From: Simmondsia chinensis
Lineage: Eukaryota; Streptophyta; Magnoliopsida; Caryophyllales; Simmondsiaceae
DNA length: 64,000 nucleotides
Assembly (NCBI GenBank): GCA_018398585.1
Contig: JAGTTD010000002.1
Span: 35,456,186 to 35,520,185 of the forward strand
Reading direction: 5' to 3'
Below are positions 1 through 64,000 of the stretch, piece by piece. The notes below the pieces were generated by a model, which was not told the DNA's origin, searched no databases, and saw only the letters and a list, made by a program, of their open reading frames with translations. The number at the start of each line of letters is the position of its first letter. Position 1 is the stretch's first letter. A program made the translations under genes and the position numbers.

Positions 1-538
1 TGAAAGTAAGGTTGGAGCTTCCGTGAGGCTATGATGATGGCATAGGCGAGTTTCTCGATGTGGGTGTATCGCGTCTCGACGTCCCTCAATATTTGATTCA
101 CGAAGTAGATCGGCAGCTGGAGTCTTTCCCTTTCGGATATTAACACCGCGCTTACCGTGTCGTCTGATACTGAGACATAGAGGATTAAATCCTCTCCTGG
201 GATAGGTTTTGACATGATCGGGTGCTTGGCCAAGTGCTCCTTGAAAGAAGGGGAGCGATCGATCCGCTAACCGGTTGATGAATCTATTGAGAGCGGCTAG
301 GTAGCCAGTCAGTTTTGGAATATATGTCAAAGTTTTCAGGGTCTCCATTCTGAGTATTGCGTCTATCTTGGCGGGGTTGGCCTCTATCCCTCTCGCGCTC
401 ACGATGAAGCCTAAGAATTTTTCTTCCAAAATCGCGAACGTGCATTTGTCTGGATTAAGACGCATTCCATGCGCCTTAAGCGTTTCTAGAGTCTCTTTCA
501 ATCGCCCACGTGATCGAAGGTCTCCTTGCTTTTTATGA
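1..538 (-). pseudogene. gypsy pol: end of reverse transcriptase and start of RNase H
   Basis: The reverse complement continues the reverse transcriptase from its palm domain (about 538-400, containing KFLGFIVSARGIEANP) through the thumb/connection, with FINRLADRSLPF near 250, into an RNase H start near 120-1 (LPIYFVNQILRDVETRY). These are standard gypsy pol segments. The catalytic loop is broken: where YVDDM is expected (about 530-545) the sequence reads YVEK followed by a frame change into MIIKS, so catalytic aspartates are lost and the frame shifts. The window edge cuts the RNase H domain. Assignment to gypsy pol is firm; the element was already dead. Confidence 0.85.
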
Positions 539-1054
539 TCATTTTTCTACGTATACCTCCAAGTTCTTTCCTATCTGCTGCCAAAAGACATGGTTCACCA
601 AGCGCTGGTATGTGGCTCTGGCATTTTTCATTCCGAACGACATGACTCGGAAGCAGTATGTACCCTCATGGGTGATGAAAGACGTTTTCTCCTCATCTTC
701 CGGGTCCATTGCAATTTGGTGATATGCGGAGAAGACATCCAGGAAACTGAATAGCCCGTTTCCCACCATAGAGTCGACCAGCTGGTCTATCTGGGGAAAG
801 AGGAACAAGTTCTTTGGGCAAGCTTTATTCAAGTCGGTGAAGTCCACACACATTTGCCAGCTTCCGTTCGGCTTCTTCACCAAAATCACGTTCGCTAACC
901 AATCTAGATACAATACTTCTAGTATGAAGCCGTCCTTTAGAAGTTTTTTCACTTCTTCACTTATAACCTTATTTTGTTCAGCGTAGAAGTTGCACTTTTT
1001 TGTTACAACGGTTTCTTCTTGGGCGAAACATTCAGATGATGGCTGATGATCCAA
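539..1054 (-). pseudogene. gypsy pol: reverse transcriptase N-terminal half
   Basis: A 171-residue open stretch contains the fingers and palm of a gypsy reverse transcriptase. Visible motifs in order are VILVKKPNGSWQMCVDFTDLNKACPK (around residues 56-81), FSFLDVFSAYHQIAMDP (around 102-118) and the end LEVYVEK, where the YVDD box is degraded. The normal family motif is FMDAFSGYNQI-like, so the copy is close but diverged. It is the direct upstream part of the 1-538 segment and downstream of the protease segment at 1177-1578. The methionine used by the open stretch is not a biological start, because pol is translated as a polyprotein. Confidence 0.88.
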
Positions 1055-1176
1055 CTTTCTATTCCTAGCTTCTCATCCGCGGAATACACGAAGACCTCTT
1101 GGTATTGTTGGAGCACTTGCTGGATCTGGTCTCTTGTGTCCTCGCCTAGCTGTGCCCTAACCTGGACTGACTTCCC

Positions 1177-1578
1177 CTATCCCATTTCAACCTTGATGGT
1201 TTCCTCCGGACCTTGGCCCATCTTCTCTCCGCTTTCTGTCTCCCCTACTTCGGGTACGTATTGGGCATAGCAGCATCTGCAAGCTGTTTGCTGACAACCT
1301 CTCACGGTCATGACGCCCCCTCTGTCAGTTTCAAATTTTATGGCGACGTGGTAGGTTGACACCACGTCGCCTAATGAATTTAGCACCGGGCTTCCTAGAA
1401 AGGCATTGAATGCTGAGCGAGCCGCCACGACATAAAATTCAGCATTTACTGTATGTCCTTGTTCTCCGTCTCTTCGGAGGATATCGAGTTCTATGGTGCC
1501 TAGTGGATCAACCACCTGACCGGAGAATCCTGCAAGGGTCCCTGCCGTGGGGAGCAACTTCTCGAGCAGTGTTCCCAT
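1177..1578 (-). pseudogene. gypsy protease / protease-RT linker region
   Basis: The peptide contains FNAFLGSPVLNSLGDVVSTYH, followed by an IKFET and MTVRG stretch. The same arrangement (YNAILGRPSLNRLKAVVSTYH, MKFEAD, MTIRG) is found in the Tat-like element at 14673-15215. This is the C-terminal half of the retropepsin-like aspartic protease of gypsy elements, in which the ILGRP motif forms part of the flap and core. The catalytic D-S/T-G segment would lie near 1600, where the frame is disturbed. Downstream on the minus strand is RT, upstream the gag zinc knuckle, as expected for gag-PR-RT order. Confidence 0.75.
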
Positions 1579-1744
1579 TCGTTTAAAGTAATGGAGGAAA
1601 AGGATGTTGACCGAACTTCATTGATCCACCAAGACCCTTCGAAGGGAGTAGTTACGGATGTCCATGGTGACGACCATGGGATCTTCGTGCAGGGTATTGA
1701 TGTTTTCAACATCATCTTTCACGAAAGTCAAGGGTCGACACTTC

Positions 1745-2032
1745 CTAACTTTGCCTTCTCCTCTTCCTATAGTACCAAGACTCGTGTCCTCTCGCATGTC
1801 GTGGCGCGTGAACCGCGTGATCTGGTCCCTCACGGGTGGGTCTAAAAGTTCCGGGCTTGAGTTTTTTTACATCCACGAATTTTCTAAGATCGTATGCTTT
1901 CTCCAGTTCGTCCACCCGGTATTTGAATACTTGACAGTCTTTGGTGTTGTGCCCCGACGCTTCGTGGTACTCGCACCATGCATTCGAGTCAAGTTGGGCT
2001 GCAGGGCCTATGGGAGCCATGTCCCTTCCCAT
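1745..2032 (-). pseudogene. gypsy gag C-terminus with zinc knuckle
   Basis: A CCHC-like zinc knuckle is visible as WCEYHEASGHNTKDC (about residues 19-33), with the spacing C-x2-H-x4-H-x4-C. It is followed by FKYRVDELEKAYDLRKFV. The equivalent in the other Tat-like element is WCSFHQVSTHDTGNC at 15554-15775. The knuckle binds element RNA during packaging. The segment was once continuous with the gag part at 2278-3283; a SINE at about 2045-2277 now separates them, right after a peptide reading LLLEVKKEH. Confidence 0.8.
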
Positions 2033-2044
2033 TAGGGTTTCTTA

Positions 2045-2277
2045 ACCAAAGAGGGCACCAACACGCCTTCACTGGATCCCATTAGAACTCCGAAGTTAAG
2101 CGTGCTTGGGCGAGAGTAGTACTAAGATGGGTGACCTCCTACAAAGTCCTCACCCTCAGGTGGGGGGCACTCGAAAACAGCCTCTCTTTAGGCTAACACC
2201 CTAAAGGGGGAAGGCTGTGTACATCCGGCGCCCCCCCCCCCCGACTCAGGGTAGGCGGGAGCCCTTGAGGCACTGGG
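2045..2277 (+). mobile_element. SINE with 5S rRNA-derived head and Au-like body (copy A)
   Basis: Positions about 2070-2140 match the central part of plant 5S rRNA almost base for base, including the internal Pol III promoter: A-box region GAAGTTAAGCGTGCTTGG at 2092-2109 and C-box region GGATGGGTGACC-like at about 2125-2136 (here with AAGATGGG). From about 2160 the sequence becomes an Au-type SINE body: AAACAGCCTCTCT, AAGGCTGTGTACATCC, a C-rich run, GGCGGGAGCCC and GCACTGGG at 2277. It interrupts gypsy gag. The flanks show an imperfect 7-bp duplication (GTTTCTT left, GTTCCTT right). It is not a functional 5S gene because the ends of 5S rRNA are missing. Confidence 0.8.
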
Positions 2278-3283
2278 TATGTTCCTTTTTGACCTCCAAG
2301 AGTAGCCTGGGGGGTCTCCTAGGGCCAGTATTGCAGACCCTCCTCACGTCCTTCATCGTTCTTTTAATCTTCGAGTTATGGCCCGGTGCATGCTTCTCAT
2401 ATTTTTGGTACTCACGCCTAGGTGGTTTTGTTTTGTCCATCTCGTCTTCTACAGTGAAGTATTTGTTGGTTTTGGTCCATAATGCATCCATAATCGTGAG
2501 GAGAGCCTTGGCAGGGGAAAATTTGAAGTCGCTATTCCAGAGTCCATTGATAAAGGTGGTGATGGCTGTTTGATTAGCTAGGCTCGGGATACTGATCATT
2601 GCTTTTGAGAATCGTCACACAAACGCCGTTAAGGACTCACTGCTGGCTTATTGGAGCTGATAGCTAGGTTCGGGATACTGATCATTGCTTTTGAGAATTG
2701 TTGCACAAACGCCCTCAAGGACTCACCGTTGGCTTGTTGGAGCTGAATCAACTGGGCCGCAGTCTTCTTTCTTCTTTTGTCGCTAAGGAAGTGCGGACAG
2801 CTCCTGAAGTTCTTGTATGGACCTGATGGGGAGAGAGGCGAATCAGGCCCGAGCCATGCCTTTGATGGTGGCCAGGAAACACTTGCACCACACGTCCTCG
2901 GACGCATCTTGTATGTACATCAGTGCCTCAAATCCCGAGACGTGGTGGTCCGGGTCTTGCGTCCCATCGAACAACTCCAAATTTGGAATTTTCACTTTCC
3001 CCATAGGTGCGGTGAGTATCCGAGGAGTGAAGGGCGAATGGGTAATGGGAATTCTTCCCTTGGGCCCGCGCGCTGCCCCCTCCGAGTTGGGGTCGGAGTC
3101 CACCTCGAGTGAGGGGGGAGTGTTTTCTGGTATGTTCCTCAACTTGTGGGGGCGGCAAGGTGTGACTGCTGGGAGCAGCATTAAACTCCCGACGGTTAGC
3201 TTTGAAGGGGTGTGTCTCATGGGAACAAAAGCAGAAATGTAGGTCTTGCTTGGGAGAGACAGACGCGTATTTATGAGGCGCAT
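2278..3283 (-). pseudogene. gypsy gag (Retrotrans_gag-type) remains
   Basis: Three overlapping open stretches (3283-2843, 2907-2629, 2599-2278) together give a plant gypsy capsid protein. Recognisable pieces are ITHSPFTPRILTAP and VKIPNLELFDGTQDP near the start of the core, MYIQDASEDVWCKCFLATIKG, LSDKRRKKTAAQLIQLQQ, and TAITTFINGLWNSDFKF. Each has a close counterpart in the gag at 15836-16756. The frame is broken at least twice, one break being caused by the 86-bp tandem duplication at 2575-2746. Gag would form the virus-like particle. The N-terminus could lie near 3283, but no reliable start is identifiable. Confidence 0.85.
2575..2746. repeat. 86-bp tandem duplication inside gypsy gag
   Basis: Two adjacent copies, 2575-2660 and 2661-2746, both begin TAGCTAGG and end TTGGAGCTGA. 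They differ at several sites (for example GGCTCGGG versus GGTTCGGG). Because 86 is not a multiple of 3, the duplication shifts the gag reading frame, which explains the break between the two open stretches there. The differences mean it is not very recent. Confidence 0.8.
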
Positions 3284-3290
3284 TGGTAGC

Positions 3291-5095
3291 CGGTGAGAGA
3301 AACGATAATATTTCCGATAAAATAAAAATACCCGTTATAAAAAGGACACACCCATACCCGAGCATGGCACAGCGGCTAGGCAGCGCGTGCGTGTATGGCT
3401 CCTACCATACTTTCACCCTTGACTTAATTGAAATCCTTGTCTTTACAAGGCCACATATGAACTACCCCTCCCTTCTCTAAATTATCCACATGGGATGTGG
3501 GTTCTGCTTAGGACTTTAATTATTTAATTTGGCTAAGTTTTGTTATATTTCCAACATTTGTAAATCCAAAAATCCAATACTACAATGAACACATGACCTG
3601 AACAACGAAAGTAATCGATCAAAAAATGATAAGTCCAAGTATATCCAATCCATTGAAGTTCAGATATAAATTTAAGTATAAATGCCACTTCAGGATACAA
3701 AATTTTGAAGTGCAAATTAATTTATTGGTCAAATACAATAAAAATATAGGTTACACATACAACATTTTTAATAGTGTTACATGCTAACTCACATGGTCCT
3801 CTTATTCTTCCTTGGCCTTGTAGATCATTTTTTGTGATACCATTCATCATAATATGTTGTCAACAATCCTTGAGTCTTTGGATAAACAATAATGACCACA
3901 AAGAATACTTTGCACTCGATTTAGACGTTACTATTGAATTGATATGGCAAGGGAGAAGAAAAGAGAGCAGGGTTCAGTGAAGAAAGAAAAAAAGAATTAA
4001 AAGTAAAAAAAATTTTAAATCTTGATTTTTAGTTTCTGAAAAATCAAAATCTACATATAGAAAATAATATCAAAAGACTCTTAGGTATCTTCTGGGCATT
4101 GAATTTGGAAGCTGGAGTCTGAAATTGGGTTTGGGATAGATTTGAAGTCTAAAGTTCCAATTATATTTTTTAGGTTTATCCGCTGAACTTGAATTACAAT
4201 TCCGCTACCCAAGAATTCGATTTTAACTAAATATCTTACATTATAATTTCTTGAGCGGGGGCGGGGGGGAGATTATTGTAAAAACCATTTTAATTCTATT
4301 GATCTAAAACCCAAAATGATAAAACTCAATCTACCCGAAACCCAAGATGACTGAAAGCAAGGCGCCCGACTCAACCAAAGTTTGTCCCAAAACCCATAAT
4401 AACCCTACTTAAAAAACTCAAAGTTGTAAATATATTCAAATCGTTAGACCCAAAATTCAAGATAACTCAAACCTAAAATGACCCTACTAGGCTCGGTTCT
4501 AACTTAAACCAAGGGATGATGCAAAACATGAGGTAACCTAATCTAGTTGACCAAAAGAGATTATAGAAACTAAAGATGACGTGACACGACTCATTCCGAC
4601 CTAAATTTGACCAAACCTTGGTAACCCGGAATAGGAAATGGTGTAACCTGTTTAACATGAAACCAAGATGGCTCGATTCCTACATTATCCTACCAACTCA
4701 AACCCAACTCATGCTAACTCGAATCCCAAATCAAACCCATTTAATTACCCAAAATCCTACAAGACTTATGCATGATATGATTGGACCAAAATAAACTCGA
4801 ACCAAACTGACCCAAAACTCTAAGCGATCATAATTGAAATGATCCTATCCAATCAAAAGCCGAACTTCGTCTTCCTAAATTCCTGAATGATCTGGCTTCA
4901 TTAAATCAAAACTCGAGTACAATTAGAAATGAAATTACTACTCCAACTTCCAATTCTTTGGTCAATCAAACAATGGAATTCAAATTCGATCCTAACTCTA
5001 ATTGCATCAGAATTGCAATTTTTCATTCCAATTCCAATTTCAGGTATTAAACAAAGCCTTAATTAATTCATCAATTAGGTATTACAAGATTTAAA
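3291..5095. other. AT-rich non-coding DNA with no recognised gene
   Basis: No convincing coding frame was found; open stretches are short and show no motif. The segment 4300-4900 is oddly rich in C and A on the plus strand, with recurrent CCCAA/AACTC words. It ends around 4920-5066 with CCAATTCCAATTTCAGG and ACAAAGCCTT, which resembles the terminus of plant hAT/PIF MITEs. Around 4085-4130 there is a possible opposing end (GGCATTGAATTTGGAAG). A MITE-like element of about 1 kb is possible but unproven. Confidence 0.5.
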
Positions 5096-5104
5096 TATTT
5101 TTTA

Positions 5105-5666
5105 GGGAATTTTTCATTTAAGCACCCTAAGGTTTAAAGATTTATCACTTAGATATCATAACTTTTCAATATATACAACGAGGTACCCTAATATTTAAAA
5201 CATTTATCAATTAGGTACCCCAAAATTTAAAAATTTTATCAAGTTGGTACCATTTTTCAAAACTGTGTATGTTTTTATTAAAAATTGCTAACATAGGACA
5301 TAGTTATATATAAGTACCTTATATCATAATGTTATAATTTTCTATCGTAAAATGCTAACATACCATATTACTTTCACTAATATTATTCTGCTTGATTTTC
5401 ATTGAAAAAATTGATATAGCTCGTACATATTGTTGTAATCATGTATTGCATGCACGTTTTGTGGTGAAAAATGTTCAAATTTCACAAAAAATTATCAAAT
5501 TCTTGCATAGAGTACCCAAGTGATAAAACTTTAAAACCTCAAGATAACTCATTATATATATTGAAATGTCATGGTACTTAGGTGATAAATCATTGTATAT
5601 ATTGAAATGTCATGGTACTTAGGTGATAAATGACCAAACCTCATGGTACCTAAGTGATAATTTTCC
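5105..5666. mobile_element. Mutator-like MITE, 562 bp, with 9-bp target duplication
   Basis: The first and last ~75 bp are inverted copies of each other (start GGGAATTTTTCATTTAAG, reverse complement of the end GGAAAATTATCACTTAGG, both later reading TTTCAATATATACAA). The element is flanked by an exact 9-bp direct repeat TATTTTTTA at 5096-5104 and 5667-5675. Long TIRs and a 9-bp target duplication are the signature of Mutator-like elements. There is no coding capacity. The right TIR carries an internal tandem duplication of about 41 bp (about 5549-5630). A likely relative lies near 54335-54840. Confidence 0.75.
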
Positions 5667-5791
5667 TATTTTTTATTTAGATGTCATGATATTTCAATAA
5701 ATAGATTAGCCTTATCTTAAGATTCAAAAAGTTTATGAACTTTCTCTGTCTAGTTTGGTGGTTAAATACCATTCCTTCTAGACTTTATCAT

Positions 5792-6292
5792 TGTTTTGGA
5801 ATTTTTTGGTTGGGTTCTTGAGGGTAGAGCTGGGCTCAAGTTCCTTGTCTTTTTTGTGGGGACCCTCCCCCTATTTGTAGTGACTATATGCGTCTGCATG
5901 AAGTATTCGAGGCTGTACTGCCTGGTTGCCATTGGTAATAGGGGCGGCGATGCCTTCTAGGTGTGATACTGCTCGGGTGCCGACAGGAGAGGGGGGGATA
6001 ATGACCCCTGGGCTTGATACCGCCTGGGAATGGTCAGGAAGGGAGGCGGTAACAACCCCTGGGCCAAATACCCCCTGGGAGTAGTCAGGAAAGGAGACGG
6101 TAGTGACCACTTGACCCGGTACCGCCTGGGTGTAGCCTGGGAAGGGGACGGTAGTGACCCCTGGACCCAGTACCGCCTAGGTGTAGCCTGGGAAGGGGAC
6201 GGTAGCGACCCCTGGACCCGGCACCGCCTGGGAAGGGGACGGTAGTGACCCCTGGACCCGGTACCGCCTGGGTGCTATTTTTATATTCATCA
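5792..6292 (-). repeat. 3' LTR of the Tat-like element, with internal minisatellite
   Basis: On the minus strand it starts TGATGAATATAAAAATAGC and ends CCAAAACA, the canonical TG...CA. It matches 16770-17323 along its length. From about 6000 to 6280 it contains 40-50 bp imperfect repeats built on GGTAGTGACCCCTGGACCC plus GTACCGCCTGGG. The two LTRs differ in repeat number (501 versus 554 bp), so the array has been unstable since insertion. The element side (6293-6330) shows a purine-rich stretch on the minus strand (AAAGTGGAGG), a plausible polypurine tract. Confidence 0.85.
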
Positions 6293-6337
6293 GTTAGGCC
6301 TCCACTTTGAGGTCAAAGTTTCTTTGTCCTTAAAGCG

Positions 6338-6345
6338 TATAAATA
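6338..6345 (+). promoter_or_regulatory. TATA box upstream of the F-box pseudogene
   Basis: TATAAATA lies 73 bp before the ATG at 6418, in a GC-richer context (AAAGCG before, CCC after), which is what a plant TATA box looks like. It is only 46 bp from the LTR edge, inside the element, and points away from the LTR. Transcription would start around 6370. An upstream out-of-frame ATG at 6399 would end within 13 codons. Confidence 0.5.
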
Positions 6346-6417
6346 CCCTTCATAGCCTTACCACCTTTGTACTTTTTTGCTCTCTAATTTCCTTATCAAT
6401 GTCTGAGGTTTTTTGCC

Positions 6418-7701
6418 ATGGAAGACGTAACTCGTGAAATGCTATCTTGGCTCCCAGCGAAGTCTCTTTTGAGATTTTCTTGCGCATCTTCTTGGTTTAA
6501 TGGTCTGCTTTTGGATTACGATTTTGTCAGAAAATAATCATTTCATGCGCTTGACCGTGGTGCTGATGGGTTTCTGCTTCAGCCAGAAAGGGAATTTTCA
6601 CGCGACCACCTGTGGGCGTTTTCCTCTATTGGAGACTTCTCTCCAGTCATGCCACCCGAGATACTTGAAGTGCTGACTGACAATATTAGAGTGATCGGTG
6701 TTCAGGGCGGTCTGATATTATATCGAGATTACAATCTCTCAAAGTTGTTTGACTGCAACCCTGCTCTGGGCGTGCGTTAGCCGATATTGCTGCCTGAAGG
6801 TATTTTGATGAGCTGCCTCGATGGTCCCTTGAACTTAGTTTTTGGATGCTTTGACATAGCTCCTCAGTTCGGTTTTTATCTTTTCCTGATGGTAATGGAC
6901 TTATCCTACCCCTGTTATGGCTTTTGGCCCAACGACTATCAAGTGTACTTTTGGCAAGGTAACTGGAGTTTACGGGGAAGTCTTAATGTGGGCCCTCGAA
7001 ACATTTCCTTTAGGGACCACGTCTGTTTGCATGGGGAGCTTTTCTTTTTATCCGATTGGGCTTATTACGTGGATGGTACCAACAACCGTCCCTATGTAGT
7101 TCGTTGGAACACTGAGATAGGTGTTTCACAGAATATGATTCTTCCAGACGCTATCTGGGACAACCTATCGGCTTGCCGGGAAGCAAAAATCTCAAAGTGG
7201 TGGGATGTGCTGACGAGCCCGCCTCTGCTGTGTTTAATCATGCTTCGAAGTCCAGTGTTTACCATTTGGACTTTAACTGACGTGGAGGACCCTTCCTCTT
7301 GGGTGAGGCGGGATCGGTTGCTTATCTGGCTAGCGTGGTCTAGGGGTAGGTGAGATCCGGTTATTACGAGCTTTACAGTTTCAAAGGAGTATCTAACGTT
7401 CATAGCACATAACCAGGTGTTTCGATGCGCGCTTCATGGTGATCTTCGCGGTCGCATACTTTTCCTAGGACATTACCAGGGGCAATTTCATACTCAGTTG
7501 TTTCCGTACTCTGGCTCTTTGTTCCGTTGTGGAGATGACCCCATGGCACCTTTTGTTGCGTTTGAGTAGATTACTTTAGGTGTGGGGAGGTATTTTGAGC
7601 TTTTGTTGTATGATCCTCTTGGCAATGTAGTTTTCGTACCGGGTATTAAATATATCGATATTTTTGTTGTAATGATGTATGAATGCTCTTGTTTTTCATA
7701 A
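6418..7701 (+). pseudogene. F-box protein pseudogene with F-box-associated domain, inside the retrotransposon
   Basis: A single frame runs from the ATG at 6418. It encodes an F-box (residues about 1-40, with WLPAKSLLRFSCASSWF), then an F-box-associated beta-propeller-like region (FRDHVCLHGELFFLSDW, PYVVRWN, FTIWTLTD and, near the end, YFELLLYDPLGNVVFVPG). In plants such proteins are substrate adaptors of SCF ubiquitin ligases. The frame is interrupted only by point stops: TAA at 6535, TAG at 6778, TGA at 7351 and TAG at 7567; the last could be a true end, otherwise TAA at 7699-7701. No frameshift or intron was needed. It lies antisense to the element, between 3' LTR and integrase. The substrate is unknown. 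Confidence 0.8.
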
Positions 7702-7792
7702 TTTAATCTTTTACCTTCTCCATGTGTGTGCGTTCATTGGTGAGTGATCATGGAATATTTCTATCTCCTCGGTATGAATTCTTATATTTGTG

Positions 7793-8440
7793 TGAGTTTA
7801 CTGCTTGTCCCAATGTTAGATGGAACACAAACAACCGCCCCGGTGTTAGATGGGGCACACAGCCGTGGGCTCTCAAACCGGTGAGAGTTTACCGCCTGTC
7901 GCGATGTTAGATGGGACAAAAACAACCGCCCCGGTGTTAGATGGGGCGCGGGCTCTCAAACCGGTGAGAGTTTACCGCCTGTCCTGATGTTAGATGGGAC
8001 ACAAACAACAGCCCCAGTGTTAGATGGGGCACACAACTGCGGGCTCTCAAACCGGTGAGAGTTTACCGCCTGTCCCGATGTTAGATGGGACACAAACAAC
8101 TGCCTCGGTGTTAGATGGGGCACACAACCGCGGGCTCTCAAACCGGTGAGAGTTTACCGCCCATCTCGATGTTAGGTGGGACACAAACAACCGCCCCGTT
8201 GTTAGATGGGGCACACAACCGCAGGCTCTCAAACCGGTGAGAGTTTACCGCCGGTCCCGATGTTAGATGGGACACAAAAAACCGCCCCCGGTGTTAGATG
8301 GGGCGCACAACCGCGGGCTCTCAAACCCGTGAGAGTTTACCACCTATCCCGATGTTAGATGGGACACAAACAACCGCCCCGGTGTTAGATGGGGCACACA
8401 ACCGCGGGCTCTCAAACCTGTGAGAGTTTACCGCCTGCGG
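7793..8440. repeat. Tandem array, about 91-bp unit, ~7 copies
   Basis: The marker GTGAGAGTTTACC recurs at 7881, 7964, 8055, 8146, 8237, 8329 and 8420, spacing 83, 91, 91, 91, 92 and 91 bp. Each unit holds two related sub-blocks (GATGTTAGATGGGACACA and GGTGTTAGATGGGGCACA) separated by AACAACCGCC. The spacing of 83 reflects a small deletion. The array is uniform and recent-looking. It sits in the 3' region of the Tat-like element; short open frames on either strand are by-products. Confidence 0.92.
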
Positions 8441-9235
8441 CCACTCGCGTTAGGCAAAGGTTAACCGCCCAACAATTTCTTACTTCCTCTCTCCAATCTG
8501 AGAAAGGAATACCAAGCCCCAATTGTTCAAGGGACTTAGAACACCGTGGGCTTTCACGTTAGGTGAAAGCCAATCGCCTGCAGGCCTTCACGTCAGGTGA
8601 AGGTTTACCCGCCCAACAATTTCTTACTTCCTCTCTCCAATCTGAGCAAGAAATACCAAGCCCCCATTGTTATAGGGACTTAGAACACCGTGAGCTTTCA
8701 CGTTATGTGAAAGCCAACCGCCTATGGGCCTTCACGTCAGGTGAAGGTTAACCGCTAGCAATATCTTGCTCCCTTTCTCCGACCTAAGCAGGAAATACCA
8801 AGCCCCCATTGTTAAAGGGACTTAGAACACCATGGGCTTTCACGTTAGGTCATTAGGTGAAAGCCAACCGCCTGCGGCCTTCACGTCAGGTGAAGTTTAA
8901 CCGCCCAACAATTTCTTGCTCTCTTTCTCCATCCTGAGCAAGAAATACCAAGCCCCAATTGTTAAAGGGACTTAGAACACCGTGGGCTTTCATGTTAGGT
9001 GAAACCCAACCGCCTGCGGGCCTTCACGTCAGGTGAAGGTTAACCGCCCAACAATTTCTTGCTCTCTTTCTCCATCCTGAGCAAGAAATACCAAGGCCCC
9101 ATTATTAAAGGGACTTAGAACACCGTGGGCTTTCACGTTAGGTGAAAGCCAACCGCCTGCGGGTCTTCACGTCAGGTGAAGGTAACCGCCCAACAATTTC
9201 TTGCTCTTTTTCTCCATCACATTAGGTGAAAGCCA
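8441..9235. repeat. Tandem array, about 144-bp unit, ~5.5 copies
   Basis: The marker CTTCACGTCAGGTGAAG recurs at about 8585, 8729, 8878, 9021 and 9164 (spacing 143-149 bp). Each unit also contains AACAATTTCTTGCT, AAATACCAAGCCCCCATTG, GGGACTTAGAACACCGTGGG and CTTTCACGTTAGGTGAAAG. The last two hairpin-like motifs are palindromic (CTTTCAC...GTGAAAG and CCTTCAC...GTGAAGG), so each unit can form two stem-loops. The first copy is diverged and abuts the 91-bp array directly. Confidence 0.9.
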
Positions 9236-9287
9236 ATCACTACCCGCCTAATGGTAGTCTGTATTCACGAGACACGAGGATCTGTGC

Positions 9288-9340
9288 CACGTGGTGCTTT
9301 CTCTCTCCTCTTGCTCTTTTGTTTCCTTTTTCGTTATAAA
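9288..9340 (+). promoter_or_regulatory. Promoter candidate for the antisense gene (G-box and TATA)
   Basis: A perfect G-box CACGTG at 9288-9293, in the context GCCACGTGGT, is followed 42 bp later by TATAAA at 9335-9340 within CGTTATAAAGCCCC. Downstream is a CT-rich leader. This arrangement is typical of plant Pol II promoters and lies just after the tandem arrays, about 160 bp upstream of the antisense gene's first ATG. G-boxes bind bZIP/bHLH factors, so light, ABA or stress control is conceivable but not shown. Confidence 0.5.
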
Positions 9341-9498
9341 GCCCCTAAGAAAGCCCTAATTTCTCCATCTCCTCAGTTTTACTCTGCAAATTCCACGCTC
9401 GTTTCTACATTTCTCCCTCTATCTCTCTTCCGTTCCTCCCTTCTACTTGTTTTCGTTACAATTCAAAGGTATTTGCTTGTTTTCTTACTATTTTCGAA

Positions 9499-11272
9499 AT
9501 GCTTTCTGGGTTTTTCCCCCTTTTTGTTTTCTCCGTTTGTTTGACAAGTAGTATTTTCTTGTTGGGACTTTCTGTGAGGAGCAGAGAAAAAAGGGACGGA
9601 GGGGTGAGGGTGAAGGTAAAAAGACCGTCAAGAGAGGCAAGAAGACGGTTGCTGAGGGAGAAGGGGGTGAGGGTGGAGGTAAGAAAACCCTTCGGAGGAG
9701 CAAAAGGACGGTTGCCGAGGAAGAAGGGGGACCTCCTAAGAAAGTCACGCGGTCCAAGAAGTCACAGGGGAAGGCTCCTGTTTCAGGCGGTGGTTCGGAG
9801 GCGCCCACTCTACAAGAGGACGTTTATGAAATACCCATAGTTCAAGCTTCCCTGGCCGCTGGGGGTTTTCCCCCAGCTCCAAGTGGTCAAGAAGCACATA
9901 CTTCCACGCCCCATCTAGGGTATAGCGGAGCATCAGCCGTGCCCCCACCTAGGGATGCCCCGACAGTGGAACCTTCTGTGGAAGAGGGTCCCGGTATTAC
10001 ACCTGCCGTTACCGTCCCCTTGCCTGGAGTGACCGTGGATGAACCCCATCTCCTCTTGCCACACCGGCCAGTGGTCCGCCAGTTCAGGCTCTGGGAGAAG
10101 AAGCAGACGTAGACCTTCAGCCGAAAAGGGGAGAAGAAGGAGGGAGACCTTCGGAAGTGCCGGCAGTGGCGCCAGAACCGTCATTGGTAGAGACGGTAAT
10201 GCTCGCCTCGGTGCCTCCAAGAGGAGGGTCCCTCGTCAGGGCCTCAGCTTCAATGCCGGGATCGCCCAAGAGGTGGTAGTAGATGTTAGGCCCGACGTAC
10301 AAATAGATGACAACCTTCTTCCCTCTTTTCACATAGGCTTGACCGCCCCCAATGATTTTGATGGCATTTCTCCCGAGCCTCAAAGGGAGGTACCTAGGGA
10401 AGAGCGAACTTCCGCTAGTAGAGGTACACGACCTGAGGATTCGGCCTGCCCTTCACCTCGTCAAGGCGTTAGTGCAATTCAGCGTACCGCCTTGATAGTT
10501 CTTTCTTCTGAAGACCCGAAAGTTGTGACCAGTGACACGGTAGCTACTTGCATTGCTAAGGTAAAAACCGCTCACTATACCTTTGAGTTATTATCACGTT
10601 AACTACATGCTCTGGTACTTTCTTTTTCAGGTCAGCTCCATGTCTGCTGCTATGGCTTTGGGATGGTTTCGTGAGCAGGAAGCCGCTGCGCAGGAGCTGG
10701 CCCGGTTACGGGAGGAGAACAAGAAAGCGGTTGAGGTGGCGTAAAGAGCAGAAGGAGAAAAGGAGGAACAGGCTAGGACCATACTCAGGATAGAGGGGGA
10801 GAAAGAGATGCTGGCAGTTGAATCTCAGGATTTGAAGGATGATGTTCGAAAGCTGAGGGAGGAGAAAGAAGCGCGGGCGGTTGAATCACAGGGTTTGAAG
10901 GATGATGTTCGAAAGCTGAGGGAGGAGAAAGAAGTGATGGCGGTTGAAGCCCAAGGGCTTAGGAAAGGCTCTCGGAAGCTGCAAGAGGAACTATCTTCTC
11001 AACAGGCTAGATCAGAGATGCTCCTTAACGAGGCTCAACATGCTCGGGCAGAGGCTACGGAGGCGATTTCTCGAATTAGGGAAAGCTCTGAATTTCGTAC
11101 ATCAACAAGCACCTTTTATTGGGAGGGTTTTGCTTCGGGCCTTTCAACGTTTGCACGTTGCTTGGCCCGTAGCCATCCTCAACTCAGCCTCGAATCTCTG
11201 CAGCAGGAGCCATACCAACTTCGCCAAGAGATTGTTCACTCCCGGGAAGGTGCTGGAGGTGGCCAGGCTTAG
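9499..11272 (+). pseudogene. Tat antisense ORF: basic/proline-rich and coiled-coil protein gene with one intron
   Basis: Coding character spans three frame segments. A K/R-G-rich then P-rich peptide (about 9550-10112) contains KKTVAEGEGGEGGGKK-like repeats; a shifted segment follows (10113-10270); and 10260-10560 contains LPSFHIGLTAPNDFDG. An intron at 10561-10630 (GT...TTTTTCAG) joins in frame to a coiled coil at 10631-11272 with heptad-like repeats of LKDDVRKLREEKEA and a C-terminal YWEGFASGLSTF segment. TAA at 10742 is a premature stop, and at least two frameshifts lie in exon 1. Antisense ORFs between integrase and the 3' LTR are a known Tat feature; their role is unknown. Confidence 0.65.
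10561..10630 (+). other. Predicted 70-bp spliceosomal intron in the antisense gene
   Basis: The donor is AAG|GTAAAAACC at 10560/10561 and the acceptor TTTCTTTTTCAG|GTC at 10630/10631, with a pyrimidine-rich tract before it. Removing it keeps the frame open from CIAK into VSSMSAAMALGWF, and the coiled-coil frame follows. Without splicing the upstream frame ends in LLSR-stop at about 10600. The length of 70 bp is at the low end for plant introns. Confidence 0.6.
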
Positions 11273-11707
11273 ACCTCCTTAAGTTTAGCTTTTGCTCTTT
11301 TTGTGTGGATGTATAAAGAACGTGAGGGGGCTCCCCTTTTTGTTGTAACCCCCCACTTTTTGACTATATGTATATTTGTACATAGTATACTAAGAGAAGG
11401 AAGTTCCTCTGTTCCCCTACCTGATGTGTGTTCTATTATAATCCATGATCATATGCGGTTTATTGCATTTCGTTACCTTTCCTTGAATTGTGCTTTTAAT
11501 AAGCCCAACTTATCGTACCTTAGAACGAGATATGAGAGAGTAATTTTTTAAGAACACATACTTTATTTATGTATATGGGGTGCCGTCCCATTTTTCCGAA
11601 GATACAACCCACACAGCGCTTACCACCGTGTTCTAATATCTTACATAAGCTTCTCACAACTTACCGTGTTACTCGTAATACTTCTTGAGGTTTTTGATAT
11701 TCCAGAC

Positions 11708-12780
11708 TCAGGGTACTTGGGAACTGTCCATGCGTTCTAACTTGTAACTTCCTTCTCCTAACTTCTGAATCACACTGTAGGGTCCTTCCCAATTCGCGGC
11801 TACCTTTCCAGCACCTATCCCTGAGGCCACGGTATTTACTCGTCGCAGGGCTGAGTCCCCCACTTCCAAGCTTCTTGTCCTCTTGCATTTATTGTAATAC
11901 TCAGATATTTGTTGCTTTTGGGCTATTATACAAAGAAGGGCATCCTCTCTGACTTCATCCACCAAGTCCAGAGCACACCTTCGTTGGTCTTCGTTGCGTA
12001 GGTAATCATAGTATTGTATGTGGTAATTAGGCTCTCCCACTTCCACTGAAATTACCGCCTCAGTACCGTATGTTAGCATGAAAGGGGTTTCTCCGGTAGC
12101 CACGCGGTAAATCGTGCGGTGGGCCCATAGCACGCTAGGCAACTCTTCTACCCATCTTCCCTTAGCTTCGTCTAACCTCCTTCGAAGCCCATTGAGTATT
12201 TGCTTATTTTCGGCCTCGGCTTGCCCGTTGCTCTGAGGGTAGGCAACGGACGTGAAATGGAGAGCAATATTCATGTGCTGACAGTATGTTCAGAACCATG
12301 GCAAGTCGAATTGTGTCCGGTTATCAGTGATAACTGCCCTGGGGATTCTAAAGCGTGTAATGGCATTCTTCCACAGAAATTGCCGGGTCGCGTTATCTGT
12401 AATCCGAGCTACCACCTCAGCCTCTACCCACTTACTGAAATAATCAACAGCCACTATCAAGAACTTCCTCTACTCACTGGCTGAGGGAAAAGGACCTAGG
12501 ATGTCCATTCCCCATTGGTCGAAGGGTATAGGGTCAACAATGGGTTGTAGTGGCACGGCGGGAGCATGGATGAGCGGTGCAAATCTTTGGCATTTATCAA
12601 CTTTTCGCACAAGGGTGCCGGCGTCCTTCCTCAGGATGGGCTAAAAGTATCCCGCTCTAAAGCCATTCCCGAAAGGGCTCGCTTTCCAATGTGAACTCCA
12701 CAGATTCCTTCATGAATTTCCCTTAGGACGTAATCCCCTTCCTCTTGCGTTAGACATTTGAACAAGGGATGTGTAAACGA
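11708..12780 (-). pseudogene. Tat-like integrase
   Basis: The N-terminal HHCC zinc-binding part is visible around 12760-12690 (HEGICGVHIG). The catalytic core follows toward 12240 and the open stretch 12274-11708 has the third acidic residue in YPQSNGQAEAENKQI, then the C-terminal part with YNKCKRTRSLEVGD and WEGPYSVIQKLGEGSYKL. Integrase inserts the element cDNA into the genome. The core between 12274 and 12500 is broken by frameshifts. A short non-coding gap (11280-11660) separates it from the convergent antisense gene. Confidence 0.82.
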
Positions 12781-12792
12781 CCTTTTGTGGAG

Positions 12793-14488
12793 CTACTGAT
12801 TGATTATCGTAAAATGTACCGCCCTCCTTCTCAGCCTTCGTGCTTCAGTTTTGGCCGTGGGCTCCTTACCGTGAAGGATGAAGTCCACAATTGGACGCAT
12901 CCACCCGTCCTCGTGTTGCATTTGCATTACGTCAATGGGCGCCGCCTTATCCATGTATTTAACGTTGGATTCATGCGTATGAATATGTTCATTTGGACTC
13001 TTACTTCCAGTACTAGCCAGGCGGCTTAGCTCATCCGCATGGTGATTACTTTCCCGGGAAATGCCCTGTATTCTAAAACCTTGAAATTCAGAGACCCTGG
13101 TTCGAACCAATTCTAGGTACCAAGTGAGGTTCTTTTACTCTATAGCTTCCTGTAACTTGGTTCACCACCAACTTTGAATCGCTATAAGCCTCCAGACAAG
13201 TTACTCCACTAGCCCTAGCAAAATCCATACCGAGCAATAGCACTTCATACTCGGTCTCATTGTGAGTTGCTTCAAAGTGCAACCTTACCGCACCTGTACC
13301 ATGGCCTTCTGAGTTTGCAGATCCATCAACGAATACCTTCCAGATAGACATCTCTTCAAGAGTTTCCGTTAGTTCAAGTACTTCAACTCTAAAGTCGCAT
13401 TCTACCAAGAAGTCAGCTAAAGCTTGGGCTTTAATAGCTCTTCGTGGCTGATAGTGTATGTCGTACTTGGAAAGCTCAACTGCCCACTTAAGCATTCGCC
13501 CTGAACAATCCAACTTTGAGAGCAACTTCTTGAGCAGGAGGTTAATGAGTACCGTGACATCGTGAGACTGAAAATAAGGTCTCAGCTCACGCGTTGGGGT
13601 GACCAGGGCTAGGGCGGTTTTTTCAATGGTAGGATACCTCTTTTCTGGATCTTTGAGAGTTTCGCTTACGAAGTAGACCGGGCTCTGCTGTCCTTGATGG
13701 TCCGCTATTAGTACCGCGCTTGTAGCGTTTCCTGAAATGGCCAGGTAGAGACCCAGCTTCTCATTTGGTTCAGGAGAGGTGATCACAGGGAGATGCGCCA
13801 AATACTGCTTCAATTGATCAAAAGCGCGTGCACACTCCTCGTTCCAGAGAAAAGGTTGTTTCCCTCGCAGCACCTTAAAAAATGGTAGAGCCTTTTCCGC
13901 AGCTCGGCTAATGAATTGGTTGAGCGAAGCCATGCAGCCGGTCAGTTTCTGCACATCCTTAGGGCAGCGGGGAGGCCTCAGGTCAAGTATGGCCTGCACC
14001 TTCTTGGGGTTTGCCTCGATCCCTCGAGAACTTGCAATGAAGCCTAGGAACTTGCCATCCGATACGGCGAACGAACATTTCTCCGGGTTCAACTTCATGC
14101 AGTATTTCCGAAGCGCTTCCATAGCTTCTCTCAAGTCAAAAACATGCTCCAACTTACGTTTTGACTTAACTATCATGTCATCCACATAGAACTCCATGTT
14201 GCGTCCTATTTGCGGTGCAAAGACCTTGTTAACCAGCTGTTGATAGGTAGTTCCTGCATTCTTAAGCCCAAACGGCATTACCTTGTAGCAGTATATTCCT
14301 TTAGCTGTGATGAAGGTCGTTTTCTCTTCATCGGCCGAATGCATTTGAATCTGATGGTACCCTGAAAAGGCATCCATGAAACTGAATAGCTCGCAGCCCG
14401 CCGTTGAATCTACCAGCCTGTCTATTTTAGGCAGGGGATAGGATTCCTTTGGGTAGGCGTCGTTGAGATCAGTGAAATCCACACACAT
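12793..14488 (-). pseudogene. Tat-like reverse transcriptase with two RNase H domains
   Basis: The 466-residue open stretch starts in the RT (MCVDFTDLND), contains the palm motif FSFMDAFSGYHQI and an intact active site FYVDDMIVKSK (around residue 105-115), KFLGFIASSRGIEANP, and the connection FISRAAEKALPFF. A first, degenerate RNase H (LYLAISGNATSAVLI, VYFVSETL) is followed by a second one with WKVFVDGSAN, NETEYEVLLLG and AYSDSKLVVNQV, continuing in another frame to 12793 (SNHHADELSRLAS). The tandem RNase H arrangement is characteristic of Tat-lineage elements. The RT N-terminus runs on to about 14640 with frame damage near 14510. Confidence 0.88.
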
Positions 14489-14672
14489 CCTCCAACTTCC
14501 GTTAGACTTTTTTTACTAATGCCACGTTGGCTAGGCACTTGGGGTATAACACCTCTCGTATAAACCCGGCCTGGGATAGCTTATCCACCTAGGCTTTGAT
14601 GATATTGTTACGTTCTGTGCAAAAGTTGCGCCTTCGCTGTTTAACGGGCGCCTTGTTATCTAGGAAGTTAAG

Positions 14673-15336
14673 CTAGTGAGTGATCACCTCGGGCAGTATT
14701 CCTGGCATTTCCTTTGCGGCAAACGCAAAAATGTCTCGGTATTGCCTCAGGAGTTCGCCAATCTCCTCACACAGATGCCGGGGGAGTGAAGTGCCCAAAT
14801 AGGTGTAACATCTAGGCTTCAACTCATACTTTTCCAAGGGTGGAGGAGAAGGACGTACTCTCGGAGGCGAACTTGGCTCAAGGGGTTCGCCTGCCATTAC
14901 AACCAGATTAGAGAAAGTATGGTAATATTCCGAAAATGCGCCATACCTTCCTCGTATCGTCATGATGTCCCTAGTATCCGCCTCAAACTTCATTGCTAGA
15001 TGGTATGTAGATACTACAGCCTTTAAACGGTTTAGGGAGGGTCTTCCCAAGATCGCGTTGTAGGAAGAAGGAGCGTTAATAACGAGGAACTCTATCTTAA
15101 CCGTTCGTTGCTCGTTTTCATTCCGAAAAATTATGGACAACGTTATTTTACCCTGCGACAGAAATGGGGGCCCCTGTGAAGCCCATGACGGGGTATGGTG
15201 CTGGTACGAGCGCATTAAGAGGTATTCCCATTTTGCTGTAGCATTCTAAGAACAAAATTTCTGCGGAACTACCCAGGTCAATCAATATTCTGTGTACTGT
15301 GTGCTTGCAGATGTCAGCGGTAACGACTCTTGCCAC
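14673..15336 (-). pseudogene. Tat-like aspartic protease region
   Basis: The upstream piece (15336-15148) contains HRILIDLGSSAEILF, the position of the catalytic aspartate triad, here D-L-G instead of the usual D-S/T-G. After a frame change the second piece (15215-14673) gives FLVINAPSSYNAILGRPSLNRLKAVVSTYH, then a linker ending GELLRQYRDIFAFAAKEMPGI that leads into RT. The protease would cleave the gag-pol polyprotein. The altered triad and the frameshift both argue against activity. Confidence 0.8.
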
Positions 15337-15436
15337 GCATCTATTCCTTGGGCATCCTCTTTAGTGAAGCTGATACACCGCGGTGCGTTCCGGGCTGCGT
15401 CCATTTCCCCCTCTATGTCCTTTGCTCCCTCCTTTT

Positions 15437-15439
<3 letters not shown>

Positions 15440-15478
<39 letters not shown>
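15440..15478. repeat. 39-bp uninterrupted G tract
   Basis: Thirty-nine consecutive G residues interrupt the linker between gag zinc knuckle and protease. In every reading frame they give poly-glycine or, on the minus strand, poly-proline. Such a run can form G-quadruplexes and is prone to slippage and sequencing error, so its exact length should be treated with caution. Confidence 0.9.
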
Positions 15479-15479
<1 letters not shown>

Positions 15480-15553
15480 GCATGTCTTGGGGTAATGGTA
15501 GCAATGACCTTGGCCATCGTATTCCCAGGACCTTTTTCGCCATCGTCAATGGC

Positions 15554-15775
15554 TTAAGCTTTCCCAATCCTCATTCTCTTTAATGTTGCGCATTCTTCCC
15601 ACTGACCAGTACGCTCGGCTTCCTTGAGGCGGAAGTCCAAGGCCCGGCAGTTTCCCGTGTCATGGGTAGAGACCTGATGGAACGAGCACCATATTGCCTT
15701 GCCGTTCCCAGATGGGGCGGAGTCTCGGTTTTTGGGCGGCCCCTTCGTTTTCACCTCCAAAAGCTGACGGGGCAC
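15554..15775 (-). pseudogene. Tat-like gag zinc knuckle region
   Basis: The zinc-knuckle-like motif WCSFHQVSTHDTGNC is preceded by a PPKNRDSAPSGNGKAI linker and followed by ALDFRLKEAERTGQW. It is the C-terminal nucleocapsid part of gag and matches 1745-2032 in the first gypsy fragment. The frame differs from the main gag at 15836-16756, so at least one frameshift lies between them, near 15800. Confidence 0.8.
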
Positions 15776-15835
15776 GGGCTGTCGGTTTTGAGCTCTAAAA
15801 ACAGGTGCTGGCCTTCTGGCAGGCCGAATATTACC

Positions 15836-16756
15836 TCATGGTGGCCTGGGGTTACCCTGCGACCCTAAAGACCCCTGAGCTACTTCGGTCCTAGGCGTTA
15901 CCAGCATGACATTCTCTGCTAGGATGTACTTGTTGGGTTTCTGCCATAGCTCGTCGACGGTCGAGGGCGGCCCCTTTGCCAATGCGAATTTAAAATTAGA
16001 GTTCTGCAATCCATTGATAAAGGCAGTGATAGCCGTTTCATCAGATAAGGTGGCGACATCTATCATGGCTCGTGTGAATCGCTTCACATAACTCCTTAAG
16101 GGTTTGACATCGTGCTGCTGTAACTTGAGAAGATGTGCCTCCATCTTTCTTCTTCGCTTATTGCTAACAAAGTGCCGAGCGAATCTCTCGGAAAGCTTCG
16201 TAAAGCTGTCCACAGATGAATTCGGAAGGGAGGCGAACCAATTATGTGCAACCCCTTTTAAGGTAGCCTCAAAACACTTACACCAAATGTCCTCCCCCAC
16301 ATCTTGTAAATACATTCGTGCCATGAATCCGGCCAAATGGTCTTCTGGGTCTTGAGTTCCATCAAACAAATCAATGTTTGGGATTTTGACCTTCCTCACA
16401 GGAGCCGATAGAATTCGGGATGTGAACGGTGAGTGAGTTCCCGGCACAGTGTAAGATATAGCCGGTTTGGGGTCCTTCCTGGGATCCTTCTTTGCGTGAT
16501 TGGGGTAAGTGCTTGCCGTAGAAGCTGCGGCTCCGCTTAGACTTTGGGTCCGAGAACGCCAGGATGCAGTGGTAAATCGATCAGGTTCTGGAATATATTT
16601 TGTATCGTTGGTGGGTGCGTGTGAAAAAAGTTGATGTATTTGCTGTTGGAGTTGCTCAAATTGTTCTTGAGTGACATAATGGGGGTTAGGATGCCCCCTA
16701 TTGGTGGTGGAGTGACTTGTGCTTGACATGAGAAAGGTTTGGAATGCCCTTCCCAC
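15836..16756 (-). CDS. Tat-like gag, capsid portion (306-residue open frame)
   Basis: The frame opens 14 bp inside the LTR border, within the primer-binding leader, so the true start may be the internal methionine of MSSTSHSTT. It shows a Q-rich N-terminus, then ITHSPFTSRILSAP-like and VKIPNIDLFDGTQDP motifs, MYLQDVGEDIWCKCFEATLKG, HNWFASLPNSSVDSF, SNKRRRKMEAHLLKLQQ and AITAFINGLQNSNFKF, all typical of the plant Retrotrans_gag domain. It builds the particle shell. It is the best preserved part of the element, yet it lacks the C-terminal knuckle in frame. Confidence 0.85.
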   Translation of the reverse strand: MGRAFQTFLMSSTSHSTTNRGHPNPHYVTQEQFEQLQQQIHQLFSHAPTNDTKYIPEPDRFTTASWRSRTQSLSGAAASTASTYPNHAKKDPRKDPKPAISYTVPGTHSPFTSRILSAPVRKVKIPNIDLFDGTQDPEDHLAGFMARMYLQDVGEDIWCKCFEATLKGVAHNWFASLPNSSVDSFTKLSERFARHFVSNKRRRKMEAHLLKLQQHDVKPLRSYVKRFTRAMIDVATLSDETAITAFINGLQNSNFKFALAKGPPSTVDELWQKPNKYILAENVMLVTPRTEVAQGSLGSQGNPRPP

Positions 16757-16768
16757 AGACGGCGCCTA
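16752..16768 (-). other. Probable primer-binding site of the Tat-like element
   Basis: Directly inside the 5' LTR the minus strand reads TAGGCGCCGTCTGTGGG. A GGCGCC-beginning leader next to the LTR is usual for plant gypsy elements, where the 3' end of a tRNA anneals. The specific tRNA was not determined. The non-autonomous element at 31976-38759 has the similar leader TTAGCATCATCTGTGGGAA. Confidence 0.6.
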
Positions 16769-16769
16769 T

Positions 16770-17323
16770 TGTTTTGGGATTTTTTGGTTGGGCTCTTGAG
16801 GGTAGAACTGGGCTCAAATTCCTTGTCTTTTTTGTGGGGACCCTTCCCCTATTTATAGTGGATATATGTGTGTGCATGAAATATTCAAGGGTGTACCGCC
16901 TAGTTGCCATTGGTAATAGGGGCGGCGATGCCTTCTGGGTGTGATACTGCTCGGGTGCGGACAGGAGAGGGGGCGGTAATGACCCCTGGGCTTGATACTG
17001 CCTTGGAATGATCAAGAAGGGAGGTGGTAACGACCCCCAGACCTGATACCCCCTGGGAGTAGTCAAGAAAGGAGACGGTAGCGACCCCTGGACCCGATAC
17101 CGCCTGGGAAGGGGACGGTAGTGACCCCTGGACCCTGTACCGCCTGGGTGTAGCTTGGGAAGGGGATGGTAGCGACCCCTGGACCCGGTACCCCCTGGGA
17201 GTAGCTTGGGAAGGGGATGGTAGCTACCCCTGGACCCGGGTACCGCCTGGGTGTAGCCTGGGAAGGGGACGGTAGCGACCCCTAGACCCGGGTACCGCCT
17301 GGGTGCTATTTTTATATTCATCA
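16770..17323 (-). repeat. 5' LTR of the Tat-like element
   Basis: 554 bp; begins TGTTTTGGG and ends CATCA on the plus strand, like the LTR at 5792-6292. It holds more copies of the internal 40-50 bp minisatellite (about 16990-17310). On the minus strand a TATA-like GAATATAAAAATAGC lies at the very start of the LTR. Confidence 0.85.
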
Positions 17324-18633
17324 ATCCCAAGTTTGAAACTCACCGATCCCTTCTTCATCAAGTGGTTGTCCATGTTAAGAGAATTTGTAAATCTTATTAC
17401 CAATTTCCAAAAAAAAAAAAAAAAAAAAAAATTATTTCAAAACTTTATTGTCTATGTATCATTAGTCACAATCCAACAAGTTCTTATCGAAAATGATAAT
17501 ATGACACACGAATCAGATATCATTATGTGTCGTATTAGTATCATTCTCGAAATGTTCTAAATGTTTACCAATATCTGATAAATTTTCACCAGAAAAAGAT
17601 AAAATGACACAAATATTATCAGTCTATATGGCTCCCTAACATTTTTTTTAGTCAAGATACTATCAAATTCCTTAACCATTATCTTTTTTTTTTTTTTTCC
17701 CCGGTCAAGTTCCGGTCAACACTGTCATGCTATTTTTGTACCTGTAGAAATTGATAAATTTCAACTCACAAATTAAGTCGATTCCCTTTTGAATTCAAAG
17801 TAAGAATAGTTTGATTTTTGGATAAATAAAGTTAAGTGTAGGAGTAGGTAAAGCCTATTTAATCTGTCTAGTATTCAAAAAGAACATCGGGTAAAAGGGG
17901 TAAGAGGAGAATTAATATAGTGGTAAGATGACAAGTTACAACTGTTTTCTCATCAAAGAGGGGCCAGAGATCTAGCGATGAAGCGCTTGAAAAAAGAACT
18001 TCAAGAATTTTTAAAGAACATGAAATTTCGTGAGCAGCAAGAAGAGGACAGTTGAGCCTTCTGATAAATTTTTTTTTTTGGGGGGTGGGGTCGGGGAAGG
18101 AGGGTAAAAATGCTAAAGATGTTGATAATCTTCGTGTTGCGGAGTGAGCGTGGCCCTTTGAAAAGAAGCTCGAGGTGATGTTTGATGGAAATGAATCAAT
18201 CATCAGCAAGTTTGAAATGGGAGTTAAGAATTATATCTCGTTTTATTCAATTGACATAATTGCTATGATAAGCCAGTATTACTGTTGATGTTTGGTGAAT
18301 TTTGTATTTCTTTGTTGCACGCTTTTATGCTAGATGGCTCATACCTCACTTTTGCGAGTTTCTCTATTTTGTACGCAACTCCTGTCACTAATTATTGAAA
18401 AAAGAAATTCAAAAAAGCACCGAAAAATTGGAAAGATGGAAGAAAATTCGAGCTTCGAAGTGGAAGAAATATGAATAAATATCGAAATGTTAGGAAATAA
18501 CTTGAAACATTTTGATACTCTTTCAATTAATATAATATTCGTAATATGTATTTGTTGGAAAAATCTACAAATCGAACACAAGCGGAATCGAAAATCAAAT
18601 AGAATTAATGAAACAACACACGAGATTTTAATG
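17324..18633. other. Non-coding, AT-rich region with one weak coding-like remnant
   Basis: A 20-odd bp poly(A) at about 17409-17430, a poly(T) at 17683-17698 and scattered AT-rich sequence. On the plus strand around 17950-18060 and 18100-18240 there are lysine/glutamate-rich peptides (RLKKELQEFLKNMKFREQQEE; PFEKKLEVMFDGNESIISKFE) interrupted by a stop and a poly(T)/G run. They look like exon debris, but I cannot name the gene. The segment 18540-18633 resembles repeat sequence that continues after 26533, i.e. the pre-insertion site of the copia element. Confidence 0.4.
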
Positions 18634-18638
18634 TGGAA

Positions 18639-18797
18639 TGTGAGACAGTAGTTTAGGGAAGCATGCCCAATAGGGTTGCTGAGGCACGTATATATAATAA
18701 TATGGATATAGAAGAAATTACAAATAAGCCCTTAGGCTGATAAATATATGGATAAATACAGATCAGGGATGTTATCCTAACAGATATTATCCTAATA
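18639..18797 (-). repeat. 3' LTR of copia A
   Basis: Starts TGTGAGACAGTAG on the plus strand; the other end is CCTAATA, so the minus-strand 5' end is TATTAGG rather than the usual TG. The neighbouring internal sequence TTGAGGGGGCA (minus strand) is the polypurine tract. It matches 26358-26527 apart from small indels, including one ATTATCCTAAG unit more in the right copy. Confidence 0.88.
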
Positions 18798-19355
18798 TGC
18801 CCCCTCAATTTGAACGCCGGGGGGGGGGGGGGGACGGGGGGGACCAACGTGCAGATTGGCTTTGTAGCGGAAGCGATCAGTGGCCAATCCTTTTGTGAAG
18901 ATATCAGCAACCTGTTTAGTGGTAGGCGTATATCTAACTTGGATATCATCCTTGACCACCTTTTCACGCACATAGTGAAAATAAACGTTGATATATTTAC
19001 TACGATCATTAGAAATGGGATTGGCAGCCAGGTATGTGTAGACATGTTGTCACAGTAGACAAGGATAGGACCAGAATGACATAACCCAAGGTCACGCATG
19101 AGATAGCGGATCCAATCACACTTAGCTACAAGCTTGGCCACGGCACGATACTCGGACTTAGTAGTGGACTTAGCAACTGTGGGTTGCTTTTTGGCACGCC
19201 AGGAAATGAGATTGGGTCCAAGGAAGAGAGCAAACGCAGTGGTAGAGCGGCGAGTGTCAGGACACCAACCCCAATCAGCATCAGCATAGGCAGTGACTGT
19301 AGTGCAAGAACCAAGCGTAATCGTAAGACCATAATCAGGAGTGAACTTAAGATAT
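18798..19355 (-). pseudogene. copia A RNase H
   Basis: Frames at 19332-19126 and 19141-18798 give the copia RNase H: GADWAGCPDTRRSTTA-like residues in a degraded form near 19260-19200, VAKCDWIRYLMRDLGL at about 19135-19085 and LVYCDNMS near 19060. RNase H removes the RNA template during cDNA synthesis. At least two frame changes separate it from RT. A G-run with GACGGGGG at 18820-18842 lies between it and the polypurine tract. Confidence 0.75.
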
Positions 19356-20297
19356 CACAAAATGCGTTTCACCATTTGCCAATGGAAAGTCGTCCGAGCA
19401 TGCATGAACTGGGACACACGGTTAACCACATAGCAGATGTCGGGTCGAGTCATAGTAGGATACTGGAGGGCACCAACGGCACTACGAAACATGGTGGGAT
19501 CCTCAAGTAGCACCCCGTCACTGGCAGAAGGTTGAACCCGGGTAGGAATGAGCAGGTTTAGCCTCAAGCATGTCATGTTTGCCCAAAAGGTCGAGGGTCT
19601 ATTTATGTTGTGAAAGAAACAAACCATGTCGGGAGCGATGCGCTTCGATACCAAGAAAGGAGTGAAGCGGGCCAAGGTCCTTCATGGCAAACTGTGTGGA
19701 TAAAGTGGCAATGAACTTGGTAAGGAGATCCGGGTGCGAGCCAGTTAAGATGATGTCATCCACATATAGCAGAAGACAAACAATATTGGTAGGTGAGCGA
19801 TGAATGAAAAGAGAGGGATCTGCCTTACTACAATAGAACCCAAGACTGTAGAGGAACAAACTAAACCTATGAAGCCAAGCCCAAGGTGCCTGTTTCAGGC
19901 CATATAAGGCCTTATGCAGACGGCAAACATGCGTAGAAAATTTGGGGTGTACAAAACCAGGCGGTTGTCGCATGTATACCTCCTCAATTTGAAAAACATG
20001 TAAAAACGCATTTTTAACATCAAGTTGGCAAATGGACCAGGAATTGGTTACAGCCAGTGCAAGAATGAACCTGATGGTGGCTGGTTTGACAATCGGGCTA
20101 AAAGTTTCAAAATAATCAAGGCCTTCATGCTGGTGAAAACCCTGGGCAACTAGACGGGCCTCGAAACGATCAACAGATCTATCAAGTTTATACTTGACTT
20201 TATATTTCCAAGTGCTCCCAACAACATTTTGAGCGAGGGAAGGAAGAACAAGTTCCCAAGCCTGATTTAAGAGAAGGGCATTAAATTCCTCATCCAT
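19355..20297 (-). pseudogene. copia A reverse transcriptase
   Basis: The 232-residue stretch shows the copia RT hallmarks in order: STWKYKVKYKLDRSVDRFEAR, LVAQGFHQHEGLDYFETFSP, QLDVKNAFLHV, YGLKQAPWAWLHRF, the active site YVDDIILTG (about residue 177) and FAMKDLGPLHSFLGIE. The next frame (19675-19355) continues with RSAVGALQYPTMTRPDICYVVNRVSQFMH. The active site is intact, but one frameshift near 19640 and several substitutions make it nonfunctional. Confidence 0.88.
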
Positions 20298-20303
20298 GGC
20301 CTC

Positions 20304-21687
20304 CTACCACTGAGGGTTTTTAGCAGCCTGTGAAATACAGGTGGGTTCCTGGACTTCTACAATAGAGTTGAGGGAAAGGATGTGCTTATACTTACGAATG
20401 CCGTCTTTGAGACGAGTGCGCATAGGGTGACCCTCGGGTGCTGAAGCGGAAGCCACGGGAGCCAGGGTCGAAGCCGTGTTGGTGGGCAACTCAGCCGAGG
20501 GCGGTGAAGGCACGGTGGTGGGTGTCGTGGACACCTGTGCCACCGGCACCATGACCAAGGGGGACGAGGATGCGAGGGTGTGCATATCACGAACACCAGG
20601 TGAGGACACCCAGGGCACTGGTGCCGCGCCCAGGGGCATCGCGGGTGGGGCACCCGACGGTGTGTCCCCGCGCAAGTCAGGTGTGAGGGGTAGGGGAAAA
20701 GGGACCTCAATAAAAGAATTAATGGACGACGTAGTGCAACTTAAGACTAGGTCATTGTATGGAAAAATGTGCTCAACAAAGGAAACATTACGACTAACAT
20801 GTACACGACCCGTAGCAGGATTTAAACAGCGATAGCCCTTATATCGCACAGCATACCCAAGAAACACACAGAGGATGGAGCGTGGGGCTGATTTAAGGGT
20901 GGTATGGGCTGTGGTGCTAGGGTAACATGCACACCCAAAGACCCAAAAAATAGTGTAGTTCGGCGCTTGATTAAAAAGGTTTTCAAAAGCAAAAATGTTA
21001 TGCAAAAGTGGGGTAGGCAATTGGTTGATTATAAAACACGCAGTACAAACAGCGTCGGCCACAAAAAGATATGGTAGTTGCCCCTGAAAAAGAAGAGTTT
21101 GTACTATTTCACTTAAATATTGATGCTTACGTTTTTCCACCCCATTTTGTTGTGGAGGATCAGGACAGGAAAGACGAAAATGTATTCCAAATTTTCTATA
21201 GAGCGCGGCCATGAATTTGTAATCAAATTCATGACCCCCCATCACTTTGAAAAGATTTGATAGTGATGTTAAACTGATTTTCATCCAAAGTTTTAAAGTC
21301 AGAAAAAATGGAGTGCACTTCATCTTTTTGTTGCATCGGAAAGAGCCAAGCGAAGTGAGAATAATCATTAATGAAAAGCACATAGTAACGTAAATCAGAA
21401 TTAGACTTAACAGGTGATTGCCAAACTTCCAAATGCATTAATTGCAAAGGTGCAGTAGTAGTATGCATAACATGAGCAAGAGGTAAACGACGTGACTTGC
21501 CCAAACAACAGGCCTGACAATGTTTAATAGAACTAGAACCTGAACTAGAAAGAATTAGAGAACGACTGCGTAAAGTATCAAAAACAGAATGACCTAAATG
21601 TCCTAAGCGCCGGTGCCATAAGTCTGCAGGAGCAATCTGCGCAACAAGGCCTGTGAGGTGAGATGAGAAGCCATAAAGTGGTCCAAT
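20304..21687 (-). pseudogene. copia A integrase
   Basis: Reading on the minus strand from 21687: pre-integrase HHCC domain with GPLYGFSSHLTG, LWHRRLGHLGHS and CQACCLGKSRRLP, then the core with YVLFINDYSHFAWLFP (first acidic residue), SFQSDGGS (second), and QQNGVEKRKHQYL (the E of DDE). The C-terminal part has APRSILCVFLGYAVRYKGYRC, followed by a proline/alanine-rich linker to RT. The start at 21687 is set by the junction with the nested chromovirus fragment. One frameshift separates the core pieces near 21230. Confidence 0.86.
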
Positions 21688-22688
21688 GTTTAATGAATGA
21701 TATGTTTAAACCCTATCCTAGGAAGTTTATTTTGGTGTTCTTTGATGATGTACTTATATATAGTTCATCTTGCTCTTTGCATTTAGAGCATTTGCATACG
21801 GTTTTAGGATTACTTAGGGCTCATAAGCTTTATGCTAAATTGTCAAAGCGTTCTTTTGGGACAAAGTCCATTGAGTATCTAGGCCACTTGATCTCTAAGG
21901 ATGGAGTCCCTATCGATCCATCCAAGATTGAAGCAATGAAGAACTGGCCAATACCTAAGAACCTTAAGTATTTAAGAGGCTTTCTAGGATTAACTGGGTA
22001 CTATTTTAAGTTCATTCCAGGCTATGGTTTAATTGCAAAACCCTTAAGCAATCTATTAAAGAAAAAATCGTTTTTATGGAATGAACAAGGCACTGAATCA
22101 TTTAAAACTCTTAAGGAAGAAATGTGTAATGCACCTGTACTTAGGTTACCTAACTTTAGCAAACTATTTATTTTAGAAACGGATGCTAGCAATGATGGTA
22201 TAGGGGCTGTCCTTATGCAAGAGGGACAACCCATTGCCTATCTTAGTAAACCATTCAAGCCTAGAGAACAAGGTCTTTCCATCTATGAGAAGGAGTACCT
22301 TGCTATACTCATGGCTATAACTAAATGGAGGCATTACTTGGAAGGACAATACTTCCTTATCAAAACTGATTATGAGGCCTTAAAACACCGATTAGAACAA
22401 AGAATTTCCAGACCCCTACAAAAGCAAGGCCTTAGTAAATTGATGGGCTTACACTATGGTATAATGTATAGGAAAGGAATTAAAAATAGAGTTGCAGATG
22501 CACTGTCAAGACTTAGTTCTGCAGCAAACCAATTACGTCCTGCAACAAGCAATTTGAGTCCTGCAGTAAGCAATTTGTGTCCTGTAGCAAGCAGCTTGAA
22601 TTCTGCAGAAAACTATGTGTGTGCTGCAGAATTAAATGCAGTATCTGTTATTGTACCTCTTTGGGTACAAGAAGTGGAAAAAAGCTAA
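21688..22688 (+). pseudogene. chromovirus reverse transcriptase (C-terminal) and RNase H
   Basis: The frame opens with the RT active site FFDDVLIYS, then EYLGHLISKDGVPIDPSKIEAM, LRGFLGLTGYYFKFIPGYG, and RNase H from FILETDASNDGIGAVLMQEGQPIAYLS through KEYLAILMAITKWRHYL and GIKNRVADALSRL. It ends with a serine/asparagine-rich repeat tail in which the words ATSNLSPAVSNLCPVASSL recur, and TAA at 22688. Conserved residues including the RNase H aspartates are present. It lacks everything N-terminal of the palm. Confidence 0.88.
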
Positions 22689-22706
22689 AAATGAGATGTA
22701 GAAGTC

Positions 22707-24037
22707 ATGGAAATAATGAGAAAATTAAGTGTAGATAAAAATTCATGTCCAAAGTATACCCTTGAAGGTGGTATTTTGCGTTACAAGGGCAAGTTAATTA
22801 TAGGAACTCATGGTGATTTGCATACTAAGCTACTTGAAAATGTGCATAATCATGCCTTAGGTGGTCATTCTAGTACGACTGCTACTTATAAAAGGGCTAA
22901 ACAATCATTCTATTGGAAGGATATAAAGCAATTTGTCCATAAATTTGTACTTGAGTGTGATGTTTGCCAACGTAATAAAAATGCACATGTTAGGATGCCC
23001 GGGTTGTTGCAACCCCTTCCTATTCCATCTAGACCTTGATCCCATATTTGTATGGATTTTATTGAGGGACTTCCCAAGTCTAATGGTAGGGATGTGATTT
23101 TGGTTATTATCGATAGATTTACTAATATGCTCACTTTATTGCATTGTCTCACCCCTTTACCGCATCTACCATAGCAAAAATATATATGGAACATGTTTTT
23201 AAGCTTCATGGTATGCCTAAAAGCATTGTATTAAATCGGGATAGATTGTTTATAAGTAATTTTTGGAAGAAAATATTCCGTTTGTTTGGTACGAGCTTAG
23301 ATTTGAGTTCTAGTTATCACCCACAAGCCGACGGTCAATCAGAAAGATTGAACCAATGCTTGAAACAATATCTTCATTGTATGACATCATCCATGCCACA
23401 TAAGTGGTTTAATTGGCTACACTTGGCTGAATTTTGGTACAACACATCTCACCATTCTTCACTCAAGTGTACCCCTTTCTATGCATTATATGGTTATGAT
23501 GCACATTCTTTAGACTTAATAGACTCAATGGAAACCTCTAATGCTGCAATATCTGAATTTTTCAAGGAAAGGACATTGATTTCAGCCAAACTCAAGAGAA
23601 ATTTGGAGCTCGCACAGTCTCTGATGAAGCAAAATGAAGATAGAAAGCATACCGAGTGAGAATTCAAGGTCGGAGATCAAGTTTACCTCAAACTCTAGCC
23701 ATATCGGCAATCCACTGCAGCTATCCGCAGCAATGTGAAGCTAGCTGCAAGGTTTTTTGGGCCTTATCAGGTTCTGGCTAAAATTGGACAAGTTGCCTAC
23801 AAGCTCAAGTTACCGGGGGATTATCTCATACATCCGATTTTCCATGTTTTGCAACTTAAACCACAAATTGGGGCTGAAATTCCAGTCTCAAATGAACCTC
23901 CACTCACCAACAAGGATGGAGAAATATTGATTGAACCGAAAGCAATTCTCGATCGAAGACTAATTAAGCGGGATAACCGAGCCGTTCCTCAAGCCTCGGT
24001 CAAATGGATGAACCTTAGCCAAGAGGAGTCTACTTAG
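22707..24037 (+). pseudogene. chromovirus integrase with chromodomain-like C-terminus
   Basis: 22707-23039 carries the HHCC zinc domain (HNHALGGHSS, CDVCQRNK). The core starts after a stop at 23038 (MDFIEGLPKSNGRDVILVIIDRF) and continues with a frameshift to 23144-23659, where ADGQSERLNQ holds the catalytic glutamate; the usual SDRD appears as LNRDR. 23735-24037 has the C-terminal GPYQVLAKIGQVAYKLKLP, HPIFHVLQLKP and a final AVPQASVKWMNLSQEEST, which looks like a chromodomain core. Chromodomains steer integration toward histone-marked heterochromatin. Confidence 0.85.
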
Positions 24038-24110
24038 GAGGAGTTTTCATTTTTACAAAGTCAATTCCCTACTTTAATCCTTGAGGACAAGGATTTCCTT
24101 TTTTTTGGGG

Positions 24111-24528
24111 GGTCGTCGGGTCTAATTTCTCAGTTGATAAAGTGAGTAAGAATTAATAGAACTAACAATTTAATCTATCCAATTTGCCAAAAAAATGAAT
24201 TTAAAAATTAAAACACCTAACTAATTTTTAAAATGGCATTTTGGCGGGAAAATTGGTTAATAATCGTTGGGGTTGCTGCTTGTTGGCGCTTCTTTGGGCT
24301 GCTGCAGCTAGTTAAGTTCAAATTTTAAAGATTTTTGCTTTTTCTTGTTTTTACCCTTCTTCCCTTATTTCCTATGTCTATATTAGGATGAGGGTCTCGT
24401 TGTGCAAGTAACTTTTGATGATTAATACAGTTCAATTACAATTTTCTCCCAATTCTCTCAAACTCTCTCTTTCTCCCTTACTTTTTTCTTAATTCTACTT
24501 CTCCCTAACTCTCTCTTCTCTTTCTCTT
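24111..24528 (+). repeat. Probable 3' LTR of the chromovirus fragment
   Basis: It follows a typical gypsy end: TTGAGGACAAGGATTTCC and a TTTGGGGGG polypurine tract at about 24081-24109. The sequence then runs GTCGGGTCTAATTTCTCAG into a CT-rich end (CTCTCTTTCTCCC repeats at about 24455-24525). The LTR start would normally be TG; the observed base pair is TC or GT, so the exact boundary is uncertain. No second LTR exists for comparison. Confidence 0.55.
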
Positions 24529-24866
24529 CCTAGGGGCATTCCCGTAGCCTTGTCCTTGACACAAAAGGAGGACGAGTCAAATTTAATACTACAGTTGTTG
24601 TAACGACACAATTGTCAAATCGAAAGGAGATTATAAGTAAGTCCAGGAACAAGAAGTACTTTAGAAAGAGTTAAATCGCGTGAAGGAGCATGCAGTTTTG
24701 AAGTGCCAACATGTGTAACAGGTAATAGAGATTCATTGCCAACCTGAATAGATTGAAAACCAAAGTAAGGACAAACATTTTGCAAAATACCTAGGTTTGG
24801 TGTCATATGGTTAGAAGCACCAGAGTTGGGGTACCAAGTAGGATCAGCAGAATCTGTTATCGACAT
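24529..24866 (-). pseudogene. copia A protease
   Basis: The peptide WYPNSGASNHMTPN contains the position of the copia protease catalytic triad, which reads N-S-G instead of D-S-G, so the catalytic aspartate has been substituted. It continues VGNESLLPVTHVGTSKL and VLLVPGLTYNLLSI, then after a TGA QLCRYNNCSIKFDSSSF and DKATGMPLGR, ending at the chromovirus junction. The order PR then pre-integrase is normal for copia elements. Confidence 0.85.
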
Positions 24867-26143
24867 GGCAGACAGTGAGTGGGAGAGGTCAGTATTGACA
24901 TAGCGGTGTGGGCAAAGGGAGGCTGCATGATTGGCTTGATGGCAAATCTGATAGACAAGAGGCCCGGGACCAAGGATACCTTCATGAGGCGGACGCGGAG
25001 GAGGACCTGTGTTCCGGACTTACGGTTGTTGTGCCAGCAATGCTTGACTGTAAGGGCATTGACCCAGCCCTGAGTTTGGTTGATCGTATGTACCACCATG
25101 ACCTCCTTGACCTCCTTGACGGTTGGAGTTATACCCACGACTCTTGCGCCCACGCCCACCATGACCCCGATTCTGACCCGAGGTGTCAGGCACATGTCCC
25201 TCGGCAGCGGGGGCATGCGCATGTTCATGGGAACCAGCATGGATGGGGACAAAGCAGCTTCTTCATCTAAGAGGGCCATCTTGAGTCATTCAATTAGGAG
25301 ATCACAGGAAGACTGACGAGTAAAGGTGTTAAAAGCAGCATACTTCGGCAGGAGACCAAAAAGAGCATAGTACATCGATTCTCGATTAGAGACCGGGGAT
25401 TCAATGGCAGCCAGGTCATCAGCAATTGTTTTGAGTTCAGTAAGATAAGCGGTCATAGTTTTGTTATCTTTATGCAAAGTAATCAATTAGGATCGGAGGT
25501 CAAATTCCTTGGCAAGGGAGTGGTCCCTAAAGCATTTGGCCAGGGCATCTCACATAGCTTTGGACGTGGGGTGGAGAATAACATCACTGAGAACCGACCG
25601 GGCAAGAGATGCATAGAGACAAGCCCTAATGCTTTGGTCAACACAAGACCAGGTTTGAAAATCAGGATTAGAAATAAAGATACCTGTTGGTGTTTGAATT
25701 TGAGAGGGAGGGCAAGGGAGAGTACCATCAACAAAACCCATGAGACGATGGACGCGCAGTAACATAGAAACTTGTTCTCTCCAAGCTGTATAATCAGTAG
25801 GGTTTTCTAGTTTGACAATTATGAGGCTCGTAATAGAGGATGTGGGAAGTGGATTTACAGGAGGAGCGAGCGGCCGGTAAGACGACCCAGGGAGAGGAGT
25901 AGGAATACTATATTGAGAGCTAGAGTAACCTAGTTGAAAAGGAGGAAGGGAGGTACCAATGTTCAACATCGAGAAGAGGGGTCCCAACATGGGGGAAGGC
26001 TCGAGCCCAAGGGTGGGCGGCTGCGGAACAATGGTGTTGGTGGTGGTTTTGGTGACGTCGGGCATGGGTGACGAGAGGGAGGGAGACAGCGGCTGGGTGA
26101 GGGACGACGGGGGGTTGGGATTGGCTGCCATAACTTCGATCAA
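24867..26143 (-). pseudogene. copia A gag
   Basis: From 26143: a proline/serine-rich N-terminus, then KLENPTDYTAWREQVSMLLRVHRLMGFVDGT, the conserved start of the copia gag (UBN2/DUF4219-like) domain, and QSIRACLYASLARSVLSDV. A frame change leads to 25486-25286 with MTAYLTELKTIADDLAAI and YYALFGLLPKYAAFNTF. The segment 25279-24867 is a glycine/proline-rich region with no clear CCHC knuckle. A 25-bp poly(T) at 26316-26340 (poly(A) on the element strand) lies in the leader. Confidence 0.82.
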
Positions 26144-26345
26144 CCGAGAATATTACACTATGGACCTTGTGTAGCCACCACAAGAGAGAGAAAACCCACG
26201 TACCGGAGAGGAGAAGGGGAGCAGCGCCAGAGACGGTGGTGCGACGCTGTGATAGGGGCAGTGCTGTGCAATTTAGGGCATGAGAGAGGGCACGGCACCA
26301 TGGGTAGGGTTTAGATTTTTTTTTTTTTTTTTTTTTTTTTGGTCT

Positions 26346-26527
26346 GCTTTGATACCATGTGAAAGGATAGTTTAGGGAAGCATACCCAATAGGGTTGCTG
26401 AGGCATGTATATGTAATAATATGAATATAGAAGGAATAAGTAAGCCCTTAGGTTGATAAATATATGGATAAATACAGATCAGGGATATATCCTAACAGAT
26501 ATTATCCTAAGGGATATTATCCTAATA
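26346..26527 (-). repeat. 5' LTR and primer-binding site of copia A
   Basis: LTR 26358-26527; primer site 26346-26357 directly adjacent (TGGTATCAAAGC on the element strand, one base off TGGTATCAGAGC). LTR bounds follow from the TGGAA target duplication and the comparison with 18639-18797. Confidence 0.88.
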
Positions 26528-26977
26528 TGGAAAACTCTCCCTCAACTAGAGAAAAAAATCACAACCTAGTCCGGTATAAAACTTTACTATAAACTATAAA
26601 ATTACAATCTTTAATGATATGAGCTAAAATAGGATCAGGGGTATTAATACAAATATTCCCGGGTCCAATTCTGAGGTCGCTTAGATATTTGCCATGTGTT
26701 TCGATGAGTTGGTATGTTTATCCATTTCACTTAGTTTTTGTTATAAATAAAGGGTAGGTTTATGTTGAGAATTGTGTTGATGTTTAGCTCTATTTCTTCC
26801 CCTAGTTCATCTATATCTTTCCCTTCCATCTATGTCTCCTCCCCTTTCTTTACTATTAATATATTACTATTTTTATGTTTTTATGCTCGAATATCCTTAT
26901 CCAATTATGTATCGTATCATTTAATTATAGCTAAAACTCAATACATCAACCTCACTACTTTTTACCTCTTAATTTTG

Positions 26978-28649
26978 AGTTTTTTACCTCAATGGCACAG
27001 TTTCAAAAAAAAAAAAAAAAAAAAAAAAAAACCAAAATAGTACGGTTCAAAAAATATTTACCAAAATGGAACAGTTTACTGTAGCTACTTCAACGTATCC
27101 CGTTTAAAATGGTGTATGACCTGGGCATGAACAACGTTAGCCGTTACAAACAACATACGACCAAACTTTTATGTCATACGATGTTTGTAATGGCGTATGA
27201 ATAGTTAATTCTTTTTTTTTACGGAAGCACTACTAATTTGTATTTTTAAAAGTATTGCATTAAAATTATTTTACATAAATAATTTAAAATTTTAACTAAG
27301 AATAAAAAATGACAAATAGAAAACAAAGCCAAAGATTGCCTTATAGCTATTTGCATCCTTTGGCATCCGAAAATCTTCTTTACTAAGAATTTTTTTTTTT
27401 TTCTCTGGCATTATTCTTTCTTCCTTGTCTAAGAAATTTTTTTTTTCTCTGGCATTATTCTTTCTTCCTTGTTTAGTTAGAAAATGTGACAAAGATAATG
27501 TTGCTCACCGAAAAGTAGAGCAAAATTGTTCAACTAAGCTGTATGATCAATTCTGCGGAAAATTTATGGCTAATTTTATAACACCAAAGTTCCAAAATTT
27601 AGGAAAAGAATGAAATTGTATCTTCTTACCGATAACACACCGGTATTTTGACTATTCATTTTTTCAAAAGTATCCACATCATATTGTGATACTTTTGTTT
27701 GTATCATTCTTTATACTTAAAAAGAGCATATAAGGCAATTTGTCGTAGAGCTTATAGCTATGCCTGAAGGGAGCCATTGGAGCATTGGAAATGTACGTTG
27801 CTTTCTATTTACTATATTTAATATAGTGAACAATAATAATAATATATATAGGTCATGTCATTATTCAGGTACTCGTTAAATTTTTGTTGAACCAATATTA
27901 TATACATGAAATTATGTATTACTTTTTGGATGAAATCATAAATGGTGAAAGGTTTCAAAAATAATGTTATACACAATAAGGGCAACATACTTTGTAAAAA
28001 CAACCAAGAAGAAAAATATTATTTAGAAAAGGACCAGGAAAGGTATCAACAATTTATAAGTGACCAGGACAATTACTCGAAAAAATAACATGACAACCAA
28101 AAAGAATATGTGGTAAATAATGTGCCAATTAAAAAGATGGCACATGCAATGTTATGATGAAGTTAATATAGGAACATACCTAGTGCCTCAAGGGCTCCCG
28201 CCTATGCAGGGTCTGGGGGGACGGATATACGCAGCCCTCCCCCTTCAGGGTGTTGAAGAGAGGTTGTTTCCGAGTGCCCCCAACTTGAGAGTAAGGACTC
28301 CCAGGAGGTCACCCATCCTGATACTATTCTCCCCCATCCTGATAAAGCTAATATACTTTTTAAAAAAATTTAAAAAATTATTGAAATTTTAAATTATTTA
28401 TGTAAAATAGTTTTAATGTAATAATTTTTAAAATACAAATTAGCTGTGCTTCTATAAAAAATATATATATATATATATTGTTCATACGCCATTTGTAACA
28501 GCATATGACAGTAAAATTGTGGTCGTACACTGTTTTAAACGGCGTACGTTGAAAAAGTTACAGTAAACTGCGCCATTTTGGTAAATATTTTTTGAACCAT
28601 GCCATTTTTATAATTTTTTTTTAAACCGTACCATTAAGATAAAAACCTG
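26978..28649. mobile_element. Long-TIR (Mutator-like) non-autonomous element, 1.67 kb, 10-bp target duplication
   Basis: The terminal ~320 bp (26978-27305 and 28331-28649) are inverted repeats at roughly 75-80% identity. Shared blocks include ATGGTACGGTT-like, CAAAAAATATTTACCAAAATGG, CAGTTTACTGTA and ACATAAATAATTTAAAATTT. Exact direct repeats CTTAATTTTG flank it (26968-26977; 28650-28659). Long TIRs plus a 9-10 bp duplication indicate a Mutator-like element. The interior has no transposase; it contains a duplicated TTCTCTGGCATTATTCTTTC segment (27401-27475). A SINE lies next to the right TIR. Confidence 0.75.
28178..28331 (-). mobile_element. 5S/Au-like SINE, 5'-truncated (copy C)
   Basis: On the minus strand: the end of the 5S-derived head (AGTATCAGGATGGGTGACCTCC), GGGAGTCCTTACTCTCAAG, GGAAACAACCTCTCTTC, GGGCTGCGTATATCC, CCCAGACCCTGC, GGCGGGAGCCCTTGAGGCAC. 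The head begins in the middle of 5S, so it is truncated. It sits just inside the right TIR of the Mutator-like element. Confidence 0.75.
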
Positions 28650-29114
28650 CTTAATTTTGTTTCTCTTTTCGTCTTCCTTCTCTACCCATCTAGGAATAAC
28701 CTCCCTCTCTTTTTTGAACCTTTACTACTTTAGGGTCAAGGAAACCCCATTATTTTTTTTTCCTTTTCTTTTTCTTATTTTTTTTTTCTAATTTTCGTTT
28801 TCTTTTCTTTTTCAGTTTTTCTTTCATTTAGTAAAATAAAATTGGATTGAATATTAAAAAAGTATTGAACTATACCCCAAAAAAAGTTTTTGGTATTTAA
28901 ATCTTCAATGGTATAAAAAAGCATTGAATATATGTGCAAAAATTAATTTGAATTTGAACCACCATACAAGAATTAATTTAACATTATACAATTGGGGGGA
29001 ATAAATTTAATATTCTAGTTATATATTTAATATGTATAATTCATTTTTTGACAATTACATATATATTTTACTATATATATTGTATAATTAAATTAGATTT
29101 ACTTAATTAAAATT

Positions 29115-29406
29115 ACCAAAGAGGGCACCAACACGCCGTCACCGGAACCCATTAGAACTCCGAAGTTAAGCGTGCTTGGACGAGAGTAGTATCAGGATGG
29201 GTGATCTCCTGGGAAGTCCTCACCCTCAGGTTGGGGGCACTAGGAAACAGCCTCTCTTCATGTTAACACCTTGAATGGGGAAGGCTGCATACATCTGCCC
29301 CCCCCAGACCCTGCGTAGGTGGGAGCCCTTGAGGCACTGGGAAATAGCCTCTCTTTAGGTTAACACCTTAAAGGGGGAAGGCCGCATACCTCCGCCCCCC
29401 CAGACT
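29115..29406 (+). mobile_element. 5S/Au-like SINE with duplicated tail (copy B)
   Basis: The head matches copy A (CCAAAGAGGGCACCAACACG, then the 5S part at about 29141-29220 with GAAGTTAAGCGTGCTTGG and GGATGGGTGATCTCCTGGG). The body runs to GAGGCACTGGG at 29341. Immediately after, 29342-29406 repeats the body segment 29246-29310 (AAATAGCCTCTCT, GGGGGAAGGC, CCCAGAC), so the 3' half is duplicated. Confidence 0.82.
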
Positions 29407-29519
29407 GGTAAACTTAATTTAGTTCTTGTACAAGTTAGTTTTTTTTTTTTTTTAATCGTACAAGTTTAGTTCTTGTACAAGTTAATAACATATCTTTTAA
29501 TTGTTTGATCGCATTTTTT

Positions 29520-29980
29520 AGCCTAATTAAACCCCATTATGACTCGACCGGTAAACAAATTTTCACCATATTGACCTTAATTTTACTCTAAAACTACAAG
29601 TAAAAGTAGGCTAATTAAAATTAATTTAGCCTAATTAAACTCACTAGCAACCTGGCCGTTAAAAAAACTTTCATCATTTTGACGTCAATTTTTGCTATTG
29701 ATCTACAAGTAAAATTAGGCTAATTAAAAACTAATTTAGTATAATTAAACTTACTCATGACCAGACCGTTGAAAACATTTTTATGACACTGAACTTAATT
29801 TTAGTATAGGATTACGAGTAAAATTAGGCTAATTAAAAATTAATTTAGCCTAATTAAGTTTACTTATTATCCGACCGCTAAAAAAATTTTCACAGCATTG
29901 ATCTTAATTTTGCTGTAGGACTACAAGTAAAATTTGGTTAATTAAAAAATAATTTAGCCTAATTTACTTTGTCCTACTAT
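29520..29980. repeat. Tandem array, ~110-bp unit, ~4 copies
   Basis: TTAGCCTAATTAA-type blocks recur at about 29519, 29626, 29737, 29846 and 29956. Each unit has (G)ACCNGACCGTTAAAAA, a TTTTCA..AT motif, a TTAATTTTNCT segment and ACAAGTAAAATTAGGCTAATTAAAA. Units differ by many substitutions, so the array is old. It forms the loop of the foldback element. Confidence 0.8.
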
Positions 29981-30215
29981 AAAATGAACGCTAAGGTGGT
30001 GTTAAAATTTTTTTGTGATCGGGTCACAAATGGATTTAATTAGGTTTAATGGTGGGTTTGCTTTGGGTTCCGCATCTAATGTAACCAAATGATTAAAAGA
30101 TATGTTATTAACTTGTACGAATACTAAACTGATACAATGAAAATAAAAGAATTAAATTGACCCATTAGTTGAAGCACAAGAATATTTTACGTAGATAAAC
30201 CTAATCTAATTATAC

Positions 30216-30365
30216 AATACAACAACAACAACAATCCCAGTGCCTCAAAGGGCTCCCGCATAAGCAAGGTCGGGGGGGGGGGGGATAGATGTATGTAGTC
30301 TTCCTACTTCCAGGAGCTACCCTGAAGGGAGGCTGTTTCCGAGGACCCCAACCTGAGACTAAGGG
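30216..30365 (-). mobile_element. Au-like SINE body with (TTG)n tail, head lost (copy D)
   Basis: On the minus strand: CTCAGGTTGGGGTCC, GGAAACAGCCTCCCTTCAGGG, a C-rich run, GCGGGAGCCCTTTGAGGCACTGGG, followed by a TTGTTGTTGTTGTTG tail (30219-30234). TTG-repeat tails are typical of plant SINEs and show that the element ends at GCACTGGG-A-(TTG)n. The 5S part is absent; the truncation is at the head/body junction. Confidence 0.8.
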
Positions 30366-30739
30366 ATCAAATGCACTTAGTTATTAAAAAAATAGATTAT
30401 AGATATTAAGTACACATCTATAATGCTTAATTTATTCCCTTTAATTGTATAAGTCCAAATTAATTCATATATGGTAGTTCAATTCCAAATTAATTCCTAC
30501 TTGGGCATTCAATGCTTTTCCTACACCATTGAAGAGCTAAATACAAAAAAATATTCTTTTGGGGTATGGTTCAATATCTTTTTAATATTTTTTCAATAAA
30601 ATAAGACTAAACAAAAATATAGGTTGGACCCAACTGTATTTATATAAAAAATATTTCGATATTTGTTTAGTCATAGTTGAATATATTTGAATTTCATGCC
30701 TCTCAATTGAATGGAAGCCCAAGGCTTACGCTCAGGTAT

Positions 30740-31086
30740 TGTAAAATATAGTACACTAAATTGTATTTTTGTATATAGTTGTGATTTATAAATCTGTTAA
30801 TTTAGGTTCGGATCAAATTTGATAAATTAGGTTAGTTAGGATTTATTTTTCCATATTTTATTTTCCTTATTTTTCTTTTCCTTTTCTCGACTAGGATTAT
30901 GCCTTTATAAAGAATCCTGTTAGGGTTAGGTGATAACAGGTTCAATTTTTCTCTTCCTCAGCCTCATTCTTGTTGTTCTCAACATAAGTTCTTTGTATTC
31001 ATCACATTCATAGAGAATCAACGCAAGTACTCACTTGTCTTTGCGTTGTATAAAACGTTCAAGGTTTTCTAACATGGTATCAGAGC
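30740..31086 (+). repeat. 5' LTR and primer-binding site of copia B
   Basis: LTR 30740-31074. It contains ATTATGCCTTTATAAAG (TATA-type promoter, about 30898-30914) and a CTTTTCC-rich tract before it. TGGTATCAGAGC at 31075-31086 is complementary to the 3' end of initiator tRNA-Met. Confidence 0.92.
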
Positions 31087-31220
31087 ATAAAATGCTTGCT
31101 TTCTTTCTGCACTATTGAGTTTATGCCTGATACTCTTGCACACAGTCATAGGTTTTGGGCCTGTGTGCTTTAAGTCTTTCTTATTAAAGTGATTGACATG
31201 TCTTTCATGACCTTTGTTCA

Positions 31221-31975
31221 ATGGGGAAAGAAGTTGATCAAGAAGCAATTAGGTCCAAATTAGATGTCTCGAATCAGTAGATTCAGGCTTTGAACCAGCA
31301 GATTCAAGATCTGCATTCTTTAATTAAGGAAGATGTTGCTTTTCCTTACTATCTTGCTAGTAGCGATGGCCCATGAATGATTCTTGTCACTCAACTGTTA
31401 GTTGGACCAGAAAATTTTACCACATGGGAAAGATCTATGAAAGTTGGACTTAGGGCCAAGAATAAGATGAGTTTTATAGATGGATCTTTGCCTCAACCAA
31501 GCAAAGATGACCCATCTTATGAAAGATGGGTCTGCTGTAATAATATGATCATGTTATGGCTAATCAACTCTGTCTCTAAAGATGTTTCCTCTACTATTGC
31601 CTTCGGAGATGCTACGGGACAAATTTGGCTCGACATTAAGGAAAGGTTCTCGCAGAACAACAGTCCTAGAGTTTTCGGGCTAAAGAGATCTATTTCAGAT
31701 CTCAAATAGGTAAATATGGCAGTAGTCATGTATTACTCAAAGATGAAGGGCCTTTTGGCTGAATTGCAAGGTTATAGGACAATGTTGTCTTGTAGTTGCG
31801 GGGTTTCTAAAGGTTGTCCATGCTCTCAAGTGATCATAAAAGAAATTATTGATAGCCACCAAAAGAATCATGTTATAGCCTTCTTGATGGGGTTAAATGA
31901 ATCTTTCACACAAGTCTGTGATCAAATTTTGATGATTGACCTATTGCCCAGTATCAACTCTGTTTTCTCTAAGGT
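31221..31975 (+). pseudogene. copia B gag, N-terminal part
   Basis: Reading frames at 31377-31709 and 31716-31975, separated by one TAG, give a copia gag: LVGPENFTTWERSMKVGLRAKNKMSFIDGSL, SYERWVCCNNMIMLWLINSVSKDV, ATGQIWLDIKERFSQNNSPRVF, then YYSKMKGLLAELQGY and HVIAFLMGLNESFTQVCDQILMIDLLPSINSVFSKV. The last residue abuts the nested element at 31976; gag resumes at 38765 with IRHEKQLQVINVSRD. The true start is probably near 31221, where an ATG-containing leader frame is broken. Confidence 0.88.
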
Positions 31976-33184
31976 TGTTTTGGTATAGTAGATTTAGGTT
32001 CTGGGTTAGGAGAGCCGAGTCTCAAGCCCTTTAGGAAAGGCGGCGACACTAGCACCTGACTTGACCTGCAAGATGAGCAAATTGGTCAGAGGGACCCACG
32101 AGCTGTGCCCATGGGGGACCCCTCCGATGATTAAGTCAGGGTTTATCCCAGAGAAAGCGAGAATAAATAATAAATAAATAAATATAATGACATGCTTATT
32201 TTGAGTTAAGTAAAGAAGGTACGATACCTTGTGTAACTCGGGGTAGAGCTCCGGGTAAAAGAGAGAAAGAATATACCGCGTAGAGAGGCAGAGTCGGGCT
32301 GCAGGGGCATTGCATGCAGTTATTTCAAAGGTGGTCTTCGGGTCAAGGTGGTGGCGTAGGTGTTGACATGATCTTGGTCGAATCCCGACATCCTGAAACG
32401 TCTTAGCTGCAGCCCTCACATGGCATGTTTTGAGTAGAGAGAGGGAATTCAAGAGTCCTTTCAGGGGAGAGAGCTTGCTTGAGGAGAGTTTGGAAGTTCT
32501 CCTCTTTTTATAATGGAGGGAGAGAGAGATTTGGTGAAGTGAGGGGCGAGATGTAAGACTGGGCAAGATGGGAGAGTAAGAGCCGAGGTTAGAGTCGGGG
32601 CAAGTATGATAGAAAGAGTGAGACGGAGAGAGAGAAAGGGGTGATATGGTGAAGAGAGAGAGTGTGAGGAGATAGAGAAAGAGTGAGTGTGTGGGTGAGG
32701 AGAGAGTGGGTGAGAGAGAGAGCCATGAGAGGGAAAGAAAAGAGGTAAAGAGAGAGAGTGTGGGGAGAGAGTGTGAGGAGAGAGGATAGAGAAAATAATA
32801 ATTGAGAAAAGAGAGTGTGTGTGGGATGTTAATTAGGAAAGGGTGTGTAATTGAGGGCTGTTGTCGGTCTGGGTCACAGTGCCGGGTAGTTGTTGTTGCT
32901 TGGCTGACTCTCGGGGAAGAGGGCATCTCGGACCGAGATGCCCCTTTGGAGTCGAGGTGTGTACTTCATTAATGTGTTTTTGCAAGACTAGCCGAGGGTC
33001 AGAATATTGCCTGTCAGCTTGATGCGTCTATATCTTCACAGGTGCAATCCGGAAGCATCCTCCGAGAGTGCATCTAGGTCCTAGATGCAGCCTCATCTCC
33101 TCCAGGAGTGCATCTAGGCGCTAGATGCGGCCTTGTCCAGATGGCCACTTGTCGCTTGTTCGGATGCTATTTTACGAGTTATCA
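31976..33184 (-). repeat. Left (3') LTR of the non-autonomous element
   Basis: It shares with 37805-38759 the ends, GAGAGCCGAGTCTCAAG, TCTCCTCTTTTTATAATGGA, a long GAGAGA-rich purine tract (about 32520-32830) and the 3' third with GTGCATCTAGG repeats. It has an extra ~340 bp at about 32040-32385 (from GGCGACACTAGC to CGAATCCCGAC), absent from the other LTR. That segment is therefore an insertion here or a deletion there. Long frames read from the purine tract are low-complexity serine/leucine artefacts. Confidence 0.85.
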
Positions 33185-33900
33185 GTTAGTCCCCTGCCAG
33201 TTCTCAAATGATTCTCGTTTGCGACTTCGTTTACGGAGGTTCCTCTTTTTGTCCCTTTCTTTTGACTTATCAGAGGCAAAGGATTGGTTGTACTGAGTCT
33301 TCCAGTGGTAACTCTTTGGTGTTAGTTTTTGAAGTATTTTGTATGTGAAGGGAATGGTTTACCCGGGATGTATCGTGTAATTCGTTGTTGTAATGCCTAT
33401 CCGCTTATTTGCCTTTCTTTGTTTTTCTACATGATTTTGACTAAGTATGGGTGCTCTTCTTGCCTTAAAGAGGCTTACTATCTCACGTATCAGTGCCTTG
33501 CCTATCTCGTGCGGGTTCACGACTTGCGTTGCCCATTGTGGGCTCTCAGCATGCGTAGCTTCATGAGGTCCCTTGCTGGCTCTCGGCTTATGTTGTTGCG
33601 TGCGAGACCTCAACTTGCGTTGTTGCGTGCGAGCTCTCAACTTACGTTGCCACATGTGGGACCTCGGCTTGCATTGCTACTAGTAGGTTCTTGGCTTGCA
33701 TAGTTCCATTAGGTCCCTCGGCTTGGGTTGGCTCGGGTAGGCCTAAGCCTTGTGTTAATAATTTTCTCGTCCCAAGGGGGCACATGGCTTCATACACCGG
33801 CTTCTTGCCTGCCTTGAGTGGGCTGACGACTTGCACGTCTTCTACGCTTCGGGTGGGCTTCTGTTTGCGAGTCTTGGTGCGTCACTTGTAAAACATGAGT
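33185..33900. other. Interior of the non-autonomous element, LTR-proximal part with ~31-bp degenerate repeats
   Basis: After the LTR comes GTTAGTCCCCTGCC (purine-rich on the element strand, a plausible polypurine tract). From about 33510 to 33760 a degenerate repeat of roughly 31 bp recurs, with words such as TTGCGTGCGAG, CTCTCAACTTGCG and CCTCGGCTTGC. No convincing protein-coding region. Confidence 0.6.
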
Positions 33901-34019
33901 TAGCTTGCCATGGACGGACCTGTGGGCTTTACACCTACTGTAGACAGATCTACGATCTTATGATCTAGGTTTGCTGCGGATAGATTTACGGGCTTTAGCC
34001 TGCCGTAGATAGATCTATG

Positions 34020-34850
34020 GATTTAAGGTCCGTGTTCACCGTGGACGAATCCACCAATTCGTATCCTGCCACGAAAAGTGCCACGAACTTATGGTTTTCG
34101 TTTACCATGAATGGATCTATGGGTTTGTATCCTACCACGGGTGGTGCCACGGACTTACTTCGTTTACCACTGACGGATCCACAGGTTTGTCTCCTGCAAC
34201 GGACGGTGCCACGGGCTTACAGTTTTTGTTCGCCGTGGACGGATCCATGGGTTTGTATCCTGCTATGGACGGTGCCACGGGCTTATGGGTTTTGTTCACC
34301 GCGGATGGGCCCATGGGTTTGTATCTTGCCGAGGATGGTGCCACGGGCTTACTATTTTTGTTCACTGCAGACGGGTCCATGGGTTTGTATCCTGCCGCGG
34401 ACGGTGCTCCTACAGCGGACGGTGCCACGGACTTACGATTTTCGTTCACTGCGGATGGATCTATAGGTTTGTATCCTACTGTGGGCGGTGCCACGGACTT
34501 ACGATCTTCGTTCACCGCAGACGGATCCACGGGTTTGTCCCATGCCACCGATGGTGCCACGGGCTTACGATTTTTGTTCATCGTGGACAGGTCCATGGGT
34601 TTGTCTCCTGCAGCAGATGGTGCCACGGGCTAATGGTTTTTGTTCACCATGGACAGGGCCATGGGTTTGTATCCTGCCGCAGATAGTGCCACGGGCTTAC
34701 AGTCTTCGTTCACCGCGGACGGATCCACGGGCTTGTATCCTGCTGCCGACGGTGCCATGGGCTTATGGTTTTCATTCACCACGGATGGATCCACAGGTTT
34801 ATATCCTGCCGTGGATGGTGCCACTGGCTTATAGTCCGTTTGTTGTGGAC
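34020..34850. repeat. 66-bp tandem array, ~12 copies
   Basis: GGTGCCACGG-like markers recur at 34143, 34205, 34271, 34337, 34403, 34421 (an 18-bp partial duplication), 34487, 34553, 34619, 34685, 34751 and 34817, a period of 66 bp. Consensus words are GGATCCACGGGTTTGTATCC and TGCCGCGGACGGTGCC. Because 66 is divisible by 3, several frames stay open for 130-180 codons on both strands, each giving a 22-residue periodic peptide. There is no bias toward one frame, so coding is doubtful. Confidence 0.92.
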
Positions 34851-35600
34851 GGATCCACAGGCTTTCTTCCAGCCGGTGTGCAGAGCCATCCGAGCTTACG
34901 GGTTGTTTCCCTGTGTACAGAGCCATCCGGGCTTTAGCCTCCCTCAGACGGACTTATGGTCTAATGCCGTGGACAGGTCCATGAGCTTTCTTCTAGCCGG
35001 TGTAAAAAGCCATATGGGCTTACCGGTTATTTGCCGGTGTACAAAGCCATCCGGAATTAGCCTGCCACGGACGAGCTTATGGTCTGCTTGCCATGGGCAG
35101 GCCCGTGGGCTTTCTTCTAGCCGGTGTTCAGAGCCATCCGGACTTTATCCTTCCACAGATGGGCTTACGAAGGGCCGGAGTACAGAGCCATCCGGGCTTT
35201 TATATTTGACCCGCTTTAGAAGGGTGTGTTCAGTAACTGAGCTATTGACATCCGAGCTAGTTCTATTATGCCCGCTTCAGAAGAGCACATATTTTGTCGA
35301 GGGTGCGACCGACGGGCTTTTCATCGAGTCGGTGTACAAAGCCACCCGGGCTTACGGGCAATTTGCCTGTGTACAGAGCCATTCGGGCTTAGCATGCCTC
35401 TGACGGACTTACAGTCTAATGCCATGGATGAGTCCACAGGCTTTTAGGAACCACGAGCGAGACCAATGGGTTTAATTGCCCAAGGCGGACTGCCCTCACG
35501 GCTTAAGCGCATAAACCCCTCTTCCTCGAAAGGACTTACGATTTAAACGTTTACAAACTTGGTGCGCCATTGGCAAGACTAATGATGTCAGCTCGCCATG
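34850..35600. repeat. Degenerate repeats related to the 66-bp array
   Basis: Words GCCGGTGTACAGAGCCATCC and GGGCTTACGG recur irregularly (34875, 34920, 35000, 35040, 35120, 35175, 35335, 35380). Spacing is variable (about 40-120 bp), so it looks like a decayed higher-order array. One plus-strand frame stays open from 34765 to 35403 but contains no known motif. Confidence 0.65.
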
Positions 35601-35879
35601 GCCGGCCCTTATGGCTTAAGCATTCGTGCCAACTGTTTTTGAAAATCTTTTGGCACAAACGTTTACATTCTTTATTTAGTGTTTTTGATGTTTTTGTTAA
35701 CTATGATTGTTGCGTTGGCACGGGCATATTTAGCCACTTATTATTTATTCTTTTTTGTATATTATTATTTTTGTTGCTCTTTCTTTGTCCGATTTTTTGG
35801 AGGCTCGATTTTTTGATCAAATATGTTACATGTATTATATGTATTTTTATTTATATGTTCCCTTCTTACCCATGGCATG

Positions 35880-36330
35880 TCGCCTGCCTCGGACGGGGCT
35901 TATGGCTTCAAGCACCAGCATCTCTCCTGCCTCACACGGGGCTTACGGCTCCAAGTGTTGGCATCTCTCCTGCCTCGGATGGGGCTTACAGCTTCAAGCG
36001 TCGGCATCTCTCCTGCCTCGGACGGGGCTTACAGCTTCAAGCGTCGGCATCTCTCCTGCCTCGGACGGGGCTTACGGCTTCAAGCATCGGCATCTCTCCT
36101 ACCTCGGATGGGGCTTACGGCTTCAGGCATTGGCATCTTTCTTGCCTTGGACGGGGCTTACAACTTCAAGTGTTGGCATCTCTCTTGCCTTGGATGGGTT
36201 TTATGACTTCAAGTGTCGGCAACTCTCCTGCCTTGGACGGGGCTTACGGGTTCAAGTGTTGGTGTCTCGCCTGCCTTGGACGGGGCTTACAGCTTTAAGC
36301 ATTGGCGTCTCGCTTGCCTCGTGCGGGCTT
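35880..36330. repeat. 43-bp tandem array, ~10 copies
   Basis: CATCTCTCCTGCC recurs with a strict 43-bp step at 35919, 35962, 36005, 36048, 36091, 36134, 36177, 36220, 36263 and 36306. The unit is roughly TCGGACGGGGCTTACGG, then CTTCAAGCGTCGGCATCT. As 43 is not a multiple of 3, every reading frame passes through all three phases, and all three plus frames stay open (242, 199 and 127 codons). Perfect phase and few indels indicate a young array. Confidence 0.93.
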
Positions 36331-36339
36331 ACGGTGATA

Positions 36340-37804
36340 TGTAATGGTACCTAGAATACCTGTGAGGTGACGGGGCCTGAAAGCCCACCTGCAATCTTTA
36401 CACTGACTGAGGTGAGATATGTTAAGTTGGTTACCGAGCATTTTCAAGTAGAGTTTGCCGCTTTTGCTTCTCTTCATCTATGATGCAACCATCTATCTTT
36501 GGAAGACAAAGTACTCATATAATTCATTAGACCATGTCAATTCAAAAAATCACAGGTTATTAAACCACGTAGTTTAATACAATCAACGGATACATTTCTT
36601 AGTAACTTATAGGAGGGCTACCGACTTGCCAATTTGATCGCTATTTATTTTGTTCATTTTTCCATTAACAACATCAAATGTTGTCTAGCTCGTTTCTCGC
36701 CATTAGGTGGTTGGTTCACAAACACAAGCTCGATCTTTTAATGGGGAGGCTTGTCTCGAAAAACTCCTCCCCCGCGCCCCCCCCCCTCTTTTTGCTTTTT
36801 GTTTTCTAAATTCAAGAATAGGAATTTATAATGACTCACCCTCTAGAAAGGCTGTGACCTATATTTTTTAGTTCTCAATAGTGGGCTTCTTTTCCATGCC
36901 GAACGGGGGGGAGGTACTTCGCCCAATCCTATCGAGGAGCACGTTGACCCATGGGTTTGAGATGCTCGATTTCGGGTGGTTACCCCACTTTGTTTGTCCG
37001 TGTTTGTAAGTGGCTATTCGAATGTTTATAATAAGCCTTGACTATATTAGCCTCAGATTTTTGTAGGTTTCGTGAAAGCAACTTTGTTTGGGATTTTCAT
37101 AAGATCTTGTTGTAGCTTGAATTTTGTCAAACCTAGCCAACTCAATCAAGCTTGGTAAAGCCAGTCAAAGTCGGTCAACATGGTCAAACCTAGTCAAACC
37201 TGGCAAAAATCGGTCAACTTTGGTGAAATTCAATTGAAACCGATTCAATTTGACCAAAATCAATTTCGCATGACAAAATTGTAGGAAATCGTTAAATTTT
37301 GGTCAGCCAATTCAAATATTTATCGCGAAATTTTGCTTTATCTTCATTTTACCCTTTTAAATTTCATCTTTATTTCAGGCATGCTTTGTTGGTTTATACT
37401 CAACTTAAATGCGGAATTTAAGCAAAATATTTTGCTAGTTAGACAAAATGAACAGCAAAAAGGCAGCTATAAAAGATGCAAAAATATGTAGAAAAATCTG
37501 CATTTGATGAGAGATTAACAGTGAAATATTGGGAGTATAAAATTTTAATCTTTTAGTGTGCTGATCTTTGAGATTTAACTTCAATAGAAAATTGTTAAAA
37601 TTAGCAACATGTGTCAAATTTAACATTACTTGAAGTATTTGGCTCCTATTTTCACTGTTTTAATTAGGTTGTTAGCTCATGTCTTCCTCCCTTTTTCGCA
37701 CAAGTAAATGGATAAGGTGTACCGATTTAGAGTAATTTGCAGAAAAGTAAGATAGATGCGAGGTCCCACCATCTTTCGTTTCCTTTCCCACAGATGATGC
37801 TAAC
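36340..37804. other. Interior of the non-autonomous element, non-coding leader side
   Basis: No capsid or polymerase motif on either strand. Around 37128-37270 there is a short-period run of GTCAAACCTAGTCAA / GGTCAACTTGG-like words. The last bases before the LTR (37788-37804) give the TCTGTGGGAA-type leader on the element strand. On the element strand gag would be expected here, so its absence is informative. Confidence 0.6.
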
Positions 37805-38759
37805 TGTTTTGGTACAGCAGATTGAGGTTCTTGGTTGGGAGAGCCGAGTCTCAAGCTCTTTGGGAAAGGCTTGGTCCCACCATCCTGAGACGTCTCGGCT
37901 TCACCTTCACGGGGCATGTTTCAAGTAAAGAGGGAGAGAGAGAAGTGAGAAAACCCAGCTTGAGAAGAGCTTCGGGGTTCTCCTCTTTTTATAATGGACA
38001 GAGAGAGAGAGAAATGGTGAAGTGAGGGGCGAGATGTAGGACGGGGGGAGATGAAAGAGATGGGATAGTGAGACCCGAGGTGATAGTTGGGGCAAGTATG
38101 ACCGATAAAGTGAGATGGAGAGAGAAAGAAAAGGGTGATATGGTGAAGAGAGAGAGTCCGAGGAGAGAAAGAAAGAGTGCAAGGAGAGAGAGTGTGAGTG
38201 AGGAGAGAGTGTGGGTGAGAGAGAGAGCCGTGAGAGGGAAAGAGGAGAGGTCAAAAGAGAGAGTGTGAGGGGGAGAGAGAGTGTGGGTGAGGGGGGAGAG
38301 AGAGAGAGTGTGTGGGTGAGGAGAGAGAATGTGAGGAGAGAGGAGAGAGAAAATAATAATGGAAGAATGAGAGTGTGTGTGGGATATTAATTAGGAGAGG
38401 GTGTGTAATTGGGGCCTATTGTCGGTATAAGTCACAGTGCCGAGTAGTTGTCATTGCTTGGGCGACTCTCGGGGGAGAGGCCATCTCGGACCGAGATGCC
38501 CCTTCAGAGCCGAGGTGCGTGCTTCGTTGAGGTGTTGTTGCGAGACTGTCCGAGGACCGGAATGCTCCTTGTCAGCTTGATGCGTCTATATCTTCACGGG
38601 TGTAGCCAAAGTTCCAAAAGCGTCCTCCAGGAGTGCATCTAGGCCCTAGATGTGGCCTCATCTCCTCCGAGAGTGCATCTAGGCCCAAGATGCAACTTCA
38701 TCCAGCCTCATCCCGATGGTCATGTGTCACTTGTTTGGATACTATTTTTGGAGTTATCA
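37805..38759 (-). repeat. Right (5') LTR of the non-autonomous element
   Basis: 955 bp, TGTTTTGGTACAGC ... GGAGTTATCA. Contains a GA-rich tract (about 37990-38350) and GTGCATCTAGGCCC repeats near its right end, as in the left LTR. TATA box on the element strand at about 37986-38000. Confidence 0.85.
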
Positions 38760-38764
38760 AAGGT

Positions 38765-39290
38765 AATACGACATGAAAAACAACTACAAGTTATCAATGT
38801 ATCGCGTGATTCTTCAGATGTAACCGAAGCCATGGCAATGGCCAGCAAAATAAATTTTAATAAAGGAGGGTCAAAGTAATCCAAGAAACCAATATGTGCT
38901 CACTGCAATATTCCCGGTCATACTATTGACAAATGTTATAAATTACATGAGTATCCTCCTAGATTCCACTGCAATATGCCTAAGTCTAAGCATGAGTCAA
39001 GGGGGGCTAATGTTTCGGCACATAATGTAGTAGGTGAATTGGCAAGGCTGACTCTAGTCAGAGTGTTATCCATTTCTCTAATGAACAATGCTAGCAATTA
39101 TTGGCTTTGTTAAGCTCTCATTTGGTTGGAAAAGATTCCACTCCCTCTTCACATTGTGCCTTTGTGAATACGGCTGGCCAAGGGGACCAGATGAAAAGCT
39201 TGATGACCGACATGTCTGGTAATGTCATTCTTTCCCCCTTTCCCTTTTTTGGACATGCTAAAGGCAAAGATGATCAATGTGATCGAGGTT
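38765..39290 (+). pseudogene. copia B gag, C-terminal part with zinc knuckle
   Basis: Continues the gag frame after the nested element: IRHEKQLQVINVSRDSSDVTEAMAMASKINF, a stop at about 38878, then the CCHC knuckle CAHCNIPGHTIDKCYKLHEYPP (C-x2-C-x4-H-x4-C) at about 38895-38960. The knuckle packages element RNA. The following serine-rich stretch leads to the protease. Confidence 0.85.
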
Positions 39291-39530
39291 CGGCTTAGAT
39301 TGTGGATTCAGGAGCAACCCATCACATTTAGGGGAACAAAAATATTTTTCAAACACTTGTTCCTTGTGCTCCTTCACATGTTATATTACCAACTGGTACT
39401 AAAGTAGTTATCTCTCATAAGGGAAATGTAAAGATTTCAGAAAATTTTACCTTACATGATGTGCTTTATGTTCAAGATTTTAAGTGTAATCTACTTTCTG
39501 TTGTTCAATTACTGAACAAATAAAAATTAA
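39291..39530 (+). pseudogene. copia B protease
   Basis: The plus-strand frame reads TAG then IVDSGATHH, an intact copia D-S-G-A catalytic motif, followed by VILPTGTKVVISHKGNVKI, FTLHDVLYVQDFKCNLLSVVQLLN. These are the standard protease-flap and NLLSV motifs. Stops at the start, within the domain and near its end make it nonfunctional. Confidence 0.83.
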
Positions 39531-39541
39531 CTTGTGTTTTA

Positions 39542-40600
39542 TTGACTAACTCTTGCCATATTCAGGACCCTATAAGTTGGAAAATGATTGGAATAGCTAG
39601 AAGAGTTGATGATCTATTCGTTCTTACTTCTAATACTGCTGCTATCTCCACTGAAGTGGTGAAGAAAAATCAATCTCCTATTATTTCCCATTCTTGCAAT
39701 GTTTTTACTTCAATTAATAAAGCTAGTGTAATGAACAATGCTTTGGACTTGTGGCATGTTAGGATGGGCCACCCCTCTGATGCTAAGTTGCGGCTCTTGA
39801 AGCTAATTGGTAATGAAAAACTGAGTATTCCTTGTTCGATTTGTCCTTTGGCTAAACAAAAGAGACTCCTATTTCCCATTAGCTTGCACAATCGTCAAAG
39901 ATTTTTTCTTTCTATTGTTGATGATTATAGTAGAACTACCTGCATATATCTAACGAGAGCTAAGTTTGATGTTGCTAGCATACTTCCCTCATTTTGTGCT
40001 ATGATTAATACTCAATTCGAGAAATCTGTCAAGATTTTTAGGACCGATCATGGAAGTGAGTTTAGGCTTTATGACTTTTATCAAGAAAAGGGGATAATTC
40101 ATCAAAAGGGATGTGTAGATACACCTGAATAGAACGCTATTGTTGCAAGAAAATATCAACATATACTAAATGTTGCAAGGTCTTTAAGATTTCAATCTAA
40201 TTTACCGATGAGGTTTGGGGGACATTGTGTTCTTACTGCGATGTACACAATTAATAGGCTTCCTAGTGCCAAAATCATAATAAATCCCCTTTTCAACTAC
40301 TTTATGGCGTTAAACCAACATATTCTATGCTGAGAGCTTTTGGATGTCTTTGTTTTGCTTTCACCCACAGATCTCATAGAACTAAGTTTGAGCTTAGAGC
40401 TAGAACATGTGTGTTTATTGGTTATCCTTTTGTGATAAGAGGGTATAAACTATATGATTTAGAAACTAAACAAGTGTTTGCTCCTAGAAATGCTATATTT
40501 AATGAGAAAATATTTCTTTTTCATGGGCAAAGATTTGATGACCCATTTAGACACTTAAGTTTGCCAAAAAATTGTTTCTGAATCTGAACTAGAAAGCTTT
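39542..40600 (+). pseudogene. copia B integrase
   Basis: Pre-integrase ALDLWHVRMGHPSDAKL and CSICPLAKQKRLLFP, then directly RFFLSIVDDYSRTTCIYL (first acidic), FRTDHGSEF (second) and a degraded TPENAIVARKYQHIL segment where the usual glutamate of NG.VER lies. The region after LPISLHNR is about 30 residues short compared with other copia integrases (the HSDVWGP-type piece is missing). 40327-40581 has the C-terminal ARTCVFIGYPFVIRGYKLYDLETKQVF. Several stops. Confidence 0.84.
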
Positions 40601-40648
40601 GACTATCCTATTATTCACAATAATGTTCCTGACAAATCTACACCTAGT

Positions 40649-41732
40649 ATGCCTATTATTGTTGGCATTGACCCTTATGGGGATGCATTGGCTTCTGTTG
40701 ACCAAAATGTTGAAAGCATAGGCTGTGAAACTTTGGGTGCGAAGGAACCAAATGCGGCTCCTTTTCGTATGCCAGGAAGGGAGCGTAGAGCTCCATCTTA
40801 CTTAAATGATTATTATTGTGGTATTTCCTTACGCATAGATAGATCCTCTATGAAACAAAATAATAGGACTAACTTGGATTCTATTGTGTCATTTGAGAAG
40901 TTTACAACAGTCATAAGCACTTTTGTGCAAATGTGGGGATTGTTAACAAACCAGAAAGCTTTTATGGAGCTGTTAAGCATGTAGAGTGGCAAAAGGCTAT
41001 GGATGAGAAAATAAAAGCCTTAGAGAGCAATAAGACATGGGATTTGGTTCCTTTTCCTACAGGTAAGTGTCCAATAGGATGTAAATGGGTCTGTAAGACC
41101 AATTTAAATCCGATGGTTCACTAGAAAGGTATAAAGTCAAGCTTGTAGCTAAAGGATACTCTCAACGAGAAGGTATCGACTATGTAGATACTTGTTCTCC
41201 CGTTGCTAAATTGGTAACTGTAAAAACTCTCCTGGCTATAGCAGCTATTAGAGGATGGCATTTGATGCAATTAGATGTTAACAATGTCTTTCTACATGGA
41301 GACCTACATGAGGAGGTTTATATTACACTTCCTCCGGATTACAAAATTAAAGGGGGTGCAAATAAAACTAGGAATTTATTCTGTAAGCTCAAGAAGAGCT
41401 TATATGGATTAAAACAAGCGAGTAGACAATGGTTTGCTAGGTTTTCTAGTGCTTTAGTTACCTATGGTTTTGTTCAATCTAAGGCTGATTATACATTGTT
41501 CGTTAAACGCAAAGGTCTAACTTTCACTGCCGTTTTAGTGTATGTCGATGACATTATAGTTACGAGTATTGATATTATAGCTGCAAACGAGTTGAAATGT
41601 ACCTTAGATTCTCAATTTAAACTCAAGGATTTAGGAAATTTAAAATATTTTCTAGGCCTTAAAGTGGCTAGAAGCAAAGAAGGAATTTACATTTCTCAAG
41701 GCATTATGCTCTTAAATTGCTTGATGCTGTAG
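40649..41732 (+). pseudogene. copia B reverse transcriptase
   Basis: Starts after a linker ending RRAPSYLNDYYC. RT pieces in order: [33 protein letters not shown] (frameshift at about 41115), [58 protein letters not shown], the intact active site [10 protein letters not shown] and [18 protein letters not shown]. At least two frame changes and one out-of-frame join (about 41720) are present. Confidence 0.86.
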
Positions 41733-42503
41733 GTCTCTTAGGCTGCAAACCAGCTACAGCACCAATGGGTCCACAAAGTAGACTGAGTAGGTACGAAGGC
41801 GAAGTATTGGTCAATCCTTTGCTGTACAGGAGATTGGTGGGACAACTTTTATATTTGACAATCACAAGGCCAGATATCTCATTTAGTGTTCAAGTTTTGA
41901 GCCAATTTATCTCCCAACCTAGGTTCCCTCATTTAAAGGCCATCATACAAGTTTTGAGATATATAGAGGGTGCTCCGGGCAAAGGTTTGTAGTATCCTGT
42001 TAGTTCTAAATTACACTTGAAGGGTTTTGCTGACTCGGACTGGGCTACTTGTGTAGATACAAGGCATTCAGTTTGAGGGTTCTGTATTTTCTTTGGAGAC
42101 TCTCTAATTTCATTGAAATGTAAAAAACAGGGAGTGGTTGCTAGGAATTCTGCAGAGGCAGAGTACATAAGTTTGGCTGTAGCCACTTGTGAATATGTTT
42201 GGCTTCTTAGACTGCTCAAGGACCTTGGTGTTTCACATCCTCAAATAGCGTTATTATTTTATGACAGTAAACCTGCTATGTACATAGCTGAAAATCCAGT
42301 GTTTCAAGAGAGAACAAAACACATTGAAGTGGATTGTCATCTTGTGAGAGGCAAAATTCAAGAAGGGGTGCTAAAGGTCATTCACGTGAGCTCGGCACAT
42401 CAATTGGCTGATTGTTTCACAAAAGCACTACCGGGGAGCAAGTTTAAATCGATAATGTTCAACCTCGGGATTAGAAACCTCCATGCCTTGCTTAAAGGGG
42501 GTG
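41717..42503 (+). pseudogene. copia B RT end and RNase H, with polypurine tract
   Basis: CKPATAPMGPQSRLS, YRRLVGQLLYLTITRPDISFSVQVLSQF, then RNase H: FADSDWATCVDTRHS, the block [56 protein letters not shown], and [15 protein letters not shown]. Stops at about 41992 and 42076. The purine run AAAGGGGGTG at about 42494-42503 directly precedes the 3' LTR and is the polypurine tract. Confidence 0.86.
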
Positions 42504-42839
42504 TGTAAAATATAGTGGACTAAATTATATTTTTGTATAAAGTTGTGATTTGTAAATCTGTTAATTTAGGTTAGAATCAAATCTGATAAATTAGGTTAGT
42601 TAAGATTTATTTTTCCATATTTTTCTTTTCCTTATTTTTCTTTTCCTTTTCTTGACCAGGATTATGCCTTTATAAAGGATTCTGTTAAGGTTAGGTAATA
42701 ATACATTCAATTTTTCTCTTCGGCAGCCTCATTCTTCTTGTTCTCAAACTAAGTTTTTTGTATTCATCACATTCATAGAGAATTAATGCAAGTATTCACT
42801 TGTCTTTACTTTGTATGAAATGTTCAAGATTTTCTAACA
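42504..42839 (+). repeat. 3' LTR of copia B
   Basis: 336 bp. Nearly the same length as the 5' LTR and similar throughout, with perhaps 10% substitutions by eye (for example GTACACTAAATTG versus GTGGACTAAATTA). Ends TTTTCTAACA and is followed by the target duplication GGTAT. Confidence 0.92.
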
Positions 42840-42844
42840 GGTAT

Positions 42845-45177
42845 GGAAAATCTTCATTATCTTAGATTTTTTTTTTTTTTTTTTTTTTTGAGCACTCATT
42901 ATGGTATATTATCTCTTCGTTAGGGGGTGACATAAATACGACTCGAAGACTTTTTCGGCATAGGAAAATAATTTATGTACCAAATAAATATTAATATTAA
43001 ATTTGTGTACCGTAAAACATAATTAGGCTATATAAAGTAAATTAAATAGAAAAATTTAGTTATAAGATTTGTTATTAAATTTTTTGGGTATATCATAAGG
43101 TTTCAATTACTTTTAAGGCTGCTTTAGGTCCAACTTTTTAGCAGCTTAAAGCTGTGAAAAAGCTTTTTTTGACTGCAGGGCATGCATTTGGTTGATAGAA
43201 AAGATTTTTTATATCTTTTTTACAGTTTAAATAGAAAGATAAACAAACTGTTTTATAATTAAGCAGAAAAAGATGCAAAACTAGATCTTTTTCACAACTT
43301 ATTTCAGATAAATACTTTAAAAATATTATACTAACATTAAATTTTCACCACTATGACCTACTTTTACTTGTTATCACCACTCCCACCGACCACCATACCT
43401 TTTATGGTCAGGAGTCGCTACACTTACCACTTTTTACTACTATGATCAACTATTATCATAATTCTTTCTTACCTACAATAATTAGAGAATTTATATTATT
43501 AAGTCATTTTTGTGATTATAGTAGGCAAATTACTTTTTTAACTTGTATTGAAATACTTTGTTTTGTAAAAAAGATCTTTATGCAATGCACAACCAAACAC
43601 TTCACTTTAAAAAGATATATATATATCTTAAATGGACAGATCTTATTGAAATAGATAAGTTAAAAAAAGATGAGCTGAAATAAGTTGAACCAAACGCATC
43701 CAAAAATACCTTAAGCTTTTTGGGTTCACTCCATGTAAATTTGTTGGGATATCATTACTGTATGTTAACGAGACGGTAAAAAAGGTAGGGTTATATATCT
43801 TTTAGTACTTCGATGTTTACAGAGATAATAAAAAAGCTCTACCTTTTCGATTTTCTAGTACCTTACGTTTTGTTCATATAATAAATAGGATTCTCTAAGG
43901 CGAAACTCAATATCGAAAACATGAAAAGACAAAATTGTCCTAACCAAAACAACGTTGTTTTGATACCTCACACTAAAGTTTGGCATTATGATTATTTTTT
44001 TATTCTCAAACGCAATGTTTGGATGCAATTTGCTCTAAGATGGCATTGTTATGTAACCATTTAAAATGCCCTAAGTGTTATCAAGGAGTATTCGCCCCCT
44101 CCCCGACGGCAGAGAAGAGGCTTGGGGGGAGGCTAGCGACAACATCTCCAAGCAAGGGGGAGCCAACAAAGATAAAGGTGTGGGAAGGCCTACACCAACA
44201 ATAGTGGTGGTACCTAAAAGATGATCTAACATAGAAGGTACTTAAAAAAAATTTATCAAAGTCCAAAAATACCTAAAAAGCATTTAACACCTAAAATATC
44301 TAAAAAATATATCACTAAACCTTCGAATATTTGAATCAAATTTTCTCTATTGAATAATTACTATTTTATAAGATAATAACTCAATGATATATGCTTTAAT
44401 ATATACAAATTAATTTCTTTAATTTAATATACACAGCATTGTTCTATTTGGGATAATTTTTAGTTTCTGTTTAAGAAACTAAATCAAGTTTAGTCAAAGA
44501 ATTAATTGTTAAAAAATATTAAATTGTTATGTTTAATCCTCTAATAAAACCCTTTCAAGTGAATGCTCATTGGGCATAAAGGGACTTATCAAAATTATTG
44601 TTGAGCTTAAAGATTGAATGGTATATGTATTTAAATTTCTATTTTTTCCCTGTAACTTCTTCTTACAAAAGTTGATATATGCTGAAATTAAACCCAAAAC
44701 TTATTGGTAAAATAACATACACGCACACACATACAAATAGGGTGTCGCGTACAATACCCTAACCAAGGAAGGAGTTGGAAGGCACATCAGGTCTTGAATG
44801 ATGAAGTCAATCGGCAGGAGATGTATAAGATGTAAAGTTCTAATTCACGGGGTCACTCTTGTTGTAAAAAATTAATAGTAGTCGTAGCAAAAGACGAACA
44901 TATTTTTCTAGCATAAAATTAGCAGCGATTAAACCTGTTTAAAATACGTAAACACAACAATCAAATAACACGAGAAAATTAAGAAATTGAATACAATATT
45001 GAAGACACCGTGTCGTGGGAAGTACCACTGCCCTAAAAGACGATTTCGCCACTGCTTCGGTGCAAACAGCTGTATTAGCGGCCGTCCTCCAGGATTAACA
45101 CGATTCGACCACTACCGTGCACTCGACAGGGACCAGGTAGGAGACGCTTAAGACCTTGAGGGTATTATATTAAGGAA
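42845..45177. other. AT-rich non-coding DNA
   Basis: No gene recognised. Poly(T) at 42870-42889. 43117-43701 could be a MITE: GGCTGCTTTAGGTCCAACTT at one end and the complement of GGATGCGTTTGGTTCAACTT at the other (about 15 of 20 bases alike), but no target duplication. A GC-richer island at 44090-44210 and a short gene-like stretch at 45000-45140 have no recognisable product. Confidence 0.5.
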
Positions 45178-45345
45178 AGATGCTAACAAAAAGACGAAAG
45201 TATCTCATGAAGATAGGGAGGATAATTGGAATAAAAAAAGGATCTTTTTTGAGCTTCCTTACTGGAATACCCTCTTATTAAGACATAATTTGGATGTGAT
45301 GTATATTGAGAAGATATATGTGACAATCTTTTAGGAACAATTATG
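45178..45345 (+). pseudogene. CACTA (En/Spm) transposase fragment
   Basis: The plus frame reads DANKKTKVSHEDREDNW, then FFELPYWNTLLLRHNLDVMYIEK, and after a one-base shift ICDNLLGTIMN. The family motif FFELPYW..LLLRHNLDVMHIEKN(V)CDN is one of the most conserved parts of plant TNP2/Transposase_21 proteins. Only about 55 residues remain. It ends exactly where copia gag sequence begins (about 45346), so the two are fused at a rearrangement breakpoint. No terminal CACTA repeats were seen. Confidence 0.78.
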
Positions 45346-46461
45346 AATACCAATTCTATCACCCGACTTTTTACTGACTTCGCCCAATCATGTCAGTCAC
45401 AATTTAAACGTGAATTGACCAATATTAAGAAAGGCAATCTCTCCATGCTAGCATATCTCACGAAGATTAAATCTCTGGCTGACAATCTTAAGTCTGTCAA
45501 TGCCTCTATTACTGATGTTGATATAGTTCTAGCTGCTATGGATGGTCTGTCTGATGAAAAGAATTTTAGTGCTATGTGTACATCTATTAAATATCGTGTT
45601 CCCTTCCCGTCCTTTATTGAGGCCCGATCTATGTTGACGAATGAAGAATCTCACCATAAGAATATCAATGCAGGTACTCCAATTGTTCTCCTAGCCGCCG
45701 GTTCTCCGGCTGCACCCCCGGCCACCCAGCCGTCCACGGCTGTGGGAGCCGCCACGGCACAGCATCAACCGGCTGCCACCGAGCAGCCGACCGCTTTCCC
45801 CGTTCACGAACTGCAGTCTGGTTTTGGAAATCAACATGGTAATGGTCGTGGACGTGGAGATAATGGTAATGGACGTGGAGGTAATGGTAATGGACGTGGT
45901 CGTGGTAAAAACGGTCGTGGTTATGGAAATCAGTGGATGCCAAATATGTGGGGTCCGAATTATAGGGGAATGTTGTACATGCCGTTTATCCCACATTTCA
46001 ACATGCAATATCGACCTCCTCCTTTCAGTTCTACTCCTTCGGGTGGTAATGTTTCCGATCCACAATTTCATCCAGCAAATAATGTTCATACCACCGGCTA
46101 TGGTTTTTACCCAGGTTCTGATGCAAGTCGGTTCTCTCCACAATATTATACTACCCCTACTCTTGACCCCTCTTGGGTCATGGTGGCCTCCTCCCACATG
46201 ACAAATAATCTAGGTATCCTAACATTCTTGTCTTCATACACCGGGTCTGATAAAATTTTAGTTGGTAATGGTGCTTGTCTTTCCATTGCTGGTATTGGGT
46301 CGTGTTTCATAGCTACTCTTGCAGGCCGCTTTGTTTTAAATAAAGTTTTATTGTCCCTGGTCTCTCCAAAAATTTACTTTCCGCTCGTCAATTCTATTCA
46401 GATAACAATTGTCTTCTCGAATTTGACTGTTTTGATTTTTCTGTTAAGGATCCTAAATTGA
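45346..46461 (+). pseudogene. copia C gag (partial) and protease
   Basis: Gag core: FAQSCQSQFKRELTNIKKGNLSMLAYLTKIKSLADNL, ITDVDIVLAAMDGLSDE, then a poly-A/P/T stretch and a glycine-arginine-asparagine repeat region at residues about 165-195 (GNGRGRGDNGNGRG type, RGG-like RNA-binding). No CCHC knuckle. The protease follows at about 46165: SWVMVASSHMTNN aligns with MDSGASSHMTNN of copia D, so the catalytic D-S-G has been removed by a small in-frame deletion. Then KILVGNGACLSIAGIGS and FVLNKVLL. The frame ends at 46459. Confidence 0.85.
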
Positions 46462-46477
46462 AGTCAACTATCATTCG

Positions 46478-47400
46478 TTGTGTCAGTCCGAGGCCTTTCT
46501 TCGCAATACCAGGATCAACTACAGTCACTCCTTGTTCATTGCTTCACGAGTCTCCTCTTCTGTTTGGCATCGTCGCTTAGGCCATCCAAGAGAGACCGTT
46601 TTGTCATCCTCAGTCAAACAAAAATTTATTTCCTGTTCTAGTCCCTCAGAGTTTAGTTTGTGTCATGCTTGCCAACTAGGCAAACATAGTCGTTTACCTT
46701 TTCAGAAGTCTGTTTCTAGTACTACGCGTCCTTTTGACATTATTCATTCCGATGTATGCTCATCACCTGTTTTTAGTTTCAGTGGTTATAAATATTATTT
46801 GTTATTTTTGGATGATTATTCTCATTTTGTGTACATTTACCTGATGCATTCTAAAACGGAGGTGTTTGATTTGTTTCTTCAATTCTGTGCACTTATCTTA
46901 AATCAATTTGGGGTGGAAATCAAACAGTTTTAGTGTGATAATGGGACTGAATATATTAATCGTGATTTTAATGCACTTTTACACAGCGGGGTATTCTTAG
47001 TCGGGTCTTGTGCCCTCATACATCCCAACAAAATGGGAAAGCTGATCGTGCACAGAACTATTGGTAATATGATGCGATCTCTCCTTTTTCAAGCTTGTAT
47101 GCTTCTAGAGTATTGGATTGAGACTATTTCTGCTGCTACTCATATCATTAACCTATTAACCTCTACTGCTATTAAGAAAAAGATCCCATATCAATGCTTA
47201 TATAAACAAAAGGTTGACTATAATCACCTTCGTGTTTTTATGAGTGTTTGCTATCCTAATTTGACTGCTGCTGCTCCACATAAACTTGCACCTCGGTCTA
47301 CTTTATGTGTTTTCCTGGGCTATCCACCGAATCATAAGGGTTAAAAATGCTTAAATCTTTCTACTAACAAAGTCATTATTTCGAGACATGTTGTGCTTGA
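46478..47400 (+). pseudogene. copia C integrase
   Basis: 46478-46933: VWHRRLGHPRETVL, CHACQLGKHSRLPF, RPFDIIHSDVCSSPVFSFSGYKYYLLFLDDYSHFVYIYL (first acidic residue), ending at a stop before CDNGTEYINRDF (second acidic residue). The following NG.VER-type glutamate site is degraded (NKMGKLIVHRTIG). C-terminal: LAPRSTLCVFLGYPPNHKG, then a TAA instead of Y at about 47343 and KCLNLSTNKVIISRHVVLDETDFPLA. At least three defects. Confidence 0.86.
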
Positions 47401-47663
47401 TGAAACAGATTTTCCTCTCGCTCGGTTGGGTACCTTCTCTCAAGAAACAATGACTCGGCTCCATCAGGTGTTCTCATCACCTCTTGCTTCTTCCCCTTTT
47501 GCTGGAACAGACCCGACTCCGCCACCCGTCATACCACTGCAGCCGGACGCCATGCTACGGGTCACCACACCGGTGCCCGGTTCACCCCATGTTCCAGCCG
47601 AGCATGTTGCATCACCGATTCCCAAACCGGTGCCCAGTTTGCCCCATGTTCCAGCCATAACCG

Positions 47664-48833
47664 ATGCACCGTGCCAGCCTCGGGATGCTTCCCGATCTCT
47701 TCATCCTATGGTCACCATCTATGCTTGCTCATACTATGTTGCCCGAGGTTCCTTTCTTTTATAAGCAGGCTCTTACAGATCAAAATTGGAAGAATGCTAT
47801 GCTTGATGAGTATAATGCTCTCACTCACAATCACACATGGGATCTTGTTCCTCCATCCGCTCATGGTAACATTGTTGGCTCTAAATGGGTTTTTCACATT
47901 AAGCAAACATCTACAGGTGAAGTTGAACGATATAAAGTTCGGTTGGTTGCACAAGGTTTCACACAAAGGTACGGCATTGACTATGGTGAAACCTTCAGTC
48001 CTGTTGTTAAGCCAGCTACAGTTCGCACAGTTCTCGCTCTAGCCACTTCTCGTCAATGGCCTATTCATCAACTTGATGTTAAGAATGCCTTTTTGAATGG
48101 TTATTTTAATGAAGAGATTTATATGAAGCAACCTCCAGGCTTCATCAACTCTCAATTTCCTGATCATGTGTGCAAGTTGAACAAGTCTCTTTATGGCCTT
48201 AAGCAAGCACCCCGAGCATGGTACAATCGCTTCGCTTCTTTTCTGTGCACGCTTGGCTTCACCGGTTGCAAGTTTGATTCTTGGCTATTTATTTTACATC
48301 GTGGCAGTGACATGGCTATACTGTTGGTTTATGTGGATGATATCGTGCTCACGGCATCTTCTAGTATGCTTCTTCAAGCTATACTTCGTTCTCTACGTTC
48401 TGAATTTGATATGACTGATTTGGGGCGGCTTAATTATTTTCTTGGAATCTCGGTTTCCCACTCTTCAGATGGCCTCTTCTTATCTCAGTCTAAATATGCT
48501 CACAGCCTGCTTGATAAGACCAACATGCTCTCCTGCAAGCCTGTAGCCAAACCTACAAATTCCAAGTCAAAACTTTCGAAAGATGATGGAGATCTTATGC
48601 CCGATCCTACCTTATATCGATCTACAGTTGGTGCTCTTCAGTACCTTACTTTCACTCGTCCCGATATCTCTTATGTTGTGCAACAAGAATTCTTATTTAT
48701 GCATGGTCCATGTTTACCTCATTGGATGGCCGTCAAACGCATTCTCAGATACATCAAGGGCACAATTGATTATGGATTAACCATTTCTTCTTCTCGCGTG
48801 GATCACCTTGTGGCATATTCTGATGCAGACTGA
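47664..48833 (+). pseudogene. copia C reverse transcriptase (389-residue open frame)
   Basis: The best preserved polymerase frame in the window. Order: [106 protein letters not shown], the intact active site [49 protein letters not shown] and the start of RNase H LVAYSDAD followed by TGA (48831-48833) in place of the tryptophan codon that normally comes next (DADWAG). The preceding linker (47393-47764) is proline-rich. Confidence 0.88.
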
Positions 48834-49292
48834 GCTGGATGTCCTGATACTCGTCAATCTACATCTGGTTTTTGTGTTTTTCTGGGAGGTAATCTTATTT
48901 CCTGGTCCTCTAAACGTCAACCTACACTTTCACGTTCTAGCGTCGAGGCCGAGTATAGGGAAGCAGCCAATGCCGTTTCTGAGTGTTGCTGGATTCGCTC
49001 TCTCCTTGGTGAGCTTGTTCTTCTCCTTCCACGTGCCCCTTTACTTTACTGCGACAATGTCTCGGCTATGTATCTGTCCACCAATCCTGTGCAGCATGTT
49101 CGTACCAAGCATATTGAGATTGATTTTCACTTCATTAGAGAGCGTGTTCACATGGGTCTTGTTTGGGTCCTTCACATATCTTCATCACAACAGACAGCTG
49201 ATATCTTTACCAAGAATCTGCCACGCCAAATCTTCCTTCTATTCAGACACAACCTTTGCATTCGTTCATCTCCTGCTACGGTTGAGAGGGGA
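48834..49292 (+). pseudogene. copia C RNase H
   Basis: After the TGA the same frame continues AGCPDTRQSTSGFCVFLGGNLI, SRSSVEAEYREAANAVSECCWIRSLLGEL (active-site region), VLLPRAPLLYCDNVSAMYLSTNPVQHVRTKHIEIDFHFIRERV and ISSSQQTADIFTKNLPRQIF. Overlapping frames at 48808-49338 and 49068-49298 read parts of it. Only the initial stop and few other changes separate it from an open RT-RNase H frame. Confidence 0.82.
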
Positions 49293-49450
49293 TGTTAGAG
49301 TATACTGTATAGTGGGCTATATTTGTAATAAGTTATAATTGTATATATCAGGCCCATTGAGTCCATCATCATGTATATGTAAAACTCTATATATACGAGA
49401 GGGCTCCCCATTCTAGGGATATCCAATTATTCCATAATTACCTTCTTTCA
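49293..49450 (+). repeat. 3' LTR of copia C
   Basis: Begins TGTTAGAGTATACTG after the purine run GAGAGGGGA, and probably ends TTCTTTCA at 49450. It contains the TATA-like CTCTATATATACGAG at about 49386. There is no second copy to confirm the right edge. The start resembles the LTR start of copia D (TGTTAGAATATATGG). Confidence 0.65.
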
Positions 49451-49652
49451 ATGTGTTCAAAAAACAAAAAAAAAGTATGTAATGTTCAAATCCAATTAAG
49501 TTTATATTATGGTTGTTTACAATTCGATTTCGATTAATTATAACCGAAGTATTTAAAAAATGCGAACCATAACCTTTTTCAAAAAGATTGGGTAACCACA
49601 TTTTAGTCATTTGGGGATTCGATTAAGTTGTAACAGTTGTCCATTAAACTAA

Positions 49653-50399
49653 TTAAAAAATACAATAATTAATCTCAAACTATGTGTCAATATACCAAAA
49701 ATAACCTAACTCTATTTTCTAACCAAAAAATAACCAAACTCTAACTTTTCTGCCAAAAAATAACTCAACTCTAGCTTTTCTACCAAAAAATAAACAAACT
49801 CTAAAATTAATGTTAAGAAAATACTGAATTGATGGCTAAGCAAGGCATGTGGTATGATACTTAAACAATATATTTTTCTTCCATGTATTTTTAGTTTGGC
49901 TTGATTTCTTTTCCCACTTAACCAAACTAAAAATACATATTTTTGGATAATTGAGGATAACCACATAAAAAGGCAACATGCCGGGACAAAAAACAAGCAC
50001 AGCTACCGAGGAATATAACCAGAGAACTAGGGCTACAAATGAGCAAGCCAAGGCAAGCCGAACCCAAGCCAAGCCCTTAACGATCTGAGTCAAACCGGCT
50101 CGAGAGTCGGCTTGGCTCATTTGCAGCCCTACAGAGAATAAGCCAAAATAAAAATATATAGAAGAAAAATATACTGTAAGAGCAACACAATTCAGTATTT
50201 TTTAAATCAAATTTTTAGAGTTGGATTATTTTTAGATTAATTTTAAAATTTGGTTATTTTTGGTAGACAAGTTAGAGTTGAGTTATTTTTTGTAGAAAAG
50301 TTAGAGTTTGGTTATTTTTTGTTAGAAAATAGAGTTGAGTTATTTTTTTGTATATTGACATATAATTGGGTTACTTTTTGATTAATTATTGTAAAAAAT
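49653..50399. mobile_element. Foldback/long-TIR element with minisatellite arms
   Basis: The left arm (49653-49850) and right arm (about 50180-50399) are inverted copies; both carry TACAATAATTAAT, TATGTGTCAATATAC-like, then two or three ~33-bp direct repeats of CCAAAAAATAACCAAACTC TAACTTTTCT type, and AAAATACTGAATTG. Because the repeats lie in both arms, the whole folds into a long hairpin. The loop carries a hAT-type MITE at 50028-50131. No target duplication was found, partly because of AT-rich flanks. Confidence 0.7.
50028..50131. mobile_element. hAT-type MITE, 104 bp, with 8-bp target duplication
   Basis: Terminal inverted repeats TAGGGCTACAAATGAG at the left and the complement of TAGGGCTGCAAATGAG at the right (one mismatch), extending further as GCAAGCC/GCCAAGCC. 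Flanking octamers are CAGAGAAC (50020-50027) and CAGAGAAT (50132-50139), seven of eight bases alike, as expected for hAT elements. The core is a GC-rich near-palindrome (CTCGAGAGTCGG region). It lies inside the loop of the foldback element, so it inserted later. Confidence 0.75.
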
Positions 50400-51905
50400 A
50401 TATATATATTGTAAATAACTTTCAAAACATAAGTAAAAAATTAGTTGGCGAGTTTTCATAGCAATAAAAACAAACTTTAAATTAAGTAATTACTAGCAGT
50501 TTCCCGTGCGATGCACAATTGTTACATAGCTGAATTTAGATTGACAATTACATTTTGAAACATTCAATGAAACGGCAGGTCATTTGTTTTTAGTGTTGTG
50601 GGTCGTATGGAAGATTCTTATTATAATAACATTCTTCTTCCCAATGCACCGTTGTTATCAGATCGACGATGGGGTTTAGTATATGTCCTGAGCTTTCTGG
50701 TGCTTCAGCAGAAAAAATTAGGGGCTTGTACAGGAAGTCTTCTAAGTATGCATACAAAGTGTCATAGCCATATTTCTGTAGAATTGTTAAGTATAATGAA
50801 TTAGAATGTGTAGTAGGTCTCAATTTGTACTGTAGAAGATCAGGATTACACCTCCAATTCAAATTTTTGTAGCTCGTGGCTTCCTTTGTGTTAGGATTTC
50901 TCCTTGTGCTCCAAACAATTGAACTGCAATCTCGTCTCCATATCGATCCTCAATGATGACATTAAAGCGGAACCTGAAATAGATTGTTATTAAAAATTGA
51001 ATATGAAACTCAACCCAAAAATATGATTGTTATTCATATATAGATAGATTGATTTTGTGAGCATACCTGGGCATAATTGCGGCATTCACATTCTTACAGT
51101 TCCTGCATAAGAATTGATTGTTGACTATTTTGATCTCGAACTTGCATTTCCTACAGGGGGTAGGTTAAGCCCTTAATGTCAAATTCCTTCACGCTTCTAT
51201 ATATCCTGAAATATTTGACCTGCAATTGTTTGATGTAGTTGGAGATAGGAAAATTTGTATGTAATTATATTGTGAATAAGTGAGATTGTAAATAAATTGT
51301 AAAGGAATTTAACATATTCAAATTGCAGAACATATTCGAGACATAATGCAGTCTTTAGCAAAACTGGCAACCCAAACTCCAAAACAATTTTATTCAATTG
51401 CAATTGAAAAATAAAATTCATGCAATTCTACCAAAAATAGATTAGTCAAATTTGCTTAGAATTTTATTCTAGATCTGTATTTATCCTGATGTGTGTTGGG
51501 GAAGTGGTGCCAAGCTAGCAGTGGAGGTTGTTGTCGAGGTGACGTAAAGAAGGGCTTATTTACTCCACCTAATATTAATTGGTTTGAAAATAGAAGGGCT
51601 TATATGTTGAAAATTAACATATTCAAATTGTAAAGAAATTGTAAAGGAATTTAACATATTCAAATTGCAGAACTTATTCAAGACATAATACAATCTTTAG
51701 AAAAACCGGCACCCCAAATGCCAAAACAATCAAATGCCAAAACAATTCAATGTAATTAAACAATCTTATTATATTTTCCAATTGTAGCTGAAATTAAATT
51801 AAATTAGTCATTCCCCGTGTAATGCACATATGCGTTTTATATTTTGTACAATATACTTATAGAGCGTTTAGTATTATAGTACGTAGTTAAAATATACAAA
51901 CAGTT
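50400..51905. other. AT-rich region with Helitron-like ends and a dispersed direct repeat
   Basis: On the minus strand two places look like Helitron 3' ends: a GTGCATCGCACGGG hairpin followed by CTAG|T at about 50490-50520, and GTGCATTACACGGGG followed by CTAA|T at about 51800-51825. In between, ~115 bp at 51293-51410 (AAATTGTAAAGGAATTTAAC to AAAACAATT) recurs at 51633-51765. No rep/helicase gene was seen, so any Helitron here is non-autonomous. Evidence is limited to these short end motifs. Confidence 0.35.
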
Positions 51906-51911
51906 AATCTC

Positions 51912-53190
51912 TTTTTTTTTTTTGATAATTGAGAAATATTCATAAAAATTGAGCGCAAAACAAGCAAACAGCCACACACGCGACTCGAACCTAACAAATG
52001 ACCCACAAGATACATCAACACCTAAAACACTGAACCGGGAACACCCAACAACTCCAAACCAGCAGAACAGGGGCAAAAAGAATGCCACACGAACCCCACC
52101 CTCAGAAACAACAGACAATCAACAAAAACCCACAAACCAAGACAGAAAAGAAAAGACCCTAACTTCCTCAAAGATGAGAACGCGAGCGCAAAAACACCAA
52201 CAATCCACAGAAATCAAAAAGACCACGCAACAAAACAGAAAAAGGACCAGCAGCCGCACCAACACAAGCAAAACGCACGAGCCGCACACACCCTACAATA
52301 ACACCCCCAAAGCAGCAAGAAGGAGAAGGAACCCGAAGCAAAGAGAACAAAGGAAAGCTGACTCTCAACCCACACAGCAAACGCAACGGGCCAAAACACC
52401 ACAACAACTAACAACACTAGACGGCCTAAAAAACCTCACCTCCTACTAAATCCCTTACACGTTTTTCATCCCTTTTTCTTTCCACTTATTTTTTTTTTTT
52501 TCATGACCCTTTTGATCCCCTTCTCATTTTTCAGAAGTTTTTCCACCATTGAACTGTGGTCGTCAAGCCACTTGATGCCCACAGCCTGCCCCGACTTGAG
52601 GATCTCATCTGCCTCTCTTTCTACTCCCCTAGTGCTTCTAGAATCTGAATCTGATTTAGTAAACTCACTGTTTTCATCTGCTATTGCAGCTCTCTTCATG
52701 CTTGCTTCTCTCTTCTTCTCCCCTTTCTTTTTCTTTTTTCCACTACTTAATGACACTATCCTCAACTCTGAATCTTCAGTGACACTAATGTCATAGAGAT
52801 TCATGAACCCGGGTTGGAATTCCTCATCTGAGCTTATCTGTTATGGTTCCTCACCACCAACATTCTCATTCCGGGTCTGGTCACCCCTAGACGGCTCCCG
52901 CTCACCATCCCATGTATCGGCGATTCTGCATACCCCAGGACCTACATCTACATCAGCCATTGCCTTACAAACGCGATCACTCTCACGAGAGGGGTCCTGC
53001 CTATCCGTTGTTAGTTTGTGTGTGCTTTCATTAACCACACTCAAAGACGGCATACGAGCCAAATCCTCCAATTTCTCCGAAGCATCGGGTTCGAAGCCAT
53101 TAAGGCCATCATCCTTGTCTTTCAAACATAAAGCCCTGTTAGCCACTGACCGTTCCCTTGATATAAAGAATCAAAAGATGAAGGAAATTT
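51912..53190 (-). mobile_element. L1-type LINE derivative: ORF1 remnant fused to 3' UTR, ORF2 missing
   Basis: The minus strand ends in a poly(A) (plus T12 at 51912-51923) preceded by AATATTTCTCAATTATC, a typical plant L1 tail. Before it lies about 520 bp of G/T-rich 3' UTR (51930-52450), and directly before that the C-terminal end of an ORF1-like frame (53146-52466). A normal L1 has about 4 kb of ORF2 there. The right edge may carry a degenerate target duplication (TTAATCTC left, TAGAATCTC at about 53214). The interpretation rests on order and the tail, not on RT motifs. Confidence 0.6.
52466..53146 (-). pseudogene. Possible LINE ORF1 C-terminal region
   Basis: One minus-strand frame continues from 53146 to 52466 with a single TAA at about 52843. 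The product is hydrophilic and acidic, then very basic: NESTHKLTTDRQDPSRESDRV, SSDEEFQPGF, KKKKKGEKKREASMKRA, EFTKSDSDS, and an end EKGIKRVMKKKKISGKKKG with the stop. The lysine-rich C-terminus is compatible with a nucleic-acid-binding ORF1p tail. It shows no recognised domain; an unrelated host gene fragment is the alternative. Confidence 0.4.
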
Positions 53191-53334
53191 GACTTATAAT
53201 TTGTAACGTGATAAATTAGAATCTCTTGCAAGAAACCATAACAGTACAGGATGAAGAAGAGGATGATAGTTTTCGCTATGAACAATTCAATGTTGTTGAT
53301 AACTGTGTTTATATATATATATATATATAGATTT

Positions 53335-53790
53335 TTTTTTAAAGAGAGTATAACGAATTTGATTTGGCTTTTTTTTTTTTAAGAGATTTCAAGAGAATAT
53401 AAGGTGGGATTTGACTTGTTTTGGATAACTATTTATTTTTATATTTTTTTATTTTTTCAAGAGAATATAATCTGGGATTTTATTTGGTTTTTATTTGATT
53501 TGTTTTTTATAACTATTTGTCCTAATTTTTTTTTTTATTTTGTCAAGAGAGTATAACGAATTTGATTTGGTTTAATTATTATTTTTTTTTTTTTGATTTC
53601 AAGAGAGTATAAAGTGGGATTTGACTTGTTTTGAATAACTGTTTATTTTATCTTTTTATTTTTTATCTTTTTCAAGAAAATATAACCTGGGATTTGATTT
53701 GGTTTTTATTTGATTTGTTTTTGAAAACTGTTTATTTTAATTTTTTTTTAAATTTTTTCAAGAGAGTATAATTTGGGATTTGATTTTTTT
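53335..53790. repeat. AT-rich minisatellite with higher-order structure (~205-215 bp)
   Basis: The motif CAAGAGAGTATAA recurs about every 60-75 bp in three variants: followed by CGAATTTGATTTGG (53344, 53547), AGGTGGGATTTGACTTG (53391, 53601) and TCTGGGATTTTATTTGG (53459, 53674), plus a last copy at 53759. The three-unit block repeats at spacing 203-215 bp, so two blocks and a partial one are present. It is preceded by an (AT)n run at 53310-53328. Confidence 0.85.
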
Positions 53791-53799
53791 TTTTTTTTT

Positions 53800-55392
53800 T
53801 TGATAAAAGCTAAGAAATTAGGATTTTAAGGGTGTAGGAATTTGGAGTAAACACAGAACTTTTACTTAATATATTAATAATTTTTGATAATTTTAATAAA
53901 AAAAAATGAATGGCTTTTTATCCAAAAGTAACCACACAAGTCAATAAAGAATAATAGACATTAAGTAAATAAGATGATTTTTAAACCTTCGACTCTACTA
54001 TTTATTTTCTATAAATAAGGGATTGATGCATGGATAAAAAGACCGCATTTTTAATTTTTATTTGTTATGCTAGTTTCTTAGTTTATTAAAAAAAATATAT
54101 TAATAGAAATGTTTAGTAAGGAAAATAAATAGGAACCAATTAACCAACTTAACATCGATATAATATTTATATCAAAGCTATAAATAAATTAAAAAATTTA
54201 TGAACTGTAACTATCCCAAAATATTGCAAATTTTATCGGCTTGATTAACGATCTCAAAAATTTGGTTCAGTTAACCATATTTTCTGTTGAATATTTCGAT
54301 TATTTCGTACAACCCTAGTTTATAAAACGATAAAAGATATTGGATTTATTGCTTAAATATTCTAAACTTTATGAATTTATCATTTAAATATCATAATATT
54401 TTAATATATATAATACATATAAGATTTTAACCCTTCATCATCTACATGCTCCACAAAAAAAAAAAAAAAAAAAAAGTCCACACCCCTTTCGTCATCTAGG
54501 TATTTCCATCTAATTAGGTGTTTTTTTTCCAAAGACTGACAAAAACTTTTGACAAAAAATGTTAACATTTTCTTGAAAGAAAGTTGTGGAATTTTGACAA
54601 AAATATCATCGAACTTGAGCAAAGAGCCCTATAGATTGTCTTAATCACGTTCCATTTTAATATTTTTTAACGAAAATCTATTAAATTTTGACAAAAAATT
54701 CTCAATTAATAATTATTGAAATCATGTGTCACATTAGAATTTTCAAACCCAAATTCCTTGTATTAAAATAGAAGGTAGGTAAGTGGTAAAATTTTTTAAC
54801 CTTAAAATATTTAAGTGATAGATTTTTATGAGTTTTTACATAAAATCACCTTAAAAAATTGTCATTTGTTATTTAACCAATACAACTTTTTTAATTTTCA
54901 GAAAATTACCACCAAAAGTCTAAAATTTTTCAACTAAAATCTTAAATTACATTGTTGACTATCCTTTAAATATACATGACTTTCACATGGATTTTATCCT
55001 ACTTTTTTTCCTTTTTTTGAGTGCACATGAAGCATGAGCCAGAACTATGCAAGTTGGCGAAGCATTTACCCGTTCCCTCCCCCGCCTAGATTTGATCCCA
55101 ATTGAAAGAGGTAGATTCCAACCTCAGTGGGGGAAGGGATGGAAAATACTGTGCCAACTTAGGTACTTTAAATCATGCTTAATAGGCACTCTAAAATCTA
55201 TACAAAAATTAGTAGCAAGTAATAAACAATCTATGGTGTGAATTAAGTTAGTTGAAATTTTGACTTTTCAAAGTGATTTTCTGAAAACAAAAAAGTTATG
55301 ACGATTAAATTAAAAACAATAACTTTTTAATGTGGTTTTATGTTAAAAAAAAAAAAAAATTTTAAGCCTGAAAATATCTCATATATTAACAT
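53800..55392. other. AT-rich DNA with a possible Mutator-like MITE
   Basis: Between about 54335 and 54840 the ends are inverted and resemble the MITE at 5105-5666: TTTATCATTTAAATATCATAAT on the left, TCTATCACTTAAATATTTTAAGG on the reverse of the right. No clear 9-bp duplication. An A21 run lies at 54455-54475. A GC-richer patch at 55030-55150 (TCCCTCCCCCGCCTAG) has no recognised gene. Confidence 0.4.
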
Positions 55393-55409
55393 ATGAGAGT
55401 AACTTCAAG

Positions 55410-55513
55410 GTCTGTTCTGTAAGTCTCCCGGTTTTGGGATTTTCAGGGGCTCGTTTTTCCGAGTTCCCTGTTTTATTGCGCAGTTTTGCCTCTAATTATC
55501 AAAAAAAAAAAAA
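55410..55513 (+). mobile_element. 5'-truncated L1 tail, 104 bp, with perfect 17-bp target duplication
   Basis: Starts GTCTGTTCTGTAAG and ends CTAATTATC followed by A14. Exact direct repeats ATGAGAGTAACTTCAAG flank it (55393-55409 and 55514-55530). Poly(A) plus a 17-bp duplication is the mark of target-primed reverse transcription. The tail AATTATC-A(n) is shared with the L1 derivative at 51912. No coding content. Confidence 0.85.
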
Positions 55514-56053
55514 ATGAGAGTAACTTCAAGATATTTAAATAAGAAATTTCTCAAAACATAAGATAACCTCATTGTATAAGTTCTTACATTTATATTTATA
55601 AATTAGGTATTTATTTAGATATTAATGAAATACATCCCTAGCATTACTATTTCTGTCTTGGAACCGCACTGTTAATTCTTGCTCACTTGCCACCTAGTTA
55701 GAAGAGGGCTAGTATGGAGGTGGCAAATCCAACACGACTAGAAAAAATTGTAAATTTTTTTTCATTTATATCAAAAATTTGCTTATAGTAATTGAACTAA
55801 AGTTGGAGTAACCTAGCCTAAAACTAACTCGGCCTATATATTTAATTTCAGAGTGTACTATTTTAAACTACTATCATCATATTCATCATATATTTTCCTA
55901 TTTGCTCGATTTTGTTGGAAAAATTACTTATTTTAATGATTTAAAAATTATTTGTTTTTTCTATTATTTTATTGGAAAATATTAAATGCTCAACATTCAT
56001 TAGGCAAATAAAATCAATGATTTTGATTATTGACGTGATGTGCCATTGGGAAT

Positions 56054-56428
56054 ATGAGAAAAGGTGGGTTTCAACTTTGATGGTTTTGACCCGGCTACGG
56101 TGACAAACATTCTTGCCCAATGATATGGCTTGGGTGTTGGGTTGTGGTTTCAATCCCATTCCTGATTCTTGTACCGGCCTTCTGATTCTTCTTCATCTAG
56201 GTTCCCTGTATGTGATGGTTCTGCGCGCGCTGTTGTTTCCTGTCCCCGCGTCTTTTCTGGTCCTATACTCGGTGGTTGCTGTGTCGTGTTTTAAGGGGAG
56301 TGATTTGATCCTGTTTTCTTGTTTTGTGCTAATTGTTTTCGGTACCCGTATTGTTGCGGTCGGACTCAGGCCTCGCCTAGAGAGTAGCCGGCTTGTTTAG
56401 TGACTTTGTCGCTATTTATCGAAAAAAA
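56054..56428 (+). mobile_element. 5'-truncated L1 3' UTR, 375 bp, with 16-bp target duplication
   Basis: Ends GCTATTTATCGAAAAAAA. Flanked by ATGTGCCATTGGGAAT (56038-56053) and ATGTGCCGTTGGGAAT (56429-56444), one mismatch in 16. The body is T/G-rich like an L1 3' UTR (TGTGATGGTTCTGCGCGCGCTG). One frame stays open for 95 codons but has no domain. A weak B-box-like GGTTTCAATCCC at about 56146 raises an alternative SINE reading, which I consider less likely. Confidence 0.75.
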
Positions 56429-56444
56429 ATGTGCCGTTGGGAAT

Positions 56445-58936
56445 GGAAAATTGATTTGTAATGCTGGTCCTCTGACTAAATCAAAATGTTATATAGAAAT
56501 TCTATTCAGCACATATTTTTCACCCATTATATAAGCATGAATTTGGTGAAAAAATATGCACAACATAAAATGTTTCACTCTTTCAATTTCCCATATTGTT
56601 TTAAAAATAGTGAGCTTGATAGTTATAGTTCGGGGATCTTTTATTGTTGCACTGATAGAGGTCCAACGGGTTGTTGAACCCTGGGAAAGGAGCGCGTTTA
56701 AGCTTAATAGAAATACTCGTGCAGGAGGAGTGTTTTCTTTCTAAAGAGAGCGTTCTCACGTGCCTCAACCCAATCAAAATATATTTTCTAAAAGTCTTTT
56801 CCTATTTAATATATTTTGTATTGTTGTTTTTAGTATTGAATTGTTGAGTATGATTATAAAACAAAGTTGTATAATATTTTTGTTTGTATAATTTATCTAT
56901 ATTATGATGTTAGTTTTTGATTCATATGTTGAGAATATGGATATGGCAGAATGTAACTCGAGGAAATTCCTAAGGCTTAAGGCGTGTTTTAACACTTTCT
57001 TTAAGGTATTATTTGCCCTCTACACATAGATTGTTCTTAGATAAAGTAAATATACCCCCGGAATACAATAAGCCTTCTTGGATTTTGTGGAGAACAATAA
57101 CCAAAAAATCCCCTAAACTCTCTTGAGAAAGAAGAAGAAAAAGTAGGAAGAAGAAGATATAGAAGAACTTAATGGGCACATCAGACATTATATAGGGGCA
57201 CATTATTTAAGTGGATTGAAATTCACTTAGAAATCCGAAAACTGCTATTAATCGAATTTAACTGTTTTGATCATTACTCATATCCAAAAATTAGTTTATT
57301 TAATTAATCTGATAAAAATAATAATAAAAGATTATTATCCAATATGGTATGTCCCGTACTAAACCCCCTCCACCACTCGCACTGCGCACAAGAATGCCAA
57401 GTGCCAAGTGCTACCTAATAAGCCACCAAAAGCGCCACGAGCATTGTGTGATTTTAGAATTCCCTTAGCCCATAAAGAACAACAAGAACTCCTAAGTCCA
57501 TAACAAGCCCAACATCCTAATAGGCCCATATGAGACACCCACTTATAAAGTAGTGTCTTTTCCTCTTCTTTTCCAATGTGGGATGCATTTCCATATTTTA
57601 CATTAACTCTATAATACAAACTACTAACATGATATATGTTACTATATATATTTAATGTTGTTAGCATATATTTGATGATTATTATAAACTATTTTCCAAC
57701 AGATTTTCCTGTTCCTAAAATTTTTATGACATGAGAAACAAAGTGTCCTCCATGCACATCGGGACAACATACTCATTCATTAAAATCCTCATAAAATTCT
57801 CTCAAAGTCACTCAATACCTCGGGTCCACTCCTTTCTCTATAAGTTGTGTTCAACTCTCCTAATTTAAAAGCACATTAAAAAATAATACCTCATTATAAA
57901 TATTAAAATATGAGCGTTCTTAAATAATAAGCTCTAATTTATGAAATTATAATTTGTCTAAAATAAATACAATTATAGGAGGGAGTTATTATTGTGAAAG
58001 CAAAAATTATTATTGTGAAAACAATAATGGGACTTACAAAATAGGATAGTCACACATTTTTTCTTAAAAATAATAATAATATTATAATAATAATAATTTT
58101 ATTACGACAATAACATCATTTCGTAGTAATGTTATTTGTTAGGTTATGAAAAAAAGATACTAGATGTCGAGAGCTTAGAGACATTCGACAAAAAGTCAAA
58201 CGAGAACGACAGAATCAGTGCACGTGACCTCCATCTACCACAAGCAAGTGTGCACCTACCAGCTTACCCCCCTCAATTTTCATTCAATTAGCTTATCATT
58301 ATGTGTATATATATAACTTATCCATAAAAAACTCTACATGTAAGTCAAAGATGAATCCTACGTAGAAGTTGTAAAAAAAAAAAGATCAATAAATAAGTAT
58401 AGTAGATTACTCTACTTAATATTAATTGGAATGGAACCCACTGAGATTTATACGTAGGTTTCATATATATGCCAATTCCGTGGGTTGTCTTTAAGGCCTA
58501 ATGAAATTTAACACTTACATTGTCACGACAAAAAGTATTATCGTCAGGATAATTAAGGGTAGTTACAAAATGAAGGATAGTCACATGATTCCGAACACTA
58601 ATTGGAGGCTCAAACATCTCCCTCTACCATAGTTTGGAGAACTTATGTCCAATCGCAAATCCATCTCCGCTAGCTAAAAGACTTCCAATGTTCTCTCTCA
58701 AGCAGGTCGCCTACAACTCCCATTACCTCATATTAGATCAAACTAGAATGCCCACTTTTTAATCTCCATATTCCTTCCTAGGCAGTGACTTCAATTGCAG
58801 ACCGTGGATAAAGCTCGGCGGCTATTGTTTGGCTTTGCCCATATTGCGCTCTTCATTCAGGGATTTTCTTTTTGATTTGCTAAATTCTTTCTTTTGTTGT
58901 TTTTTTTTTCCCCCTCTATTAAAGGATATTGCTAAT
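56445..58936. other. AT-rich region with one LTR-like block
   Basis: No gene recognised. 56950-57702 may be a solo LTR on the minus strand: it would begin TGTTGGAAAATAG (57702), carry CCCACATTGGAAAAGAAG and TTATAAGTGGG (promoter-like, about 57540-57580) and a second TATA-like CCCTATATAATGTC (about 57190), and end at TGTAACTCGAGG on the plus strand. No 5-bp duplication was found, so this is tentative. Simple repeats: (AAT)n at 58063-58090. Confidence 0.35.
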
Positions 58937-58941
58937 GTACT

Positions 58942-59214
58942 TGTTAGAATATATGGTAATAATTGAATATATGGTTAGAATATACTGTATAGGATTATGT
59001 TAGAATATATTATGGCTAAAATATATTATGTTGAATATATGGTTAGAATATATTGTATAGGATTATGTTAGAATATATTATATTATGGATAGAATATATT
59101 GTGTAGAATTAATATGTATACGCATTCATATATTGTAATTATGAGTTCATTATAAATATAAGAGAGGGGCCCTCATTTGATGTGTCCAATCCTAAATTTT
59201 TATGGTATCAGAGC
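58942..59214 (+). repeat. 5' LTR and primer-binding site of copia D
   Basis: Within the LTR a ~77-bp block (ATATGGTTAGAATATATTG-TATAGGATTATGTTAGAATATATTA) occurs twice. TATA-like TTATAAATATAAG at about 59152. Ends TTTTTA (CA in the other LTR). The primer site follows immediately. Confidence 0.92.
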
Positions 59215-59690
59215 TACCAAAAGCTTAAAACGCTCTCTCTCTCTCTCTCTCCAAGGCAAACTTTAGCCTCCCTTTTCTTCTTCCTTTTCCAAAAAAAAAA
59301 AAAAGAGATAATCTAAATTAAAATTAAAACCCTAGCCCAGAGCCGCAGCCGGCTAGCTGTCTTCTCTCTCACTCGCCGCCGTCCCTCTTTAGGCTAACCC
59401 TAGCCAAGTTCCTTTGCTTCTTGGATTTTACACTCAACCCGTAGTAACATCGTCAACCACTATTCCAAAAAAAAAAAATTGGTTTTTGTTGTTGATTGTG
59501 CTTGCTCCGATGATTGATTTTGTTTCACAACCTGGCTACTTTTCTTTGGTTCTCCTATGTAAGGTGAGAATAACTAATCTACTCCACACTTTTATCATGC
59601 AAATAATACTTATGCTGCTGGTTCTAATATTTATTTAGGGTTTGCATCTCCTCACCATATTTTTCAATCTTCTACTGCTCATTCTAATTC
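59215..59690 (+). other. copia D leader and gag remnant
   Basis: A (CT)n run (59229-59250), an A14 tract (59291-59304), a CT/GC-rich leader with AACCCTAGCC words, and then short fragments. From about 59560 a frame reads ISGYAYGSNIYLGFASPHHIFQSSTAHSNS, resembling the serine/glycine-rich end of copia gag just upstream of the protease. The capsid core is absent. Confidence 0.6.
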
Positions 59691-60177
59691 TATGATTGAT
59701 TTTTTCTTGATAATGGACAGTGGTGCATCATCCCATATGACTAATAACCCTCGTTTGCTTTCATCGCTTAGTCCTTATCATGGCTGTGATAAAATATTGG
59801 TTGGCAATGGTGCCTCTTTATCGATTGATGGGGTTGGATCTAGTTTTCTTAGTACACCTGTTGGTCATTTCAATTTGCATAATATCCTTTATGTTCCTGG
59901 TCTTTCCACCAATTTAATATCTGCTTGCCAATTTTGTAAAAATTATTGTTGTCTTTTAGAATTTAACTCGGGTGATTTTTCTATTAAAAGTGCCAAGACA
60001 ATATCCCTCATAATTCGTTGTGCCAGCTCAGGGCCTCTTTTCTCCATTCCTAAATCATCCTCTACGCATGTTTCATTCGTTGCTTCTCATATTACGCAGT
60101 CTCTCTGGCATTCCCGACTTGGTCATCTTGGGCAACCGGTCTTATCCTCATTAGTCAAACACAAATTTATTTCCTGA
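59691..60177 (+). pseudogene. copia D protease and pre-integrase domain
   Basis: The frame has an intact catalytic motif IMDSGASSHMTNNPRLL, then CDKILVGNGASLSIDGVGSSF, HNILYVPGLSTNLISACQFCKNYCCLLEF and the pre-integrase SLWHSRLGHLGQPVLSSLVKH, ending at a stop at 60177. It continues in a shifted frame with the CH..C-type residues (YHAYQLGKQSRLPF; the usual CHAC is altered). Protease geometry is complete, unlike copias A and C. Confidence 0.86.
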
Positions 60178-61018
60178 ACTGTTCAGGTTCTAGTTCAGAG
60201 TCCAGTCTTTATCATGCTTATCAATTAGGTAAGCAAAGTCGTTTACCTTTTCAAAATTCTATTTCCTTGACGTCTCGCCCTTTTGATATTGTTCATTCTG
60301 ATGTATGGACATCACATATTATTAGCTTCAGTGGTTATAAGTATTATTTGCTATTTTTGGATAACTGTTCTCATTTTTTGTGGATTTACCTGATGCGTGC
60401 TAAATCTGAGGTGCATGATTATTTGTTCAATTTCGAAATCTCGTGCTTAACCAATTTAGGATGGAGGTCAAACAATTTCAGTGTGATAATGGCACCGAAT
60501 ACATTAATCGGGATTTTAATAAATTGTTTGCTGAGTGGGGCATTCTTAGTTGAATTTCATGTCCACATACGTCCCAACAAAATGGGAAAGTCGAACGAAT
60601 GCATAAAACTATTGGAAATATGATGCGTACTTTGTTGTTTCAAGCTTGTATGCCTTTAGAGTATTGGGTGGAAGCTGTTCTTGCCGCTATATATATAATA
60701 AATCTTTTTCCCTCTACCTCTATCAAGAAGAAACTATCCTTTCAACATCTTTACAAGAAAAAGGCCTCCTATGATCATCTCAGGGTTTTTGGTTGTGCCT
60801 GTTATCCCAACTTAAGTGTTACTGTGCCACATAAACTAGCACCACGGTCCTCATTATGTGTCTTGTTGGGGTACCCACCGAACCATAAGGGCTACAAGTG
60901 TTTAAATCTCATGACTAACAAAATTGGTGTCTCGAGACATGTTGTTTTTGATGAAACATATTTTCCTCTAGCCTGGTTGGGGGCCACTTCGCAACACACT
61001 ATGCATCGTCTTCAGTAG
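60178..61018 (+). pseudogene. copia D integrase
   Basis: RPFDIVHSDVWTSHIISFSGYKYYLLFLDNCSHFLWIYL: the first acidic residue of the core is within HSDVW and the DD-Y-S motif is altered to DNCS. A frameshift at about 60440 disrupts the second part (QCDNGTEYINRDF in another frame). NKMGKVERMHKTIGNMM, with the catalytic glutamate, overlaps a frame end at 60600. 60599-61018 gives the C-terminal CMPLEYWVEAVLAAIYIINLFP, APRSSLCVLLGYPPNHKGYKCLN. Confidence 0.85.
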
Positions 61019-62334
61019 GTGTTCAAACCACCACTTGATGCGTCACCTTTCTGTGGCCTATTGCCCCTCCCGGCTCCACCTCCCGCACCCTCCACTCCTG
61101 CAGCTCCCCCGCCTCCTCCATTGCCTTCCTCTGATACTTCCTTAACGGGGCCCACGCCTCCACCGCAAACGCTGCCGCTGCCATTATCACCACCGCCCGA
61201 GCCACCTGCCTCTTCTCGGTCAGTTCATTCAATGGTTACTCGGCCTAAGGCTAGTATTACTAAGCCTCTTCTCAAAACCTCAATGGTTTCTCTTTCTGCT
61301 AAAACTGATATTCCTTATTCCTATAAGCAAGCACTTAATGATAATAATTGGAAAAATGCAATGCTTGATGAATATAATGCACTTCAACCTAACCACACTT
61401 GGACACTTGTTCCAAAACCAAGTATTGCTAATGTTGTTGGCTCCAAATGGGTTTTTCGTGTCAAACAGACTTCTACAGGTTAAATTGAGCGCTCTAAGGC
61501 GCACTTAGTTGCTCAGGGTTATACGCAATGGTACAGTATTGATTATGATGAGACTTTTAGTCCTGTTTTTAAACCGGCCACTGTTCGTACTGTCTTAACC
61601 ATCGCCACATCACGAAAATGGCCCATTCATCAACTTGATATTAAAAATGCCTTTTTAAATGGCACATTGAATGAAGAAGTGTATATGAAGTAGCCACCGG
61701 GTTTTGTAAATTCTGATTTTCCAGATTACGTTTGCAAGCTTAATAAATCATTGTATAGACTGAAGCAAGCACCCCGTGCATGGTATAATCATTTTGCGTC
61801 CTTTCTTCATCGCCTCGGTTTTCACAGTTGGAAGTCTAATTCTTCCATGTTCACTCTATGACGTGGGACTGATATGGTTATTTTGCTACTTTATGTAGAT
61901 GATATTGTTCTTACTGCTTCCTCTACTGCCTTCCTTCAGACTTTACTGCACTCTCTTCAGTATGAATTTGATATGACAGATTTGGGACGTCTTAACTACT
62001 TTCTTGGAATCTCTGTTTCTCACCTTCTTGATGGTTTATTCTTATCTCAGTCCAAGTATGTTCTTGATTTGCTCGAGAAGACTGACATGTTAGCCTTCAA
62101 ACTCGTAGCTACTCCCACATATTCCAAATCCAAGCTCTCTGCTTCTGATGGGGAGCTTATGACCGACATCACCTTGTATCGGTCGGTTGTCGGTCCATTA
62201 TAATATCTAACCTTTACTCGTCCTGATATCTCTTATGCAGTGCAACAGGTGTGTCTGTATATGCATGCTCCTCGTCTTCCTCATTGGGTCGCTGTCAAAC
62301 GTATTCTTCGCTATGTTTTGAGGTACTATGAACC
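61019..62334 (+). pseudogene. copia D reverse transcriptase
   Basis: A proline-rich linker (61019-61215) precedes SYKQALNDNNWKNAMLDEYNALQ, VGSKWVFRVKQTSTG (stop at 61483), [44 protein letters not shown] (stop), LNKSLYRLKQAPRAWYNHF, a stop at about 61860, and the frame with an intact active site LYVDDIVLTA, EFDMTDLGRLNYFLGISV. Another stop follows at 62201. At least four stops in one otherwise continuous frame. Confidence 0.86.
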
Positions 62335-62862
62335 ATGGCCTTGCTATCTCTCCTGGTGCCCTTGATCAGCTTGTGGCCTATTCTGATGCTAATTGGGCCG
62401 GTTGCCCCTGACACTCGTCGTTCCACCTCCAGCTTTTGTGTGTTTTTTGGTGGCAACTTTGTTTCCCGGTCCTCCAAACGACAGCCCACCGTCTCTCGCT
62501 CCAGTGCTAAAGCAGAATATCACGCCGTTGCCAATGCCGTTTCGGAGTGTTGTTGGCTGCGGTCTCTCCTTGGTGAGCTTGGCATCGCTATTCCTAAAGC
62601 AACCCTAGTCTACTATGACAATGTTTCAGCAACCTATCTCTCCACTAATCTCATGCAGCATGTTCGTACTAAACAAATCGAGATTGACATTCATTTTGTA
62701 TGTGAAAGAGTTCACATGGGTCTTGTTCGTGTCTTTCATGTGCCCTCTTCACAACAGCTTGCTGGTATTTTTACTAAGAGCCTTCCTCGACAGTTATTTT
62801 TATTTTTCAAACACAATTTTTGTATTCGGTCACCTTCTGCCTCAATTGAGGGGGGATGTTAG
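62335..62862 (+). pseudogene. copia D RNase H
   Basis: DTRRSTSSFCVFFGGNFVSRSSKRQP, VSRSSAKAEYHAVANAVSECCWLRSLLGEL, LVYYDNVSATYLSTNLMQHVRTKQIEIDIHFVCERVHMGLV and SSQQLAGIFTKSLPRQLF. The 3' purine run TTGAGGGGGGA just before 62857 is the polypurine tract. Residues match copia C closely. The start is out of frame with RT. Confidence 0.87.
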
Positions 62863-63118
62863 AATATATGGTAATAATTGAATATATGGTTAGAATATAT
62901 TATATAGGAGTATGTTAGAATATATTCTGGCTAGAATATATTGTGTTGAATATATGGTTAGAGTATATTGTATAAGATTATATTAGAATATATTATACTA
63001 TGGCTAAAATATATTGTGTAGGATTAATATGTATATATTTTCATATATTGTAATTATGAGTTCATTATAAATACAAAAGGGGGTCACCTCATTTGGTGTG
63101 TCCAATCCTAAATTTTCA
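62857..63118 (+). repeat. 3' LTR of copia D
   Basis: 262 bp, TGTTAGAATATATGG ... CCTAAATTTTCA, followed by the target duplication GTACT. It contains the same two-fold internal block as the 5' LTR. Confidence 0.93.
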
Positions 63119-63437
63119 GTACTCGTGAGCAATTTTTTCTTTTAATTATCAGAAAAAAGATATTGACAAGATAATAATATGACTTGTACTGAGTAATAAT
63201 CACAAAATTTCACAAAATTGTTCTATGATGATAACACTTTTGCTTCGGTACTTTTGCTTAGACGACAAATTTATACATGATAAAAAATAATTAATCTATG
63301 AAAGTAATTATTTAGAAAAGTAATTATTCTATATTATATTTCGGTAGTTAATAATTTATTGCTATATTTACTGAATTCAAATAGTAATATTTCCTAGCTT
63401 ATTGTTGCATGAAATCAGGGGTTTGGGCCCCAAAAAT

Positions 63438-63535
63438 AACCTTCATCAAAGGTAGTACTCTGTAGGATTAAGGCTGCGTATATTTCATCTTCACAGACCC
63501 CACTTTGAACGAAGCCTTTCAGGCACTGAAATTTT
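63438..63535 (+). mobile_element. Old Au-like SINE remnant
   Basis: AAAGGTAGTACTCTGTAGGATTAAGGCTGCGTATATTTC, then ACAGACCCCAC and AAGCCTTTCAGGCACTG. Order and spacing match the Au-like body (AAGGCTGCGTACAT, AGACCC, GGGAGCC, GCACTGGG) but with many substitutions. The 5S head is absent. An ATTATT-rich tail follows. Confidence 0.5.
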
Positions 63536-63924
63536 TATTATTATTTTATATATGCTAAATGACTTGGCGCTAGATTAAATTTTTAAAATTCATAAGAAAG
63601 TTATGGTTTATTCATTTAACGTCACAACATGTAGTGTTGTATACTGAGAGTTTTTATTAGTATGTTAATCATTTTCCCACAAACCAAGGTAATATATGAA
63701 CAAGGTCGGCTTAAGATTAAATTTGATCGAGATGCCATTTTTAGTTCACAATGCTTTCATTTTATGCTAGAATATGCGTTAATATGTAGATCATTTGTAC
63801 TATGCATACATATTTATTGATAATATGACATATATAAGCTTTTAATTTTGCAATCATGAATAGTAATATACAGTAAACAAAATAATAAAATAACTCATTC
63901 TTTAAACCAGGCTAGGGGGAAGGC

Positions 63925-64000
63925 TAGGAAGTCCTAACCCTCAGGTTGGGGGCACTGGGAAACAGCCTCTCTTCAGGTTAACACTCTGAAGAGGTAATGC
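63925..64000 (+). mobile_element. 5S/Au-like SINE, cut by the window end (copy E)
   Basis: CTAGGAAGTCCTAACCCTCAG, GGTTGGGGGCACTGGGAAACAG, CCTCTCTTCAGGTTAACACTC match the 5S-tail/body junction of copies A and B. The 5S head is replaced by GGCTAGGGGGAAGG, so it is 5'-truncated. The rest lies beyond the window. Confidence 0.7.

Follow-up and report, generated by a model that had tools for sequence, protein, structure and literature searches.

What kind of element joins 5S rRNA sequence to a second, recurring sequence at several places in a 64-kb stretch of plant DNA? The stretch (the window) is G000:C32:35456186-35520185, in a genome of 831 Mb in 35 contigs, and the original prediction for it was a SINE family that combines a 5S rRNA head with an Au-like body. 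We found that the head had been correctly recognized and that the body had not. The elements most likely (a probability of roughly 0.93) form a SINE3-like family in which a near-complete 5S rRNA is joined to the terminal ~125 nt of an RTE-type LINE.

Two regions of the window matched Rfam families by cmscan at gathering thresholds, and both were 5S_rRNA (gathering score 38). The match in copy B (29115-29232) scored 65 bits (E 2.2e-11) and that in copy A (2045-2162) scored 61 bits (E 2.4e-10). ARAGORN detected no tRNA in the window, so there was no sign there of a tRNA-derived head as in Au or TS SINEs. An HMM built from eight full-length copies (L001-L008) gave seven rows in the window: copies A through E, a second piece of the body of copy B, and a weak fragment at 63420 (Table 1). 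Four copies (A, B, C, and E) retain 5S sequence, where at least five copies had been predicted in the 64 kb. Copies C, D, and E had been described as 5'-truncated; this was right for C and E, which are cut within the 5S head. Copy D has no 5S head and is either a 3' fragment of a LINE or a SINE cut at the junction. Copy A had been taken to end at 2277, and its real extent is 2045-2285 plus a T-run to 2290.

Table 1. Positions of the 5S-headed copies and related sequences in the window
Feature	Position	Strand	Basis
Copy A, 5S rRNA-derived head (5S positions 1-107; boxes A, IE, C within)	2045..2151	+	cmscan, host 5S comparison
Copy A, body from RTE LINE 3' end, with C-run and TATGTTCC end	2152..2285	+	HMM positions to 241, LINE 3' end alignment
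Copy A, terminal T-run	2286..2290	+	sequence
Copy B, 5S head	29115..29221	+	cmscan, host 5S comparison
Copy B, body	29222..29341	+	HMM row 1-233
Copy B, second partial body joined at repeated motif GGCACTGGG; usual 3' end missing	29333..29401	+	HMM row 122-190, sequence
Copy C, 5'-truncated within 5S head, ends TATGTTCC	28171..28339	-	HMM row 28336-28171, HMM positions 63-241; target duplication
Copy D, body only, (TTG)n tail	30219..30356	-	HMM row 30364-30230, HMM positions 104-239; sequence
Copy E, 5'-truncated in head; runs past window end to L086 position 288	63913..64000	+	HMM row from 63921, HMM positions 92-170
Copy E, left target duplication (right one: L086 289-304)	63897..63912	+	sequence
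Weak body-only fragment of LINE 3' end	63420..63528	+	HMM 20.9 bits, E 2.6e-5

The body of copy B is partly doubled via GGCACTGGG, a motif present at both the start and the end of the body, and the doubling looks like a slip during reverse transcription. Copies B and D lie within a larger inverted repeat (28941-30495), one in each arm at matching positions. The arms (28941-29049/30387-30495 and 29442-29515/30078-30151, plus the SINE bodies) are 78-81% complementary, and the inverted repeat could be either a fold-back element or a duplication. Many long open frames between 539 and 62862 resemble retrotransposon genes, presumably of gypsy and copia elements judging by their motifs, and copy A seems to be placed in a gag-like stretch of the opposite strand. 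Minisatellite-like tandem arrays with periods of 43, 66, 84, 124, 150, 216, and 348 are present at 34033-36334, in open frames of the + strand.

We compared the heads to L083, a gene from one of the host's tandem 5S arrays on contig C8. Copy A is identical to the host 5S at 71 of 76 positions between 32 and 107, and copy B at 68 of 76; each matches at 15 of the 31 positions from 1 to 31. These numbers, together with the Rfam matches, bear out the prediction of 5S sequence in A and B. Genome-wide, the copies fall into two subfamilies, which we call old and young. The old-subfamily consensus matches the host 5S at 99 of 115 positions, including all seven from 108 through 114. In both subfamilies, the boxes of the internal promoter are well kept relative to the host 5S (box A, 15/15; IE, 6/6; C, 16/18). 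That is, the elements have the 5' head, derived from 5S rRNA and carrying boxes A, IE, and C, that characterizes SINE3 elements. The sequence AAGTCCTC, predicted to be a linker between head and body, is 5S positions 100-107. In old copies, position 107 is followed by GTGTTGC, the next 5S bases, so that 5S is kept to approximately position 114, and then by the body. In young copies, ~11 nt are missing at the 5S end, before the body.

The head also carries information about its source. T39 and A49 are present in both consensus sequences and in the host 5S. Arabidopsis 5S has C at both positions. This combination, common to the consensus sequences and the host and unlike Arabidopsis, suggests that the source was the 5S of this lineage. 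Both consensus sequences are without the host variants at 81, 95, and 106, so the fusion may predate some changes in the host 5S. The variant at 81 is found in several young copies, copy A included. There are two arrays of 5S genes on contig C8, on opposite strands (4685657-4702430 and 6396691-6414603), with repeat spacings of ~437 and ~421 bases.

Joined copies are abundant. Allowing up to three mismatches, a pattern for the young head-body junction had 11,435 matches in the 831 Mb and one for the old junction had 7,402, together 18,837 copies. The 5S C box plus AAGTCCTC matched at 24,284 places (up to three mismatches), a count that includes true 5S genes, and the young tail pattern at 9,006 (up to two mismatches). 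As a control, each pattern was read backwards; none had a match anywhere in the genome. A search with copy A as query gave 4,802 initial candidates. The 40 that were scored all span almost the entire query; copy A itself is 100% identical and the other 39 are 88-91% identical. Twenty stretches of 10 kb, taken non-randomly at one coordinate of 20 contigs (200 kb in all), contained 19 HMM rows, 8 with a 5S head and 11 body-only. Viral contigs had no match to the junction or to the 5S core, as expected of a plant repeat.

We analyzed the ends of 40 copies, the first 20 exact 24-base matches for each junction on contig C1, a sample that favors younger copies. The 5' motif that marks 5S +1 was reached by 24 of the 40 (13/20 old and 11/20 young), and the other 16 were truncated or too diverged for this motif. 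Sixteen of the 24 full-length copies are flanked by target duplications (score of at least 10) of 13-20 bp, with a mean of 16.6 bp. Of 552 swapped flank pairs used as a control, 0.54% reached this threshold. No duplication over threshold was detected for the remaining 8 of the 24.

Duplications were also present around other copies. Among L001-L008, the program found four clear ones (15-20 bp), and the best of 56 swapped pairs scored 8. L006 has a duplication of 30 bp, spotted by eye, with ten extra bases ahead of the element. These ten bases (GGATCCCATT, L006:1491-1500), between the duplication and the start of the element, exactly match part of the element's 5S sequence. We found no duplication for L001 (copy A), L003, or L008, and copy B has only a 10 bp match with one mismatch, which scores under the best swapped control. 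Copy C is flanked by 16 bp with two mismatches (28340-28355 and 28155-28170). Copy E, once completed in L086, was seen by eye to have a perfect 16 bp duplication, ATTCTTTAAACCAGGC. Truncated copies with duplications, such as C and E, are what target-primed reverse transcription leaves. Like SINE3 elements, the members of this family are scattered through the genome in high copy number, have constant ends, and are often flanked by target duplications. The predicted SINE family with a 5S head holds up, including the combination of head, body, and target duplications in 16 of the 24 full-length copies.

The two subfamilies differ at both ends. Old copies keep 5S to ~114 and have a (TTG)n tail. 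Young copies have lost ~11 nt at the 5S end, have a changed first 31 nt and a C-run, and end in TTCC(T)n. At least three TTG repeats are present in 14 of the 20 old copies and in no young copy (0 of 20). Conversely, the GTATGTTCC end is present in 11 of the 20 young and none of the 20 old copies. The remaining 6 old and 9 young copies lack both ends. The prediction of a (TTG)n tail was correct in that such tails occur on 5S-headed copies elsewhere in the genome. It had been based on copy D, which is headless. We determined consensus sequences and divergence from the 24 full-length copies of the 40; the multiple alignment of copies omitted the second body of copy B (29333). Divergence from the respective consensus is 7.0-15.4% in the 13 old copies and 2.5-13.8% in the 11 young copies, and the young subfamily spread later than the old one. 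The lowest value, 1.4%, is that of L004, one of the copies chosen as best matches to copy A (L001-L008), for which low divergence is biased. With the nearest copy 1.4% from its consensus and the others examined 2.5-15.4%, the suggestion of an active family was not borne out.

The origin of the body became apparent from a body-only copy in L019 that has upstream of it a peptide with the C-terminal motif GRPKKSWIEAIRQDL, which we take to be that of RTE-type LINEs. With this 44-residue peptide as query, all 150 scored candidates (from 12,442 candidates) were matches. We read six of the 150 matches as loci, and 8 further loci at hand-picked coordinates (long open frames or closely similar scores). 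The SINE body (HMM positions ~110-239) is downstream of the LINE peptide in all six; L029 is the source of the query, leaving five independent loci, and the frame in L030 has a stop. Five of these six end in at least three TTG repeats and L034 ends in two. Seven of the eight further loci match the body and end in TTG repeats, and the eighth (L037) had no match to the body. The likeness between LINE and SINE begins at TCAGGTTGGGGG, just past the 5S end, and identity from there on is 65-86%. LINE 3' ends from this genome can be aligned along the entire body. The body is thus a LINE 3' end, and the peptide motif assigns the LINEs to the RTE type. A 3' end in common with an RTE-type LINE of the same genome is the feature of a SINE mobilized by RTE.

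The TTCC(T)n end is missing from all 16 LINE-type 3' ends read, a small share of the LINE copies in the genome, so the young subfamily has no LINE counterpart for its very last bases among these. (The 16 comprise nine alignment rows, with frames checked in all but L011, L019, and L030b, and seven loci.) RNAalifold gave a covariation term of only -1.07 for the shared 3' end, with two-sided changes in 5 of 17 pairs, and we therefore claim no conserved structure. The LINE copies at seven loci (L035, L036, and L038-L042), all with TTG repeats and the 3' end in common with the SINE, are nearly identical to one another, which suggests a LINE subfamily that was active recently. One and the same score is common to dozens of the LINE peptide matches.

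These features make the following life cycle the most likely. An internal type 1 Pol III promoter (boxes A, IE, and C) would drive transcription from 5S +1, and in young copies the T-run could serve as a Pol III terminator. The LINE-derived 3' end of the SINE RNA would be recognized by RTE reverse transcriptase and copied by target-primed reverse transcription. The fusion itself probably goes back to a template switch, in which RTE reverse transcriptase jumped from the RNA of a LINE (or of a tailed SINE) to 5S rRNA. Counting against the 5S-LINE fusion family are the 8 of 24 copies without duplication, the 0 of 16 LINE ends with TTCC(T)n, the LINE-SINE body identity of no more than 86%, and the weak covariation.

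We considered other explanations for the joined sequences. The genome contains both 5S arrays and many LINE 3' ends, and a 5S pseudogene could by chance lie beside an unrelated repeat. The 18,837 copies of two defined junctions, with none in the controls, the common 5' and 3' ends, and the duplications that enclose head and body as a whole unit make the probability of chance adjacency negligible, and we rejected it. We also rejected a Cassandra-type LTR element as the source of the copies, whether as solo LTRs or as fragments. Cassandra has LTR ends of TG...CA and target duplications of ~5 bp. In contrast, the copies here begin with ACC or AGG, end in (TTG)n or TTCC(T)n, and have duplications of 13-20 bp. 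No TG...CA ends were found among the copies read, the 5S +1 is at the extreme 5' end of the copy, and the body is LINE-derived. Neither finding that was to count against the original prediction, head and body adjacent only by chance or LTR-type ends, was obtained. Cassandra is indeed a known plant retroelement with a 5S-derived promoter (PMC10853983, PMC10886601), and yet a Cassandra origin of the copies is very improbable.

The body could instead be Au sequence, and the family an Au SINE with an exchanged head. Au SINEs have a tRNA head, and the head here is 5S. Host LINE 3' ends align with the body in full, Au having been compared by description only, and older copies end in (TTG)n like those LINEs. 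On the other side, the short T-run of young copies resembles the (T)2-5 end given for Au, for which no LINE partner is listed (PMC3747384). We consider Au ancestry improbable, and the predicted Au-like body is not supported. A less remote alternative concerns the order of events: the 5S head may have taken the place of a tRNA-derived head on an older SINE already equipped with an RTE tail, instead of being fused directly to a LINE. A route of this kind was proposed for HaSE1 to HaSE3 (PMC3272025), and plants have tRNA-headed, RTE-tailed SINEs such as TS (PMC3747384). However, 13 body-only rows revealed no tRNA head: none had an upstream box B match that beat shuffled sequence at the 5% level (lowest fraction 0.14). 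Head replacement is possible but seems unlikely, and we favor the direct fusion of 5S and LINE sequences.

The layout of a 5S head and an RTE-type tail is known from animals. HaSE3 of Helicoverpa armigera has a 5S head with boxes A, IE, and C and the 3' end of an RTE LINE of the same genome, and a template switch of RTE reverse transcriptase to 5S rRNA was proposed as its origin (PMC3272025). HaSE3 differs in being from an insect, in sharing its body with a tRNA-headed SINE, and in being rare, with none in the BAC clones of that study, compared to thousands of copies here (PMC3272025). Ped-1 of the springhare, a mammalian element likened here by description only, has a 5S head and a BovB (RTE-type) tail (Table 1 of PMC3747384). 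According to a review, SINEs with a 5S head occur in various vertebrates and in some insects (PMC7245038). Outside animals, the AfuSINE families of the fungus Aspergillus fumigatus are 5S rRNA-related (PMC5063351).

Among plant elements, likeness is partial. The last ~100 bases of the tobacco TS SINE match an RTE LINE; Ohshima matched this 3' end to a potato RTE LINE, with TTG repeats on both (PMC3747384). The old subfamily has the same kind of RTE tail with TTG repeats, TS being likened by description only, but the TS head is tRNA-derived (PMC3747384). Au shares the short 3' T-run of the young subfamily (PMC3747384) and differs in its head, the bodies being set side by side by description only. 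Cassandra is an LTR element with 5S inside its LTRs, other ends, and another mode of integration. 'SINE3' of Arabidopsis (PMC1297646) seems to be the name of a family and not the 5S class, and we set it aside. We found no prior case of a 5S-headed SINE from a plant in the open literature searched, which misses most subscription papers. As far as we have seen, the layout is new to plants.

It is possible, and we propose this tentatively, that this is the first plant 5S-headed SINE, assembled from an RTE LINE and the 5S RNA of its own lineage, and that it is in transition from a (TTG)n end to an Au-like T-run end. In that case RTE may also move Au and other T-tailed plant SINEs, and a 5S SINE, the speculated step to the promoter of Cassandra, can arise in plants. 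The speculation that a 5S SINE seeded the Cassandra 5S promoter is cited in PMC10886601. Two questions become testable: which machinery mobilizes T-tailed plant SINEs, and whether that promoter was seeded by a 5S SINE. For annotation of 5S genes, the family is a warning: at least 18,837 places join 5S sequence to a LINE end and are not 5S genes. More generally, a large plant family would show that the choice of a 5S promoter succeeds in plants too, with a likely LINE partner in the same genome.
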